Assembly: GCF_003024685.1 (NCBI RefSeq)
Contig: NZ_PYLQ01000011.1
Coordinates: 377-64,376 of the forward strand
DNA: 64,000 bases
Source: Faecalibacillus intestinalis
GTDB lineage: Bacteria > Bacillota_I > Bacilli_A > Erysipelotrichales > Coprobacillaceae
Direction of reading: 5' to 3'
Position numbers and translations under genes: made by a program. This document shows, piece after piece, positions 1 through 64,000 of the stretch. The notes beneath the pieces were generated by a model. That model had not been told where the DNA came from, did not search any database, and was given only the letters and a program-made list of their open reading frames with translations. Position 1 is the stretch's first letter, and every line of letters begins with the position of its first letter.

Positions 1-8
1 AAGAAGAA

Positions 9-115
9 TCTGGTAATGATAGCATGATGGACACACCTGTACCCATTCCGAACACAGAAGTTAAGCATCATCGCGGCGAAGATAGTACATTGTGCGAAAA
101 TAGCTCGTTGCCAGT
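9..115 (+). rRNA. 5S ribosomal RNA
   Basis: The 5' segment CTGGTAATG (10-18) pairs with CGTTGCCAG (106-114) to give the closing helix of a 5S rRNA. Between them lie the conserved 5S blocks ACCTGTACCCATTCCGAAC and GAAGTTAAG. The length of about 107 nt fits. A T-rich run follows at 118-129. The 16S and 23S genes would lie to the left of the window. Ends are set by the helix and may be off by 1-3 bases. Confidence 0.95.
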
Positions 116-129
116 TCCTTCTTTTTTTT

Positions 130-790
130 TATGTTTTTACATGATCATTGACAGGTCATGCCCTTGTGGTATGGCTTTTTTTTCTGATATGTGTTATTGC
201 ATCATATAAAATAGAGATAATTTTAAGTTGCTATTATTTGATGTTTATAAATTTGCTGAAATTATTTGAATATCTTGACTTTTTGTATGAATTATTATTT
301 GAAATTAGTAAAAAAAAAGACATCTTTTCGAGGCCTTTATTATTAGGTTTTATTTTATGTCATGATATTTGAAACTACTTTTCAAAATCTTGTGGTTTTA
401 ATAATTAAAATAAAAGCAGACATTTTCTGTTATATGAGGTTTGCTCTTTTTCGTAACAATAACTAACGCTAATGGATTAGCTGTTTACAATTTTTAAGTT
501 ATGTGCTATTAAAGAATTAGATATAGTTATTTTTAATTTCTCTCTTTTCATTAAATTTTTTCCTTATTTATCTTGTCATAGTTATTTTTCTATTATTAAG
601 CTTATTAAATGTATTTTTAAATCAATTACTTGCTTATTCGAATTTTAATTAAAGAATATTATTATTAGTTGTTAGCTATTCTTTTAATACACTAATTTTT
701 GAGTAGGTTTACCGTTTATTGTGTTACCAATGTTAAAATCAAATTAGTAAAAAATATCTGGACTATAGCAAGACACCAATAATAGAGCAT
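130..790. other. AT-rich spacer without recognisable gene
   Basis: About 660 bases between the 5S rRNA and the ptsI terminator. The only open frames are two overlapping short ones near the rRNA (61 and 74 codons) with no ribosome binding site and hydrophobic, low-complexity products, so they are not called. A weak hairpin (415-421 with 439-445, one G-U pair) is followed by CTTTTT and could end the rRNA transcript. Nothing else is seen. Confidence 0.6.
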
Positions 791-831
791 ATAAAAACAT
801 GAGGTCTCCTCCATAGAAAAAACCTCATGTT
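791..831 (-). terminator. Rho-independent terminator of ptsI
   Basis: A perfect 10-bp inverted repeat (796-805 and 822-831, arms AACATGAGGT/ACCTCATGTT). Read on the minus strand it is followed by TTTTTAT. It lies about 50 bases past the ptsI stop. Confidence 0.85.
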
Positions 832-882
832 ATCTAATTAGCTTCGTTTTAAAAATATCATGTTATTTCATAAAGCCTATTA

Positions 883-2592
883 TTACATTTTTACTGTAGA
901 TTTAACTAATTCAACAACTTCTTCAGAAGTAGCACAATCTAATGCTTTTTCTACTAAAGCTTCCATATCAGCTTTTGATACACTCTTAATTAATTTTCTT
1001 TGAGCTAAGATTGAAGTAGCTGACATAGAGAATTCATCTAATCCTAAACCAAGTAATAATGGAGCTGCAATAGCTTCACCAGCCATTTCTCCACACATAC
1101 CAGCCCATTTACCTTCAGCATGTGCTGAATCGATAACATGTTTTAATAAGTTTAAGATTGATGGGTTGAATGGTTGATATAAATAACTTACACCAGAAGA
1201 CATTCTGTCTGCTGCAAATGTATATTGTACTAAGTCATTTGTTCCTACTGAGAAGAAATCAACTTCTTTAGCAAATTTATGAGCTAATACAGCAGCTGCA
1301 GGAATTTCAATCATGATACCAACTTGTAATGTATCACTTACTTTAACACCTTCAGCAACTAATTTTTCTTTTTCTTCCATTAAGATTCCTTTAGCTTTAC
1401 GGAATTCTTGTAAAGTAGCAATCATAGGGAACATGATTCTTAAATCACCATAAACTGATGCTCTAAGTAATGCTCTTAATTGAGTTCTAAAGATATCTTC
1501 TCTTTGGAAACATAAACGGATTGCACGAACACCTAAGAATGGATTCATTTCTTTTGGTAAATCGATAGCTTCGATTTCTTTATCTCCACCGATATCTAAT
1601 GTTCTAACAACAACAGGTTTACCTTCCATACCTTCTAATACTTCTTTATAAACTTCAAATTGTTGTTCTTCAGTTGGTAATTCAGCAGATTCCATATATA
1701 AGAATTCAGTTCTGAATAATCCAACACCTTCACCACCATTTTCTTTAACACCTGCTAAATCTTTTGCTGAACCAATGTTAGCAACTAATTCAACTTGATG
1801 TCCATCAGTAGTAATTGTTTTTTCATTAACTAATTTCTTTAATTCTTCTTTATAAGCGATGAATTCAGCACGTTTAGTTTCATATTCTTTAACAGTTGCT
1901 TCATCAGGATTGATCATAACTGCTCCTTCAATACCATCAAGAACAATTAAATCTCCATCTTTAACTTCTTCTGTAATTGTTTTACAAGCAACAACTGCAG
2001 GAATTTCTAAAGAACGAGCCATGATAGCTGAGTGAGAAGTTCTACCACCAATATTAGTAGCAAATCCTCTAACTAAGTTTTTATTTAATTGTGCTGTATC
2101 AGAAGGAGTTAAATCATCAGCGATAATAACAACTTCTTCATCAATTAAAGCAGGGTTTGGTAATGGTTTACCAAGTAAGTTAGCTAATAAACGACGAGAA
2201 ACGTCTTTAATATCAGCAGCTCTTTCTCTAAAATAATCATCATCCATCATTTCAAACATTGCAATGAAACTATTTGCAACTGCATCTAATGCAGCTTCAG
2301 CGCATAATTTTTCATTATTGATTTTGTCTAAAACTTGTGTTTTTAATTCAGGATCTTGAAGTACTAATGCATGAGCATCAAATACAGCAGCTTCTTCAGC
2401 TGATAAGTTTTTAGAAGCAGCTTCTTTAATTGCTTCTAATTGTTTAGCTGTTTCAGCCATACAATCTTCAAATTTTTTGATTTCAGCTGCAACATCTTCT
2501 ACAGTGTTTTGTGTTACAGTTAAATCAGGCATAACTAGTTTGTACGCTTTAGCAATTGCAATACCACTAGAAGCCCCAATACCTTTAATCAT
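883..2592 (-). CDS. ptsI: PTS enzyme I (phosphoenolpyruvate-protein phosphotransferase)
   Basis: Cytoplasmic enzyme that takes phosphate from PEP and passes it to HPr, driving all PTS sugar uptake, including the fructose-type transporter at 23.8 kb. The 569-residue product has the usual length. It shows the phosphohistidine loop [12 protein letters not shown] (about residue 187), the PEP-binding signature [11 protein letters not shown] and the catalytic-cysteine motif MCGEMAG near the C terminus. The start at 2592 ([10 protein letters not shown]) is chosen over an ATG 18 bases upstream, because that upstream ATG is part of the Shine-Dalgarno sequence itself (GGAGGTG, 2602-2608, nine bases before the start). 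No ptsH lies next to it. It is transcribed away from nagB. Confidence 0.97.
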
Positions 2593-2701
2593 AGTATTAA
2601 ACACCTCCATATTTACATTCCAATTCTAACCTATTTTTATTGAAAAATAAAGATATTTTCATTGTACGAAAGGACTTTTTAAGAAAAAAGATAAGTATTT
2701 A

Positions 2702-2730
2702 TTGAATTGTTTGTCTAGACATGATAAAAT
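2702..2730 (+). promoter_or_regulatory. Promoter of nagB
   Basis: A -35 box TTGAAT (2702-2707) and a -10 box TAAAAT (2725-2730) are separated by exactly 17 bases. The start codon is 22 bases downstream of the -10, with a strong GAGGAGGAG ribosome binding site. Confidence 0.75.
2711..2722. promoter_or_regulatory. NagR/DasR-like operator in the nagB promoter spacer
   Basis: The perfect palindrome TGTCTAGACA (2712-2721) sits between the -35 and -10 boxes, where a bound repressor would block RNA polymerase. GntR/HutC regulators of amino-sugar use (NagR, DasR) bind sites built around TGGTCTAGACCA, which this core closely resembles. The link to such a regulator is inference; no nagR gene is in the window. 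Confidence 0.6.
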
Positions 2731-2751
2731 GTTGTCGAGGAGGAGTTTGCA

Positions 2752-3489
2752 ATGAAAGTTATTATTGTTGAAAATTATGAAGAAGCAAGCCAAGAAGCAG
2801 CAAAAATTTTTATTAATCAAGTAAAGGAAAAACCAAATAGTATTTTAGGATTAGCTACAGGATCTACACCTGTTAGAATGTATGAATTATTAAGAGAAGA
2901 TCATGAAAAAAATCATACATCATATAAAGATGTTAAATCATACAACTTAGATGAATATTTTGGATTAGATGCAAGTCATCCACAAAGTTATCATTATTTT
3001 ATGTATAAAAACTTATTCAATGGAATTGATATTAAAGATGAAAATGTTCATGTTCCATGCGGACAAGGAAATATTCAAGAAAACTGTGATGAATATAATA
3101 AAATGTTAGCTGAAAATCCAATTGATATTCAATTATTAGGAATTGGTTCAAATGGACATATTGGATTCAATGAACCAGGAACTGATTTTAATTCAAAAAC
3201 ACATTATGTTGATTTAAAAGAAAGTACTATTAAAGACAATGCAAGATTATTCTTTAATGGAGATGAAGATGCTGTTCCAAAACAAGCAATCTCTATGGGA
3301 ATTCAAAATATTATGGATGCTAAAAGTGTTGTTTTAATTGCTTGTGGTAAAAATAAAGAAAATGCTGTTAAAGGAATGATTGAAGGACCTGTAACTCCAG
3401 AATTACCAGCTAGTGTATTACAAAATCATAAAGATGTAACTGTAATTATTGATAAAGCAGCTGCAGCTTTATTAGAAAAAGAATATTAA
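2752..3489 (+). CDS. nagB: Glucosamine-6-phosphate deaminase
   Basis: Converts glucosamine-6-phosphate to fructose-6-phosphate plus ammonia, feeding amino sugars into glycolysis. The 245-residue product has the family length. It carries the sugar-phosphate loop ATGSTPVRMYELL, the YNLDEYFGL catalytic stretch and the LLGIGSNGHIGFNEPG signature. It is a single-gene unit: its own promoter with an operator-like palindrome lies upstream and a terminator immediately follows. No nagA is adjacent, so the deacetylase must be elsewhere or may be absent. Confidence 0.97.
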   Translation: MKVIIVENYEEASQEAAKIFINQVKEKPNSILGLATGSTPVRMYELLREDHEKNHTSYKDVKSYNLDEYFGLDASHPQSYHYFMYKNLFNGIDIKDENVHVPCGQGNIQENCDEYNKMLAENPIDIQLLGIGSNGHIGFNEPGTDFNSKTHYVDLKESTIKDNARLFFNGDEDAVPKQAISMGIQNIMDAKSVVLIACGKNKENAVKGMIEGPVTPELPASVLQNHKDVTVIIDKAAAALLEKEY

Positions 3490-3497
3490 AATTCATG

Positions 3498-3519
3498 AGG
3501 GAGAAATCTCCCTTTTTTT
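3498..3519 (+). terminator. Rho-independent terminator of nagB
   Basis: Stem AGGGAG/CTCCCT (3498-3503, 3508-3513) with a 4-base loop, followed by a seven-T run. Confidence 0.9.
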
Positions 3520-3583
3520 GTTTAGGTTGAAATTTTTATCATTAAACTGTAAGATTATATTACTAATACAGAAGGTGAAAATT

Positions 3584-4153
3584 ATGAAAAAAATAAGACT
3601 TAAAGAATTTTTTAATATACCTAATTGTTTATGCTATTTAAGAATAATACTTATTCCTATTTTTTTACATCGCTATTTTTTAGCTGGAAGTAAAGAAGAT
3701 TATTATATATGTGCTACTATTTTAATTATTTCAGGTCTATCTGATTTTTTAGATGGTTACATTGCAAGACATTACCAGATGATTACTGATTTTGGGAAAG
3801 TTATAGATCCAATTGCTGATAAATTGACACAATTTACGGTTGCGTTTGTTTTAGTTTATACGTATTCATGGATGTGGTTATTACTTCTTATCATTGTTTT
3901 AAAAGATGGAATGCTGGCTTTAGGGGGACTTTATTTATATGAAAAAGGAGCAAAGGTCCAAGGAGCCTCATGGTGGGGGAAAATTTCTACTGCTATCTTT
4001 GATGTTGTCGCAATCGTATTAATTGGAATACATATTCCAAATTCTATTTTTGCAACTATTTCAATTTTTGTTTGTATTGTGTTGATGTTATTATCACTTG
4101 TTTTATATGCTAAACAACTGTTATCAATTTATAAGGAGCTTAAGAATGAATAA
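3584..4153 (+). CDS. pgsA: CDP-alcohol phosphatidyltransferase (PgsA-like)
   Basis: Integral membrane enzyme of the family that makes phosphatidylglycerophosphate or a related phospholipid from a CDP-diacylglycerol donor. The diagnostic motif D-G-x2-A-R-x8-G-x3-D-x3-D is intact (DGYIARHYQMITDFGKVIDP, then IAD). The rest is hydrophobic, with about five membrane segments over 189 residues. The start at 3584 has a GAAGGTGA site seven bases upstream; the frame is open further upstream but has no ribosome binding site there. It overlaps the next gene by 8 bases, so the two are probably co-translated. PgsA itself is the likeliest member, but cardiolipin-type relatives cannot be excluded. Confidence 0.85.
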   Translation: MKKIRLKEFFNIPNCLCYLRIILIPIFLHRYFLAGSKEDYYICATILIISGLSDFLDGYIARHYQMITDFGKVIDPIADKLTQFTVAFVLVYTYSWMWLLLLIIVLKDGMLALGGLYLYEKGAKVQGASWWGKISTAIFDVVAIVLIGIHIPNSIFATISIFVCIVLMLLSLVLYAKQLLSIYKELKNE

Positions 4154-4535
4154 AAGGCAAATAAAGTTAAGTTGTTATTTAGAACAATTAAATATAGAGG
4201 TTGTTAAAGTAGAAATGATTTTAAATCAATTAAATAGATTAAAAAATAATCAAGAGATAGCTAATTATATAATTGAAAGGGATCTTTTAAAAACAAAGTG
4301 TCAATTAGAATTATCACTTGCTTCTTTGTGTATTATTCTAAGAAAAATGTGTGAAAATCAATTTATTACTTTAAATCAAGAAAGAAGAAAAGATATTAAT
4401 AGTATTATCCATTCAAATCGTTTTGATTTTTTTGAGGACGATAAAGTTTATGTTTTTTCACAAAAAGGACAAGAAGAAGTCAATATCATTCAATTACTAG
4501 ATTATGCAAAAAAGATATTTAAAGAAATCGTATGA
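4146..4535 (+). CDS. Hypothetical protein, 129 residues
   Basis: I do not recognise this protein. It is soluble, largely helical in appearance (many Leu, Ile, Glu and Lys), and has no signal peptide or membrane segment. The start at 4146 lies inside the end of the phosphatidyltransferase gene and has an AAGGAG site (4133-4138) at good spacing, which fixes the start and suggests translational coupling. A possible role connected with lipid synthesis is only guilt by association. Confidence 0.75.
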   Translation: MNKRQIKLSCYLEQLNIEVVKVEMILNQLNRLKNNQEIANYIIERDLLKTKCQLELSLASLCIILRKMCENQFITLNQERRKDINSIIHSNRFDFFEDDKVYVFSQKGQEEVNIIQLLDYAKKIFKEIV

Positions 4536-4591
4536 TTTTTTTGGACATCTTTTTTATTTTATCCAAGATAAAATAAAACTAGGTGAATAAA

Positions 4592-4780
4592 ATGAATATT
4601 AAAAAAAATTGTGGTATTGTTTTGATTGTTTTGGGAATCATCTTAACGTTAGATCGAACAAATGAATTCAAAGGTATTGTTTCAATTATTGTTTATTATA
4701 TTCAAGAATACTGGCCTTTATTCATTACTTTTTGCGGTGTTTCATTGCTTGCTACACCACAAAAAACTAAAAAGAAATGA
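4592..4780 (+). CDS. Small membrane protein, LiaF N-terminal-like
   Basis: A 62-residue protein with two hydrophobic segments: GIVLIVLGIILTL near residue 9, and YWPLFITFCGVSLLA near residue 42. This pattern (a glycine-rich first helix, then W-P before the second) resembles the small transmembrane domain at the N terminus of LiaF-type envelope stress proteins. The ATG at 4592 follows AGGTGA by five bases; an in-frame GTG nine bases earlier overlaps that site and is less likely. Function unknown. Confidence 0.65.
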   Translation: MNIKKNCGIVLIVLGIILTLDRTNEFKGIVSIIVYYIQEYWPLFITFCGVSLLATPQKTKKK

Positions 4781-4814
4781 AATAAAAAATACTGATTTTA
4801 TATAGCTAAATGAA

Positions 4815-4843
4815 TTGAAACACGATAACAAAAATGATAATAT
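4815..4843 (+). promoter_or_regulatory. Promoter of gpmI
   Basis: TTGAAA (4815-4820), a 17-base spacer, then TAATAT (4838-4843), 30 bases before the gpmI start. Near-consensus for the housekeeping sigma factor. Confidence 0.75.
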
Positions 4844-4873
4844 GTATAACGTATTAATGGAGGAAACAAAAAA

Positions 4874-6394
4874 ATGAAAAAAAGACCTATCGTATTATGT
4901 ATTATGGATGGTTATGGTATTTCTGAAAGCATTAATGGTAATGCTGTAAGACTTGCTAATACACCTAACTTAGATGATTTAATGGCTATGTATCCAAACA
5001 CAACTATTTCAGCTAGTGGTATGCCAGTTGGTTTACCTGATGGACAAATGGGAAATAGTGAAGTTGGGCATTTAAATATTGGAGCAGGAAGAACTGTTTA
5101 TCAATCATTAACTTTAATTAATAAAGCTTTAAATGAAAAAACTTTCTTTGAAAATGAAAAATTCTTAAAAGCAATTCAACATGCTAAAGATAATGGTTCT
5201 AAATTACATATTTGGGGATTATTATCAAATGGTGGTGTTCACTCATCAAATGAACATATCTTTGGTTTATTAGAATTAGCTAAACAACAAGGTTTAGATA
5301 AAGTATATGTACATGCTTTCTTAGACGGAAGAGATGTTGCTCCTGATAGTGGTGTTGATTTCGTAAAAGAATTACAAGAAAAAATTGAAGAAATCGGTGT
5401 TGGACAAATTGCATCAATTTCTGGTAGATACTATGCAATGGACAGAGATAAAAGATTTGATCGTGTTAAATTAGCTTACGATGCAATCGTATGTCAAGAA
5501 GGTGAATCTTTTGAATGTCCAGTTCAATATGTAAAAGATTCTTATGCTAAAGATGTTTTAGATGAATTCGTTATCCCTGGTTACAACAAAAACGTTGAAG
5601 GAACAATTGATGATGGAGATTCAGTAATCTTCGCTAACTTCAGACCAGATAGAGCAATCCAATTAGCTACAGTAATTACAAATCCTACATTCTATGAAGG
5701 ATATGTGCCTGAAAAACAAGTTAAAGATTTAGAATTCGTATGTATGATGAAATATGCAGACAGCGTTAATGGAGAAATCGCATTCGTTTCACCTGAACTT
5801 ACAAATACATTAGGTGATTACTTGTCAGCTCAAGGTTTAAAACAATTACGTATTGCTGAAACTGAAAAATATGCTCATGTAACTTTCTTCTTTGATGGTG
5901 GGGTAGATAAAGAAATCGAAGGAGCTACTCGTGTATTAGTTAATTCACCAAAAGTTGCTACTTATGATTTACAACCTGAAATGTCAGCTTATGAAGTAAA
6001 AGATAAATTAATTGCTGAATTAGATAAAGATATTCATGATGTTGTCATTGTTAACTTTGCAAATTGTGACATGGTAGGACATACTGGTGTTATTCCTGCA
6101 GCAATCAAAGCTGTTAGCGTTGTTGATGATTGTATCGGTGAAGTCTATGAAAAAGTTCTTGAATTAGGTGGAACTATGTTAATTACTGCTGATCATGGTA
6201 ACGCTGAAGAAGAATTAGATGCAGATGGAAATCCATTTACTGCACATACAACAAATGTTGTACCTTTAATTGTTACTAATTCTCATATAGGATTAAAAGA
6301 AGGCGGAAAATTAGGAGATTTAGCTCCAACAATGTTACAATTATTAGGTTTACCAATTCCTGAAGAAATGGATGGAGAATCTTTATTAAAATAA
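4874..6394 (+). CDS. gpmI: 2,3-bisphosphoglycerate-independent phosphoglycerate mutase
   Basis: Glycolytic enzyme that interconverts 3- and 2-phosphoglycerate using two metal ions (usually Mn) and a phosphoserine intermediate. At 506 residues it is full length. The N-terminal metal site IMDGYG, the phosphorylated serine in GQMGNSEVGHLNIGAGR and the C-terminal metal-binding motif TADHGNAEE are all present. It is preceded by a near-consensus promoter and a TGGAGGAAA ribosome binding site, and probably heads an operon with the two following membrane-associated genes, since the next gene overlaps its 3' end. Confidence 0.97.
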   Translation: MKKRPIVLCIMDGYGISESINGNAVRLANTPNLDDLMAMYPNTTISASGMPVGLPDGQMGNSEVGHLNIGAGRTVYQSLTLINKALNEKTFFENEKFLKAIQHAKDNGSKLHIWGLLSNGGVHSSNEHIFGLLELAKQQGLDKVYVHAFLDGRDVAPDSGVDFVKELQEKIEEIGVGQIASISGRYYAMDRDKRFDRVKLAYDAIVCQEGESFECPVQYVKDSYAKDVLDEFVIPGYNKNVEGTIDDGDSVIFANFRPDRAIQLATVITNPTFYEGYVPEKQVKDLEFVCMMKYADSVNGEIAFVSPELTNTLGDYLSAQGLKQLRIAETEKYAHVTFFFDGGVDKEIEGATRVLVNSPKVATYDLQPEMSAYEVKDKLIAELDKDIHDVVIVNFANCDMVGHTGVIPAAIKAVSVVDDCIGEVYEKVLELGGTMLITADHGNAEEELDADGNPFTAHTTNVVPLIVTNSHIGLKEGGKLGDLAPTMLQLLGLPIPEEMDGESLLK

Positions 6395-6912
6395 TCAATA
6401 AGTTCATATTGATTTCATTTTTAATAGGTATATTAAGTGGGTGTAGTCATACTACATCCACTCATACTATACAGAAAGATTTATCAAAAGATCAAATCAT
6501 AGAAATCAATTATGATGATGTTTTAAAGAAAATAAATCAAAAAGAAGATTTTGTTTTATATATTGGAAGACCTGATTGTAAAGATTGTCAAGAATTTGAA
6601 CCTTATTTAAAAAAATATTTAAAGAAAAATAAAGGAGTTTATCTTTATTATTTCAATATTAAAGAATATCGAGATCAAGCGAATAGTCAAGAAGCAACAA
6701 AAAAAGAAAAATCTCGATATAACCAAATGAGAAAAAAACTTGATTTTTCATGGACACCTACTTTAAAATTAGTGATCAATGGGAAATTTGTAGATCAATA
6801 TACTTTTTTAGATGAAGATTATTATTCATTACCAAGCAAAAAACAAAAAGAAAAGAAACAGAATTATATTGATAAACTTTCATCTTGGCTAGACCAAATA
6901 TACCAAGATTAA
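6385..6912 (+). CDS. Thioredoxin-like lipoprotein
   Basis: A probable surface thiol-disulfide protein. After a lipobox-type signal (LSGC) comes a thioredoxin fold with a CxxC centre in RPDCKDCQEF and the cis-proline region SWTPTL. It resembles the small thioredoxin-like proteins linked to bacteriocin and secretion loci. The start is unusual: no ATG, GTG or CTG gives a proper signal peptide. Reading from ATT at 6385, with GGAG at 6374-6377, gives a good lipoprotein leader (MKIINKFILISFLIGILSGC). The only standard-type alternative is TTG at 6409, which drops the charged residues and has no ribosome binding site. Overlap with gpmI is 10 bases. Confidence 0.75.
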   Translation: MKIINKFILISFLIGILSGCSHTTSTHTIQKDLSKDQIIEINYDDVLKKINQKEDFVLYIGRPDCKDCQEFEPYLKKYLKKNKGVYLYYFNIKEYRDQANSQEATKKEKSRYNQMRKKLDFSWTPTLKLVINGKFVDQYTFLDEDYYSLPSKKQKEKKQNYIDKLSSWLDQIYQD

Positions 6913-6931
6913 AAGAAAGGATTGATAAAAT

Positions 6932-7762
6932 ATGAAAAAATGTCCAAAATGCCATAAAAATATACCAAGTAATGCAAAAGTATGTCCTTATTGTGGAACA
7001 CCTCAATCTGGCTATCAACCAATGAAACGTACCCCTAAAAGAAAATACGCATTCATTTATCCAATTTTGATTATTGCATTTGTTTTCTTACCTATGGGAA
7101 TTTCTTATTTCTTTGCATTTAATACATTATCTGATAGTGGAATCAATCAAACAGCAACATTAAAAACATATACAAAATCAAATCAAGAAACAGTTGTATA
7201 TCAATATGATTCCTTAAAAGAATTTTCAAAAAATGTTAAAAATAGTAAAAAATATGTCAATAAGATTAATAACATGGAATCGTCTTTAGAAAAAATAGTT
7301 GGAACAAAAAATATGGATTCAGAATATTTGTTTCAAATAACAAATAATAATAATCTTTATGTATCTGTTCAATATGATATTTCTTTAGATAAACAAAATA
7401 CAATGAGTATTTCTTATGATTATGATTTATCAAAAGAAAGCCAATTACAGTTTGAATATCATTTAAATGATATTCAACAATTAGATGATGGCTATCAACA
7501 ATTAAATCAACAAGTTACAAAAATAAATCAAATCATTACACTATTTAATGAAAAAGATAATCAAGAATTAATTCAAAAAACATTAAATGATTTAAAAAAT
7601 AATGAAGCTGAAATTACAAAAGAAACACTTTCTCATTATGGAAAAGGAATGACACAATCAAAAGGAAACGATCAATCTTCAATAAGAATATTTAATTATA
7701 AAGATACATATCGTTTAAAATTTTCTTATGATTCAAATTTAAATTTAGAAAAATTTATATAA
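6932..7762 (+). CDS. Zinc-ribbon membrane protein of unknown function
   Basis: Starts with a double-CxxC zinc ribbon (CPKCHKNIPSNAKVCPYCG, residues 4-22), then one transmembrane helix around residues 40-65, then about 210 residues predicted outside the cell, rich in Asn, Gln, Lys and Tyr. This layout (cytoplasmic zinc ribbon, one helix, extracellular domain) is common in Firmicutes envelope proteins of unknown role. It has an AAAGGA site upstream, follows the thioredoxin-like lipoprotein by 19 bases and ends in a terminator, so it is the last gene of the gpmI operon. Confidence 0.8.
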   Translation: MKKCPKCHKNIPSNAKVCPYCGTPQSGYQPMKRTPKRKYAFIYPILIIAFVFLPMGISYFFAFNTLSDSGINQTATLKTYTKSNQETVVYQYDSLKEFSKNVKNSKKYVNKINNMESSLEKIVGTKNMDSEYLFQITNNNNLYVSVQYDISLDKQNTMSISYDYDLSKESQLQFEYHLNDIQQLDDGYQQLNQQVTKINQIITLFNEKDNQELIQKTLNDLKNNEAEITKETLSHYGKGMTQSKGNDQSSIRIFNYKDTYRLKFSYDSNLNLEKFI

Positions 7763-7783
7763 AGCCAAGAAATTGGCTTTTTC
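7763..7783 (+). terminator. Rho-independent terminator
   Basis: Stem AGCCAA/TTGGCT (7763-7768, 7773-7778), GAAA loop, then TTTTTCTTTTT. It begins immediately after the stop codon. Confidence 0.9.
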
Positions 7784-7839
7784 TTTTTATGTAAAACAAG
7801 TATAATAGGGATAATTATAGGGAAAAAGTAGGTGAATCG

Positions 7840-8799
7840 ATGAGAAAAATTGCAGTTTTAACCTCAGGAGGAGATGCACCAGGAATGAATGGGGCTATTC
7901 GTGCTATTGTTCGTGTAGGAATAAAAAGAGGTTTTGAGGTTTATGGTGTTTATGAAGGATATAAAGGATTAGTAGCAGGGAATATCAAAAAATTAGGGTA
8001 TAGTGATGTTTCTGAAATATTATCTAAAGGGGGAACTATTTTAGAATCTTCAAGATTACCTTCATTTAAGGAAGATAAAGTTCAAGAACAAGCAATTCAT
8101 CAGCTTAAACAAAGAGGGATAGATGGGCTTGTTGTTATTGGGGGAGATGGAAGTTATAAAGGAGCTTTAGCACTTAGTCAAAAAGGAATTGATTGTATTG
8201 CTATTCCTGGAACAATTGATAATGATATTAATGGAACAGATGAAACAATAGGTTTTCATACAGCACTTTATAACATTATCGATGCTGTTAATAAATTAAG
8301 AGATACGTCTAGTTCACATCATCGTTGTTTTGTTGTTGAAGTTATGGGAAATCATGCAGATAATCTTGCTATATATTCTGCAATTGCATGTGGTAGTGAA
8401 ATTGTTATTACAGATAAAACAGAGTATGATGAAAATAAAATTATTGAAGAACTTAAAATATGTGAAGAAGAGTATCATAAAAAACATGCGATAATTATTG
8501 TAAGTGAAAAAATATTAGATGTTGAAAAACTAGCTAATCGTATTAGCGAAGAAACTGGATATTCAGGAAGATCAATTGTTTTGGGACATATTCAAAGAGG
8601 TGGATCACCTGTTCCTGAAGATCGTATTTTAGCATCTAAAATGGCAGAAGAAGCCATTTGTTTATTAGAAAAAAGAAAAAGTGGTTTATGTATCTGTATG
8701 AAAGATAATCAAATTATATCTAAAAATATTGAAGAAGCTTTAATTGAAAAAAATGAAAATCATGATCGTTTATATCAATTATTTTTAGACTTAGCTTAA
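7840..8799 (+). CDS. pfkA: ATP-dependent 6-phosphofructokinase family protein, atypical
   Basis: Phosphorylates fructose-6-phosphate to the 1,6-bisphosphate in glycolysis. At 319 residues the length is that of bacterial PfkA. The ATP-type GGDGS motif (Gly, not Asp, at the position that separates ATP from pyrophosphate enzymes), the catalytic PGTIDNDI and the GHIQRGGSPVP loop are present. However, the segment normally reading VMGR-x-C-G-D is VMGNHADN, so the arginine (E. coli Arg162) that contacts fructose-6-phosphate from the neighbouring subunit is Asn. It may be a divergent paralog with altered kinetics or substrate. It has an AGGTGA site and a TATAAT -10 (7801-7806), and heads a pfkA-HAD-hisC operon. 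Confidence 0.85.
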   Translation: MRKIAVLTSGGDAPGMNGAIRAIVRVGIKRGFEVYGVYEGYKGLVAGNIKKLGYSDVSEILSKGGTILESSRLPSFKEDKVQEQAIHQLKQRGIDGLVVIGGDGSYKGALALSQKGIDCIAIPGTIDNDINGTDETIGFHTALYNIIDAVNKLRDTSSSHHRCFVVEVMGNHADNLAIYSAIACGSEIVITDKTEYDENKIIEELKICEEEYHKKHAIIIVSEKILDVEKLANRISEETGYSGRSIVLGHIQRGGSPVPEDRILASKMAEEAICLLEKRKSGLCICMKDNQIISKNIEEALIEKNENHDRLYQLFLDLA

Positions 8800-8808
8800 G
8801 GAGAAGAT

Positions 8809-9588
8809 ATGAAAAAAATATTATTTAGTGATATTGATGGAACAATTGCTAAGGACAATTTACCCATTACTTATAAAGATCAAGAAGCTGTAAAAAAATT
8901 AAGAACACAAGGTCATTATTTTTCATTTTGTACAGGAAGAAATATTCAAGAAACAAAACTTGTCACACCATATTTTGAATATGATTATCTTGTTTTAAAT
9001 AATGGAGCAATGATTGTTGATCAAAATGATCAAGTTCTTTATCGAAAACAAATAAAAAATGAAATTGCTAAAGAAATACTTAAAGAAAGTTATCAAAAAT
9101 ATCCTTATCTAAATTATACATTTTTTGATGGTCAACAAACATATGGATATATAAATCAAAAAACATGTATTTTAACAGAAAATGGTTATCAAGAAATAGC
9201 AGGTGATTTTTTAGAAATATTAGATCATACTCAAGATGATATTGATATTGTATGTGCTTTTCATCCACAAGAAAAATTAGATGAAATACTTGAAATTCAA
9301 AAACAAATCCACCAAAAATATGTAGGTATTCATGCAACACTCAATGTTGTTTATTTAGATATTACAGTAGATTGTACTAAAGGAAGTGGACTTAAAAAGC
9401 TTTGTTCATTATTGGATCAAGAAGTGATTTCTTATTGTATAGGAGATTCTTATAATGATTTAGATATGTTTGAAAAAGCTGATCATGCTTATACTTTTAA
9501 TCGTGTAGAAAAACAAATAAAAGAAAAGACAGAAAAACAAGTTGATTATGTTTATGAAGTCATCAACGATATGTTAGAGGGGGAATAA
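8809..9588 (+). CDS. HAD-superfamily sugar-phosphate phosphatase (Cof type)
   Basis: Cytoplasmic phosphatase of the HAD IIB/Cof group. It shows motif I SDIDGTIA near the N terminus (nucleophile and acid Asp), a threonine in the FCTGRN stretch, and motif IV IGDSYNDLDMFE near residue 210. The usual cap domain lies between. The 259-residue length is typical. The start is set by TAAGGAG, which overlaps the stop of pfkA, so the two are coupled. The substrate cannot be read from sequence; Cof proteins hydrolyse a range of phosphosugars and cofactors. Confidence 0.88.
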   Translation: MKKILFSDIDGTIAKDNLPITYKDQEAVKKLRTQGHYFSFCTGRNIQETKLVTPYFEYDYLVLNNGAMIVDQNDQVLYRKQIKNEIAKEILKESYQKYPYLNYTFFDGQQTYGYINQKTCILTENGYQEIAGDFLEILDHTQDDIDIVCAFHPQEKLDEILEIQKQIHQKYVGIHATLNVVYLDITVDCTKGSGLKKLCSLLDQEVISYCIGDSYNDLDMFEKADHAYTFNRVEKQIKEKTEKQVDYVYEVINDMLEGE

Positions 9589-9590
9589 CA

Positions 9591-10658
9591 ATGAGTTGGC
9601 AAGATAAATTAAGACAAGTAGAACCATATGTAGCAGGTGAACAACCAAAAATCAACAATATGATTAAATTAAATACGAATGAAAATCCATATGGTCCATG
9701 TAAACAAATAAAAGATATTTTAAAAGAAATCGATATTGAAAAATTAAAACTTTATCCAAATAGTGATGGAGAAGAATTAAGACATGCTTTAGCTAAGTAT
9801 CATGGTTTAAAAGATGAACAAGTTTTTTTAGGAAATGGTTCAGATGAAGTTTTAGCACTTACATTTTTAACATTTTTTAATGGAAGTGATCCAGTATTAT
9901 TTCCAAATATTTCTTATTCATTTTATCCAGTTTATTGTGATCTTTACCAAATGAATTATAAAGAAATTATTTTGGATCAAGATTTTAAAATGTATGTTGA
10001 AGATTTTAAACAACCAAATTCAGGAATTATTTTTCCTAATCCTAATGCACCAACAGGATTACTTGTTTCTTTAGATTTTATAGAAGAAGTTTTAAAAAGT
10101 AATCCAGACAGTATTGTTGTTGTTGATGAAGCTTATATTGATTTTGGAGGACAATCATGTGTCCCACTTATTCATCAATATGAAAATTTAGTGGTTATTC
10201 AAACGTTTTCTAAATCAAGATCTTTTGCTGGAGCTAGATTAGGAGTAGCTTTAGGAAATAAAGAAGCAATCTCTCATTTATATGATGTAAAGAATTCTTT
10301 TAACTCGTATCCTATTGATTATATAACTCAACAAATTGGACTTGTTTCTGTTTTAAATAGTCAAGATATGAAAGAAAAATGTCAAAAAGTAATTCAAACA
10401 AGAGAATATACAAAAACGAAACTAAAAGAATTAGGATTTGTGGTTCCAGATAGTTATGCTAACTTTGTATTTGTAAAACATCCAAAGATTGATGGGGAAG
10501 AATTATTTTTAGCACTTAGAAAAGAAGGCATTATTGTGCGTCATTGGAATAAACCATTGATTGATCAGTATTTAAGAGTTACGATTGGAACTGATCAACA
10601 AATGGAAAGATTCTTTGAATTTTTAGAAAACTATTTAAATCAAAAAGAATTGTTATGA
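9591..10658 (+). CDS. hisC: Histidinol-phosphate aminotransferase family protein
   Basis: PLP enzyme of fold type I, 355 residues. It has the N-terminal KLNTNENPYGP signature, the VVDEAYIDFGG aspartate region and the PLP-binding lysine in TFSKSRSFAGARLG. HisC transaminates imidazole-acetol phosphate and often also aromatic keto acids. No other histidine gene is nearby, so it may serve tyrosine/phenylalanine metabolism here, or complete a pathway with the PHP-domain phosphatase at 22.9 kb. It starts two bases after the HAD gene, whose last codons supply the GAGGGGG site. It ends at a two-way terminator. Confidence 0.88.
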   Translation: MSWQDKLRQVEPYVAGEQPKINNMIKLNTNENPYGPCKQIKDILKEIDIEKLKLYPNSDGEELRHALAKYHGLKDEQVFLGNGSDEVLALTFLTFFNGSDPVLFPNISYSFYPVYCDLYQMNYKEIILDQDFKMYVEDFKQPNSGIIFPNPNAPTGLLVSLDFIEEVLKSNPDSIVVVDEAYIDFGGQSCVPLIHQYENLVVIQTFSKSRSFAGARLGVALGNKEAISHLYDVKNSFNSYPIDYITQQIGLVSVLNSQDMKEKCQKVIQTREYTKTKLKELGFVVPDSYANFVFVKHPKIDGEELFLALRKEGIIVRHWNKPLIDQYLRVTIGTDQQMERFFEFLENYLNQKELL

Positions 10659-10681
10659 TTTTTTCATAACAATCCTTTATA

Positions 10682-10717
10682 AAAAAGAAGCTATAGCGAT
10701 TGCTATAGCCTTTATTT
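10682..10717. terminator. Bidirectional terminator between hisC and gpsA-tagD
   Basis: A perfect 8-bp stem GCTATAGC/GCTATAGC (10690-10697, 10702-10709) flanked by A-rich sequence on the left and T-rich on the right, so it can serve both convergent genes. A second inverted repeat (TTGTTATGA/TCATAACAA) spans the hisC stop. Confidence 0.85.
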
Positions 10718-12163
10718 TTCTTCTGTATGATGTAAATCTTCTTTAATTTGAGTTGTAGAAATTTCAGGAGTTCTTGGTAAATAAATAACTTCTACACCCT
10801 CATCTTTTAGATAATCAAATTTACCTTTCCAATCATCTCCAATAACAAAAGTATCAATATGATATTCTTTAATATCTTTGATTTTTTGATTCCAATTTTC
10901 TTCAGGAATAACTAAATCTACAAAACGTACAGATTCTAGTAGACCTTTTCTTTGTTCATAAGAGAAATAACATTTTTTATCTTTTTTCAAACGTGTAAAT
11001 TCATCAGTTGAAACAGCAACAATTAAATAATCACCTAAAGCTTTCGCACGTTTTAATAAATTAATATGTCCATAATGTAATAAATCAAATGTACCATAAG
11101 TAATAACTCTTTTCATACCTAACCCTCTTTTACTTTTAATAATACTATTTTCAAAATTAATATCTGCAACAGACTTTGTTAGCTCTGTTTTTCGATCACG
11201 ATTCATTAATGCCTTGACTGCTTCATTTGGACTAACTTTACCTTTAACAATAGCATCGACCATGGCAGTAATTGGCATTTCTACATCATATCTTTTAGCA
11301 AGTTGCATTGCAGCAGGTAAAGCGTTTAAACCTTCAACGACCATACCAACTTCTTTTGTAGCGTCATCAACATTGTAACCTTGTCCAATTAATGTTCCAC
11401 ATTTAAAGTTACGACTATGCACGCTTGTTGCTGTGACAATCAAATCACCAATTCCAGCAAGACCATGGAATGTTTGTTCAAGGCATCCCATTGTTGTTCC
11501 TAAACGTGTCATTTCAGAAAGACCACGCGTAATAAGGGCAGCACGAGTGTTATCACCATAATTTAACCCATGGGAAATACCAGCTGCTAAAGCAATGATA
11601 TTTTTTAAAGCACCACATAATTCAACCCCGCGGACATCAATGTTTGTATAAACACGCATGCATGTATCTTGGAAAAGATTTTGTACTTTTTCAGCAACTT
11701 CTAAATCATCACAAGCTGAAACAATGGTTGAAGGCATATCTCTTACAACTTCTTCAGCATGGGTTGGACCTGATAGAGCTACGATTTTTGCTTGATTTCC
11801 TAAAACATCTCGAATAATTTCAGACATTGTATAAAGACTATCTTTTTCAACCCCTTTAGCAAGATCGATTAAGATTTGCTCTTTAATATAATCTTTAGCT
11901 GTTTCCATTGTACTTCTCATAAAAATGGAAGGAACAGCAACCACTAAATACTCGCTATTGCATACTTCTTTAATATCTGTTGTAAATTCCATATCATCAG
12001 GAATTTCTAATTCAGGTAATTTTGGATGTGTTCTGTTTTTTTGAATATATTCAATTTCTTGAGGTAAAGCTGACCAAACCATCACTGAATGATGACGATT
12101 GCATAACACTCTTGCGACAGCCATCCCCCATGTACCTGCTCCTAAAACACCAACTTTATACAT
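10712..12163 (-). CDS. gpsA-tagD: Fusion: glycerol-3-phosphate dehydrogenase (GpsA) + glycerol-3-phosphate cytidylyltransferase (TagD)
   Basis: Residues 1-349 form a complete GpsA, which makes glycerol-3-phosphate from dihydroxyacetone phosphate: Rossmann motif GAGTWG, VELCGALKN catalytic lysine region, GIGDLIVTATS. Residues 350-483 form a complete TagD/TarD, which makes CDP-glycerol for teichoic acid: ITYGTFDLLHYGH nucleotide motif and an ISTTQI C-terminal motif. The two consecutive steps are joined without a stop. The TagD part has its own ATG at 11116, preceded by GAGGG six bases upstream, so separate TagD may also be made. The AGGAGG site of this gene overlaps the stop of yaaA. Confidence 0.93.
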   Translation of the reverse strand: MYKVGVLGAGTWGMAVARVLCNRHHSVMVWSALPQEIEYIQKNRTHPKLPELEIPDDMEFTTDIKEVCNSEYLVVAVPSIFMRSTMETAKDYIKEQILIDLAKGVEKDSLYTMSEIIRDVLGNQAKIVALSGPTHAEEVVRDMPSTIVSACDDLEVAEKVQNLFQDTCMRVYTNIDVRGVELCGALKNIIALAAGISHGLNYGDNTRAALITRGLSEMTRLGTTMGCLEQTFHGLAGIGDLIVTATSVHSRNFKCGTLIGQGYNVDDATKEVGMVVEGLNALPAAMQLAKRYDVEMPITAMVDAIVKGKVSPNEAVKALMNRDRKTELTKSVADINFENSIIKSKRGLGMKRVITYGTFDLLHYGHINLLKRAKALGDYLIVAVSTDEFTRLKKDKKCYFSYEQRKGLLESVRFVDLVIPEENWNQKIKDIKEYHIDTFVIGDDWKGKFDYLKDEGVEVIYLPRTPEISTTQIKEDLHHTEEK

Positions 12164-12176
12164 GATAAATAACCTC

Positions 12177-12899
12177 CTATTTTTTGATGTATTTCATTTT
12201 TTCATTTTTTATAAAAACCCAATGATCATCATTTGAATCATTTTCACTAAAATGATAATCATCGATTACAATTTCTTTTATTTGTTTAATATCTTCAATA
12301 TGATGTTCAATCAAATAATTGAGCATCATTCCTCTTGCTTTTTTTAAATACACGGCATTTCGTTTAAAAGTATGCCCATTTCTTATCACAAAATCAAGTT
12401 GAATGATTGGAAGATCAAACATTTTTTCATATTCTTTCGTACTTAAAGAAAGAATAACATCTTCATTTTTTAAATAATCATTTAGTTCTTTATACCAATA
12501 TTGATATAAATTTATTTCATTTAATTTATGTTTCATTTCTAAACGATGATAATTTACAGCATCATTATAACGTAAAATTCCATAAAGTGGAGAATTAATT
12601 AGTAAATGCTTATCTAAATAATCCCATTCTTCTTTTTGATAATTCTTTAAATCAAGCTGTTTAAAAACAACGCCATTAAATAAATTTATGGCTGCAAAAG
12701 TTTCCTCATTATGAAAATAATCATAAATTAATGAAGATTGTTTAAAAGAAATCTTCATCAAATCATGAATTTGATTAATATCTAATTCTTTTAATTGTTT
12801 TCTTAAAGATTCTGCTTTATTAAAAAACAATGGTGTTTGTTTTTCAATAGGAAAATGCTTTTCTTTTAAACTTTTTGCATCAGCAATTATAATTTTCAT
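12177..12899 (-). CDS. yaaA: YaaA family peroxide-stress protein
   Basis: A 240-residue member of the YaaA/UPF0246 family: MKIIIADAKSLK start, SLIYDYF and AINLFNGVVFKQL blocks, and a late cluster IRNGHTFKRNAVYLKKARG. In E. coli YaaA lowers free iron and limits DNA damage during H2O2 stress; the mechanism is not settled. The start at 12899 is preferred over an ATG 18 bases upstream because GGTGAAG lies between them at the right spacing. It is transcribed ahead of gpsA-tagD, whose ribosome binding site covers its stop codon. Confidence 0.88.
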   Translation of the reverse strand: MKIIIADAKSLKEKHFPIEKQTPLFFNKAESLRKQLKELDINQIHDLMKISFKQSSLIYDYFHNEETFAAINLFNGVVFKQLDLKNYQKEEWDYLDKHLLINSPLYGILRYNDAVNYHRLEMKHKLNEINLYQYWYKELNDYLKNEDVILSLSTKEYEKMFDLPIIQLDFVIRNGHTFKRNAVYLKKARGMMLNYLIEHHIEDIKQIKEIVIDDYHFSENDSNDDHWVFIKNEKMKYIKK

Positions 12900-12964
12900 A
12901 GACTTCACCACATCCATTATATATTAAAATAAAAAATTATGATATACTACATTCGGTGATAAAG

Positions 12965-13969
12965 ATGAATACAACAATTATAGATAAGATATTAATTCAT
13001 ATGCTCGATATGGAACATAGTCAAATTATTTATTCTGATCAATTTATTGATTTAATAGAAGGAACAACTGAATATTATGATAAAAAAATAGAAAAATGTT
13101 TAACGAATACAACCATTAAAGAACTCATTGTAGGAAGTGAACATCATTTATTACAAGCAGCTAGAAATATGATCATTGATGATGAACAATTTATTGCTGA
13201 ATCTAAAAAGATTGCTCAAGATCTATTTGCTGTCAGCAAATATGTAGAAGAAATGCCTAATAGTAATTTAATGTTTGTTGAATGTAAAGTAGATGGAGAA
13301 AAGATGATTCTCATCATGAAGTTAAATTATAAAGTGACCCCTATTTCTATTGTGGAAGAAGTAGATGGTAAAAGATTTATTAAATTTGTTAATAGACAAA
13401 GTCTTCCACCTAAAACTTCAGCTGTTGAAGAAGCAATTATTATCAATGTTGATAAAAACACAGTTTCTTTAATTGAAAAAAGATTTCAAATAGATGGAAA
13501 ACCAGGCTACTATCTTAATGAACAATATATTAAAGGTGAACCTAAATTAACAGATAAACAAAAAATGAGTATTGTCAATAAAGTCGTTAAAAAAGTCGAT
13601 AGTGAATATAATGTTTTTGAAGGTGATCCTACAGCTATGGTCAAAAAAGAAATGATTGATTTAGTAATGGAACATTTACCATTAAAACCAATGGAAATTG
13701 CGAAGAAGGTCATGGGTGATGATTATAATGCACAAGAAGAAGTTGAAACGATTATGAGAGATCTAGGAATTGAAGAAGATGATGAAATTGTTAATGTCCC
13801 ACTTTCATTAGATCGTATGTCAAGATGTAAATTGGTTTTAGATGATGATCGTATTATTGAATTAAATGTTGAAGATTATTTAAATCATGAAAATATTACA
13901 ACCGAAACAGATATGTCAGGATATTCAACAATTACTTTAAATAATATTAAGGATATTAAGATTAAATAA
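12965..13969 (+). CDS. Nucleoid-associated protein (NdpA/YejK-like)
   Basis: A 334-residue acidic and basic mixed protein. The N terminus (IIDKILIHMLDMEHSQIIYSD), the central KLNYKVTPISIVEE and the later KGEPKLTDKQKM block resemble the 37-kDa nucleoid-associated family (NdpA/YejK). That family binds the bacterial nucleoid, with no enzymatic role established. The start at 12965 uses GGTGA just upstream; an in-frame GTG at 12956 is part of that site. It is divergent from yaaA, with about 65 bases for two promoters. Confidence 0.75.
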   Translation: MNTTIIDKILIHMLDMEHSQIIYSDQFIDLIEGTTEYYDKKIEKCLTNTTIKELIVGSEHHLLQAARNMIIDDEQFIAESKKIAQDLFAVSKYVEEMPNSNLMFVECKVDGEKMILIMKLNYKVTPISIVEEVDGKRFIKFVNRQSLPPKTSAVEEAIIINVDKNTVSLIEKRFQIDGKPGYYLNEQYIKGEPKLTDKQKMSIVNKVVKKVDSEYNVFEGDPTAMVKKEMIDLVMEHLPLKPMEIAKKVMGDDYNAQEEVETIMRDLGIEEDDEIVNVPLSLDRMSRCKLVLDDDRIIELNVEDYLNHENITTETDMSGYSTITLNNIKDIKIK

Positions 13970-14028
13970 AGACAAGAAGTTTTCTTTATGATAGAATAAA
14001 CAGGCATATAATGAAAGGAAATAGATAA

Positions 14029-14979
14029 ATGAGTAAAGTAATTAAATTAGGTAATTATAAAGGAATTGAATTCAAAGTAGAAAAAGTACCTGTATCAAAT
14101 GAAGAAGTTGAACAACAAATTCAAATGATTTTAGCTCAATCAAGTCAAACAGAAGAAAAAGATGGAGATACTGTTGAAAACGGAGATATCGCTACAATTG
14201 ATTTTGTTGGTTTAAAAGATGATGTTGCTTTTGAAGGTGGAACAGGAAATGATTATGATTTAGAAATCGGTTCAGGATCATTTATTCCAGGGTTTGAAGA
14301 ACAAATGATTGGTATGAAAGTTAATGAAACAAGAGATTTAAACTTAACTTTCCCAGAAAATTATCAAGCAGAAGATTTAGCTGGACAAGATGTTGTTTTC
14401 AAAGTAACAGTTAAAAAATTATCTGTAAAAAAAGAAGCTGAATTAAATGATGATTTTGTTGAAGGTTTAGGTGTACCTGAAATTAAAACAATTGAAGATT
14501 TAAAAGCTTATATTAATGAAGGTTTACAGCAACAACATGATCAACAATATGAAGCACAAAAAGAAAATACAATTTTTGATACATTTATGAATGATTGTGA
14601 AGTTGAATTAGATGAAGATGCAATTGATGAAGCATTAGATAGACAAATGTCTTATATGGCAAATCAAATGATGGCTCAAGGAATTCAATTAGATCAATAC
14701 TTACAAATGACAGGTATGGATGAAGAAAAATTAAGAGAACAAATGAAACCATCTGCTACTCAACAAGCTAAATTAGAAGCTTTAATTGATGAAATTATTG
14801 CTGTTGAAAATATTGTTGTTACTGAAGAAGTATTAGAAGAACAATTAAATATGGTTGCACAAGCTAATCAAATGACTAAAGAACAAGTTTTAGAAAAAAT
14901 TGATTTAGAAGGATTCAAAAGAGATTTATCTCGTATGCAAGCAAGCCGTATTATTGTAAATAATGCAGTTGAAAAATAA
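14029..14979 (+). CDS. Trigger-factor-like PPIase/chaperone lacking the ribosome-binding domain
   Basis: At 316 residues this is about 110 short of normal trigger factor. It begins at the linker to the FKBP-type prolyl isomerase domain (KEKDGDTVENGDIATIDF near residue 50; GSGSFIPGFEEQMIG) and continues through the whole C-terminal chaperone arm (about 150-316). The N-terminal ribosome-docking domain with its GFRxGKxP loop is missing. The start at 14029 has an AAAGGAAA site and the upstream region has no open frame that could encode the missing domain. It is therefore either a free cytosolic chaperone or a paralog of a standard tig elsewhere. Confidence 0.9.
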   Translation: MSKVIKLGNYKGIEFKVEKVPVSNEEVEQQIQMILAQSSQTEEKDGDTVENGDIATIDFVGLKDDVAFEGGTGNDYDLEIGSGSFIPGFEEQMIGMKVNETRDLNLTFPENYQAEDLAGQDVVFKVTVKKLSVKKEAELNDDFVEGLGVPEIKTIEDLKAYINEGLQQQHDQQYEAQKENTIFDTFMNDCEVELDEDAIDEALDRQMSYMANQMMAQGIQLDQYLQMTGMDEEKLREQMKPSATQQAKLEALIDEIIAVENIVVTEEVLEEQLNMVAQANQMTKEQVLEKIDLEGFKRDLSRMQASRIIVNNAVEK

Positions 14980-14983
14980 TGAA

Positions 14984-15011
14984 AATTCCACGATATAGTG
15001 GAGTTTTTTAT
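14984..15011 (+). terminator. Rho-independent terminator
   Basis: Stem TTCCAC/GTGGAG (14986-14991, 14998-15003; one G-U pair), then TTTTTTA, directly after the trigger-factor-like gene. Confidence 0.8.
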
Positions 15012-15128
15012 TATACTGTATAAAAATAATTTTTTCATTGATATTTAGTTTGGTTAATGTAAAATAGGTTGAGTAATTAAAGAAAAAGGGTAAAAATATC
15101 TATCTGTATTAAGGGGATTTCATTTTTT

Positions 15129-16317
15129 ATGAAAATCATTGTTTTGGGAGCCGGTAAAGTCGGAAAAACACTTATTAAACATATGTCAAATGAAGATCAT
15201 GATATTATTGTTGTTGATCAAAATGCAACTAAAGTAGAAGAAGTTGTAAACCAATATGATGTTATAGGTGTTGTAGGTAATGGCGGTTCATAGGATATAT
15301 TAATGGAAGCAGGAGCAGAAGATGCTAACCTTATTATTTGTGTAACTACTTCAGATGAATTAAATATTTTAGCAGGATTAATGGCTAAAAAATGGGAACA
15401 AGACACACTATTGCACGTGTTAGAAATCCTGATTATTCATCGCAACGTGATTTTATGAGAAATCAATTAGGTTTTTCAATGATTGTTAATCCTGAACTTG
15501 AAGCAGCAAGTGAAATTCGCCGTGTTCTATCTTTTCCTTCAGCTGTTAAAGTGGATACTTTTTCAAGAGGAAAAGTTGAGCTTGCTGAATTCTTTGTGGA
15601 AGATCAAAGTCGTTTAAAAGGAATAGAATTGAATCAATTACATAAAATTACAAAAACAAATATCTTAGTATGTGCTGTTAGTCATAATGAAGATGTTATT
15701 ATTCCAGATGGAAATTACGCTATCAAACCAGGTGATCATTTATATATTACAGGGACACATCGAGATTTATCAAGATTTTGTTTAGATATCGGTGCTATCA
15801 CAAATCGTATTAAAAATGTTATTATTATTGGTGGCGGTAAGATTGCCTATTATTTATCAAAACAATTATCAACACAAGGAATTAAAGTTAAAATTATTGA
15901 AAAGGATAAAAATCGTTGTCAGGTTCTGGCAGAAAAATTGCCTTATGTCACTATTATCCATGGAGATGGTAGTGATGATGAATTATTAAATGAAGAAGGT
16001 ATTGAAAATACAGATGCTGTTTTAGCACTTACAGGTTTAGATGAAGAAAATATTGTTTTATCATTATCCGCAAAAAGCCTATATCATAAAAAGACAATTG
16101 CGAAAGTAACAAGAATGAATTACATAGGATTATCAGATGTGTTAAAGGTTGATAGTATTGTTGCACCAAAGAAAATTGTTGCTAGTCAAATTATTAGATA
16201 TGTACGTGCTAAAATGACTAAAGATCATGATTCAGCTGTTAAAACACTTTATAAAATTGTTGATGGTGAAGTAGAAGCTGTTGAATTTAAAGTAACAGAA
16301 CATTTTAATTATTTACA
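15129..16317 (+). pseudogene. trkA: trkA, potassium-uptake regulator, broken
   Basis: TrkA is the cytoplasmic NAD-binding gating subunit of Trk/Ktr potassium channels. The reading starts normally (MKIIVLGAGKVGKTLIKHM; Rossmann GxGxxG), with AAGGGGA upstream. It is then broken three ways: an in-frame TAG at codon 55 (15291-15293), a one-base loss in the A run at 15387-15392 (the frame continues as MGTRHTIARVRNPDY), and loss of the last 50-odd residues at about 16317, where the sequence switches directly into trkH. The second RCK/TrkA_N repeat (IIIGGGKIAYYLSKQL) is still readable. It cannot make a functional full-length protein. Confidence 0.93.
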
Positions 16318-16793
16318 ACAACAGGATTTGTGGTTGTTGATTATAGTAAATGGCCATTACTTTCACAAGTGATTATTCTTGTTTTAACTTTCGTTGGAGC
16401 AAGTTCAGAATCAACAGGTGGAGGAATTAAAATTTCTAGAATCGTCATGTATTGTAAAAGTGCTCGTAAAGAATTAAGAAAAGCATTACATCCTCATAGT
16501 GTAGAGACAATTGAATTTGAAAATCAACCAATTGATAGTAATGTCATAAGTTCAATTCAAGGATATTTAGTGATTTACTTAATGATTTTTGTAGTATCTT
16601 TACAAGTGCTTTTTCAGCTGTAGCAACGTGTTTAAATAACGTTGGTCCAGGAATGAATGTTGTTGGTCCAGTAGAAAATTTCTCATCATTATCGGATGTA
16701 TCAAAACTTGTTTTATCTTTTGATATGTTAGCAGGACGACTTGAAATATTCCCAATGTTATTATTATTTGCTCCATCTCAATGGAGAAAATAG
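16318..16793 (+). pseudogene. trkH: trkH, potassium channel subunit, 3' fragment
   Basis: Only about the last 155 codons of TrkH remain. They start in the third pore region (TTGFVVVDYSKWPLLSQ) and continue through the fourth selectivity loop (STGGGIKISR, where the usual GGCAG is degraded to GASSE) to the conserved end RLEIFPMLLLFAPSQWRK. A frameshift near 16595-16605 moves the frame so that FSAVATCLNNVGPG continues in another phase. About 320 codons of the 5' end were deleted together with the end of trkA. No start codon or ribosome binding site of its own. Confidence 0.92.
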
Positions 16794-16800
16794 ACTACTT

Positions 16801-16824
16801 AGAAGTCCCTAGTGGACTTCTTTT
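16801..16824 (+). terminator. Rho-independent terminator after trkH remnant
   Basis: Perfect 8-bp stem AGAAGTCC/GGACTTCT (16801-16808, 16814-16821), then TTTT. Confidence 0.85.
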
Positions 16825-16848
16825 AAAATATTGAAAATTATTTATTAG

Positions 16849-16871
16849 GAGATCTCGAAAGAGGTCTTTTT
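16849..16871 (+). terminator. Second terminator-like hairpin
   Basis: Stem AGATCTC/GAGGTCT (16850-16856, 16861-16867; one G-U pair) with a GAAA loop and a T run, 30 bases after the first. It may insulate the surface-protein gene that follows. Confidence 0.7.
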
Positions 16872-17025
16872 GCATTTCACACCCTAAAAACGACATTTCG
16901 CGACAAATGAAAAAATAAAGTATCATAAATAGTAAAATATGAATAGACAAGGGAGGTTTTTTATTAACAAATAAATAAGTAGTTTTAAACATAATAATTT
17001 TTAATAAGGGGAGGAAAAGAAAGTT

Positions 17026-20000
17026 ATGAAGATAAAAATTAAGAAAATAATAGCAAGCGTACTTACATTTATGATGGTCTTTACACAAGTGCCTGTAAAT
17101 GTATTTGCGGCAGATACTAATATTTCAAATGATGGAAATACGTATCGTACAAGTACACCAGGAACATATAATTTACCTGGAGGTACGTATTATACTAAGA
17201 AATATTCTACATGGGCTGATGCAGGTACAAAAGTTTATATACAATATGATAGCTCTAAAAAAGGAACGATAGCTTTAAATATATTAGGCGATGTTGTTAA
17301 TAATCCTGAAAAAAGTGGAAGGTTTGATTTTATTAGGGCTGACAGTAATACTGATGTAACTATTAATATGAATGGTCATACATTTACTTATAGTGGAAAT
17401 GATGTTTACAGTCTATGCGGATTTGTTGGAAATTCAGGAACAATGACAATCAATGGTAGTGGTGGAACGATTGTATCTGATGAAGTTGGATTTAACTCTA
17501 TAGAGGGAGTTTTGAATGTTAATGATGCAACAATTAAAGCAAATAGTATAGGTATTTACAATAAAGGGACAGAACTTAAAGAGGCAGTACTTAAACTTAA
17601 AAATATCACGTTTGAAAATTGTGGAACAGACGTTAAACTTGGTAGTAATGGTACCATTGATCTTTCAGAATATAATGGAAATGCTATTACAATTGATATT
17701 GATTATGAAATAAACGATGGAAAGAAACATAGAATTTCTCCTAGAGGAGTAAGTAAAGCTGATTTGAATAAAATCAAGTTTGTAAAAAATAGTGGTAAAT
17801 TATACAAGGTTGATCTTAAATATGATGATGAAGGTCAATATATTTATTTAGCAAAACATGTTCACAAATGGAACTATGTACTTGATAACAGCGATGAAAG
17901 TGGAAAAACAATAAAAGGTTATTGTAGTGAAGAAGAAAGAAATAATGAATGTGATTATCAGAATCCAGATACTACAACAGCAAAAATAGTATTAAAAACA
18001 CAAAATGGAGAGTATAACAGAGGAACCAATGCTTGGGTTGAAAATGCCAATGGTAAGAATACCAATAGTTTTCCAATATCAGGAGATTCATACAAATTAA
18101 CATATTATCAAAATGGACAACAATTATCACAAAGACCAAAAGAACCAGGAGATTATTCAGTAACTCTAACAATGGATCAAGTTTCAGTTTCTGGAGAATT
18201 CACAATTACGAAAGCAAAATATTGGACAAATAAAATATATTTCAAAGATAAGAATTGGAATAAACAAGATAGTTGTGAATATACTTATCAAGGATATCAA
18301 TCAAAATTTGGCCCATATGTAGAAGTGAATACAGGAAATGGCCATTACTATGTTCCAACAGATGCACGTGTTTCTTACGAATATAAGAAATATGATGATG
18401 ACGACAGTGCATATAAATCAATAAGTTTAGATGAGCTAAACAGTCTAAAACCTGGTACTTATTGTATTAGAGGAGTAGTTTCTGAAAATAATCATTATTT
18501 AAGTTTAACAACAGAATCACTTAAATTTACTGTGACTAAAGCAAAACCTACTCCACCTAGCATTGTTAAATATACATGGGAATATGGAGAGCAACCAGAA
18601 CTTGTCCCTGAAAGTAAGTTAAATAATTGTCAATATTCATTTAAATACTATTATCGAGATACAGATGTTGAGGTAGATAAAGAATATCCAGACGTAGGAA
18701 AATATTATTTAAGTATATATAATTCGGGATCCGATCTTTATAAGCCTGGCTATGCTCCTCAAAAATTTATTACTATTACCCAAAGAACAGCAACTTTATC
18801 ATGGGAACTAGATGGTACAAATACATTTAAAATTCCATATGATGGTAAACCACATGTTCCAACAGCAACTGTCATTAATACAGTTGGAGATGACAAATGT
18901 AACGTGACTGTTTCTGGTGAACAAACTGATGTAGGTACATATACTGCAACTGCAACTGGATTGAGTAATTCTAATTATAAATTACCTGCACAAAAAACAG
19001 TAACGTTCGAAATTGTCAAAGCCCAAAGAGAAGCACCAACATCTGTAACAGCCACAGGAACAACATATAAGGGTGGAACAGATGGTAAATTAAATAATGT
19101 TGATTCATCAATGGAATATAGAAAAGATGGTGAAAATGAATGGCATAGTATTACTGGAGATACTGTAGAAGGATTATCTACTGGTAAGTATTATGTAAGA
19201 TATAAAGATAGTAAAAACTATTATGAATCATCTGAAAAAGAAGTATATATTGCCAATGGACAAGAAATCAAAGTAAATGTTCCAGGTAGTCAAGTTGGAT
19301 ATACTTTAAGTGTTAGTAATACAGTTGTTGATTATAATGAATCAAGCACTTTAACATTTAAATTAAATAAAGGCTATTCAAAAACAAAAGATTTCGCTGT
19401 TAAGGTCAATGGTGAAACAGTTCAATTAAATAACAATAATCAATACACAATTAAAAATATTCAAAAAGATACAGATATTACAGTTGAAGGAGTAGCTGAT
19501 ATAACAGCACCTGATACAGAAATAAAGGTATCCAATAAAACATGGAAAAGTATTTTAAATAAAATCACATTCGGTTTATTCTTTAAAGAAACACAAAAAG
19601 CAGAAATTACAGCTACAGATGAAGGTAGTGGAGTTAATAAATACTATTATTATGTTGATAAATCAGGTAGTGAAGAATCACTAACAGAAAAACAATTACA
19701 AGCAGTAGATTGGAAAGAAGGAACATCTGTTACATTTAGTGAAGATAGTAATTATGTTATTTATGCCAAGGTAACAGACAAAGCAGGAAATATTAAATAT
19801 GTTTCAACAGATGGTATCGTAATTGATACGATTGCACCACAAGTATCAGGTGTAGAAAGCAATCAAACATATACGAAAACACAAACATTTACAGTAACTG
19901 ATAATAATTTAGATACAGTAAAAGTAGATGGGAAAACAGTTGAACCTACTAATGGTAGTTATACATTGGTTCCAAAAAAAGGAACATATACAATCGAAGT

Positions 20001-22596
20001 AACAGATAAAACAGGAAATAAAACAACATTAAATAAGATTACAGTTAACTGGGAAAAAGTTAAAAAACCAACCGTAGAAAGCAAAGTATATACAGGACAA
20101 ACATTAACTGCAAATATTTCAGAAAATGGTTTATACACAGTTAAAGAAAATAATGGTGGTATTGATGTAAATGAATATGATGTTCAATTGACTTTAAAAG
20201 ATCCTACAAATTATAGATGGGAAGACGGTACTATTGATACAACAGTAAAATTCAATATTACCCAAGCAACACCAGTTGTTACGAAACCAACAACAAAACC
20301 ACTAACATATAATGGAAGTGAACAAGAATTAGTAAATGCAGCATCTACTAATGGAGGAACAGTAAAATATTCTTTAGACAACAAAAACTGGTCAACATCA
20401 ATTCCAACAGGGAAAGAGGCCAAAGAATATACAGTTTATTACAAAGTAGAAGGAAATAAAAACTTTAAAGATGTAGATGTACAAGAAATCACAAATAAAA
20501 TCAATCCTAGAACAATTGATTTAAACTGGAATAAAGAGTTAACTTACAATGGTAAAGAACAATTACCAACAGCTACAGTTAATAACTTAGCAGATGGTGA
20601 TAAATGTGAAGTTACTGTTGCAGGTGCAAATAGAAATGCAGGTACTTATGAAGCTACAGCTACAAAAGTAAGTAATCAAAATTATAAGTTACCTGAAGAT
20701 GTCACAACAAGTTATACAATTAAACCAAAAGATATCACTGTTACAATAACACCTAATGGTGGTACTTATGGTGAAAAAATTACAGGTGCTACAGCTAAGT
20801 TAAATGATGTAGAAAATGGCGATCATCCAGAAGTAACATTAACTTACACAGGAACAGGGTATGATGGAACAGAAGTTAATGGAACAGAAGTTCCTAGTCA
20901 TGCTGGTAAATATACTGTTACAGTAAGTATCAATGACAAAAACTATAATTTAACTGGTACAAATACAGCTGAATTTGTAGTAAAAGGTGCAGATGCTAGA
21001 TTAAAAGTAAAAGAAATGAATGATAAAAAATATGGTGATCAAGGATTTAAATTAGAAGTATCTCATAAAGGAAATGGAAAATTATCTTATTCAAGTAGTA
21101 ATGAGGATGTAGCTACAGTAGATGATCAAGGTAATGTAACAATTCATAATGCTGGTACAACAAAATTAAAAGTTACATTAGGAGTTGATCATAACTATGA
21201 TAGTGATAGTAAAGAAGTAACATTAACTGTTAATAAAATCAATCATGAAATAGCAGTTGATCAAAAAGATGTTGAAAAGACTTATGGTGATGAAGCATTT
21301 ACAATTCATGCTCAAAGTAAAGATCATGAATCAGCTATTGAATATGCAAGTAGCGATGAAAAAGTAGCTACAGTAGATAGTGAAGGTAATGTAGTTATCA
21401 AAGGCGCAGGTAAAGTCATCATTACAGTAAGTCAAAAAGAAAGTAAGAATTATAAAAAAGTATCTAAAGAAATAAATCTTACTGTTAAAGCTAAAAAGAT
21501 TACAGTTACTGTAAATGATGCATCAAAGACATATGGAGATGAAGACTCTGAATTTACATATGTAAATGATAAACTTATTGGTAATGATAAATTAACAAGT
21601 ATCATTCTTACAAGAGAAGAAGGAGAAGATGTAGGAACATATAAGATAAAAGTAAGTCAAAAAGAAGGATCAAATCCAAATTATGATATTACTTTTAAAG
21701 ATGGAACATATACAATTAATCCATTATCGATTGATAAAGGAACAGTTGTATTAGGAAATGTCTTAAAATATACAGGAGAAAAACAAACACAAGAAGTAGA
21801 ACAAGTTTTAGTCAATGGAAAAGCATTAAATAAAGAAGATTATGAAGTATTAGATAATCAAGCAACGAAAGAAGGAAAACATGTTCTAACAATCAAAGCT
21901 AAAGGAAATAACCATACAGGATCCTTTAAATATAGCTATGCAATCTTACCAAAAGAAAATGATAAGATAGGAACAGGATCATTTACTGTTAAAACAACAG
22001 GAGATGTAGAAATAAGTAGAGATGAAATTATAGATCTCCTTATTGAAAACAAAGAAATAACAGCAAATGAATTAAGTGAAGTAGCAGAAGGTAAGAAAAT
22101 AGAAATCGTATTAGAGGTAAAAGAAGCACAAACAAATGAACTTATTGAAACAAATACAAAAGGATATAAAGTAGGAAAATACTTAAATATTACTTTAAAT
22201 AAAATAGTTAATGGAACAAGTGAAAGTATACATGAACTTACAAAAGTCATGAAAGTAACAATCAAAGTTCCAGAAGAACTAATCAATAAAGATAGTAAAA
22301 CTAAAAGAGAATACTATATCGCAAGAAGTCATAATGGAAAAGTAGATATCTTAGAAACAAAATATAATGAAAAGACAAACAGCTTAACATTTGAAACAGA
22401 TAAGTTCAGTGATTATGCAATTCTTTATAAAGATAAAAAAGAATTAAAAACAACGGTAACTACTTCAATAAATAAATCAAATACAAAACAAACAATGAAA
22501 GCTAAAACGGGAGATAATGCAAATATTATAGGATTAATGATGCTACTAGTAAGCAGTATGTTTGTGATGGTATTTGTAAGAAAAAAAGAAAATTAA
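17026..22596 (+). CDS. Large cell-surface protein with MBG/Ig-like repeats
   Basis: A secreted, membrane-anchored protein of 1856 residues. A signal peptide (residues 1-29, ending NVFAAD) is followed by a beta-helix-like region (about 90-250: NMNGHTFTYSG, GNSGTMTINGSGG). Then comes a His/Cys element with HVHKW and two cysteines (about 280-310), and a long array of MBG/YDG-type modules (repeated YNGK..P.A.V, GTY.ATA..LSN.NYKLP) with Big_2-like units (SSSNEDVATVDDQGNVTI, ASSDEKVATVDSEGNVVI) at about 1325-1480. The C terminus is AKTGDN at about 1825, a hydrophobic helix and RKKEN: a sorting-signal layout without LP. It has GGGGAGG before the ATG. Adhesion is the likely role; no ligand can be named. 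Confidence 0.93.
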   Translation: MKIKIKKIIASVLTFMMVFTQVPVNVFAADTNISNDGNTYRTSTPGTYNLPGGTYYTKKYSTWADAGTKVYIQYDSSKKGTIALNILGDVVNNPEKSGRFDFIRADSNTDVTINMNGHTFTYSGNDVYSLCGFVGNSGTMTINGSGGTIVSDEVGFNSIEGVLNVNDATIKANSIGIYNKGTELKEAVLKLKNITFENCGTDVKLGSNGTIDLSEYNGNAITIDIDYEINDGKKHRISPRGVSKADLNKIKFVKNSGKLYKVDLKYDDEGQYIYLAKHVHKWNYVLDNSDESGKTIKGYCSEEERNNECDYQNPDTTTAKIVLKTQNGEYNRGTNAWVENANGKNTNSFPISGDSYKLTYYQNGQQLSQRPKEPGDYSVTLTMDQVSVSGEFTITKAKYWTNKIYFKDKNWNKQDSCEYTYQGYQSKFGPYVEVNTGNGHYYVPTDARVSYEYKKYDDDDSAYKSISLDELNSLKPGTYCIRGVVSENNHYLSLTTESLKFTVTKAKPTPPSIVKYTWEYGEQPELVPESKLNNCQYSFKYYYRDTDVEVDKEYPDVGKYYLSIYNSGSDLYKPGYAPQKFITITQRTATLSWELDGTNTFKIPYDGKPHVPTATVINTVGDDKCNVTVSGEQTDVGTYTATATGLSNSNYKLPAQKTVTFEIVKAQREAPTSVTATGTTYKGGTDGKLNNVDSSMEYRKDGENEWHSITGDTVEGLSTGKYYVRYKDSKNYYESSEKEVYIANGQEIKVNVPGSQVGYTLSVSNTVVDYNESSTLTFKLNKGYSKTKDFAVKVNGETVQLNNNNQYTIKNIQKDTDITVEGVADITAPDTEIKVSNKTWKSILNKITFGLFFKETQKAEITATDEGSGVNKYYYYVDKSGSEESLTEKQLQAVDWKEGTSVTFSEDSNYVIYAKVTDKAGNIKYVSTDGIVIDTIAPQVSGVESNQTYTKTQTFTVTDNNLDTVKVDGKTVEPTNGSYTLVPKKGTYTIEVTDKTGNKTTLNKITVNWEKVKKPTVESKVYTGQTLTANISENGLYTVKENNGGIDVNEYDVQLTLKDPTNYRWEDGTIDTTVKFNITQATPVVTKPTTKPLTYNGSEQELVNAASTNGGTVKYSLDNKNWSTSIPTGKEAKEYTVYYKVEGNKNFKDVDVQEITNKINPRTIDLNWNKELTYNGKEQLPTATVNNLADGDKCEVTVAGANRNAGTYEATATKVSNQNYKLPEDVTTSYTIKPKDITVTITPNGGTYGEKITGATAKLNDVENGDHPEVTLTYTGTGYDGTEVNGTEVPSHAGKYTVTVSINDKNYNLTGTNTAEFVVKGADARLKVKEMNDKKYGDQGFKLEVSHKGNGKLSYSSSNEDVATVDDQGNVTIHNAGTTKLKVTLGVDHNYDSDSKEVTLTVNKINHEIAVDQKDVEKTYGDEAFTIHAQSKDHESAIEYASSDEKVATVDSEGNVVIKGAGKVIITVSQKESKNYKKVSKEINLTVKAKKITVTVNDASKTYGDEDSEFTYVNDKLIGNDKLTSIILTREEGEDVGTYKIKVSQKEGSNPNYDITFKDGTYTINPLSIDKGTVVLGNVLKYTGEKQTQEVEQVLVNGKALNKEDYEVLDNQATKEGKHVLTIKAKGNNHTGSFKYSYAILPKENDKIGTGSFTVKTTGDVEISRDEIIDLLIENKEITANELSEVAEGKKIEIVLEVKEAQTNELIETNTKGYKVGKYLNITLNKIVNGTSESIHELTKVMKVTIKVPEELINKDSKTKREYYIARSHNGKVDILETKYNEKTNSLTFETDKFSDYAILYKDKKELKTTVTTSINKSNTKQTMKAKTGDNANIIGLMMLLVSSMFVMVFVRKKEN

Positions 22597-22608
22597 TAGA
22601 GATATAGA

Positions 22609-22645
22609 AAAAGTCTTTAAGTTGATGCTTAAAGGCTTTTTCGCT
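22609..22645 (+). terminator. Rho-independent terminator
   Basis: Stem AAAAGTCTTTAAG/CTTAAAGGCTTTT with a 6-base loop and a following T run, just after the surface-protein gene. Confidence 0.85.
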
Positions 22646-22851
22646 GTTTTCAATTTTAAATACCTAACGACACTATTCAAAACTGAACGACCGTTCTTAA
22701 CAAATACCAAGTATGCTAAAATATTTATATGCTACTAATTTGAATTTTAAATCTAATGATAAATTTAATAGTCAAATATTAGTAAAATATAGAGAGGAAA
22801 TAATCTACTGTTTTTGTTACTTTTTTGTCACAAGATGTTTTATCAAATTGA

Positions 22852-22879
22852 TTGTTTTTTTTATTAAAAAGTCTATAAT
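22852..22879 (+). promoter_or_regulatory. Probable promoter of the PHP phosphatase gene
   Basis: TTGTTT (22852-22857), 16 bases, then a perfect TATAAT (22874-22879). The start codon is 29 bases further. The rest of the 22646-22850 gap is AT-rich, with no gene recognised; a near-palindrome GAACG-AC-CGTTC sits near 22685. Confidence 0.6.
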
Positions 22880-22907
22880 TGTATACAACATGAATGGAGG
22901 ATTGCCT

Positions 22908-23705
22908 ATGCTAGTAGATGGACATATGCATTTAGAAAACGGACCACTTACTAAAGAATATGTAATGGAATTTATTAATGAAGCTTATAAACAAGGATTT
23001 GATCGTATTCAAATTTTAGATCATACACATCGTTTTAAAGAATTTGAAGTTATTTATCAAGGTGTTAAAGAAGCAAGTGATCAACAAAGAGAATGGCTTG
23101 CTAATAAGAAAATGAAATTTAAAGATACACTTTCTAGTTATGTGTGTTTAATTAATGAGGTAAAAGAGGAAGAACTTCCAATAGAAGTTTTATTTGGATT
23201 AGAAGTATGTTATGTTCCTGAATATAAAGAAGAAATAAGACGTATTTTAGAATCCTATCAATTTGATTTTTTAGTAGGAGCTATTCATTCTATTGATGGA
23301 CTTTTATATGATATGCCTTGGTCTAAAGAAATCTTATGGGATAAATATAATGTAGATGATATTTATCATCGATATTATGAATTGATTTTTGATTTAGTTA
23401 AAAGTGGTTTATTCACGCAATTAGCTCATCCAGATACAATTAAAATGTTTAACTATTATCCAACATATGATTTAAAACCAACATATCATGAATTAGCCAA
23501 GTTACTAGTAAAACATCATGTTAAAGGAGAATGTAATACAGGATGTTATTATCGTTATCATCATCAAGATAAAGGTCTTTCTAAAGAATTATTAGATATT
23601 TTTAAAGAACATCATGTGGATATTATTACAGCGAGTGATGCACATAAACCAGCAGATGTAGGAACTTGCATCAAAGATATTTATAAGTTATGTCAGTATG
23701 ATTAA
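22908..23705 (+). CDS. PHP-domain phosphatase (histidinol-phosphatase HisJ/HisK-like)
   Basis: Metal-dependent PHP phosphoesterase of 265 residues. The metal ligands are visible in order: DGHMHLENG at the N terminus, LDHTHRF near residue 40, a GLEVCY segment, the HSIDG block, AHPDTIKMF, and ASDAHKP near the C terminus. HisJ/HisK members dephosphorylate histidinol phosphate; others act on different small phosphates. The ATG at 22908 follows TGGAGGA; an upstream open extension has no ribosome binding site and is not homologous, so it is excluded. Monocistronic, with its own promoter and terminator. Confidence 0.88.
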   Translation: MLVDGHMHLENGPLTKEYVMEFINEAYKQGFDRIQILDHTHRFKEFEVIYQGVKEASDQQREWLANKKMKFKDTLSSYVCLINEVKEEELPIEVLFGLEVCYVPEYKEEIRRILESYQFDFLVGAIHSIDGLLYDMPWSKEILWDKYNVDDIYHRYYELIFDLVKSGLFTQLAHPDTIKMFNYYPTYDLKPTYHELAKLLVKHHVKGECNTGCYYRYHHQDKGLSKELLDIFKEHHVDIITASDAHKPADVGTCIKDIYKLCQYD

Positions 23706-23731
23706 GTTGTTCTTGATTGAACAACTTTTTT
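23704..23731 (+). terminator. Rho-independent terminator
   Basis: Stem AAGTTGTTC/GAACAACTT (23704-23712, 23719-23727), then TTTTT; starts at the stop codon. Confidence 0.9.
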
Positions 23732-23767
23732 GCTTTATGATAAACAAAAAAAGAAAGGTTGTTAGAA

Positions 23768-25615
23768 ATGAAAATTACAGAATTGTTAGATATAAATTCG
23801 ATAGATTTAAATCCACAAATTTCTAATAAAGAAGAAGCAATTGATCATCTGGTTAATTTATTAGATCAAAGTGGAAAATTAAATGATAAAGAAATTTATA
23901 AAGAAAGTGTTTTAAATAGAGAGGCCCAAAGTACAACAGGAATTGGGGATGGTGTTGCTATTCCTCATGGACAAAGTGAAGGTGTGGAAACAGCAGGATT
24001 ATCTGCAATGGTTGTTAAAGAAGGATTAGATTTTAAATCTCTTGATGGACAACCTACTTATTTATTTTTTATGATTGGTGCTCCTAAAGATTCGGGAGGT
24101 GCTCATTTACAAGCTCTTGCACAGTTATCTACTTTATTAATGGAAGAAGATTTTAGAAATGCTTTAATTAATGCATCTTCTAAAGAAGAATTTTTACAAT
24201 TAATAGATGCTAAGGAAAATAAAAAAGAAGAAGTGAAAGAAATTGTTCATCCTGCTGTTTTAGCAGTAACTGCGTGTCCTACAGGAATTGCTCATACTTT
24301 TATGGCGGCTAAAGCTTTACAACAAGCAGGAGAAGCATTAAATATTTCTATTAAAGTAGAAACGAATGGACAAGAAGGTGTTAAAAATCAATTAACACAA
24401 GAAGATATTGAACATTGTAAAGCAATTATTGTTGCTGCTGATAAGAAAGTTGAAATGGCAAGATTTGAAGGTAAAAAAGTGATACAAGTACCTGTTAGAG
24501 ATGGTATCTCTAAAGCTCAAGAACTTGTTGAAAAAGCTAATAATGGAGATGGTGAGATATATCATCATGAAGAAAAGAAAGAAAAACAAAATATCATTCG
24601 TTTATTCTATAAACATTTAATGAATGGTATTTCTCATGCATTACCTTTTCTTGTAACAAGTGGGGTACTCTATGGAATTCTTTATTTATTTAAAGATCAA
24701 GTACTTACAAACCAATTATTAATCCTTACAAGTAATGTACAACAACTCATTAGTATTATGATTATTCCCATTATTTCAGCATATATCGCAGATAGTATTG
24801 CTGATAGACCAGGTATGCTTTCTGGATTTGCTGGGGGATTGATTGTTTGTCAAGGAATTTCAATCACATCAATTTCTACAAGTTCACCTTCTTTACTTGC
24901 TGGAATTATTGCAGGTTTTTTAGCAGGATTTGTATCTTTGATGTTAAGAAAGTTATTTTCTTATTTACCACAATGTTTAAAAGGAATAGAAGCATCCTTG
25001 TTTCATCCAATTATTTCTACAATTATTGTTACTTTATTAATGTTTTATTTAAATAGTTATTTATATATTGGTCATACTTATATTTTAAATTATGTTTCAT
25101 TAGTTGAATCACAAATGTCAACTAAAGTACTATTTGGTTTTGTATTAGGTATGATGATGGCTATTGATAATGGAGGACCTATTAATAAAACAGCTTATGT
25201 ATTTTCTATAGGTATGTTAATAAGTTATGATTATTATCCAATGGCTGCTGTGATGGCTGGAGGAATGATTCCACCATTTGTCATTGCTTTAACAGCAACC
25301 TTATTTAAAGATAGATTTGAAGTTAAAAAAGATGCTTTAATGAATTATATTAATGGTATTTCATTTATTTCAGAAGGAGCTATTCCTTTTATTCAAAAAG
25401 AATCTCAAATAATTTTACCAGCTTGTTGCCTTTCAGCAGGACTTGCTGGAGCATTATCTATGTACTTTAATTGTTCTATTGCTTCACCTCATGGTGGATT
25501 ATTCTTAATATGGATGATTCAAAATCCAATTTCTTATTTAAGTTTAATTGTTTGTTCAACACTAGTAGGAACAATATTATTAATCCTATTTACAAAACTA
25601 AAGAAGGAGTCGTAA
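23768..25615 (+). CDS. PTS fructose-family transporter, fused IIABC
   Basis: A single 615-residue chain carries all PTS parts. IIA (about 1-145) has the phosphohistidine motif GIGDGVAIPHGQ. IIB (about 160-255) has the phosphocysteine in VTACPTGIAHTFMAAKAL. IIC (about 270-610) has eight or more membrane helices and the NGGPINKTAYVF signature. It imports and phosphorylates a hexose using phosphate from PtsI/HPr. The family is FruA-like, but specificity (fructose, mannose or another hexose) cannot be read here and no fructose-1-phosphate kinase is adjacent. The start is the ATG at 23768 rather than an upstream TTG that forms part of the ribosome binding region. Confidence 0.93.
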   Translation: MKITELLDINSIDLNPQISNKEEAIDHLVNLLDQSGKLNDKEIYKESVLNREAQSTTGIGDGVAIPHGQSEGVETAGLSAMVVKEGLDFKSLDGQPTYLFFMIGAPKDSGGAHLQALAQLSTLLMEEDFRNALINASSKEEFLQLIDAKENKKEEVKEIVHPAVLAVTACPTGIAHTFMAAKALQQAGEALNISIKVETNGQEGVKNQLTQEDIEHCKAIIVAADKKVEMARFEGKKVIQVPVRDGISKAQELVEKANNGDGEIYHHEEKKEKQNIIRLFYKHLMNGISHALPFLVTSGVLYGILYLFKDQVLTNQLLILTSNVQQLISIMIIPIISAYIADSIADRPGMLSGFAGGLIVCQGISITSISTSSPSLLAGIIAGFLAGFVSLMLRKLFSYLPQCLKGIEASLFHPIISTIIVTLLMFYLNSYLYIGHTYILNYVSLVESQMSTKVLFGFVLGMMMAIDNGGPINKTAYVFSIGMLISYDYYPMAAVMAGGMIPPFVIALTATLFKDRFEVKKDALMNYINGISFISEGAIPFIQKESQIILPACCLSAGLAGALSMYFNCSIASPHGGLFLIWMIQNPISYLSLIVCSTLVGTILLILFTKLKKES

Positions 25616-25634
25616 AACTCCTTCTTATTTTTTA
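25601..25634. terminator. Bidirectional terminator
   Basis: Perfect 10-bp stem AAGAAGGAGT/ACTCCTTCTT (25601-25610, 25617-25626) with the stop codon of the PTS gene in the loop, then ATTTTTTA. The minus-strand gene also ends here. Confidence 0.88.
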
Positions 25635-26638
25635 TCTAATAAAACAGTTCCTTGTGGTGGGTTTTCATTAATAGCTCCTACAATAGGATGAGGAACATAC
25701 CTCTCTTCAAGATAAGTTAAATCTTCATTTGTAAGAGAAATCTCTAATGCCATTACTGCATCATCAATGTATTGCATTTTAGTAGCACCAATAATAGGAG
25801 AAGAAACACCTTTAGCCCATTGCCAAGCAAGAGCAATTTGAGACATCTTGCAATGATATTTATGTGCTAATTCATCAACACATTTAACAATTTCCATATC
25901 TTGCTTTTCAAAATGGTCATATTTACCATGAACAACCCGATCAGTTTTCCCTCTTAAGGTATTTGACTCCCAAGTGTTTCTAGCAAGATGTCCACCTGCT
26001 AAAGGACGATAAGGCATTAAGGAGACATTCATTTGTTGACAAATAGGAATTAATTCTTTTTCATCTTCACGATAAAGTAAGTTGTAATGATTTTCCATAG
26101 TTGAAAAAGGAGTCCAATGATTGTCCCTAGCAATGATTTGCATGTTATGAAATTGATATCCATACATTGCAGAAGCACCAATTGCTCGTACTTTTCCACA
26201 TTTAACAAGTTCATTTAATGCTTCCATCGTTTCTTCCATTGGTGTATCATAGTCAAAACGATGAATAATATATAAATCTAAATAATCAGTTTGTAGTCTC
26301 TTTAAAGTACCAGCTATTTCTCTAAAAATAGCTTCTTTAGATAATCTACCTTCATTAAAATAAACCTTTGAAGCAATAACGACATCCTCTCTTTTAACAT
26401 TTAAATTCTTTAAAGCTTTTCCTAACTATTCTTCACTTGTACCATTTGAATACGTATTAGCAGTATCAAAAAAATTAATACCTAAATCAAGGGCGTGCTT
26501 TACCATCTCTTCAGTTTGTTTTTCATCTAAAGTCCAATCATGCATCGTTCCTGCTTTTCCAAAGCTCATACATCCTAAACATACTTTAGATACTTTTATA
26601 TTTGTTTGTCCTAATGTTGTATATTTCAAATTTATCAC
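25625..26638 (-). pseudogene. Aldo/keto reductase, interrupted by one stop codon
   Basis: An NADPH-dependent aldo/keto reductase of the YajO/Tas type, 336 residues in total. The N terminus (LGQTNIKVSKVCLGCMSFG), the catalytic Asp/Tyr region FDTANTYSNGTSEE, the IIHRFDYDTPMEE block and the cofactor end SPIIGATKMQY are all present in one frame. Codon 71 is TAG (26426-26428), replacing what is normally an aromatic or hydrophobic codon before LGKAL. With this stop only a 70-residue fragment would be made. No other damage is seen, so the loss is recent or is a sequence error. Confidence 0.9.
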
Positions 26639-26769
26639 CTCTTATCTATATTATAGAATTCAAATTTGATTTGTCTAATACTTGATTTCAATCATTTTTA
26701 ATGCCTAAAAACTATGATATTTTTATCAATGAAGATTTATGATAATATATACTTTGGGAAGGTGATATA

Positions 26770-27516
26770 ATGATTTTTACATATGAACAAATTTCAAAAC
26801 TCAATGATACTGAACTTATTGTTTATAATTACATTGTAAAAAATGTTGGACTAGTCTTAAAAATGAATATTAGGGAATTAGCAGCACAAAGTCATGTATC
26901 AACAGCAACAATTACGCGTTTTTGTCATAAATTAGATTGTGATGGCTTTGTTGAATTTAAAATAGAATTAAAAAGATTTAATGAAATTAATAAGATGCCT
27001 GAAATTGATGATGAAATTACTATGCTCAATCAGTTTTTTGATTATTCTAAGGGAAAAGAATTTAATGAGCATATAAATCAAGCTGTTGAGTATATTACAG
27101 ATAGTAACTTTATTGTTTGTTTAGGAATTGGACAAAGTGGAAGTATGGCAAGATATGCAGCACGTTTTTTTTCTAATGTTGGTTATTATAGTCAATATAT
27201 CGATGATCCATTTTATCCTGCACCAACAGATCAATTTGAAAAATGTTTATTAATTGCTTTTTCAAATAGTGGAGAAACAAAAGAAGTTATTGATCAATTA
27301 AGACTTTATCGAGGTGTTCAATCTAAAATTATTTCAATCACAAATGATTCAAATAGCACAATTGCTAAAATGTCAGATTTAACAATACCGTATTTCATTA
27401 AAAAAGTTATTTTACCAAATACTAAAAATATTTCATCTCAAGTACCTGTTGTTTATATTATTGAACGTATTTGTCGAAAATTACAAACTCAAAAGAACTT
27501 AGAAATATTAGAATAA
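26770..27516 (+). CDS. RpiR/MurR-family transcriptional regulator
   Basis: A sugar-phosphate-responsive regulator of 248 residues. The N-terminal HTH domain (about 1-75) contains RELAAQSHVSTATITRFCHKL. The C-terminal SIS domain (about 95-230) has the phosphosugar loop IGQSGSMARYAARFF and FSNSGETKEV. Such proteins sense phosphorylated (amino) sugars and control neighbouring uptake or catabolic genes. It sits between the PTS transporter and the glucanase operon, either of which could be its target. A terminator follows immediately. Confidence 0.92.
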   Translation: MIFTYEQISKLNDTELIVYNYIVKNVGLVLKMNIRELAAQSHVSTATITRFCHKLDCDGFVEFKIELKRFNEINKMPEIDDEITMLNQFFDYSKGKEFNEHINQAVEYITDSNFIVCLGIGQSGSMARYAARFFSNVGYYSQYIDDPFYPAPTDQFEKCLLIAFSNSGETKEVIDQLRLYRGVQSKIISITNDSNSTIAKMSDLTIPYFIKKVILPNTKNISSQVPVVYIIERICRKLQTQKNLEILE

Positions 27517-27542
27517 AAGTGCATATAAAGGCACTTTTTTTA
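27516..27542 (+). terminator. Rho-independent terminator
   Basis: Stem AAAGTGC/GCACTTT (27516-27522, 27531-27537) with an 8-base loop and a T run, at the stop of the RpiR gene. Confidence 0.88.
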
Positions 27543-27563
27543 TTTTATGACAAAAAGTCATTT

Positions 27564-27589
27564 TGTTACAAAGAATGTAACCTGTTACA
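27564..27589. promoter_or_regulatory. Three-half-site element, copy A (glucanase operon)
   Basis: TGTTACA at offset 0, TGTAACC at offset 12 and TGTTACA at offset 19. The last two form the perfect inverted repeat ATGTAAC-CT-GTTACAT (27575-27590). The first pairs with the second as GTTACA-N5-TGTAAC. Copies in the same register occur at 33766 and 39407. Probably the binding site of an unidentified regulator. Confidence 0.65.
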
Positions 27590-27596
27590 TTAAATT

Positions 27597-27610
27597 TGAA
27601 AGCGCTATCT
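27597..27610. promoter_or_regulatory. cre site (CcpA catabolite-repression element)
   Basis: TGAAAGCGCTATCT fits the cre consensus TGWAARCGYTWWCW at every position. It lies 134 bases before the glucanase start codon and 8 bases after copy A of the three-half-site element. It predicts repression of the operon when a preferred sugar is present. Confidence 0.8.
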
Positions 27611-27675
27611 TATTTTTGGCTTATATGCTATTTTATTTTTGTGTGATAAATATGCATTCATGTTCAGTGCATAGC

Positions 27676-27702
27676 TTATAAAAACTTGGCCAACTTTTAT
27701 AA
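27676..27702. promoter_or_regulatory. Palindromic operator-like site in the glucanase leader
   Basis: Outer arms TTATAAAA (27676-27683) and TTTTATAA (27695-27702) flank the palindrome TTGGCCAA (27686-27693); the whole is symmetrical except for one extra base. It could be an operator, perhaps of the adjacent RpiR protein, or an RNA hairpin. A second inverted repeat (TATGCA/TGCATA) lies just upstream, near 27650-27672. Confidence 0.5.
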
Positions 27703-27743
27703 ATATCACAAGATGAATGTAAATATTAAGGGAGGATTAAAAT

Positions 27744-30700
27744 ATGAGTTATATAAAAAAGCTTATTGCGATGGTACTCACTTTTGCAATGACATTGTCG
27801 ATGGCAAGTATTGCAACTATTCAAGCTATGCAATCGCCTATTGAATTTAATAAAAGTAAGACGTATGCAGTAATTTCAAAAACAAATAATAAAGCAATTT
27901 ATGTACATAACATAAATTGGGGAAATAATGATACAAAGGCAGATGGTGATTATACAAGATCTGGGAAAGTATTACCAAATTCTATTTTTAAAATAACGCC
28001 ATTAGATGATCAAAGTGGAGCGGATTCTTCTAAGGGTGAAGTAAAAGTAAATATTGAATATCAAACAGTAGATGGAAAATTATATCCAATGCGTTCAGAA
28101 GGAAATGATTTTATTTTTGCTGATCCTCAACTTAGAGATTTAAATACTTACATTATTACTAAAACTGATGATAATGTAGGAATTATTAGAGATATGACAA
28201 GAGGATATTATCTAAAAGTCAATGAACAAGGTGAAATTCGAAAATTAAGTGATGATGCAAGCCAAGCAACAGAATTTACATTTGTTGAAAATCCACAACT
28301 TATTGATAATACAGCATATATTGAAAGTGTCGCTACTGGTAAATTAGTAACATTTAAAAATCAAAGTGATGAAGAATATGCACCAATTTCTGTTACGGGT
28401 GATAAAGAAAATATTACAGATGATGAAAAATTTAATGTAAGTTATGGTACAAATGGTGATGGTATTAAAGATGTTGTAGCATTTCAATCAGTAAGTAAAC
28501 CAGGATATCAAATTGCCTCAGCTAAATGGATTGATGGTGCTACACCATTAGTTGGTTCTATTAACAGAAATGGTGGTTGGGAATCAATTGCTATTGAACC
28601 ACTTGGTAATGGACAATTTGTTTTAAGAGATGCAGCAAAGGGGACTTATGTAAAAGTAAATGATGATAATATTTTAGAAGCAGGATGTGAAGCAACTGAT
28701 GAAATTCCTGATAATGAAAGATTTATTATCCATACAAGTCAAGAATTAAGTGAAGTTTCTCACTTTACTTTTGATAAGAGTACAAGAACAAAAACAAGTA
28801 TAGATTTATCATGGGATAAACCATTGAATTTATATACTGATATTGAAGTATATGCAAAAGCTTCAAATGAAGTTGTATTTAATAAAGTTACAACTATTAC
28901 AAATGTCGATCATTATACTGTTAATGATTTAAAAGAAGGAACTCAATATGAATTCTATTTAAAATTTATTAGTGGTAATGGTAACTTAGAATTATCTGAT
29001 AATCCGGTTTATGAAACTAAAAAAATCAAGGCTTCTACAAGAATTGGTGAAAAACCACAAACAGTAACAAATTTAAAATTACAACAATCTAATAATCAAT
29101 TTACTATTAATTTTGATAAAGCAAAAAATGCGACACATTATCGTATTTTAGGAGCAACAAGTATGTTTGGTCAATATACTGAAGTTGCTACTGTTAATAC
29201 AAACAGCGCTAAAGTAAATGCACTAGATTCTAAAAATAAATATAACAACTATTATAAGGTTGTAGCATTAAATAATGGTAATTTTGGAGATCTAGATTTT
29301 AGTAATGCGGAAGAAGCAGATGAATCTGAATATGTTTCTTTAGAAACTGAATTATTTGGTAGAAATACTTTTGTTTTCTCACCAAATGATGATACAACAA
29401 AAATTGATGAATTATTGAATAAATTATTTAAACAACAAAATGATTATACAAATGATGCACAATTTAAAGGAAATCAATATCAAGTTTATTTCAAAAAAGG
29501 TGATTATACAAATACATCATGTATGTATTTGGGATTCTATACAACATTAAGTGGTTTAGGAAAAGTACCAACAGATGTTAAATTAAATAATATTGCTATT
29601 CCAGCTTATCTTCCAGCAGGAGCTTTAGGTGGAAATGGCGACAATGCAACTTGTAATTTCTGGAGATCTGCTGAAAATCTAGCAGTTTATAATACAGGAA
29701 ATGAACAAGGAAAAGCAGGATATGGTTCATATCGAGCAGATCAATTAAACTGGGCAGTGGCACAAGCTGCTCCACTTAGAAGAATTTATTCTGAAAGACC
29801 AATTGCTTATGATTGGAATTATGGATGGGCAAGTGGAGGATATGTTGCAGATTCATGGATTAATGCTTCATTTAATGATAATGGAAATGAATTGAGTGCA
29901 GGTACTTTCTCTGGGCAACAATTTTATACAAGAAACTCAAAATTAAAAGGAAATGCATATGGAACGACTTTAAATAATTTCTTCCAAGGAGTTGAAGCAA
30001 GTAATTTACCAAAAGCAGATGGAACAAGTGGTGAAGAATTATTAAGTGGACAAGGTGCTTCTAACTGGAATATTCCAGCAAGTGATGGAGGACAACAAGT
30101 ATTCACGCATATTGATCAAACAAAAGAATTAGCAGAAAAACCATTCCTATATATGGATGATGATGGTGAATATAAAGTATTTGTTCCTTCAGTTCAAAAG
30201 AATACAAAAGGTATTAGTTGGGGAGAAGGTAAAGATAATAATGGTATGGGAGCTGGAAAATCTATTTCTTTAGATGAATTTTATGTTGCTAAACCAACAG
30301 ATTCTGCAAGCGATATTAACAAAGCTTTAGATGAAGGTAAAAATATTTACTTTACTCCAGGAACATATCATGCTAAGGAAACAATTCATGTAAAAAAAGC
30401 TGATACAATTGTCTTAGGTAGTGGAATGACTTCAATTATTCCTGATAATGATGATGCAGCTATGTTAGTTGATGATGTTGACGGAGTAAGAGTTGCTGGA
30501 ATTATTTTTGATGCAGGTAGTCATTCAAAATATTTATTAAAAGTAGGGAAAACAGGAAGTAAAAATAGTCATAAAGATGATCCAACAATTTTACAAGATT
30601 TATTCTTTAGAGTTGGTGGAACAACAGATACATTGACAACAGCAGATAATGCTTTAGAGATTAATAGTCATAATGTTTTATGTGATCACTTCTGGATTTG

Positions 30701-31994
30701 GCGTGCAGATCATGGAACTGGTGTTGCTTGGGATGGAAATGTTTCAAATCATGGATTAATTGTTAATGGTGATGATGTAACATGTTACGCTTTATTTAAT
30801 GAACATTTCAACAAATATGATACATTATGGAATGGTGAAAATGGTTCAACATATTTCTATCAAAATGAAAAATGTTATGATCCTATTTCTCAAGAAAGTT
30901 GGATGTCTCATAATGGTTCGGTAAATGGTTATGCAGCTTATAAAGTAGCTAATAATGTAAAAAAACATTATGCAGTTGGATTAGGTATTTATAATGTATT
31001 TATTTATACAGGTGGAACTTTAGGAGAAAATGGGCAACCAGGAACTTTAGGTGATGGTAAAACTGTTTCTATTTCAATGGATAATGCAATTGAAGTTCCT
31101 AATAATAAAGATGTATTAATTGAAAATGCTTGTATTCAAACATTTGCTAATGAAGATGGAGCTTTACAAAAATTTAATTCTATTATTAATGGTGTTGGTT
31201 CAGGTGTAAGCAGTGGTATTACAGGAGAAGGATGGTCTAGAAAATTCTTATTAAATTATAGAAATGGTACTGCTGTTGTTGGTAAAGCTAATAATAGTGA
31301 TCAAAAAGGTAAATATATTGGTGTGAATACAATAGAAAATATTAAACAATTAGGAGATGATGATTTAGATTTAGATGAATTAAAAGAACTTGTTAACAAT
31401 AAAAAGAATGAAAATTTATATACAGAAGATAGTTATAAAAAATATGCAGACATTTATGCTGATGCATCAAAAATTTTAACAACCGATGGATTAAAATATA
31501 GTATACAAAAAGATGTAGATGAAGCGGTGAAAAAATTAAAAGATGCACAAGCTCAATTAGAAATAAAAGTTAATAAAGATGAATTAGATAAACTTTATAC
31601 AGATAAAAAAGATTTTAAAGAAGAAAGCTATACCGCTGATTCATGGAAAGTATTTAAAGATGCATTGTCAAAAGCTCAAGAAGTTCTTAATAATGAAAAT
31701 GCCACTCAAGAAGAAGTCAATCAAGCTTATGGTGCTTTAAAAGAAGCTACTGATGCATTAAAAACTAAAACAACAACTCCTAGTGAAGAAGAAACTAAAG
31801 GAGATAAATTAGGAAATGCAAATGGACAAGGAGATAATCAAAAAGGGCAAACAACTCAAGAAAGAAATGCAATAAATAGAAATAAGTCTAAAGTAAAAAC
31901 AGGTGATAATATGAAAGTTGTACCATATGCATTATTAATGATGGCTGCAGCAGGTGGATATGTTACTGTTTGTAGAAGAAATAAGGAAAATTAA
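27744..31994 (+). CDS. Surface-anchored GH55-like beta-helix glycan hydrolase (putative beta-1,3-glucanase)
   Basis: A 1416-residue secreted protein. Signal peptide 1-29. About 35-330: beta-trefoil/lectin-like units (AYIESVATGKLVTF, FVLRDAAKGTYVKV). About 332-430 and 435-525: two fibronectin III domains. About 533-1195: a right-handed beta-helix domain (NTFVFSPNDDTTKIDELL, YFTPGTYHAKETIHVKKADT, NGLIVNGDDVTCY-like blocks, NGSVNGYAAYKVA) matching proteins related to GH55 exo-beta-1,3-glucanases. About 1209-1350: two FIVAR modules. Then VKTGDN at about 1384, a helix and RRNKEN. The GH55 link is from memory of the family and is not certain. It is followed 2 bases later by a GH128 gene, which supports the same substrate. 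Upstream are a cre site and other operator-like sites. Confidence 0.8.
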   Translation: MSYIKKLIAMVLTFAMTLSMASIATIQAMQSPIEFNKSKTYAVISKTNNKAIYVHNINWGNNDTKADGDYTRSGKVLPNSIFKITPLDDQSGADSSKGEVKVNIEYQTVDGKLYPMRSEGNDFIFADPQLRDLNTYIITKTDDNVGIIRDMTRGYYLKVNEQGEIRKLSDDASQATEFTFVENPQLIDNTAYIESVATGKLVTFKNQSDEEYAPISVTGDKENITDDEKFNVSYGTNGDGIKDVVAFQSVSKPGYQIASAKWIDGATPLVGSINRNGGWESIAIEPLGNGQFVLRDAAKGTYVKVNDDNILEAGCEATDEIPDNERFIIHTSQELSEVSHFTFDKSTRTKTSIDLSWDKPLNLYTDIEVYAKASNEVVFNKVTTITNVDHYTVNDLKEGTQYEFYLKFISGNGNLELSDNPVYETKKIKASTRIGEKPQTVTNLKLQQSNNQFTINFDKAKNATHYRILGATSMFGQYTEVATVNTNSAKVNALDSKNKYNNYYKVVALNNGNFGDLDFSNAEEADESEYVSLETELFGRNTFVFSPNDDTTKIDELLNKLFKQQNDYTNDAQFKGNQYQVYFKKGDYTNTSCMYLGFYTTLSGLGKVPTDVKLNNIAIPAYLPAGALGGNGDNATCNFWRSAENLAVYNTGNEQGKAGYGSYRADQLNWAVAQAAPLRRIYSERPIAYDWNYGWASGGYVADSWINASFNDNGNELSAGTFSGQQFYTRNSKLKGNAYGTTLNNFFQGVEASNLPKADGTSGEELLSGQGASNWNIPASDGGQQVFTHIDQTKELAEKPFLYMDDDGEYKVFVPSVQKNTKGISWGEGKDNNGMGAGKSISLDEFYVAKPTDSASDINKALDEGKNIYFTPGTYHAKETIHVKKADTIVLGSGMTSIIPDNDDAAMLVDDVDGVRVAGIIFDAGSHSKYLLKVGKTGSKNSHKDDPTILQDLFFRVGGTTDTLTTADNALEINSHNVLCDHFWIWRADHGTGVAWDGNVSNHGLIVNGDDVTCYALFNEHFNKYDTLWNGENGSTYFYQNEKCYDPISQESWMSHNGSVNGYAAYKVANNVKKHYAVGLGIYNVFIYTGGTLGENGQPGTLGDGKTVSISMDNAIEVPNNKDVLIENACIQTFANEDGALQKFNSIINGVGSGVSSGITGEGWSRKFLLNYRNGTAVVGKANNSDQKGKYIGVNTIENIKQLGDDDLDLDELKELVNNKKNENLYTEDSYKKYADIYADASKILTTDGLKYSIQKDVDEAVKKLKDAQAQLEIKVNKDELDKLYTDKKDFKEESYTADSWKVFKDALSKAQEVLNNENATQEEVNQAYGALKEATDALKTKTTTPSEEETKGDKLGNANGQGDNQKGQTTQERNAINRNKSKVKTGDNMKVVPYALLMMAAAGGYVTVCRRNKEN

Positions 31995-31996
31995 AA

Positions 31997-33442
31997 ATGA
32001 AAAGATTTAAAAAATTGGGCGTTGCACTTTTAAGTGCAACCCTCCTCCTTATACCTTGTATGACTTCTATCAATGCACAAGATAATCCTTATGATACTTG
32101 GAAAACAACAGCTTTAAAATCTCCATCTAAAGGACAACTTGTAGCAGCTGGAGATATCAAGATTTCATGGAATTCTTTAGAAAAAGTTCAACATTATGAT
32201 ATTTATTTTGATGGGAAATATGAAAAAAGTGTAGAAGCAAATATAACACAAACAACTATTTATTCAACAGCAGTAGCAAGACATACAATAAGAGTTGTTG
32301 CTGTTTTAGAAAATAATGATGAAATAAATGTAAGTGAGCGTACATTTTATATTTCAAAAAAAGGAATAGGGTTATATGAGGATGATCAAGGTATTAATTC
32401 ATTAAGCTATGTACAAAATATGGGGGTTTCTTGGTATTATAACTGGGGTGAAGAAGCTTATGATAATCAAGATGAAGTAAATAGCGAGTTAGAATTTGTA
32501 CCGATGATATGGAATGATGCAGGAAATGTTAGTGAACGCTTAAAATCATTAAAAGAAAAGGGGTATGATAAGGTGTTAAGTTTCAATGAACCTGATTATG
32601 ATCAAGAAGCAAATATGTCGGTTGACTTAGCTTCTGGTTATAATCAAGATTTCCATTCAAGTGGATTAAGAGTTGGTTCTCCAGCAGTAAGTGAATCTAC
32701 AGTTAAAAAAAATGGCTGGTTTGAAAACTATTGGAATCGGCTAGAAATAAAAGATGATTTTATTGCTGTTCATAATTATCCAGGATATGTTGGATTAGAT
32801 AGTGAAGAATATACACCTAAAAAAGCAGCAAAAAGCTTTTTGAAATATATGAATGATATTTATGATTGTTATCAAAAACCTATTTGGGTAACAGAATTTG
32901 CAGTAGCAGCTTGGGATTCAAATGAATATTGGCATCCATATGATGGAAATGATGAACAACATAATAAAGCTGTTCAAGAATTTATGAAATATGTTATTAA
33001 TGGTTTTGATGATATTCAAGGACTAGATGATCTTTCTTTTGTAGAAAGATATGCTTGGTTCAGTTTTGATGCTACGCAGTTACAAAGTGCATCAAGTGCT
33101 TTATTCTATAATACTAAAGATACATCAAATCAAAATCAATTAGGTGTACTTACAGATTTAGGAAATGTATATAGAAATGAATGTGGAAATCCACTTCATT
33201 ATACATTACCTTATTTAGATGGAAGCAAAGATCCATCTTCTATTGAAGAAGATAGATACATAGAAGATCAATTTCATCATGATGTGATACAAGGAGATGA
33301 TCAGACAAATAAACAATTATCATCAAATATAGAAAGAAAATCTGTTCAAACAGATGATCAAACATCTTATATGTTCTTTATATTAATGATGATTACATCA
33401 TTAATGGGCATATTCTTATTAAAAAATAAAAATGAATATTAA
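31997..33442 (+). CDS. GH128-family endo-beta-1,3-glucanase-like protein
   Basis: A 481-residue secreted protein. Signal peptide 1-28, then an FN3-like domain (about 40-125: IKISWNSLEKVQHYDIYFDG), then a GH128 catalytic core (about 125-400). The core shows the expected blocks: VSWYYNWGEEA, EFVPMIWND, LSFNEPDYDQEANM (acid/base Glu near 198), AVHNYPGY and WVTEFAVAAW (nucleophile Glu near 300). It ends in a hydrophobic helix and KNKNEY preceded by VQTDDQ, which aligns with the VKTGDN of its neighbour but has lost the glycine. GH128 enzymes cut beta-1,3-glucans such as those of fungal walls. It forms an operon with the gene before it. Confidence 0.88.
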   Translation: MKRFKKLGVALLSATLLLIPCMTSINAQDNPYDTWKTTALKSPSKGQLVAAGDIKISWNSLEKVQHYDIYFDGKYEKSVEANITQTTIYSTAVARHTIRVVAVLENNDEINVSERTFYISKKGIGLYEDDQGINSLSYVQNMGVSWYYNWGEEAYDNQDEVNSELEFVPMIWNDAGNVSERLKSLKEKGYDKVLSFNEPDYDQEANMSVDLASGYNQDFHSSGLRVGSPAVSESTVKKNGWFENYWNRLEIKDDFIAVHNYPGYVGLDSEEYTPKKAAKSFLKYMNDIYDCYQKPIWVTEFAVAAWDSNEYWHPYDGNDEQHNKAVQEFMKYVINGFDDIQGLDDLSFVERYAWFSFDATQLQSASSALFYNTKDTSNQNQLGVLTDLGNVYRNECGNPLHYTLPYLDGSKDPSSIEEDRYIEDQFHHDVIQGDDQTNKQLSSNIERKSVQTDDQTSYMFFILMMITSLMGIFLLKNKNEY

Positions 33443-33514
33443 AATATTTACAAATCATAATTAAAATTTTTAACACCTTCTATACAAAACATGTAAATAT
33501 GAGAGGATTTAGGG

Positions 33515-33751
33515 ATGGAATTATTAGAAAGAATAAGATTTATTACTAATAGCGACTATATTTCAGATTTAGCATGTAATCGTTATTTAACTTTCTATCA
33601 ATTTCATGAAATTGAAGAAATTAATATTGATGATTATTCTTTAAAAGAATGGAACGATGCAGCAAAATATGTGAGTAATCAAAATAAAGAATTTAATAAT
33701 AGTTTAGATGCTAAAAAATATATATGTTCTATATTAATGCATAAGGAGTAG
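33515..33751 (+). CDS. Small orphan protein, 78 residues
   Basis: I do not recognise the family. It is acidic and soluble, with the blocks ELLERIRFITNSDYIS and IDDYSLKEWNDAAKYV and no signal peptide. GAGAGGATTTAGGG precedes the ATG and a terminator follows, so it is a real short gene. A paralog with the same blocks (ELLEKIR, IDDYSLDEWNNAIKYI) is at 39593, truncated by a stop. The two flank the c-di-GMP-controlled adhesin gene, so a regulatory or accessory role is possible. Confidence 0.78.
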   Translation: MELLERIRFITNSDYISDLACNRYLTFYQFHEIEEINIDDYSLKEWNDAAKYVSNQNKEFNNSLDAKKYICSILMHKE

Positions 33752-33767
33752 CAATACTCCTTTTTTG
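33743..33767 (+). terminator. Rho-independent terminator
   Basis: Stem AGGAGT/ACTCCT (33744-33749, 33756-33761), then six Ts; overlaps the stop of the small orphan gene and abuts copy B of the three-half-site element. Confidence 0.85.
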
Positions 33768-33791
33768 TTACAAGAAATGTAAATTGTGACA
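33766..33791. promoter_or_regulatory. Three-half-site element, copy B (adhesin gene)
   Basis: TGTTACA at offset 0, TGTAAAT at 12, TGTGACA at 19: the same register as copies A and C. A candidate -10 box TATTAT lies at 33833-33838, so the element would sit about 40-65 bases upstream of it, a typical activator position. Confidence 0.65.
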
Positions 33792-33854
33792 AGGAAAATG
33801 AATAGTATTCATTTTTATTAAAATATATTTTATATTATAGGCGTAGTTAGATAT

Positions 33855-33923
33855 ATTCAGCAAAGTAATCGAAAGGTTATGACGCAAAGCTAAAGGGGCT
33901 TTAAAATGCTAGCCAGTTGCAAT
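33855..33923 (+). ncRNA. Cyclic di-GMP-I (GEMM) riboswitch aptamer
   Basis: Conserved GEMM-I parts are present in order: the 5' P1 strand ending AGCAA; P2 as TAATC-GAAA-GGTTA, with the GAAA tetraloop that docks on the receptor; the invariant TGACGCAAAGC; a P3 hairpin (TAAAG/CTTTA); and the 3' AGCCAGTTGC that closes P1. It lies in the 5' leader of the Cna-B adhesin gene, 50 bases before its start codon. c-di-GMP binding would control that gene. Confidence 0.92.
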
Positions 33924-33946
33924 AGGATTTGTAAATGGCTTTTTGT
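33911..33946 (+). terminator. Riboswitch expression platform: overlapping terminator
   Basis: AGCCA (33911-33915) pairs with TGGCT (33936-33940), and TTGCAA with TTGTAA inside it (one G-U pair, 6-base loop), followed by TTTTTGT. The left arm is the 3' strand of the aptamer, so ligand binding should prevent this terminator and switch the gene on. Confidence 0.7.
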
Positions 33947-33973
33947 ATTTTAAATTAAGGGAAGGTGTAAAAG

Positions 33974-36900
33974 ATGAAAAAAATATTTAAAAAGTTTAAA
34001 GGAATATTTTGTTTTACGATATGTTTATGTATTGCAGTCGCAACATTCCAAGTAGGTGTATTTGCCGAGGAATCAGGTGTCATTGTTAATTCAAAGTTAT
34101 TACAAAATAATGATGGTACTGTTTATGGTAATGGAATACTAAGTGGTTTAGGAGATAATGGAACGCCTGAGTTAAATCAATTATGTTATAACAAAGAGAC
34201 AGGAGAAAATAGAGGCTATGATAATTCTCAAGCAAATGATATCGTATGTTCTTTTGATACTGTTACATATAGGGTCAATACGACTCTTCAAAATTTAGGT
34301 AATGTTAATCATACAATTACTTATGAATTTATTATTCCAAATGATGATGAATTAGTTTTATCAACACAAACTGTAACATCGGATAAAATACCTGAACCAG
34401 TCATTGATGGTAATAATAAAATCTATACGATTTCAAAAGAATTAAATGTAAATGAGTATAATGGTGGAGCTATTGGTGTAGGATTTGGTTTACAAATTAA
34501 AAATAAACATCAAGATGATACAATTGAACCAACAATTAATGTTTATGTAGATAATGATAAAAATCATATGTCTACTGTTGATAATATGAAGCCAGTTATT
34601 GTTACAACTGCCCCAATGTACAATATCGTTTTAAAAAAGAAAACTGAAACAATAAAACTCGCTGAATATGATTTTGATAGTGATCATACAGGTTATTATG
34701 GTAATCCTTTATTAAATGGAAAAGATAAAGATATTAAAGGATATAAAATTAATTATGGTGTTGCTTTAGAAGTAAGAAAACCAGGTAATGGAATGAGAGG
34801 AGTTGAATTACCTGATCCAACAAAACCATTTAAATTTGATGTTGATTTAAGTGAATTTACTGTAAATGGTATAAATGCATCTAGTGATTTTACGCCTTTA
34901 TTATATAGAGTGTGTGAAAATAAAAGAGATGGCGATGCAGTAACTGATATAGCATATTCAAATAAAAATGCTTCTGGTAATGCTAATGATCGTATTTATT
35001 GTAGTAATAGTGGAAATTACGTAGTTACACAAGAAGGTACGACTTTACATTTTGAAGTTACTGGATACGATACTGATTTTAATCATTTCCCAACTGGCTA
35101 TGAAAATATGCCTATTGGTTATTCAAATGGGGATATTAATTCAATTTTAGAAGGTGTTTTCTCTACACAACAATTTCAAGTAGTATATCCTAATAACAAT
35201 GAAACAACATCTTTATCATCATATAATCCTGATACAACAGGAAAAACTAATATAAGTGCAACAGCTAAAGTCATCAATATGCATGCATATTCTGAAGTTG
35301 ATGGTAATGTAACTACAAAAGAAACTAAAATAGATGATAATAAACAAACATCAAATTGGGATAATACAAGTCCAGGTAGTAGAAATCAAAGTATTTTTTA
35401 CAGTTCTACATCAAATAAAAAAACATGGACTGATGAATATACTCCTGGAAAGAAATTTACTAACGTAGATGGGGATATTGCTGCTGTTGGAGCAACTGAT
35501 TTAGGATTTACAGTAGGCTATGATCAAACGAATATTATTTCTGAAGATGGTAATATTAATAATTATCCAGTAGCTATAGATCAACTTGTTTTATTTAATA
35601 GAAATGCTTTTGATGAAGTAAAGATGAAAAATTTTTCAAGAGAAGATACTGGCTACAAATGTAAAATATCATATGGTATTTCTAATGATGGAGAAGCTTT
35701 AACTAATGAATCTATGAGAACTAAAAATTTAAGTGATTTTAAATTTTATGATAGTCTTGAAGATATGAAGGATGATTTGAAGAATAATGGTCGTAAACAA
35801 ACGTGTTGTGATGTTGTTTATGTGCAATATAGAGGTTGTCCAACAAAAAAAGGTAAACCTGATGTCAATTTACTTACGCAATTTACATCAAATTTAAAGA
35901 AAAATCCAAATATAGCAGATCAAGTATACATGGTTACCGCTGTTACTAACACATGGAGTATTAGTGATATGCAAGCATATGAACAAGATGTTCGAGAATA
36001 TAGAGGAAAAACAAATGGTGAAAAATTAAATTCAGAAGATTGGAAACAATGGATTTGGCATAAAACTGAACAAGGGAAAAAACCAGATGAACTATTTAAA
36101 AATATAAATCCTTCAAATGCTACACTTGACTATAGAAATGAATATACTGTTCCAACTTATGAAAATGGAGTTTATTCAGATAAAGTAACTCCAAATAATA
36201 ATATTACTTTTGCTGATGGTATTTATGTTGTCCCATATACAACAAGTATCACAAAACAAGTAGCTCAAAAGAGTAATGGAGAATCAAGAAAATTTTATAA
36301 TGTTTCTTCTAATGAAAGATATGTAGATTATAAAATTGATAGTAAAATGAGTTTTTGGGATAATGTAACTATTCCAGAGGGTTCTACAACAACAGTTTAT
36401 TTAGAAGATACTTTACCAGATGGTCTTACTTATATACCTAATAGTGCATATTGGGGTGGAAACTATAAATCACAATTTCCTAAAGAAGGTAAGGTAGAAG
36501 GTGGAAAAGCGATTGAACCTACAATAAGTACAAATGAAAATGGAAAAACTGTTTTAAAATGGAAAATTAAAAAAGTTAATTTAGTTAATGGAACTTTACC
36601 ATCACTTTATTATTCATGTAAAATTGGTAATACAACAGATCTTAATCAAGATGTAAATAATAATGATGTTTTACAAAATACAATTAATATACAGACAGAT
36701 GAAGATAAAAGACCGTTTACAACTTATAATAATAATGAAGTTACAACATCAATTATAGTTAATAAAAATAATGAATTTTATTTAGGTAAAACAGGTAAGT
36801 CTGTATTAGAACTAGAAGATAAAGGAGATTTTAATTTATTATTAAGTAATGTAAATTCTAATGCAAGAGATGATGTTTTTGCAGTTGATACAATGCCTCA

Positions 36901-39358
36901 AGATGGTTATGATGGAACAATCATGAAAGGAATTTATAAATTAACAGGGTTAACATTAGATAAAGCAGCTATTGGTGATGAAATAAATGATGTTGAAATT
37001 TGGTATACAAATAATGCTGAAAAATACGGAAGAAAAAAAGCAGATGGAATAAAAGCATCTGATGTTACAGAAGAAAATGGTTGGAAAAAGGCTGAAATAG
37101 TTGAAGAAAATGGAGAAGTAATAATTAAAGGTAAGGACTTGATTGGTGCATGGCCAACAGTTATTGCTTATAAAGATAAAAAATTAAAAGGAAATTGTTC
37201 TTTTAAATTAAAAATGGAATATGCTGCTATTGCTGCAGAAGGAGATCATTTACTTAATTCAATTTCTACATTACATCAAGATACTTTGCTTAGTGATGAT
37301 GCATCTGTAGATGTTGTTAAACGTTCATTAGAAGGAACTGTTTGGATTGATAAAGATAAAGATGGTAAATTGGAAGATGGTGAAAAAAGAGTAGAAAATG
37401 TTAAGGTGATTATTCTTAAGAAAAATGGTGATTGCTATGAATCATTTGAAGCTTATGAAGAAGTTGTACAAGATGGAGATATTTATAAAACAATTACACA
37501 TCCAACAACAATTACAACAGATAAAAACGGACATTACAAATTTGAAGGTTTACCTGAAGGTGAATATACAGTTGTTTTTGAATCATCTGATCAAACATCT
37601 TTAGAAAAATATGAAGCAACAATTGCTAATCAAGGTAGTGATAAAGAAAGTTCAAAAGTTACATCCGATAATATAGTTACAAAAAGTGAAACAGATCAAA
37701 GAATTGTAACAGGATCAATTCCTAATCTAACAATGCCTTCTAAAGAAGAAATGATTAATAACGGGCAATATGAATATAACTTACCAAATCAAAACTTAGG
37801 TTTAATTGAACCAATTATTCATATTAGTGGTGAAAAAATTTGGGATGATGTAGAAGACTACGATGGATTACGTCCAAATTCTATTGGAATACAAATAAAA
37901 AACGGTGATACAATTGTTAAAACAATTACTGTAACAAAAGATAATAATTGGAAATGGTCTGTTGATATGCCAAAATATGATAATCAAGGACAAGTAATTC
38001 AATATACAATAGATGAAGTAGATGTTGCTCATTATAATAAAACAATTAATTATGATGAAGATACAAAGAGTTATCAAATAACGAATAAACATAAGGTTGA
38101 AAAAATTACGATACCAGTTGAAAAAGTATGGAATGATAATAACAATAATGATGGTAAACGTACAAAACAAGTTATTGTTCATTTATATGCTGATGGTAAA
38201 GATACTGGAAAGACACTAACATTAAGTGATACTAATCATTGGAAAGATTCATTTGTTAATTTAGATCAATACAGCAATGGAAATAAAATTAATTATACTG
38301 TAAAAGAAGAAAAAGTGAATGGATATGAAATAGGATATACAGGTAGTCAAGATAAAGGCTATGTTATTACCAATACACATGATGTTGAAACAGTAGAAGT
38401 TAAAGGAACTAAAACATGGAATGATAATCATGATCAGGATGGAAAACGTCCTGAAAATATTACTGTTAGATTATATGCTGATGGTGTAGAAATTGCCTCA
38501 AAAGTAGTTGATAAAGATTCTAATTGGACATATGATTTTGGAAAACTTTCAAAATATAAAAAAGGAAAAGAAATCAATTATACAGTAGATGAAGATGAAG
38601 TAGCAGGTTATACTACAGAAATTAATAATTATGATATTACAAATACACATAAAATCTTAAAAACAAGTGTAAATGTAACAAAAGAATGGAATGATCAAGA
38701 TAATCAAGATGGTAAACGTGCTAAACAAGTTATTGTTCATTTATACGCTAATGGTAAAGATACTGGAAAAACATTAACTTTAAGTGATGATAATCAATGG
38801 ATTAGTTCATTTGATGATTTAAATCAATATAAAGATAGAAAAGAAATTGTTTATACAGTTCAAGAAGATGAAGTTAAAGGATATAAAGTAGGTATTACTG
38901 GAAATCAAAAGGATGGTTATATTATTACAAATAGTCATGATGTTGAAACTGTTCATCTTAAAGGAACTAAGACTTGGATTGATAATCATGATCAAGCACA
39001 TCAAAGACCTGATACTATTAGAGTACGTCTATATGCTGATGGAAAAGAAATTGCATTTCTAGATGTTTCAAAATCACAAGATTGGACATATGACTTTGGA
39101 AATCTTTCAAAATATAAAGAAGGAAAAGAAATCAATTATACAACCAGTGAAGATTATGTTAAAGGATATAATACATCTATTGATGGTATGAATATTACTA
39201 ATACTTATGTACCAGTTATAACAACAATTAAAAATGATGCAACTCAACATAAGTTATCTAAAATATTAACTGGAGATAATACAAATATTGTTTTATATTT
39301 AGGAATTTGCGTTTTAGCTATTATTGGATTGTATTTATTAAAGAAACAAAAGGCATAG
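33974..39358 (+). CDS. Giant Cna-B repeat surface adhesin, c-di-GMP riboswitch-controlled
   Basis: A 1794-residue cell-surface protein. Signal peptide 1-30 (VGVFAEE). About 30-1110: large extracellular region ending in a DUF11-like part (VYLEDTLPDGLTYIPNSAYWG). About 1119-1190: an SdrD-B-like domain (EGTVWIDKDKDG). About 1286-1750: five Cna-B domains, each with a K-x-W start, an E in YTV-x-E and a terminal ITNTH, which together are the residues that form internal Lys-Asn isopeptide bonds. The tail is KILTGDN at about 1764, a hydrophobic helix and KKQKA. Expression should depend on c-di-GMP through the leader. Similar c-di-GMP-controlled adhesins are known in Clostridioides difficile. Confidence 0.93.
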   Translation: MKKIFKKFKGIFCFTICLCIAVATFQVGVFAEESGVIVNSKLLQNNDGTVYGNGILSGLGDNGTPELNQLCYNKETGENRGYDNSQANDIVCSFDTVTYRVNTTLQNLGNVNHTITYEFIIPNDDELVLSTQTVTSDKIPEPVIDGNNKIYTISKELNVNEYNGGAIGVGFGLQIKNKHQDDTIEPTINVYVDNDKNHMSTVDNMKPVIVTTAPMYNIVLKKKTETIKLAEYDFDSDHTGYYGNPLLNGKDKDIKGYKINYGVALEVRKPGNGMRGVELPDPTKPFKFDVDLSEFTVNGINASSDFTPLLYRVCENKRDGDAVTDIAYSNKNASGNANDRIYCSNSGNYVVTQEGTTLHFEVTGYDTDFNHFPTGYENMPIGYSNGDINSILEGVFSTQQFQVVYPNNNETTSLSSYNPDTTGKTNISATAKVINMHAYSEVDGNVTTKETKIDDNKQTSNWDNTSPGSRNQSIFYSSTSNKKTWTDEYTPGKKFTNVDGDIAAVGATDLGFTVGYDQTNIISEDGNINNYPVAIDQLVLFNRNAFDEVKMKNFSREDTGYKCKISYGISNDGEALTNESMRTKNLSDFKFYDSLEDMKDDLKNNGRKQTCCDVVYVQYRGCPTKKGKPDVNLLTQFTSNLKKNPNIADQVYMVTAVTNTWSISDMQAYEQDVREYRGKTNGEKLNSEDWKQWIWHKTEQGKKPDELFKNINPSNATLDYRNEYTVPTYENGVYSDKVTPNNNITFADGIYVVPYTTSITKQVAQKSNGESRKFYNVSSNERYVDYKIDSKMSFWDNVTIPEGSTTTVYLEDTLPDGLTYIPNSAYWGGNYKSQFPKEGKVEGGKAIEPTISTNENGKTVLKWKIKKVNLVNGTLPSLYYSCKIGNTTDLNQDVNNNDVLQNTINIQTDEDKRPFTTYNNNEVTTSIIVNKNNEFYLGKTGKSVLELEDKGDFNLLLSNVNSNARDDVFAVDTMPQDGYDGTIMKGIYKLTGLTLDKAAIGDEINDVEIWYTNNAEKYGRKKADGIKASDVTEENGWKKAEIVEENGEVIIKGKDLIGAWPTVIAYKDKKLKGNCSFKLKMEYAAIAAEGDHLLNSISTLHQDTLLSDDASVDVVKRSLEGTVWIDKDKDGKLEDGEKRVENVKVIILKKNGDCYESFEAYEEVVQDGDIYKTITHPTTITTDKNGHYKFEGLPEGEYTVVFESSDQTSLEKYEATIANQGSDKESSKVTSDNIVTKSETDQRIVTGSIPNLTMPSKEEMINNGQYEYNLPNQNLGLIEPIIHISGEKIWDDVEDYDGLRPNSIGIQIKNGDTIVKTITVTKDNNWKWSVDMPKYDNQGQVIQYTIDEVDVAHYNKTINYDEDTKSYQITNKHKVEKITIPVEKVWNDNNNNDGKRTKQVIVHLYADGKDTGKTLTLSDTNHWKDSFVNLDQYSNGNKINYTVKEEKVNGYEIGYTGSQDKGYVITNTHDVETVEVKGTKTWNDNHDQDGKRPENITVRLYADGVEIASKVVDKDSNWTYDFGKLSKYKKGKEINYTVDEDEVAGYTTEINNYDITNTHKILKTSVNVTKEWNDQDNQDGKRAKQVIVHLYANGKDTGKTLTLSDDNQWISSFDDLNQYKDRKEIVYTVQEDEVKGYKVGITGNQKDGYIITNSHDVETVHLKGTKTWIDNHDQAHQRPDTIRVRLYADGKEIAFLDVSKSQDWTYDFGNLSKYKEGKEINYTTSEDYVKGYNTSIDGMNITNTYVPVITTIKNDATQHKLSKILTGDNTNIVLYLGICVLAIIGLYLLKKQKA
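38103..39218 (+). repeat. Tandem 558-bp duplication of a two-domain Cna-B unit
   Basis: Two units of 558 bases (38103-38660 and 38661-39218; 186 codons each) align without gaps. For example, CAAGTTATTGTTCATTTATA recurs at 38168 and 38726, and AAAGGAACTAA at 38402 and 38960. Each unit encodes two different Cna-B domains, so domains 2-3 were duplicated as a pair to give 4-5. Confidence 0.88.
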
Positions 39359-39362
39359 CCTT

Positions 39363-39393
39363 AAAGTGAGGATTAAAAACCTCACTTTTCTTT
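39363..39393 (+). terminator. Rho-independent terminator of the adhesin gene
   Basis: Perfect 9-bp stem AAAGTGAGG/CCTCACTTT (39363-39371, 39380-39388), then TCTTTTT. Confidence 0.9.
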
Positions 39394-39406
39394 TTATTAA
39401 GTATTA

Positions 39407-39432
39407 TGTAACATTAAATGAAACCTGTGACA
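39407..39432. promoter_or_regulatory. Three-half-site element, copy C
   Basis: TGTAACA at offset 0, TGAAACC at 12, TGTGACA at 19, the same register as copies A and B. It lies 161 bases before the small orphan paralog at 39593. Confidence 0.6.
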
Positions 39433-39531
39433 GCCTTTAGCTAATCTCTTTATTTAAGCTCTTAATGAGTGTATATTAATCATGTGGTGTGTTAGACATC
39501 AACATTTAGATATTTTTATATCTTCTTCCCA

Positions 39532-39570
39532 AACTATATTAAAGATACTAACTCTTTAATATAGTTTTCC
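39532..39570 (+). terminator. Long leader hairpin, attenuator-like
   Basis: Perfect 14-bp inverted repeat (39532-39545 and 39553-39566) with a 7-base loop, then TTTT. It stands 23 bases before the start of the small paralog, so it would terminate within the leader rather than after a gene. What would relieve it is unknown. Confidence 0.55.
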
Positions 39571-39592
39571 ACTATTTAGAAAGGATTTAATG

Positions 39593-39844
39593 ATGAACGA
39601 AAAAATAGAATTGTTAGAAAAAATAAGAATTTCTACTGATAGAAATTATATTTCAGGTTTACGAAATAATATTGCTTTTACTTATACGCAAGTAAATAAG
39701 ATTCTATTTTTTTCAATAGATGATTATTCTTTAGATGAATGGAATAATGCTATCAAGTATATTAATTAAAAGGACCTTTCATTTAACACAAAAAAAGAGG
39801 TAAAAAAAATAATTATATACTCATGTTTATTAAAGCAAGATTAA
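39593..39844 (+). pseudogene. Paralog of the small orphan protein, truncated by a stop
   Basis: Begins MNEKIELLEKIRISTDRNYIS and contains IDDYSLDEWNNAIKYIN, matching the 78-residue protein at 33515, then meets TAA at 39767-39769 (58 residues). The same frame continues after the stop (KDLSFNTKKEVKKI, then CLLKQD) and matches the remaining part of the paralog, up to a second stop at 39842. So it is either a shortened working protein or a fresh pseudogene. A GAAAGG site lies upstream; a second ATG directly precedes the chosen one. Confidence 0.75.
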
Positions 39845-39940
39845 ATGATTTATAGAGATTACGAACATTTCGTAATTTTTTTATTTTTTTAAAGAAAAAA
39901 GTAAAAAAAGAGACGATATATATAATAGGAGGTATATTTT

Positions 39941-40822
39941 ATGGAAGGTATAATTGAAAAAAGTTCATCTAATCATAAACTAGTATTAGATAACTATTGT
40001 AAGTTGATTATTTGTCATGAAGAAATATTAAGTAGAATAGTTAAATGTTTTGTTGATGAAGCAAAACATTTAACTCTGAATGAAATTGAAAGATTGATCA
40101 AAGAAAAGAAATCTTTTCAACATTTAGATAAAGAAAACTTTATTCCCTATAGTGGTAAAACGAATTATGATTTCCTTTGTACGATTGATTTATCCCCAAG
40201 AATCTATCTAAATGTTGAAATACAAAACGATCCAAATCCAGGTTATTCTCTGATTACACGAGGTCTTACTTATATCTCAAGAATCATGACCACACAATGG
40301 AAAAATGAATATTATGACTATGATTATAATCATATAAAGAAAGTCTATTCAATTTGGATATTACCACAATCTGCCAAAAAGAATGATGGTCATATCAATG
40401 CATATAAGATAGATGAAATAAATATCAATGGAACAACAATAGAAAGAATAGAAACCTATGACAAAGGTGTACTTATTATGATATACTTGAACAAAGAACA
40501 TGATACTAATGAAAAGTATATAATCTATGATAACATACTAACACCACTTGTTACTTTTTTAAATAATGTATTAAATTATCAAGAAAAAAGAAAGATTTTG
40601 AAAAAATATGGTTTTAAGGTAATAGATAAGGAGATAGAAAAGATGTGTAACTTAGGAGAAATGATTGAAAGAGAAGCAAAACAAAAAGAAAGAAGAGTAA
40701 TGAACCTAGAACATTTACAAAATGTAATGCATGAGCTTCAATGTTCTATGCAAAGAGCAATGGATATTTTAAAATTAACAGATGATGAAAGAGAAGAAAT
40801 TAGAAAATATTTTCAAGCTTAA
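39941..40822 (+). CDS. Rpn-type PD-(D/E)XK nuclease/transposase-like protein
   Basis: A 293-residue member of the Rpn/PDDEXK transposase-like family, thought to promote recombination. Nuclease core residues are visible: DFLCTIDLSPRIYLNVEIQND (Asp, then E-x-Q). It continues with TRGLTYISRIM, VYSIWILP and a charged helical tail (residues about 240-293) typical of the family. An ATAGGAGGT site precedes the ATG and a terminator follows. Such genes are usually dispersed in many copies in gut Firmicutes, so this is likely a mobile or repeated family member. Confidence 0.85.
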   Translation: MEGIIEKSSSNHKLVLDNYCKLIICHEEILSRIVKCFVDEAKHLTLNEIERLIKEKKSFQHLDKENFIPYSGKTNYDFLCTIDLSPRIYLNVEIQNDPNPGYSLITRGLTYISRIMTTQWKNEYYDYDYNHIKKVYSIWILPQSAKKNDGHINAYKIDEININGTTIERIETYDKGVLIMIYLNKEHDTNEKYIIYDNILTPLVTFLNNVLNYQEKRKILKKYGFKVIDKEIEKMCNLGEMIEREAKQKERRVMNLEHLQNVMHELQCSMQRAMDILKLTDDEREEIRKYFQA

Positions 40823-40825
40823 CAT

Positions 40826-40856
40826 AAAAGGATAGCAGTTTAGCTATCCTTTTTAA
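40826..40856. terminator. Bidirectional terminator
   Basis: Perfect 11-bp stem AAAAGGATAGC/GCTATCCTTTT (40826-40836, 40843-40853), flanked so that it can serve the Rpn gene on the plus strand and the glycosyltransferase gene on the minus strand. Confidence 0.88.
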
Positions 40857-40860
40857 AAGA

Positions 40861-41772
40861 CTACACTTTTTTATTTGTGTTTTTAATAATATAAATAGGT
40901 CGTTGTTTAGATTCAAAATAACAAGAGGAACAATATTGGCCTAAAATAGCTACAAATACAAGTTGGATACCACTTAAAAATAAAACTAAACTTGTTAAGT
41001 AGGATAGATGATGAATAAAAATAGAATATAAAGATATAAAACATGCTATTAATATCAATATTCCGCCAATAACTCCAGCCATTGTAATGGGTGTAGAAGA
41101 AAAAGAAAAGATACCTTTAAATGCATAAGAAAATAAACTTTTAAAACTCCATTTTGTCTTACCTGCAGGACGTTCTACATTATGAAATTCTAACCATTTA
41201 GTATTAAAACCAACAAAAGAAAACATGCCTTTCATATAACGATTATATTCTTTTAATTCTAAAATCGCATCTACCATTTGTCTTGTCATCATTCTAAAAT
41301 CACCTGCTCCATCATCCATATCCATTTTCGTAAGATATTGAATCACTTTATAAAAACTATGTGATAAAAAATTTCTTAATTTATTTTCACCAATACGATC
41401 AATTCTTTTACCAGCACAACAATCATAGTCTTCATATTTTAATGCTTGATACATAGATTCTAATAAATAAGGTGGATGTTGTAGATCTGCATCCATGATG
41501 ACTACATAATCACCACTCGCATTTTCTAAACCAGCATACATAGCGGCTTCTTTTCCAAAATTACGTGAAAATGAATAATAGAAACAATGTTTATTTTTAT
41601 GTGCTAATAGTTTGAGTATATCTTCACTATGATCTTGACTACCATCATTAATAAAAAGAATTTCATAATCAATATTTTGAATTTTCTCTAAAGTATGTAC
41701 AACTTCTTTATAGAAAAGGGGTAAAACTTCTTCTTCGTTAAAACATGGAACAATGACACTTATTTTATCCAT
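40861..41772 (-). CDS. GT2 polyprenyl-phosphate glycosyltransferase (CsbB/GtrB-like)
   Basis: A membrane-bound glycosyltransferase of 303 residues that loads a sugar onto undecaprenyl phosphate. It has the GT-A start SVIVPCFNEEEVLPLF, the metal-binding DADLQHPP, a KEAAMYAGLENASGDY block and two C-terminal membrane helices (about 228-285). The start at 41772 has GAAGGTG upstream and lies inside the end of the GtrA gene (8-base overlap). With the adjacent flippase-like GtrA and the YfhO protein it makes up a three-component system; in Bacillus subtilis, CsbB with YfhO adds GlcNAc to lipoteichoic acid. Confidence 0.92.
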   Translation of the reverse strand: MDKISVIVPCFNEEEVLPLFYKEVVHTLEKIQNIDYEILFINDGSQDHSEDILKLLAHKNKHCFYYSFSRNFGKEAAMYAGLENASGDYVVIMDADLQHPPYLLESMYQALKYEDYDCCAGKRIDRIGENKLRNFLSHSFYKVIQYLTKMDMDDGAGDFRMMTRQMVDAILELKEYNRYMKGMFSFVGFNTKWLEFHNVERPAGKTKWSFKSLFSYAFKGIFSFSSTPITMAGVIGGILILIACFISLYSIFIHHLSYLTSLVLFLSGIQLVFVAILGQYCSSCYFESKQRPIYIIKNTNKKV

Positions 41773-42160
41773 TATAAACACCTTCTTTTTTAAAAATTTT
41801 AAACTTACATAAAACATAATTTGATAAAATAGTTACAAAACTTACTAATAACTTAGAAAACATGGGTTGTATATGCATTAAAGTAATAAAAATATATAAA
41901 CAACCATTTTCAACAATTAAAGTTAAAAATCTTAACAAAACAAAAGAACTCAATTCTTTTTTGATATCATTTTGACTTTCAAATACATATTTTTTATTAG
42001 CATAATAAGCAAATATAACAGCAAAAAACCAGGAGATACTATTAGCGACTAACCAATGACAATGGATCATCAATAAAACAAAATAAACAATATAATTAAC
42101 AAGTGTAGTCATAATACCTACAAAAACATAACTAATAATCTCTTTAGTATTTTCTTTCAT
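41765..42160 (-). CDS. GtrA/GtcA family membrane protein
   Basis: 131 residues with four membrane helices: VGIMTTLVNYIVYFVLL, SISWFFAVIFAYYANKKYVF, a third near residue 80 and a fourth near 105. The NKKYVF signature after the second helix is characteristic. GtrA/GtcA proteins are proposed to flip the undecaprenyl-phosphate-sugar to the outer face. It overlaps both neighbours (17 bases with yfhO, 8 with the GT2 gene), so the three are translationally linked. Confidence 0.92.
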   Translation of the reverse strand: MKENTKEIISYVFVGIMTTLVNYIVYFVLLMIHCHWLVANSISWFFAVIFAYYANKKYVFESQNDIKKELSSFVLLRFLTLIVENGCLYIFITLMHIQPMFSKLLVSFVTILSNYVLCKFKIFKKEGVYNG

Positions 42161-44510
42161 CTTTTATTTTCCTTTCAATTAAATAATGTATAAAAACAAC
42201 CATAAATCCAAAATAAGATAAAATAAAACCTAATCTATAACTATAAGGAGTAAACTTAATTTGAATTTGATGTTTTCCTTTTTTGATTTTACATCCTAAA
42301 AAAGCTTCGTTAACAACTTCACTTTTAACTTCTTGATGATCAACTAAAATTTGATATCCACGATCATAAGGAATACGTGTAATAAAATAACCATCATTAC
42401 TTACATTTATTGTTCCATTTAAAATATCTTTTCCTTTATTTATAGATAGAGGATCAACTTTTATATTTTTAAGAGCATTTTTATTTAAAGAATAAGTTTG
42501 AATATTCTTTAAGTCATAGTGTCCTTTAGATAATGAAATAGATAATTGTTGAGCTGTTAATAAATAAGTAAAATGTGTATTTTGATTATAATAAGGTGAA
42601 GTACTTTTTGATAATTTATTTTTTATACCATTAATAGTAATAGAAACACTTTGTAAAGGTAGATGATTAATAACATCTCCTTCAATTACAATGATTTCAT
42701 TATTTGTTTTTCTATTTAGTTGATAATTAATATGTGTTTTTTTATTATTTTTAATTTGATATTCTTTTTTTAAACCCATATCTTCTTTAATAAATTGACT
42801 TTGATAATCATTATTTCCATCTTTTACAATTGCTTGATGATATAGTGTATCTAAAGTATAAGGGTATTTCAGTTTTTGAAATTGGTTTTGACTATAAAGT
42901 TGATTTGTCGCATAAGCGATAGGTTTAACATCTTGACTTTGATAAAGCTTTAAACCATTTATTTCATCAACTTTTTGATATCCTTCAATTTTCTTTTTAG
43001 AAACAACAGAATCAACAGACATCAGTTTTAAATAAAAGAGATGATTTTGATCTATTTGGGCAACACGATTATTAATTGAAATAGGCAATTTCAATGTATC
43101 ATATAAGTATGAATTATATAATTTATGATTTGTTGATGTATAACCAGAAATACGTGTTATTTGATTTTGATATGTTTGATTCATATTTTGTTTGCTTTGA
43201 TTTAAATTAACTAAAGTATTGATTTTATTTCTTTGAATGAGTGTTTCTACTTCTTCATTTGAATAGTTTTGATATTGTTTTGTTGATATAAAACTTGTTG
43301 TTGGATTATTAAAATAAACAACAAGTAAAGGAATCAATAAATAGATAAAAACTATTTGTTGATGGTGCTTATAAAAATAAAGAATGGTTAAGCTGACGAT
43401 TAAATCAATACATACAAGATAAGGTTGAGTGATAAAAAATAATGGTAAAATAATTAAAATAAGCATAGAATAATTGATTCTAAAAGTGAAATCTTCTAAA
43501 ACTAAACCTGCTTGTAAAATAATGAGAGGTATAAATACAATGAGTATTTTACTTCTAGCATATAAAAAACCATTCATTATAAAACTAATTAAAGGACAAA
43601 ACATAGAAATTATAATAATTAATGATAGTAAACGCGTTTTCTTTTTATATAGACCATATACAATTAAAATCCAAATAAGATATGTAAATCCACAACCATA
43701 ATTGTTATAAAGTAAACCTTTTAAAGAAAAGGTAGGCATTAATAAATCTAATAGATGTGTTGAACTTACACTTTTACTACCATCAACAATAACATATAAA
43801 GTAGGAATTGTATAAATAGCAGTTAGTAATACAATACCTACATAAGCTATTAATAAATGAAATAAAGGTTTCTTATATTCTTTATGATTGGCACATTGCA
43901 TAACGAAATAAATAAAACAAACAATAAAACAAGCAATACAATAAAAATAACTATGTAAAACAATACAACTTCCCCAAATAATAATGCCTGTAAAATGATG
44001 ATTAATAAAATAATGATCAATACTTCTTAACATCAAAAATAAAAAAGGCATATAATTCACAAACATGACTTGTTTGTGAAATTGAAAAAAGATAGAAGAT
44101 AATAAAACAAATAAACTTAATAAAAAACATAAATCATTTCTTTTTAAATGTCTTTTTAGGAAAAAATAACAAGTTAAATTTGTTAGAATTAAAAGAAATA
44201 CTTGATAACCAATAAAAAGATCAATCATCTTTACATTGATAAATAGTGCTCCTAATAAAACATCAAATCTTAAAGAACCATAATAAGAAAAATAATAAAT
44301 ATTAACTCCTGACATTAAATGAGAAAGATAAGTAGGAAAAATAGTTCCTTCTTCTCTTATCGCATGTCTTAATGCATCAGCAATTGTAATATGTTGATTA
44401 AACCAATCAACTTTATTTCCAAATAATAAGTTTTGACTTGTGATAATAAATAAAAATAACAAGGGAATCATTATTAAAAGGAATATATATAAATAATCTT
44501 TTCTTTTCAT
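42144..44510 (-). CDS. YfhO family GT-C-type membrane protein (lipoteichoic acid glycosylation)
   Basis: A 788-residue protein with about a dozen membrane helices and a long extracellular C-terminal part (about 400-760) before a last helix. It begins with a GT-C-type first loop (NKVDWFNQHITIADALRHAI, then GTIFPTYLSHLMSGVNIYYF). YfhO of B. subtilis is the extracellular transferase that moves GlcNAc from its lipid carrier to lipoteichoic acid. First gene of the operon; an AGGT site is upstream and AT-rich direct repeats lie in the divergent promoter region. Confidence 0.88.
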   Translation of the reverse strand: MKRKDYLYIFLLIMIPLLFLFIITSQNLLFGNKVDWFNQHITIADALRHAIREEGTIFPTYLSHLMSGVNIYYFSYYGSLRFDVLLGALFINVKMIDLFIGYQVFLLILTNLTCYFFLKRHLKRNDLCFLLSLFVLLSSIFFQFHKQVMFVNYMPFLFLMLRSIDHYFINHHFTGIIIWGSCIVLHSYFYCIACFIVCFIYFVMQCANHKEYKKPLFHLLIAYVGIVLLTAIYTIPTLYVIVDGSKSVSSTHLLDLLMPTFSLKGLLYNNYGCGFTYLIWILIVYGLYKKKTRLLSLIIIISMFCPLISFIMNGFLYARSKILIVFIPLIILQAGLVLEDFTFRINYSMLILIILPLFFITQPYLVCIDLIVSLTILYFYKHHQQIVFIYLLIPLLVVYFNNPTTSFISTKQYQNYSNEEVETLIQRNKINTLVNLNQSKQNMNQTYQNQITRISGYTSTNHKLYNSYLYDTLKLPISINNRVAQIDQNHLFYLKLMSVDSVVSKKKIEGYQKVDEINGLKLYQSQDVKPIAYATNQLYSQNQFQKLKYPYTLDTLYHQAIVKDGNNDYQSQFIKEDMGLKKEYQIKNNKKTHINYQLNRKTNNEIIVIEGDVINHLPLQSVSITINGIKNKLSKSTSPYYNQNTHFTYLLTAQQLSISLSKGHYDLKNIQTYSLNKNALKNIKVDPLSINKGKDILNGTINVSNDGYFITRIPYDRGYQILVDHQEVKSEVVNEAFLGCKIKKGKHQIQIKFTPYSYRLGFILSYFGFMVVFIHYLIERKIKDERKY

Positions 44511-44546
44511 CTTTTTTTACCTCAAAAAGAATTGTATCAATGAATT

Positions 44547-44650
44547 CTTAATAATCGCCTTAATTAATTCTAAAGAATTCCTAAACAACTTTATAAATTG
44601 TGGTTATTCTTTTTAGAAAGTCTTAAGAATTCTTATGAATTGTTATTAAG
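44547..44650. promoter_or_regulatory. Direct repeats in the divergent yfhO / PIG-L promoter region
   Basis: Two clusters of phased repeats. Starts at 44547, 44559, 44570 and 44581 (CTTAATAATCG, CTTAATTAATT, CTAAAGAATTC, CTAAACAACTT) are 11-12 bases apart. Starts at 44621, 44631 and 44641 (TCTTAAGAAT, TCTTATGAAT, TGTTATTAAG) are 10 apart. Helically phased direct repeats are typical binding sites of OmpR/PhoB-family regulators, and one is encoded 700 bases downstream. Confidence 0.5.
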
Positions 44651-44682
44651 AAAGAAGTGATAAGGTATAAGAGGTGATAGAA

Positions 44683-45339
44683 ATGAAGAGAATATTAATT
44701 TGTATATTAGTTGTTTTAGGATGTTTTTTTATAGATCATGAATCTTGTAGACATCAAAATGAAATAGATCAAATCGATTTAAATGATTGTCAAAAGTTAA
44801 TGATTGTTGCTCATCCTGATGATGAAACGATATGGGGTGGTGATCATTTATTAAAAGGACACTATTTAGTTGTTTGTTTAACAAATGGAAATAATCCAAC
44901 GAGAAGAAAAGAATTTATGAAAATAATGAAAGAAACACATAATCAAGGTTTAATCTTTGATTATCCTGATAAGACAAATGGTAAAAGAGATTCATGGGTG
45001 CATGTAAAAGGAAGTATAGAAAAGGATGTTGCTTATTTGAGTCATAAAAAGAAGTGGAAATGTGTTGTAAGTCATAATCCTTTAGGAGAGTATGGACATA
45101 TACATCACCGTTTAACTTCACAGATAGTCAGTATAAAGTGTTCTCAACAAAATTTATATTATTTTGGTAAGTATTATAAAAAAAATCATGTACCTGAAAA
45201 TTTAAAGAAAATAAATCAATATGATGCTAAAATGAAATTAATCAATGATTATACATCACAAAAGAAAGTAATGAGACATTTAAATCATATGATGAAATAT
45301 GAAAATTGGGTAAAGGCTAAGGATTGGAGAAGTTTATGA
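44683..45339 (+). CDS. PIG-L family deacetylase, membrane-anchored
   Basis: 218 residues. After a hydrophobic leader (MKRILICILVVLGC, possibly a lipobox) comes a PIG-L/LmbE domain with the zinc motif AHPDDETIWGG (about residues 47-57) and the C-terminal GHIHHRL motif. The family removes acetyl groups from GlcNAc-containing glycolipids and related molecules. Divergent from a GlcNAc-type lipoteichoic acid module, it could act on that decoration; this is inference. The ATG at 44683 follows GAGGTGA; an in-frame GTG nine bases earlier lies inside that site. Confidence 0.87.
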   Translation: MKRILICILVVLGCFFIDHESCRHQNEIDQIDLNDCQKLMIVAHPDDETIWGGDHLLKGHYLVVCLTNGNNPTRRKEFMKIMKETHNQGLIFDYPDKTNGKRDSWVHVKGSIEKDVAYLSHKKKWKCVVSHNPLGEYGHIHHRLTSQIVSIKCSQQNLYYFGKYYKKNHVPENLKKINQYDAKMKLINDYTSQKKVMRHLNHMMKYENWVKAKDWRSL

Positions 45340-46025
45340 ATGAAAAGATAATGGTAGTAGATGATCATGATGATATTAGAGAAGTGATACACGTTTTACT
45401 TACAAACGAAGGGTATCAAATTATAGAAGCTAAAAATGGAAAAGAGGCTTTGGAATTATTAGATGATTCTATTGATTTAATTATTTTAGATGTAATGATG
45501 CCAGAGATGAATGGGTATCAGGTTTGTTTATTAATGAGAGAAAAGACAAATGCTCCTATTTTATTTTTAACAGCTAAAGGGCAAGAAAGTGATAAGACAT
45601 TAGGGTTTTCTAGTGGAGGAGATGATTATTTAACTAAGCCTTTTTCTTATAATGAATTAAATGTAAGGGTAAAAGCTTTACTTAGAAGATATCATGTATA
45701 TCAAGGTAAAAAAGAGGAAGCAAAAGCAATTATTAGATTAAATGATTTAGAAATTGATCAAGAACATAAAGAAGTCTATTTAAATAAAAATAAGTTATCT
45801 TTAACAGATATAGAGTATGAGATATTAGATTATTTGATTTTAAATCGTAAACAAGTTATTTCAGCAAGTCAGTTGTTTGAAACTATTTGGCATGAAAACT
45901 ATTATTATGGGGCTAATAATACAATTATGGTACATATACGTAATTTAAGAAAGAAGATTGAAGAAGATCCTCAAAATCCTCGAATTATAAAAACTGTCTG
46001 GGGAAAGGGGTATTATATTGATTAA
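45336..46025 (+). CDS. OmpR-family response regulator
   Basis: 229 residues. The receiver domain has VVDDHDD (Asp 9/10), the phospho-acceptor Asp52 in LDVMMPEMNG, and Lys in TKPFSYNEL. It is followed by a winged-helix DNA-binding domain (about 130-229) with EDPQNPRIIKTVWGKGYYI. VanR/PhoB-like. The start ATG overlaps the stop of the PIG-L gene (ATGA) and GGAG precedes it. The adjoining kinase gene is broken, so phosphorylation may come from another kinase or be lost. Confidence 0.93.
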   Translation: MNEKIMVVDDHDDIREVIHVLLTNEGYQIIEAKNGKEALELLDDSIDLIILDVMMPEMNGYQVCLLMREKTNAPILFLTAKGQESDKTLGFSSGGDDYLTKPFSYNELNVRVKALLRRYHVYQGKKEEAKAIIRLNDLEIDQEHKEVYLNKNKLSLTDIEYEILDYLILNRKQVISASQLFETIWHENYYYGANNTIMVHIRNLRKKIEEDPQNPRIIKTVWGKGYYID

Positions 46026-47358
46026 AAAGAACTTGAATTTATCAATGAAAATTGTTTTACTACTTCTTTCTTCAGCTATGCTTGCTGTTTTGTGTTATGC
46101 AGCTTTTCGAGAAAATGTGACAGAATTTTATGATTATATTGATTCTATAGAAAAACCCTTTAATGAGGATAAATTTTTTAAAAGATTTGAACAAGAAGCA
46201 CAAGAAATCAATCTTTATTCTAAAAATAAAGAAGATAAAAAAGCATAAAAAAAATTATTAAAAAAACATGATATTTATACCAATGTTTATATTTATGATG
46301 ATGCAGAAGATAATTTTCTAGGAGGAGATTTTGGTAAAGTATTGGATGAACCTGTAGGAATTACACCGTTATATAGTTTACAAAATGATTTTGAACAGTA
46401 TTCTTTTAATAGATTGATAAGTGGATCAGTGAAATTTAAAGATGGCGAGGGAATTGTATATGTTAGTTCTATGCATTTATTAAAGTATGTAAAATACTAT
46501 TTTTATGTTGCTTTGTTTGTTAGTTTACTTATTTTCTTTTTACCAACTTTTATTTTTATTAAAAGAAAAGTTAAATATATTAATATTTTAAAACAAGAAG
46601 TATTAAATATGTCACAAGGGGGTTTGAGTCATGCTATGACGATTATGAGTCATGATGAGTTAGCTATTTTAGCTCAAGAGATGGATACTTTAAGAATAAC
46701 ATTAGCTTCTAATTATCAAAATGAAGCAAGGATAAAAGAAGCTCATCAAGAAATGATTACTTGTTTATCACATGATTTGCGAACACCTTTAACCGCTTTA
46801 AGAGGCTATTTAGATATTTTATGTTTACATTGTTATAAAGATGAAAAACAAATGGATCATTATTTAAATAGTTGTATTGAAAAGACTGAACAAATTAAAG
46901 ATTTATCTAATAAGACATTTGAATATTCTTTGGTTTATAATGATGATTTAATTCCAAGTTTAGAAACAATAAGTAGTGAATCATTTATTCAATATATTGA
47001 AGAACATTTAGAGTATTTAGAATTAGAAGGGTTTAAGATTGAAAAAGAGATAACAATTTCATCAGTACAATTACAATTAGATTTATCAATGATGAAAAGA
47101 ATGATGGATAATATATGTTCTAATATCCAAAAATATGCAAGAAAAGAGCAACCCATTTATTTACAAATAAGTATTGAAAAAGGAAATTTAAAAATAGTTT
47201 TTGAAAATGAAAAGAAAGAAACAAATCATGAAGTTGAAAGTAATAAGATTGGATTAAAAAGTGTTAAAAAGATTATAGAAATACATCAAGGACAATGCTT
47301 CATTCAAGATTTAATGGATTCATTTATTTTAATTATTACATTTCCATGTCATTTATAA
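46018..47358 (+). pseudogene. Sensor histidine kinase, interrupted by one stop codon
   Basis: Partner of the response regulator. Starts at TTG 46018 (GGGAAAGGGG site), overlapping its 3' end. TM1 at about 10-28, an extracellular sensor region, TM2 at about 160-180, HAMP, phospho-acceptor SHDLRTP (His about 252) and an ATPase domain with N-box NICSNIQKYA and GLKSVKKIIE; the G1 box D-x-G-x-G is not recognisable. Codon 77 is TAA (46246-46248), in the sensor region; all downstream sequence stays in the same frame. An ATG at 46342 might restart translation but would lack TM1. Confidence 0.9.
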
Positions 47359-47405
47359 AAAAAGATTTCAAATATTATGCATATAATATAAGAAATCTTT
47401 TTTCT
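47358..47405. terminator. Bidirectional terminator
   Basis: AAAAAAGATTTC pairs with GAAATCTTTTTT across a loop that itself contains the palindrome ATATTATGCATATAATAT. It serves the kinase gene (plus) and the phosphate symporter gene (minus). Confidence 0.75.
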
Positions 47406-49082
47406 TTATTCTTCTATTTCTGGTTTAATCATTTTCATTTGTTTCATGATTTTACGAATATGATATAAGCTTTCAGCAATGTTTAAACCATGATCACCAA
47501 TTCTTTCAAAATCAGTTAAAATCTTAGTATAAATAATACTATTTTCAGTCGAACATTTCTTTTCTTTTAAACGAATTAATTGATTAACAGTGAATTGATG
47601 TTGAGTTTTATCAATATTATCTTCCATGATATCTACTTTATCGACAATATTTTTAAATTCATCATAATCTAAAATAATTAATTCATCTAAAATATTATTA
47701 CATAAACTTTCCATAATACTTATTTCTTTTAAAGCATCAGCAGAAAAATGCGTATCATCTTCAGCTAATTTTTGTGCTCTTGAAGCAATATTAATAGCAT
47801 GATCACCGATTCTTTCTAAATCAGAAGATAGTTTTAAAAATAATACAATTGTTTGAGAACCTTCTGTAGGAAACTCATTTGAAATAACTTCTGTAGTAAA
47901 ATCAATAATTTGTTGATTTAAATAATTAATATATTCTTCATCCTTTAATAAACGTTCATATTTTTCTTGATCAAAATGATCTAATAACTCAAATGCACGT
48001 TTAACATTATGATTAGCTACATTTAACATATGTTGAGTTTCATTAAATAATTGAGTATTTGCAATAGCACTTGTTCCAATATGATAATCATTGTTAAAAA
48101 TACTAAAATCTAAATATTTAAGTGACATATGTTGATGATCTTCTGGATCATCAGGTAAAATCATCTTAGCAAGATCAACTAATTTTGTTCCAATTGGAAG
48201 TAATAATAATGTTGTAGCAACATTAAATATTGTATGTACATTAGCTATTTGAGCAGCAACATTATTTGGTGTTATACTTTCAACCAAATGAGCAAAAGGA
48301 AATAACATACTAATACTTACAAATATAACAGTTCCAATAATATTAAAAGTTAAATGAATAATAGTTGTTCTTTTAGCATTTTTACTTGTCCCAATAGAAG
48401 CTAAAACAGAAGTAATACAAGTTCCAATATTTTGACCAAATAAAACATAAATAGATGATGATAAAGTCATAACGCCACTTTTAGCTAAAGCTTGTAAAAT
48501 ACCAACAGAAGCAGAAGAACTTTGAATAAGTGCAGTAAATAACGCTCCTACTAAAATACCAATAAATGGATTTTGAAATTTAGAAATTAATCCTACAAAC
48601 TCTGGCATAGTACGAAGCGGAACCATAGCGTTAGACATAGTTTCCATTCCTATAAATAAAATACCTAAACCACCAATAACACTTCCAAAAGCATCTAATT
48701 TTTTACTTTTAAAGAAGACAATCATTGCTACACCAATAAAAGCAATTAAAGGTGCAATTGCTGTAATATCAATTGCAATCAATTGACCAGTAATGGTTGT
48801 TCCAATATTAGCTCCCATAATTACCCAAACAGCACTTGTTAAAGACATCAATCCAGAGTTAACAAAACCTACAACCATTACTGTAGTTGCTGATGAAGAT
48901 TGAATAATAGCAGTTACTAAAGCACCAACTAAAACTCCTAAAATACGATTCGATGTTAATTTTTCAAGAATCGTTTTCATTTTATTTCCAGCAGCCAGCT
49001 CTAATCCATTAGACATCATATTCATTCCATAAAGGAAAAGCGCTAAACCACCTAACATAGAAAAAATATTTGTTAGTTTCAT
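47406..49082 (-). CDS. Na/Pi cotransporter family protein with PhoU domain
   Basis: 558 residues. Residues 1-310 hold about nine membrane helices with the two inverted QSSS repeats of the NptA/SLC34-like family (LVTAIIQSSSATTVMVVGF and LFTALIQSSSASVGIL). Residues 340-540 form a PhoU-like helical domain (LKLSSDLERIGDHAINIASRA and TDFERIGDHGLNIAESL). Such proteins couple sodium to phosphate uptake, or act as phosphate exporters (YjbB type). Monocistronic. Confidence 0.93.
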   Translation of the reverse strand: MKLTNIFSMLGGLALFLYGMNMMSNGLELAAGNKMKTILEKLTSNRILGVLVGALVTAIIQSSSATTVMVVGFVNSGLMSLTSAVWVIMGANIGTTITGQLIAIDITAIAPLIAFIGVAMIVFFKSKKLDAFGSVIGGLGILFIGMETMSNAMVPLRTMPEFVGLISKFQNPFIGILVGALFTALIQSSSASVGILQALAKSGVMTLSSSIYVLFGQNIGTCITSVLASIGTSKNAKRTTIIHLTFNIIGTVIFVSISMLFPFAHLVESITPNNVAAQIANVHTIFNVATTLLLLPIGTKLVDLAKMILPDDPEDHQHMSLKYLDFSIFNNDYHIGTSAIANTQLFNETQHMLNVANHNVKRAFELLDHFDQEKYERLLKDEEYINYLNQQIIDFTTEVISNEFPTEGSQTIVLFLKLSSDLERIGDHAINIASRAQKLAEDDTHFSADALKEISIMESLCNNILDELIILDYDEFKNIVDKVDIMEDNIDKTQHQFTVNQLIRLKEKKCSTENSIIYTKILTDFERIGDHGLNIAESLYHIRKIMKQMKMIKPEIEE

Positions 49083-49155
49083 ATATAATCCCTCACAATC
49101 CGTAAGTAGATTAACACTTTCTTAAGGTAATGTATATAGACTTAACATATTCTTA

Positions 49156-49182
49156 ACAAAAAAAGCTCCTAAGAGCTTTTAC
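49156..49182 (-). terminator. Rho-independent terminator of the YeiH gene
   Basis: Perfect 8-bp stem AAAAGCTC/GAGCTTTT (49161-49168, 49173-49180); on the minus strand it is followed by TTTGTT. It overlaps the stop codon at 49179-49181. Confidence 0.85.
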
Positions 49183-50201
49183 CAAATTCCTAATATATGT
49201 TGCATAAATAAACTCATACAGGTAATACTGATCCAACAAATAAATCCTAATAATATAGGTTTTCCACCTTTTTTAATTAATTGAATAACATTTGTATTCA
49301 GTCCTATAGCCACCATTGCTAGAACAATAAAGAATTTACTTAATTCTTTAAATGGTGTAAAGAAATTAGCAGATACACCCATATGAATGGATATTGTTGT
49401 AATAAGTGAAGCTAAAATAAAATAAATAATAAAGAAAGGAAAAACTTTCTTTAAATTAACCTTTTGACCATCTTTATTCTTTCTTAACTTAAAAAAAGAT
49501 AATACTAAAGTAATAGGAATAATAGCCAGTGTTCTTGTAAGTTTTACAGTAACAGCTTTATCTAAAGTAGCACTTTGTAGATGGTACATTGAATCCCATG
49601 TAGAAGCTGCAGCAGTAACTGAAGATGTATCATTAATGGCTGTTCCAGCAAAAATACCAAATGCTTCACCACTCTTTGTAGAAAAACCAAGAACTGTTCC
49701 AAGAGTAGGAAACAATAATGCAGCAATCATATTAAATAAAAAGATAACAGAAATACTTTGAGCTACTTCTTCATCGCTCGCTTCAATCACGGGTGCTGTT
49801 GCTGCAATGGCTGAACCACCACAAATCGAAGATCCTACACCAATAAGTGTGGATATCTTACTTGGTATCTTCATTGCTTTATGTAATACATAAGAAACAA
49901 TAAGTGATGTAGAAATCGTTGCTAGAATGATTGGTAATGATTGTTTACCTGTTTGTAATACAACAGATAGGTTCATTCCAAATCCTAACAAGATAACCGC
50001 ATATTGTAAAATCTTCTTTGAGGTAAAAGTAATTCCTGATTGTAAGTCATTTTTATCTTTAATAAATAAAGTAATGATCATTCCAAGAATAATTCCAAAG
50101 ACAGGACCACCTACAATAGGAAACTTCTTTCCTAAAAACCAACAAGGAATGGCAATAATCAAACATAATAACATTCCTTTATAATTCTTTTTAAAATTCA
50201 T
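49179..50201 (-). CDS. YeiH/UPF0324 family putative sulfate exporter
   Basis: 340 residues with about ten membrane helices. Family blocks: [72 protein letters not shown] and a C-terminal [16 protein letters not shown]. The family is annotated as sulfate or sulfonate exporters on limited evidence. The start at 50201 ([10 protein letters not shown]) has GGGAGAGAG upstream; an earlier in-frame ATG lacks a site. The usual LysR partner is not adjacent. Confidence 0.9.
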
Positions 50202-50310
50202 AAACTCTCTCCCTTTTAAACAAAAGTAGTTTAGCATAAAAAATAGTAAATAACTAGAAACTCATAAATTAATTATTAAGAAAAATTAAGAATAATTTTT
50301 TCTCATAGGT

Positions 50311-50339
50311 TTGTACTTTAAAACACATTCATGTATCAT
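50311..50339 (+). promoter_or_regulatory. Promoter of the GT2-GtrA fusion gene
   Basis: TTGTAC (50311-50316), 17 bases, TATCAT (50334-50339); the start codon follows 20 bases later. Confidence 0.65.
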
Positions 50340-50359
50340 AGATATGATGAGGGATGAAT

Positions 50360-51358
50360 ATGTTTAGTAAAATGGTTATTTTAATACCAGTTTATAATCC
50401 TAGGGAGAGGATTATAAACTATGTTAAAAAGTTAAAAGAAAAAAATTATGATGTTGTTGTAATTAATGATGGCTCTGATGAAAATTATCACGCTGTTTTT
50501 GAAAGGATGGTCTATGACTGTAAAATCATTAATTATCCACATTTTAAAGGAAAAGGCTATGCTTTAAAAAAGGGATATCAGTATGTAAAAGAACACTTAA
50601 AGGATAAAAAAGGAATTCTTATTTTAGAAAATGAATATGATTTAAATTTAATTGATCAAATGAGTCAATCAATTAATGAGGATGCATCTAAATTCTATTT
50701 TGTGCATCATCAAGGGAAAAAGATTCTATCTCAATTATTTTCACTTATTTATAATCAAAAATTTATCAATGTCGACAGTGAATTGTTTGGCTTTTCAACA
50801 TCTTATTTAGATGAAATGCTAGAAGTTGATGAAAACTGTTATGAAGTACAAGCTTTAATAGATCAAGTACAAAATCAACATGATATAGAAGAAATCAAGG
50901 TCAAAAAATTATCACAAGAAGCTTTTCATCCAAAAAATAAAACTTCTCAAATTATTTATGTTATCTTCTTACATCTTATTCGCTTTGTATCTTCCTCTAT
51001 TATTAGTTCTATAATAGATGTTTTATTAGCGTGGATTTTATTAGATGTTTTAAAAATATGGATGACAAGTGATTTTTGGCGTATTGCTATTGCTAGTCTT
51101 GTAGCCCGTGTTATTTCAACTATTGAAAATTACATTTACAATAAAAAGATTGTTTTTAAAGAAAGAACTGAAACTAAACAGACAGCTATTCGTTTTTTGA
51201 TTCTAACAGTTATTATTACAATTTTATCTACTTTATTTGTTTATGTGGCATCGATTTTTAATATCATGTCAGAAAAACTTGCGAAACCAGTAGGGGATTT
51301 ACTGTTATTTTTACTCAGTTATAGTGCACAAACAAAGTGGGTATTTCATAAAGAATAA
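50360..51358 (+). CDS. Fusion of a divergent GT2 domain and a GtrA domain
   Basis: 332 residues. Residues 1-195 resemble a GT2 glycosyltransferase (VILIPVYNPRERIINYVKKL, VVVINDGSD, KGKGYALKKGYQY). The position of the metal-binding D-x-D reads LENEYDLN, so catalysis is doubtful. Residues 205-332 form a four-helix GtrA domain (SSIIDVLLAWILLDVL, ENYIYNKKIVFKE). The start is the ATG at 50360, six bases after GAGG; the upstream in-frame ATG at 50354 touches that site. It has its own promoter and terminator, so it is not part of the fatty acid operon. Probably a sugar-lipid flippase with a regulatory or relic GT domain. Confidence 0.85.
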   Translation: MFSKMVILIPVYNPRERIINYVKKLKEKNYDVVVINDGSDENYHAVFERMVYDCKIINYPHFKGKGYALKKGYQYVKEHLKDKKGILILENEYDLNLIDQMSQSINEDASKFYFVHHQGKKILSQLFSLIYNQKFINVDSELFGFSTSYLDEMLEVDENCYEVQALIDQVQNQHDIEEIKVKKLSQEAFHPKNKTSQIIYVIFLHLIRFVSSSIISSIIDVLLAWILLDVLKIWMTSDFWRIAIASLVARVISTIENYIYNKKIVFKERTETKQTAIRFLILTVIITILSTLFVYVASIFNIMSEKLAKPVGDLLLFLLSYSAQTKWVFHKE

Positions 51359-51359
51359 T

Positions 51360-51388
51360 AGGATAAATCAATGATTTATCCTCTTTAA
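51360..51388 (+). terminator. Terminator after the GT2-GtrA gene
   Basis: Stem AGGATAAAT/ATTTATCCT (51360-51368, 51374-51382), then CTTTAAAA; the weak T run lowers confidence. Confidence 0.65.
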
Positions 51389-51449
51389 AAAAAATATTTT
51401 AAATAAAAAAACACTGATGAAATCAAATAAAATTAAAAAAATAAATAAA

Positions 51450-51462
51450 TTTGAACTTCAAA
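51450..51462. promoter_or_regulatory. FabT-like operator 1 (acpP promoter)
   Basis: TTTGAACTTCAAA: TTTGA and TCAAA arms with a 3-base centre, the layout of FabT boxes in streptococci. It lies three bases upstream of the -35 of the acpP promoter. Identical in sequence to the site at 51826. Confidence 0.72.
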
Positions 51463-51465
51463 GTA

Positions 51466-51493
51466 TTTACATTTTATGTTCTTCGTGTATAAT
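51466..51493 (+). promoter_or_regulatory. Promoter of acpP / fatty acid operon
   Basis: TTTACA (51466-51471), 16 bases, then a perfect TATAAT (51488-51493); start codon 29 bases downstream with an AAGGAGGAAA site. Confidence 0.78.
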
Positions 51494-51521
51494 ACAAATC
51501 GTATTCAAGGAGGAAAGTAAA

Positions 51522-51749
51522 ATGGATTTTGAAAAAGTAAAAGAGATCATTGTTGATTCATTAAGTTGTGATGAAAGTCAAGTTACAATGGAAGCAAATT
51601 TAAAAGATGATTTAGAAGCTGATTCTTTAGATGCTGTTGAATTAATTATGCAAATTGAAGAAGAATTTGAAGTAGAAATTCCAGATGAAGTTGCTTCTAA
51701 CATGAAAACTGTTAAAGATATCGTAGATTATATTGAAGCAAACAAATAG
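51522..51749 (+). CDS. acpP: Acyl carrier protein
   Basis: 75 residues, very acidic. Ser35 in ADSLDAVEL is the phosphopantetheine site; helix II ([20 protein letters not shown]) and the [11 protein letters not shown] terminus are typical. It carries the growing acyl chain between all Fab enzymes encoded downstream. The start at 51522 is fixed by AAGGAGG; a longer open frame upstream overlaps the promoter and is not coding. First gene of the fatty acid cluster, separated from accB by a second regulated promoter. Confidence 0.97.
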
Positions 51750-51784
51750 TAAAGAGGTGTCGCTGAGGCGACTATATATTTTAT

Positions 51785-51817
51785 AATAAGCTTTGAATTT
51801 CAAAGCTTATTATTTTA
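51785..51817 (+). terminator. Inverted repeat between acpP and accB (terminator / operator)
   Basis: A perfect 13-bp inverted repeat around a single central base (51785-51797 and 51799-51811), followed by ATTTT. As RNA it could partly terminate transcription after acpP, which cells need in excess. It also contains FabT-like operator 2. Confidence 0.55.
51792..51804. promoter_or_regulatory. FabT-like operator 2 (accB promoter)
   Basis: TTTGAATTTCAAA, same layout as operator 1 with one central base changed. It overlaps a candidate -35 TTGAAT (51793-51798) that is 17 bases from TACTAT (51816-51821). Confidence 0.7.
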
Positions 51818-51825
51818 CTATATGC

Positions 51826-51838
51826 TTTGAACTTCAAA
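51826..51838. promoter_or_regulatory. FabT-like operator 3 (accB leader)
   Basis: TTTGAACTTCAAA, identical to operator 1, 34 bases after operator 2 and just downstream of the candidate -10 of the accB promoter. A repressor bound at 2 and 3 would bracket the start of transcription. Confidence 0.7.
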
Positions 51839-51852
51839 TAAAGGAGAATGCT

Positions 51853-52278
51853 ATGAAATTAGATTTTATTAAACAAATTATGAGTGAGTTTGATCAATCA
51901 AATGTCACTAAAATGAAAGTAGAAATAGATGATTTAAAAATAGAATTAGAAAAAGAAAGTGAAAAAGTTGAATATGTAAAACCATTAGAAAAAGAAAATA
52001 AAATGGTTGCAGAAGTAAACACTAAAGAGCCTACAGGTACGCCTGTAAAATCACCAATTGTAGGTGTTTTCTATGGTGCAAGTTCACCTGAAAGTGATCC
52101 GTATGTTACTGTTGGAAAGACAGTTAAAAAAGGAGATATTGTTTGTATTATTGAAGCAATGAAGGTGATGAATGAAATTAAGGCACCATGTGATGGAACG
52201 GTTACATCAATTCTTGTAGAAAATGAAGCGCTTGTAGAATATGATCAAGCTTTAATGGTTATTGAAGAAAATGTTTAA
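51853..52278 (+). CDS. accB: Biotin carboxyl carrier protein of acetyl-CoA carboxylase
   Basis: 141 residues. The N-terminal helical part is followed by a biotinyl domain (about 60-141) with GVFYGASSPESDPYVTVGK and the biotin-lysine motif EAMKVMNEI. It carries CO2 from AccC to the AccAD transferase. The ATG follows AAGGAGA. It is probably modified by the BirA encoded at the end of the same cluster. Its last 8 bases overlap accC. Confidence 0.96.
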   Translation: MKLDFIKQIMSEFDQSNVTKMKVEIDDLKIELEKESEKVEYVKPLEKENKMVAEVNTKEPTGTPVKSPIVGVFYGASSPESDPYVTVGKTVKKGDIVCIIEAMKVMNEIKAPCDGTVTSILVENEALVEYDQALMVIEENV

Positions 52279-53629
52279 AAAGATATTGATTGCTAATCGC
52301 GGTGAAATAGCCGTTAGAATTATTCGTTGTTGTAAAGAAATGGGAATTGAAGCCGTTGCTGTTTATTCTTCAGCAGATGCCACTTCTTTACATGTTCAAT
52401 TAGCAGATGAAGCTTACTGTATTGGACCTGCTAAAAGTAGTGAGAGTTATTTAAATATGGAAAATATTTTATCAGTAGCTACTTTATCAGGGTGTGATGC
52501 AATTCATCCTGGATTTGGTTATTTATCTGAAAATTCGACGTTTGCCAGACTTGTTGAAAAATGTGGTATGACTTTTATTGGTCCAAGTGGTGATGTGATT
52601 GATCAAATGGGGAATAAAAGCGTTGCTCGACAAATGATGATCGAAGCAGGAGTTCCAGTTGTTCCTGGAAGTGATGGCAGTATTGAATCTGTCAGTCAAG
52701 GAAAAGAAATTGCTAGAAAGATTGGTTATCCGGTTTTAATTAAAGCTTCTGCCGGTGGTGGTGGAAGAGGTATGAGAAAATGTTTTAAGGAAGAAGATTT
52801 TGAAAATGCTTATTTAACAGCTAAAGCAGAGGCAAAGGCTTGTTTTGGTGATGATGATATGTATATGGAAAAATTGATTTTAAATCCTAAACATATTGAA
52901 TTTCAAATTTTAGCTGATCATTTTGGTAATGTTATTCATTTAGGAGAAAGAGATTGTTCAATTCAAAGAAGAAACCAAAAGATGATGGAAGAATCTCCAA
53001 GTAAAGCTTTAAGTCAAGAGCTTCGAGAAAAGATGGGAAATGATTCTATCAAAGCAGCTAAAAAAGTAGGATATGTTAATGCAGGAACGATTGAATTTGT
53101 TTTAGCACCGGATGGAAAATATTATTTTATTGAGATGAATACGCGTATTCAAGTTGAACATCCAGTAACAGAGATGGTAACGGGGGTTGATTTGGTTCGT
53201 GAACAAATTAGAATAGCTGCACATTTAAAATTGAATTATAAACAAAGTGATATTGAATTAAAGGGACATGCCCTTGAATGTCGAATCAATGCTGAAAATC
53301 CTCAAGAAGGTTTTAGACCTTCACCAGGGATTGTTAGTAGTTTACATATTCCAGGAGGTTTTGGGGTACGTATTGATACAACTTTATATCAAGGTTATCA
53401 AGTGTCTTCTCATTATGATTCAATGATTGCTAAGGTAATCGTTCATGGAAGAAATCGTATTGAAGCAATTCGTAAAATGCGTAGGGTCTTAAGTGAATTA
53501 GTGATTGATGGTATTGATACGAATCAAGAATTACAGTATTTGATTTTACATGAAAGTGATTATGTCAAAGGAAATTTTGATACAAGTTTTATTGAAAAAC
53601 ATTTAGATGAGTTGGTGAATGAAAGATGA
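52271..53629 (+). CDS. accC: Acetyl-CoA carboxylase, biotin carboxylase subunit
   Basis: 452 residues, full length. ATP-grasp enzyme that carboxylates the biotin of AccB. Visible: MFKKILIANRGEIAVRI start, KASAGGGGRGMRKC nucleotide loop, QRRNQKMMEESPS, EMNTRIQVEHPVTEMV catalytic site, and the C-terminal domain with HALECRINAENP. The start is the ATG at 52271 in the end of accB; translation is probably coupled, since no strong independent site is seen. Its stop overlaps accD (ATGA). Confidence 0.97.
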   Translation: MFKKILIANRGEIAVRIIRCCKEMGIEAVAVYSSADATSLHVQLADEAYCIGPAKSSESYLNMENILSVATLSGCDAIHPGFGYLSENSTFARLVEKCGMTFIGPSGDVIDQMGNKSVARQMMIEAGVPVVPGSDGSIESVSQGKEIARKIGYPVLIKASAGGGGRGMRKCFKEEDFENAYLTAKAEAKACFGDDDMYMEKLILNPKHIEFQILADHFGNVIHLGERDCSIQRRNQKMMEESPSKALSQELREKMGNDSIKAAKKVGYVNAGTIEFVLAPDGKYYFIEMNTRIQVEHPVTEMVTGVDLVREQIRIAAHLKLNYKQSDIELKGHALECRINAENPQEGFRPSPGIVSSLHIPGGFGVRIDTTLYQGYQVSSHYDSMIAKVIVHGRNRIEAIRKMRRVLSELVIDGIDTNQELQYLILHESDYVKGNFDTSFIEKHLDELVNER

Positions 53630-54495
53630 TGGAACAGTTATTTAAGGAAAGAAAAGAAAAACTTCATTTATTTAAGTCATTAAGAAAAAAAAGAGAAAAT
53701 GAAAGAAAAGAAGTTCCTGAAGGACTTTATACAAAATGTCCAAAGTGTAAAGAATTGATTCTTACAAGTAAACTTAAAAAAAATATGTCAGTTTGTCCTC
53801 ATTGTGGAAATCATTTAAAGATCACTGCTTATGAAAGATTAGAAATGATTTATGATCAAGGAAAATATAAAGAACTCTATAAAAGTACACAAAGAGTAAA
53901 TCCTTTAGAATTTCCCGGATACGATGAAAAATTAGAATTTCTACAACAAAAAACAGGTTTAAATGAAGCTGTTGTTGTAGCAAGTGGAAAAATAAATGGG
54001 ACAAAGGTGATTACTTGTGTGATGGATTCACGTTTTTTAATGGGTAGTATGTCTTCTATTGTAGGTGATAAAATCACGAAAGCTATTGAACATGCAACCA
54101 AAAGAAAGTATCCACTCATTATTTTTACAGCTTCAGGAGGCGCTAGAATGCAAGAAGGAATTTATTCTTTAATGCAAATGACAAAAACCTCCTCAGCTCT
54201 TGCTAGACATCATCAAGCAGGTTTACTTTATATTTCCTATATTACCCATCCAACAACAGGAGGAGTAACAGCTTCATTTGCAAGCTTAGGAGATATTATT
54301 ATTGGTGAACCTCAAGCATTGATTGGATTTGCAGGAAGACGTGTCATTGAAAGTACGCTTAAACAAAAATTACCGGAAAACTTTCAAACAACGGAATTTA
54401 TGGAAGAACAAGGATTTGTTGATTTAATTGTGAAACGTCAAGAAATGCGTTCAACACTTATTAGAATTTTAAAAATGCATGGTAAGGGGGCATAA
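53626..54495 (+). CDS. accD: Acetyl-CoA carboxylase, carboxyltransferase beta subunit
   Basis: 289 residues. The N-terminal four-cysteine zinc ribbon ([13 protein letters not shown], then CPHCG; residues about 39-66) is present. It is followed by the crotonase-type carboxyltransferase core with [17 protein letters not shown] and [24 protein letters not shown]. It forms the alpha2-beta2 transferase with AccA, encoded next. Either of two adjacent ATGs (53626 or 53629) may start it. Confidence 0.97.
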
Positions 54496-54497
54496 AG

Positions 54498-55418
54498 ATG
54501 TCTTTAAGTCAAGTAGAAAAAGAAATTGAAAAGTTACAAAAAGAACTTCTTGATTGCAATCAAGAAAGAAAAAAAGAAATCGAAAGTCAAATCAAAAAAC
54601 AAGAAGAATATTATCAACATCTTTCACCTTATGATCATGTTTATCTTGCTAGAAAAAGTACACGACCAAATATTAAAGATTATATCAATCATCTCTTTGA
54701 TGATTTTATTGAATTACATGGAGATCGTTTAGCAAAAGATGATGGTTCAATTGTTGGAGGCATTGGGTTATTTAATCAACAACCTGTAACAATTATTGGT
54801 CATTTAAAAGGAAAAACTTTAGAAGATAATTTAAAATGTAATTTTGGAATGTCTTCACCAGAAGGCTATCGAAAGGCAATGCGCTTAATGAAACAGGCAG
54901 AAAAATTTAAACGTCCTATTATTGCTTTTGTCGATACTCCAGGAGCTTATCCAGGAATGGAAGCAGAAATGCATGGAATTGGAGAAGCAATTGCTCGAAA
55001 TCTTTTAGAAATGTCTCTTTTAAAAGTTCCTATTATTACTATTGTTATTGGTGAGGGAGGTTCTGGAGGAGCTTTGGCTTTAAGTGTGAGTGATCGCTTA
55101 GTCATGTTAGAAAATAGTGTTTATTCGATTTTATCTCCTGAAGGATTTGCTTCTATTTTATGGAAAGATCAAGAAGGAAAGCGCGTTGCAGAGGCTGCAA
55201 GCTTAATGAAATTAACAGCTAAGGATCTTTATGAGCGTCATATTATTGATCATATCATAGATGAAGATTTAAAAGGGGCTACTGTTGAAAGTTATGAAGT
55301 TTATCGACAAATAAAAGAATATTTAAATACAAATCTTAAAGAATTACAAAAGTTATCAACATCTCAATTGATTAATAAACGTTATGAAAAATATAGAAAG
55401 ATAGGACAAGTATTTTAA
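54498..55418 (+). CDS. accA: Acetyl-CoA carboxylase, carboxyltransferase alpha subunit
   Basis: 306 residues. Helical N terminus ([19 protein letters not shown]), then the core with [54 protein letters not shown] and [33 protein letters not shown]. Completes acetyl-CoA carboxylase, the first committed step of fatty acid synthesis. GGTAAGGGGGC before the ATG lies in the end of accD. Confidence 0.97.
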
Positions 55419-55429
55419 AGGAGAAAAAG

Positions 55430-56341
55430 ATGAATGGAATTGAAATTGTTTCTACAGGTTATGCCAAAATTGAAAAGACTTTAGATAATCAACAACTTGA
55501 ACAAATGGTAGAAACATCTAATGAATGGATTGTTTCACGAACTGGTATTTTAAAAAGACATCTTTCAGATAAATCAAGTGCTTTTCTAGCTATTGAAGCT
55601 GCTAAAAAAGCAACTCAAAATCAAGATTTAAGTCAACTTGCTTTAATTATTGTAGCTACGATGACACCAGAAAATAATACGCCAAGTAATGCCTGTCTTG
55701 TACAAAAAGCTTTAGGTTTAAATCATCAATCAATGATGTGTTTTGATATTAATGTTGCTTGTAGTGGTTATGTTTATGCTTTAAAAGTTGCTCAAAGCTT
55801 GTTAGAAGAAAATCAATATGGACTTGTTATTGGAAGTGAACAATTAAGCTCTATTGTAGATTATCAAGATCGTAATACGTGTATTTTATTTGGAGATGGT
55901 GCAGCCGCTACGTTGATTAAAAAAAGTCAAAAGCTTTTTTTTAGTTATTTAGATAGTGATGGAAATGAAGAAGTACTATTTTCTAAAAGAAATGATTATT
56001 TAAAAATGAAAGGTCAAGATGTTTTTAAATTTGCTATTAAAGCAATTCCTTTAAGTATTGATCATGTCTTAAACCAAGCAAAGATGACATTAAATGATAT
56101 TGATTATGTAATTTGTCATCAAGCAAATGAAAGAATTATTAAACATGTTTATAAAAAATATCAATGTTCAAGTGAAAAGTTTTATATGAACTTACAAGAA
56201 TATGGAAACACCTCAGCAGCAAGTATTCCGTTAGCTTTAGCGAAGATGAATGAACAAGGGTTACTTCAAAAAGGAATGAAAATCATTCTCGTTGGCTTTG
56301 GTGGAGGACTTACTTGGGGTGCAATTTTAATGGAATGGTAA
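55430..56341 (+). CDS. fabH: 3-oxoacyl-ACP synthase III
   Basis: 303 residues, slightly short of the usual 310-330. Starts fatty acid synthesis by condensing acetyl-CoA (or a branched primer) with malonyl-ACP. The catalytic triad is visible: Cys in VACSGYVYAL (about residue 111), His in ICHQANERI, Asn in YGNTSAASIP. N-terminal NEWIVSRTGILKRH matches the family. AAGGAGAAAA site. Its product sets primer type, but straight- or branched-chain preference cannot be read. Confidence 0.96.
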   Translation: MNGIEIVSTGYAKIEKTLDNQQLEQMVETSNEWIVSRTGILKRHLSDKSSAFLAIEAAKKATQNQDLSQLALIIVATMTPENNTPSNACLVQKALGLNHQSMMCFDINVACSGYVYALKVAQSLLEENQYGLVIGSEQLSSIVDYQDRNTCILFGDGAAATLIKKSQKLFFSYLDSDGNEEVLFSKRNDYLKMKGQDVFKFAIKAIPLSIDHVLNQAKMTLNDIDYVICHQANERIIKHVYKKYQCSSEKFYMNLQEYGNTSAASIPLALAKMNEQGLLQKGMKIILVGFGGGLTWGAILMEW

Positions 56342-56351
56342 GGAGAACAAA

Positions 56352-57278
56352 ATGAAATTAAATGAGTTATTAAATATTAAATATCCTATTATTCAAGGAG
56401 GAATGGCCAATATTGCTACCGGTGCCTTTGCTGCGAGTGTTTCTAATGCAGGAGGTTTGGGTTTGATTGGAGCTGGAGGAATGAATGCTAAAATGTTAAA
56501 AGCAGAAATTCAAGCATGTAAAAAATTAACAAATCAACCTTTTGGTGTCAATATTATGTTACTCAATCCAGATGCCAAAGAAATGGCACAAATCGTTATT
56601 GATGAACATGTCCCAGTTGTGACAACTGGTGCTGGAAATCCAGGTGTATATATAAAAATGTGGAAAGAAGCAGGAATTAAAATTTTACCTGTTGTTCCTA
56701 GTGTGGCTCTTGCTAAAAGATTAGAACGTGCAGGCGTGGATGGTTTAATTGTTGAGGGTTGTGAAGCAGGGGGACATATTGGTGAGGCAACGACTATGGC
56801 GCTTGTTCCTCAAGTTGTAAGTAATGTTTCTATTCCTGTTATTGCTGCAGGAGGAATTGCCAGTGGCAAGCAAATGTTAGCGGCTTATGCTTTAGGTGCT
56901 TGTGGTGTACAAATTGGAACAGTTTTACTCGCAAGTAAAGAATGTCCAATTCATGAAAATTATAAACAAGCGATTTTAAAAGCGAAAGATACTTCGACAA
57001 CTGTTACAGGAAGAATTAATGGAACACCAGTAAGAATCTTAAAAAATAAAATGGCAAAAGCTTATATTCAAAAAGAAAAAGCTGGAGCAGATATGATGGA
57101 ACTTGAAAAATATACTTTAGGTTCATTAAAAAAAGCTGTTTTTGAGGGAAATGTTGATGAAGGTTCTTTGATGGCAGGACAAGTTGCAGGAATGATTCAT
57201 GAAATTAAACCCGTTAAACAAATTTTAGAAGAAATGATGAGTGAGTTACAAGAAACTTATTCAAATTTGGAGATTTAA
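56352..57278 (+). CDS. fabK: Enoyl-ACP reductase II (FabK, FMN-dependent)
   Basis: 308 residues of the FabK/nitronate monooxygenase fold. YPIIQGGMANIATGAFAAAV-type start (here AASVSNAGGLG), FMN-binding EGCEAGGHIG and AAGGIASGKQMLAA, and the QIGTVLLASKE segment. In the fatty acid operon, and with no fabI in the window, it is the enoyl reductase of chain elongation. AAGGAGAAC precedes the ATG. FabK enzymes are not inhibited by triclosan, so natural triclosan tolerance would be expected if this is the only reductase. Confidence 0.93.
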   Translation: MKLNELLNIKYPIIQGGMANIATGAFAASVSNAGGLGLIGAGGMNAKMLKAEIQACKKLTNQPFGVNIMLLNPDAKEMAQIVIDEHVPVVTTGAGNPGVYIKMWKEAGIKILPVVPSVALAKRLERAGVDGLIVEGCEAGGHIGEATTMALVPQVVSNVSIPVIAAGGIASGKQMLAAYALGACGVQIGTVLLASKECPIHENYKQAILKAKDTSTTVTGRINGTPVRILKNKMAKAYIQKEKAGADMMELEKYTLGSLKKAVFEGNVDEGSLMAGQVAGMIHEIKPVKQILEEMMSELQETYSNLEI

Positions 57279-57279
57279 A

Positions 57280-58323
57280 ATGTTAGAAATCAATCAAAAA
57301 AGCCTAACTGTCCCTTTAATTCAAGGAGGAATGGGTGTTGGTGTTTCTCTAGGAAATTTGGCAGGACATGTTGCTAAGTGTGGGGCGATGGGGGTTATTT
57401 CTACAGCGCATCCAGGATACAAGGAAGATGATTTTGAAAGTAATCATCGTCAAGCAAATATTCGTGCTTTAAAAAAAGAAATTTTAAAAGCACAAAAGCT
57501 TTCTCAAGGAAAAGGTTTAGTAGCCATCAATGCGATGGTTGCTTTAAAAGATTATGAGGAATTGATCAATGCAGCATTAGAGAGTAAAGTTGATGCTATT
57601 ATTTCAGGAGCTGGGCTTCCTTTACGTTTACCAGAATTGGTAAAAGATCATGATGTTTTAATTGCTCCAATTGTTTCAAGTGGTAAAGCCTGTAAGGTAA
57701 TCATAAAACATTGGCTCAAAAAATATCAACGTACACCAGATTTTATTGTTATTGAAGGAAGTCAAGCAGGGGGACATTTAGGATTTAAAAAAGAAGACTT
57801 AGAAAATCAAACATGCCAAAGTTTAGAAGAAATTTTTAAAGATGTTGAAGAAATTGTAGAAAATAATAAATTGAACATTCCTATTTTTGTAGCAGGAGGA
57901 ATCAGTCAAAGAAGTGATGTTAAGCATTTCTTTGATCTAGGTGTCGATGGTATTCAAGTAGCAACACGTTTTATTACAACTTATGAATGTGATGCTTCTA
58001 TCAAATATAAAGAAGCCTTCTTAAAAGCTATAAAGGAAGATATTGGTTTTGTTTCTTCTCCTGTTGGAATGCCAGGAAGAGCAATGCAAAATAGTTTTGT
58101 TAAAAAAACCAAGAAAGAAAAAATACCTGTTAAAAAATGTTATCAATGTTTAATTCCTTGTGATGTTAAAAATACACCTTATTGTATTTCAAGAGCTTTA
58201 ATAGAAGCTGTTAAAGGAAATTTAGAAGATGGTCTTATTTTTACAGGAGCTCATGGTTATAGGCAAGATCATTTGATGCATGTTGATGAAGTGATTCGTG
58301 AATTAATGGAGGATGACAAATGA
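57280..58323 (+). CDS. FabX-like flavin oxidoreductase with cysteine cluster (second NMO-fold protein of the operon)
   Basis: 347 residues, same fold as FabK (PLIQGGMGVGVSLGNLAGHVA, IEGSQAGGHLGF, VAGGISQRSDV) but clearly a different subfamily. It has a C-terminal extension with CYQCLIPCDVKNTPYC, a C-x2-C-x3-C-x7-C pattern suited to an iron-sulfur cluster, and ends with a GLIFTGAHGYR block. Helicobacter FabX, a flavin/iron-sulfur dehydrogenase-isomerase that makes unsaturated acyl-ACP, has this overall design. The operon has no fabA, fabM or fabN, so a FabX-like role in unsaturated fatty acid synthesis is a reasonable inference. Commonly annotated only as nitronate monooxygenase. GGAG lies seven bases before the ATG at 57280. 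Confidence 0.8.
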   Translation: MLEINQKSLTVPLIQGGMGVGVSLGNLAGHVAKCGAMGVISTAHPGYKEDDFESNHRQANIRALKKEILKAQKLSQGKGLVAINAMVALKDYEELINAALESKVDAIISGAGLPLRLPELVKDHDVLIAPIVSSGKACKVIIKHWLKKYQRTPDFIVIEGSQAGGHLGFKKEDLENQTCQSLEEIFKDVEEIVENNKLNIPIFVAGGISQRSDVKHFFDLGVDGIQVATRFITTYECDASIKYKEAFLKAIKEDIGFVSSPVGMPGRAMQNSFVKKTKKEKIPVKKCYQCLIPCDVKNTPYCISRALIEAVKGNLEDGLIFTGAHGYRQDHLMHVDEVIRELMEDDK

Positions 58324-59222
58324 AATTAGGAATTATTTATGCTGGTCAAGGAAGTCAAGTTGTGGGAATGGGAAAATCATTTTATCCTCGTGAAATCTTT
58401 GATCAAAATGAAGATTTAAAGGAATTATGTTTTAATGGACCACTTGAAAAACTATCTTATACACCATATACCCAACCATGTATGGTGATGGTTGCAACAA
58501 TCATTACAGATTTATTAAAGGAACAAGGGATTGTTCCTGACTATACAGCTGGTCTTTCTTTAGGGGAATATTCAGCATTATATTGTGCAGGTGTTTTTGA
58601 AAGGAAACAAGTTATTGATCTTGCACGCTTTAGAGGAAAAGTCATGCAAGAAGCAGTATCAGGAATTGAAAGTGAAATGATTGCCGTTTTAGGAATGAAG
58701 GAAGAACTTTTACAAGATTTATGTCATCAAGCAAGTTCATTAGGAGTTGTTTCTATTTCTAATTATAATTGCCCTGGTCAACTTGTTGTTGCTGGTGAAA
58801 AGAAGGCTGTGGAAAAAGTTAAAGAATTAGCTTTAGAAAATAAAGCAAGAAGAGTGATTTCTTTAAATACGAGTGGACCTTTTCATACTTCTTTATTAAA
58901 AGAAGCGTCACTTGCTTTAAAAGAAAGATTTAAAAAAGAAACTTTTCATGAAATGAAAATACCTGTTATTTTTAATACTTTAGGTCATGAAATCGAAGAT
59001 CAATCAATACCAGAAATTTTAGAAAAGCAAGTGATGTCATCTGTTTACTTTGAAAAAAGTATTCGCTATATGATAGATCAAGGTGTTGATACGATCATTG
59101 AAGTAGGACCAGGAAAGGTATTAAGTGGTTTTGTTAGAAAGATAGATCGAAGTATTCAGCTTTATCAAATAGAAGATATGGAATCATTGAAAAAAACAGT
59201 GAAAGCTTTGAAGGGAGAATAA
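58320..59222 (+). CDS. fabD: Malonyl-CoA-ACP transacylase
   Basis: 300 residues. IIYAGQGSQVVGMGKSF start, catalytic serine in GLSLGEYSALYCAG (about residue 89), His in SGPFHTSLL, and the C-terminal EVGPGKVLSGFVRKI. Transfers malonyl from CoA to ACP. Overlaps the upstream gene by 4 bases (ATGA), so it is coupled to it. Confidence 0.97.
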   Translation: MKLGIIYAGQGSQVVGMGKSFYPREIFDQNEDLKELCFNGPLEKLSYTPYTQPCMVMVATIITDLLKEQGIVPDYTAGLSLGEYSALYCAGVFERKQVIDLARFRGKVMQEAVSGIESEMIAVLGMKEELLQDLCHQASSLGVVSISNYNCPGQLVVAGEKKAVEKVKELALENKARRVISLNTSGPFHTSLLKEASLALKERFKKETFHEMKIPVIFNTLGHEIEDQSIPEILEKQVMSSVYFEKSIRYMIDQGVDTIIEVGPGKVLSGFVRKIDRSIQLYQIEDMESLKKTVKALKGE

Positions 59223-59223
59223 A

Positions 59224-59976
59224 ATGAGATTAGAAAATAAAATTGCTCTTGTTACAGGTGGAGGACAAGGTATTGGTAAAGAAATTGCTAAAACATTAGC
59301 TTTAAATGGTGCTTTTGTTTTAATTAATTATATAGATTTAGGGAATAATCAAGAAATTGCTCAAATGACAAAAAATGAAATTGAAAGTCTTGGAGGAAAA
59401 TGTGAAATCTTACCTGCAAACGTAGCAAGTTATGATGAAACATTAGAGATGTTTAAAACAATTAAAAATGAATATGGAAGATTGGATATTTTAATTAATA
59501 ATGCAGGAATTACAAAAGATGGCTTAATGTTACGCATGAAAGAAAATGATTTTGATACAGTTATTGATGTCAATTTAAAAGGAACATGGAATTGTATGAA
59601 ACATGCGACAAAATTAATGATGAAACAAAAATATGGACGTATTGTTTCCATGTCATCTGTTGTAGGTGTTATGGGAAATGCAGGACAAGTCAATTATGCT
59701 GCTAGTAAATCAGGAATTATTGGAATGACAATGTCTCTTGCTAGAGAAGTTGGAAGTCGTGGTATTACTGTTAATGCAGTAGCACCAGGTTATATTCAAA
59801 CAGCAATGACAGATGTTTTAAGTGATGAAATTAAAGAACAAATGAAAAGTCAAATTCCTTTAGGAACATTTGGAAGTGTTCAAGATATTGCAAATGCAGT
59901 TGTTTTTCTAGCAAGTGATGAAGCAAAGTACATTACTGGACAAACATTACATGTTGATGGTGGCATGGCTATGTAA
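59224..59976 (+). CDS. fabG: 3-oxoacyl-ACP reductase
   Basis: 250 residues, short-chain dehydrogenase fold. NADPH motif TGGGQGIGKEIA, NNAG in LINNAGITKDG, catalytic Ser in SMSSVVG and Y-x3-K in YAASKSG, with VNAVAPGYIQTAMT. Reduces the keto group in each elongation round. Starts two bases after the fabD stop, with GAAGGGAGAA inside the end of fabD. Confidence 0.97.
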   Translation: MRLENKIALVTGGGQGIGKEIAKTLALNGAFVLINYIDLGNNQEIAQMTKNEIESLGGKCEILPANVASYDETLEMFKTIKNEYGRLDILINNAGITKDGLMLRMKENDFDTVIDVNLKGTWNCMKHATKLMMKQKYGRIVSMSSVVGVMGNAGQVNYAASKSGIIGMTMSLAREVGSRGITVNAVAPGYIQTAMTDVLSDEIKEQMKSQIPLGTFGSVQDIANAVVFLASDEAKYITGQTLHVDGGMAM

Positions 59977-59987
59977 AGGAGAAGCAT

Positions 59988-61229
59988 ATGAAAAGAAGAG
60001 TTGTCGTAACAGGAATAGGTGCTTTAACACCTATTGGAAATAATGTAAATGATACATGGAAGGGTATTTTAAATCATCAATGTGGGATTGATTTGATTCA
60101 ATCATTTGATACTTCAAATATGAAGGTAAAAGTAGCAGGTGAATTAAAGGACTTTGAAGCTACTGAATATTTAGATAAAAAAGATGTTCGTAAAATGGAT
60201 AAATTTATTCAATATGGACTGATTGCAGCTAAAGAAGCTATCAAAGATTCTAAATTAGAGATAGATTCTATAAATCATGATCGTTTTGGGGTAGTAGTAT
60301 CAAGTGGTATTGGAGGATTAGGATCTATTGAAGAAAATCATCAACGTGGTTTAAAGAAAGGATTTGATCGTGTTTCTCCATACTTTATTCCTATGACCAT
60401 TGTTAATTTAGCAGCTGGTCAAATTGCCATTGCCTTTAAAGCACAAGGACTTGCTACATGTCCTGTAACAGCTTGTGCGGGAGGAACAAATGCTATTGGT
60501 GATGCCTTTAGAAATATTCGTGATGGTTATTTAGATGTAACCATTGCTGGAGGTTGCGAAGCAAGCATTACCCCTCTGGGTATTGGTGGTTTTACATCAA
60601 TGAAAGCTTTAAGTGAATCACATGATCCCAAACATGCCTCCATTCCTTTTGATAAAGAAAGAAATGGTTTTGTCATGGGTGAAGGAGCAGGAATGCTTGT
60701 TTTAGAAGAACTTGAACATGCTAAAGCAAGAGGGGCACATATTTATTGCGAAATGGTAGGTTATGGTGTTAGTTGTGATGCTTATCATATGACAGCTCCA
60801 GCTCCTGAAGGTATTGGAGGTGCTAAAGCCATGATCAATGCACTTCAAGATGCTTCTCTTGAAGCTAATCAAATTGATTATATTAATGCTCATGGAACAT
60901 CAACACCGATGAATGATAAGTTAGAAACGGCTGCAATCAAAAAAGCTTTTAAAAATCATGCTCATAAAGTAGCTGTATCTTCAACAAAAGGAAATACAGG
61001 TCATTGTTTAGGAGCTGCTGGTGGAATTGAAGCTGTTTTATGTGTTAAAGCATTAGAAGATAACTTTATTCCAGCAACTATTAATTATCAAAATTTTGAT
61101 GAAGAATGCGATTTAGATATTGTTGCAAATCATGGAAGAAAACAAGTATTAAATTATGTAATGTCAAATTCATTAGGTTTTGGAGGGCATAATGCCTCAA
61201 TTATTTTTAAGAAATATGGAGAAGAGTAA
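59988..61229 (+). CDS. fabF: 3-oxoacyl-ACP synthase II
   Basis: 413 residues, full-length elongating condensing enzyme. VVVTGIGALTPIGN start, catalytic Cys in TACAGGTNAIGDAF, His in NAHGTSTPMND and His in STKGNTGHCLGAAGG, and the end LGFGGHNASIIFKK. As the only FabB/F-type enzyme in the operon it should elongate both saturated and unsaturated chains. AAGGAGAAGC site. Its last base is the first of fabZ (TAATG overlap). Confidence 0.97.
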   Translation: MKRRVVVTGIGALTPIGNNVNDTWKGILNHQCGIDLIQSFDTSNMKVKVAGELKDFEATEYLDKKDVRKMDKFIQYGLIAAKEAIKDSKLEIDSINHDRFGVVVSSGIGGLGSIEENHQRGLKKGFDRVSPYFIPMTIVNLAAGQIAIAFKAQGLATCPVTACAGGTNAIGDAFRNIRDGYLDVTIAGGCEASITPLGIGGFTSMKALSESHDPKHASIPFDKERNGFVMGEGAGMLVLEELEHAKARGAHIYCEMVGYGVSCDAYHMTAPAPEGIGGAKAMINALQDASLEANQIDYINAHGTSTPMNDKLETAAIKKAFKNHAHKVAVSSTKGNTGHCLGAAGGIEAVLCVKALEDNFIPATINYQNFDEECDLDIVANHGRKQVLNYVMSNSLGFGGHNASIIFKKYGEE

Positions 61230-61654
61230 TGGAACTTAATAGTAATCAAATACAAGAAATCAATCCTCATCGTTATCCTTTTGCTTTAGTAGATCGAATT
61301 ACAGATTATAAACCAGGTGAGTATGCTAAAGGAATCAAATGTGTCAGTGTTAATGAAATGCATTTTTGTGGACATTTTCCAAGTCATCATGTCATGCCAG
61401 GAGTTTTGATCGTTGAAGCTTTGGCACAAGTAGGATGTATTGCTATTTTATCAAAAGAAGAAAATAAAGGAAAAATTGCTTTTTTTGGTGGTATTAAAAA
61501 TTGTCGTTTTAAAGGGCAAGTAACACCAGGGGATGTTTTAGAAATGGAATGTGTTCTTACTAAACAAAAAGGACCCGTAGGAATTGGTGAAGCTATTGCA
61601 AAAGTAAATGGTAAAGTTGTTTGCAAAGCTGAACTTACATTTGCAATTCAATAA
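61229..61654 (+). CDS. fabZ: 3-hydroxyacyl-ACP dehydratase
   Basis: 141 residues, hot-dog fold. INPHRYPFALVDRI start, catalytic His in FCGHFPSHHVMPGVLIVEALAQ (His and Glu), GGIKNCRFKGQV. Dehydrates hydroxyacyl-ACP; some FabZ relatives (FabN) also isomerise, which cannot be judged from sequence alone. GGAGAAGAG in the end of fabF is its site. A terminator overlaps its stop codon, marking the end of the core operon. Confidence 0.97.
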   Translation: MELNSNQIQEINPHRYPFALVDRITDYKPGEYAKGIKCVSVNEMHFCGHFPSHHVMPGVLIVEALAQVGCIAILSKEENKGKIAFFGGIKNCRFKGQVTPGDVLEMECVLTKQKGPVGIGEAIAKVNGKVVCKAELTFAIQ

Positions 61655-61676
61655 TCTTGAATTGCAATTTTTTTTA
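61641..61676 (+). terminator. Terminator of the fatty acid operon
   Basis: Perfect 11-bp stem TTGCAATTCAA/TTGAATTGCAA (61641-61651, 61657-61667) with the fabZ stop codon in its 5-base loop, then eight Ts. Confidence 0.9.
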
Positions 61677-61702
61677 TTTTATCATGATAAAGAGGTGAAA
61701 CT

Positions 61703-62392
61703 ATGAAACTGATAGAGCTAGAAGAAGTTGATTCAACAAATGATTATTTAAAAAGAGAATATCAAAATTTACCTATGCAAACATGTGTCACTGCCAAATA
61801 TCAAACAAAAGGTAGAGGTAGAAATGGTCATGTTTGGGAAAGCCATGCAAATGAGAATTTGATTATGAGTTTTTTATTTAAAGATTTTCATAAAATAGAA
61901 GATGCTTGGAAAATGACACAATTAGCAACATGTAGTGTTGTTGGTTTACTTGATCGCAATCGTATTAAAGCAACGATTAAATGGCCGAATGATATTTATG
62001 TTGATGGAAAAAAGATTTGTGGTATTTTAGTAGAAACGATCTTAGATCCTGATTTAAAAGGAGTTATTGTAGGAATAGGATTGAATGTTAATAATGAAGA
62101 TTTTCAATCAATGAAACAAATTACTCATAAAGAGTATAAAATATCTAAACTTGCTATTGGACTGAAAACATTTATGTTGATTTATTATAATTTATATCAA
62201 ACAAATCAGTTTCATAAGGTTTTAGAATACGCTAATAGTATTTCTTATTTAAAAGATCAATGGGTAGAATATGGTGATTATGGAGAAGTTTGTTTTCAAA
62301 AGCTATTAGATGATGGTTCTGTTTTATTTGTTGATCGACAAGGAAAAACATATAAGCAGGTAATTAATGAAATATCTTTACATAATAAATAA
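61703..62392 (+). CDS. birA: Biotin--[acetyl-CoA carboxylase] ligase
   Basis: 229 residues: catalytic and C-terminal domains only, no N-terminal DNA-binding domain, so it is a group I enzyme that does not act as a repressor. LEEVDSTNDYLKRE, the biotinyl-AMP loop KGRGRNGHVWES, KWPNDIYVDGKKICGILVE and GIGLNVNN are present. It attaches biotin to AccB, encoded 10 kb upstream in the same cluster. It has an AGAGGTGAA site. It lies after the operon terminator, so it is made by read-through or from its own weak promoter. Confidence 0.95.
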   Translation: MKLIELEEVDSTNDYLKREYQNLPMQTCVTAKYQTKGRGRNGHVWESHANENLIMSFLFKDFHKIEDAWKMTQLATCSVVGLLDRNRIKATIKWPNDIYVDGKKICGILVETILDPDLKGVIVGIGLNVNNEDFQSMKQITHKEYKISKLAIGLKTFMLIYYNLYQTNQFHKVLEYANSISYLKDQWVEYGDYGEVCFQKLLDDGSVLFVDRQGKTYKQVINEISLHNK

Positions 62393-62419
62393 AAGTGCAG
62401 GCTTAAGCTTGCACTTTTA
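62391..62419. terminator. Bidirectional terminator
   Basis: AAAAGTGCA/TGCACTTTT arms around GGCTTAAGCT. It contains the stop codon of the minus-strand gene and directly follows birA. Confidence 0.82.
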
Positions 62420-64000
62420 CAATATAACAGTATTTCTTATAAAAGGATATGCCATATCCTTTTACATGAAGATATCCCTCATTGATGATTTCTTCTTCAT
62501 ATTTATTATCAATGATTTGTTGGGCTCCTTCGCTGGAATCCTTAATTAAATCCTTAACACTCTTAGAATGTTTACATTCTAAGATTAGTGCTGTCTGAAA
62601 GATTTGTTTAGGAAAGATACATAGATCAAATCTTCCATGCACCGCTTCTCGATTTGATTTGATCTTTTTACCACTAAAGAGTCCTAATAGAAAACTATGA
62701 TAAAAAGATTCTTCATTATCAAAGTAACTAATACTTCTAGATAAGATATCTCCTAGTATTTCATTTGCATGATCAACGTCTCCTTTAACAAGACTTTGAT
62801 AAAGATTTTCTTTTCTTACAAAAGTATAGTCTTCAAAATAAGACATGAATGTTTGTTTATAGATTTCATAGACTTCTTTATTGGGAATAATCAGTTTATA
62901 CTTATTTTCTCCTAAATCTTCTTTTATCTTTAAATATCCTGTAAGTAAAAGAAAACTATAGATATTATTAATATTATCCATTTCTCGATAAGTAAGTTCA
63001 GGTTTGATATATTTCGTTAAAGACTTCCCTTGAATGAGTTGTTCAAATTCTTCATGAAGTTCATCACTGCCATTTTGAATATAGTTGACAACAAGATCAT
63101 TTCCACTGGTATTTGCCCAGAAGGAAATAGGTTTGTTATCTGAGCTATTTAATTTACAATTAACATACATAAGTGTACTCCAAGGATTATAGATTTCGAT
63201 GTTTCCAGATAAATAACCATCATACCATTCTTTAACTTCATCTACATAATCTGTTAGATTATAATCTTTTAATAATTGTAAGATTTCTTTTTACTCATTT
63301 TTTGATTTATAAAGAATAGGATAGGCTTTAAAATTATTTAAACCGGTGAAGATACTTTCTTTAGAAATACGAAGACAACCTGCCATGATTCCTTTTTCTA
63401 AAGCATCATTGGTTTTAAGTACTGAAGAAAAGACACTTCTTAGAAATTCTACCATCTCATCATAGTAGTTATATTGATAAGCAGCTTGTAAAGGAACATC
63501 ATATTCATCAATAAGAATGATGACTTTTTGATGATAATGTTTATAAAGAAAATATGAGATATTGAATAATGGTTTTTCTAATTCATTATCTTCTGTTTCA
63601 TTATCAACATATTTTTGAAAAAGTTTCTTTTCAGAAGCTAATAATCTCTCACTATTAAGTAATTCAAGATGACTTTTTGCACACAAACAAATAACTTCTT
63701 TAAAGCGATTCATTTGTTTTTCATAGGAACTATTTTTCATATCTTTTAAAGTAATGAAAAGTGTTGGATATTGATTTTGATGTTTTATAGCTTCTTTATT
63801 TTTAGAAATGTTTAATCCATTAAATAAATAAGCATTCTCCTTTTCTTTAATAGAAAAGAAATAATAAAGCATCGACATATTAAGAGTCTTTCCAAATCTT
63901 CGAGGTCTTGTAAAAAAGACACTCTGTTCGTTTAATACATTTTCAATAAGATTTGTTTTATCTACATAATAAGCATTTTTATCAATCATTTCTTTAAAGT
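62403..64000 (-). pseudogene. AAA-ATPase-like / PD-(D/E)XK (DUF1703) protein, interrupted and cut by window edge
   Basis: The gene runs in from beyond position 64000; the first visible residues are FKEMIDKNAYYVDKT. Domain 1 is the AAA-ATPase-like P-loop (TRPRRFGKTLNMSML, then VIILIDEYDVPL). Domain 2 at the C terminus is a PD-(D/E)XK nuclease-like fold (GRFDLCIFPK, ALILECKHSKS). A TAA at 63291-63293 interrupts the frame after LYKSKNE; the same frame then continues with family sequence (EWYDGYLSGNIEIYNPWST). So it is a single-stop pseudogene. This family is highly repeated in gut anaerobes; its function is unknown and may relate to defence or mobile elements. Confidence 0.88.

Follow-up and report, generated by a model that had tools for sequence, protein, structure and literature searches.

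The locus studied here raises the question of which signal controls the gene of a very large surface protein in Faecalibacillus intestinalis, and in which direction. The window that we analysed, a single stretch of 64,000 nucleotides, carries this gene at positions 33974-39358 of the + strand. The first-pass annotation had placed a cyclic di-GMP-I riboswitch in front of it. Scanning the whole window with cmscan confirmed this assignment: RF01051 (c-di-GMP-I, GEMM-I) matched positions 33849-33924 (+ strand) with 53.5 bits, above the gathering score of 35 bits (E = 1.2e-7 when the entire window is searched, 9.6e-10 when 500 bases are). The only other RNA family that reached its threshold was a 5S rRNA, at the window edge. 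The riboswitch is where it had been announced, but the proposed start, 33855, falls 6 bases inside the match.

The core of the aptamer was located on the alignment to the Rfam model. Vc2 numbers were transferred by means of the known Vc2 structure and of the model's own pairing, and we take position 20 to be the base immediately 5′ of G21, which pairs with C46. Pairs G33860-C33885 and C33861-G33884 correspond to G21-C46 and C22-G45 of Vc2, and A33886 corresponds to A47. The P2 hairpin (33865-33880 on the + strand, pairs 33865-33870/33875-33880), with its GAAA tetraloop at 33871-33874, was found in the alignment as well as in the fold. P3 spans 33888-33918 of the same strand, positions 33888-33899 facing the 3′ strand 33908-33918. 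C33920, also on the + strand, aligns with C92 and is expected to pair with the G of the ligand. With G21-C46, C22-G45, A47, a GAAA-type P2 loop, P3 and C92, the GEMM-I core is complete. The first-pass annotation, which had found every conserved GEMM-I element in place, nevertheless fails at one base. At 33859 (+ strand, position 11 of the Rfam model), an A is aligned to G20 of Vc2, the base involved in ligand discrimination. A G at this position is typical of the c-di-GMP-selective subtype; A33859 together with C33920 makes the combination of GEMM-Ib.

The distribution of A at position 20 (A20) was then considered. Two other GEMM-I copies of the same genome have G20 and score 62.9 and 81.4 bits, as compared to 53.5 bits for the window copy. 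More generally, all other GEMM-I copies in this genome and in that of a sister species are G20, A20 being confined to the orthologous adhesin leaders. The 81.4-bit copy (L001, 1501-1587, G000:C27) lies 3′ of the gene of an HD-domain protein and 5′ of that of a prepilin-type protein (1710-2168), an arrangement that suggests control of a pilus by c-di-GMP. At L002, a G20 GEMM-I precedes the gene of a solute-binding-like protein, a product read from the sequence alone. Across the Erysipelotrichales, 126 GEMM-I copies were found in 54 of 316 genomes, position 20 being G in 105, A in 19 and C in 2. Moreover, a pattern search for A20 in the c-di-GMP-I scaffold matched at least 119 sequences from named genomes, among them Clostridium, Paenibacillus, Cohnella, Butyrivibrio and Erysipelotrichaceae. 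A20 thus recurs as a natural variant and is not peculiar to the window locus. A sequencing error or a one-off change was ruled out by the sister leader, which keeps A20, and by the 19 copies of the order. Further alignment columns distinguish A20 from G20 aptamers, but here relatedness is a confounding factor. The order survey also showed tandem pairs of A20 GEMM-I before the gene of a secreted DUF5648 protein (L108, G061:C181; L111, G090:C2). In addition, it revealed a GEMM-I subgroup with GGTAAA...ACACAAA that has U-A instead of C22-G45 as its second core pair (for example G304:C4:56101, G303:C234:1398 and G291:C88:13577).

The direction of control was addressed by folding the leader. The unconstrained minimum free energy fold of 33841-33990 consists of a terminator hairpin and not of the complete aptamer. 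In this hairpin, AGCCA.UUGCAA pairs with UUGUAA.UGGCU across a six-base loop (pairs 33911-33915/33936-33940 and 33917-33922/33929-33934), and UUUUUG follows. The hairpin alone amounts to -11.7 kcal/mol and, with its U run, extends over 33911-33945 of the + strand; a simple terminator scanner misses it because of the internal mismatch. Its 5′ arm is the 3′ strand of the aptamer, with six bases of P3 (33913-33918) and C33920, whose partner in the terminator is G33931. Aptamer and terminator are therefore mutually exclusive, as the first-pass annotation had foreseen. When the aptamer was kept constant and the 49 bases downstream were shuffled, 17 of 1000 sequences had an overlapping terminator just as stable, so that a chance origin of the overlap, taken by itself, is only moderately unlikely. 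These 49 bases separate the end of the aptamer from the ATG at 33974, in agreement with the announced spacing of about 50 bases. Another intrinsic terminator, at 33743-33762 (+ strand), was found by terminator search and divides the leader from the small ORF that lies upstream.

Since the bound aptamer and the terminator share C33920 and bases of P3, the ligand should block termination, which supports the earlier prediction of an ON switch. An antitermination ON switch is the best reading of the leader, and we infer the same direction in the cell. At low levels of the cyclic dinucleotide, the 33929-33940 strand would capture the 3′ strand of the aptamer (33911-33922), the terminator would form and the polymerase would stop before the adhesin gene. 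Ligand binding during transcription would engage C33920 and lock P3, so that no terminator would form and the gene would be transcribed. A tally of ON and OFF copies over the whole order relied on a crude method of finding hairpins and serves only as an indication.

The locus was then compared with its counterpart in a sister species of the same genus (G002). There, locus L068 shows in order a glycosyl hydrolase, a small ORF, a G20 GEMM-I, an 817-residue fibro-slime/PA14/SHIRT protein, an A20 GEMM-I and a 1635-residue Cna_B protein. The latter is orthologous to the window adhesin, with 45% identity over the N-terminal 1100 residues. The A20 aptamer in front of it is 88% identical to that of the window. 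It overlaps the same terminator, the loop of which differs, through its 3′ strand and its ligand-binding C. Between the two species, the aptamer is better conserved than the adhesin, these two leaders being the only orthologous ones known. The G20/fibro-slime unit is absent from the window. The two GEMM-I of L068 (G002:C51, 9598-9673 and 12293-12374, - strand), one A20 and one G20, lie 2.6 kb from each other, and each precedes a large surface-protein gene of its own. A small ORF lacking a Pfam match lies 5′ of the riboswitch-adhesin unit in both species (33515-33748 in the window and 12498-12719, - strand, in L068; 68% identical). A second, diverged copy of this ORF (about 50% identical) is found 3′ of the window adhesin, at 39593-39766. 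The first-pass annotation had guessed an Erysipelotrichia-like host; the host indeed belongs to the Erysipelotrichales, in a family other than that of G061, G090 and G168, which are of the same order.

The product of the gene fits the large Cna_B surface protein that had been announced. Its 1794 residues comprise, in the translation and by Pfam, a signal peptide, an N-terminal region without assigned family, an SdrD_B domain, five Cna_B stretches (PF05738, E = 6.3e-111) and a C-terminus with ILTGD, a membrane helix and a KK tail. The N-terminal region, of about 1100 residues, shows weak DUF11-type similarity and no Pfam match to a recognised ligand-binding A region such as PF05737. Its AlphaFold2 model was unusable (mean pLDDT 38). 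A search of named genomes with weak N-terminal patterns confirmed no relatives of the adhesin. We infer a role in adhesion. The C-terminus, HKLSKILTGDNTNIVLYLGICVLAIIGLYLLKKQKA, does not contain the canonical LPXTG, ILTGD standing in its place. Three further surface proteins of the window end with AKTGD, VKTGD and a degenerate VQTDD, so that the lineage seems to use sorting signals without proline. Related proteins end with IKTGD, VKTGD and AKTGD, and the genome contains four sortase matches over the cut-off plus a weak one. Sorting signals devoid of the LP of LPXTG thus occur at the window C-termini at 22596, 31994, 33442 and 39358 as well as in surface proteins of L068, and sortase genes are present.

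Which ligand is sensed depends on the meaning of A20. G11 of the Bacillus thuringiensis riboswitch Bc3 is presumably the equivalent of Vc2 G20, a number that the passage on Bc3 does not give. In Bc3, Bc4 and Bc5, replacement of this binding-site G by A sharply lowered the response to c-di-GMP, and that passage reports no redirection (PMC4759541). In Geobacter GEMM-Ib RNAs, base 20 is A and the ligand is 3′,3′-cGAMP; mutation A20G in Gmet_0970 shifts selectivity to c-di-GMP (PMC6456294). Likewise, the G20A mutant of Vc2 binds cGAMP (PMC7288161; PMC6274999). By analogy with these mutants and variants, A20 predicts weaker sensing of c-di-GMP and possibly sensing of cGAMP. The natural A at this base, overlooked in the first-pass annotation, makes the identity of the ligand a fair matter for experiment.

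We consider it probable that the leader is a GEMM-I ON switch of the adhesin gene with c-di-GMP as its likeliest ligand and a raised threshold. Of the earlier statement that c-di-GMP turns the adhesin on, the direction is supported and the ligand is likely, with the proviso that the specificity base is A. The genome has 15 GGDEF matches, 5 EAL matches and an HD-domain protein adjoining another GEMM-I, and c-di-GMP would be made and degraded by these many proteins. Because its discriminating base is A and not G, the switch would need more c-di-GMP than its G20 sister switches, which would probably make the adhesin a high-threshold target. The genes behind the A20 copies argue in the same direction. 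In the order, they encode GGDEF-HD, GGDEF, flagellar rod, histidine kinase, solute-binding and surface proteins, and elsewhere in the Bacillota, GGDEF, HD-GYP, flagellar and surface proteins. As judged from these products, the A20 copies of the order appear to serve a c-di-GMP-type regulon, which favours c-di-GMP.

Rather unlikely, in our view, is that the same ON device senses 3′,3′-cGAMP, alone or with c-di-GMP. The combination of A20 with C92 and the changes of selectivity observed in Gmet_0970 and Vc2 speak for it, as does the fact that the orthologous leader keeps A20 while the other GEMM-I copies of both genomes are G20. The window leader further resembles Geobacter GEMM-Ib in keeping A20 and C92 (PMC6456294), and in the Geobacter pilM switch, which is ON, the ligand-pairing C is taken up by a terminator (PMC9262584). 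However, Geobacter has serine-type Hypr GGDEF cGAMP synthases, whereas none was seen among the GGDEFs read in the genome studied here, and no SMODS enzyme was found in it. The source would be a GGDEF enzyme relaxed in its base recognition, for which the N-type protein of this genome at G000:C22:11414-11869 is a candidate. In such proteins, the motif is intact and Asn takes the place of the Asp of ordinary enzymes (PleD D344) and of the Ser of Hypr enzymes. They were observed at this locus (L007) and at L175 (G001), L176 (G002), L180 (G003), L182 and L221 (G028) and L223 (G050), in a search seeded with an N-type query in which N is over-represented. G000, G002, G028 and G050 would fit a link between N-type enzymes and A20. 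Nevertheless, G001 and G003 encode the N-type and lack A20, so that the association is only suggestive. Conversely, all GGDEFs read in the A20 genomes G061, G090, G120 and G168 have D at the base-reading site. We accordingly do not take A20 to prove cGAMP sensing, A20 GEMM-I being common in the Bacillota and placed before c-di-GMP-type genes. A wider version, which we hold to be quite improbable, would put the adhesin under 3′,3′-cGAMP or the balance between cGAMP and c-di-GMP through the A20 switch, with a new promiscuous N-type GGDEF as the source and the neighbouring G20 and A20 switches of the sister species reading the two dinucleotides separately. If true, it would mean GGDEF-made cGAMP signalling in Gram-positive bacteria.

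Instead of a change of ligand, A20 may reflect decay. The aptamer would then bind too weakly at cellular ligand levels, and the leader would for the most part be an attenuator that acts constitutively and lets some transcription through. The score of 53.5 bits is lower than those of the other copies of the genome, the G to A change lowers the response of Bc3-5 (PMC4759541), and several class I copies of C. difficile are non-functional (PMC6200980). We find this doubtful to a marked degree: the aptamer has remained 88% identical to that of the ortholog as compared to 45% for the adhesin, its core and C92 are intact, and A20 recurs before intact genes in 19 of 126 copies.

The preferred reading, an ON switch with c-di-GMP as the likeliest ligand, was compared with known systems. 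Bc2-cap/cbpA of B. thuringiensis comes closest: antitermination by a class I aptamer acting as an ON switch was shown experimentally for it (PMC4933901). As predicted for the window, a GEMM-I ON switch directly precedes the gene of a large cell-wall adhesin with Cna_B repeats, in this case a collagen adhesin (PMC4933901, PMC7423583). CbpA differs by its recognised collagen-binding region, its 17 Cna_B units and its LPXTG; the protein of the window ends with ILTGD, has five Cna_B stretches and shows no binding domain that is recognised. The host lineages also differ. For Bc3-Bc4-Bc5, antitermination was proposed and tested with reporters, and the terminator takes up P1, some of P3 and the C that binds the ligand, which gives an ON switch before a surface-protein operon (PMC4759541). 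These elements resemble the window leader in this design. They form a triple tandem with a binding-site G, whereas the window leader naturally carries the A that lowers their response sharply (PMC4759541).

The comparison with C. difficile adhesins made in the first-pass annotation holds for the ON logic but not for the RNA class. The sortase-dependent surface proteins CD630_28310 and CD630_32460 are turned on by c-di-GMP through class II riboswitches (PMC6200980), which are unrelated to GEMM-I, and class I is OFF in that species (PMC6200980, PMC6366702). That the window leader works as an OFF switch in which ligand binding favours termination, like the functional class I riboswitches of C. 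difficile (PMC6366702), is highly improbable, because a single terminator was found from the aptamer to the gene, and it depends on the 3′ strand of the aptamer and on the ligand-pairing C.

Overall, the leader is best read as a further GEMM-I ON switch placed in front of a Cna_B adhesin gene, a design already known from Bacillus. The natural A20 offers a clean test case for the ligand of the many A20 GEMM-I RNAs of the Bacillota. In the sister species, with G20 and A20 switches only 2.6 kb apart, the effect of base 20 on threshold or ligand choice would be measurable side by side. The window locus extends the pairing of a GEMM-I ON switch with a Cna_B adhesin from Bacillus to the Erysipelotrichales, where it would tie attachment to the level of a cyclic dinucleotide.
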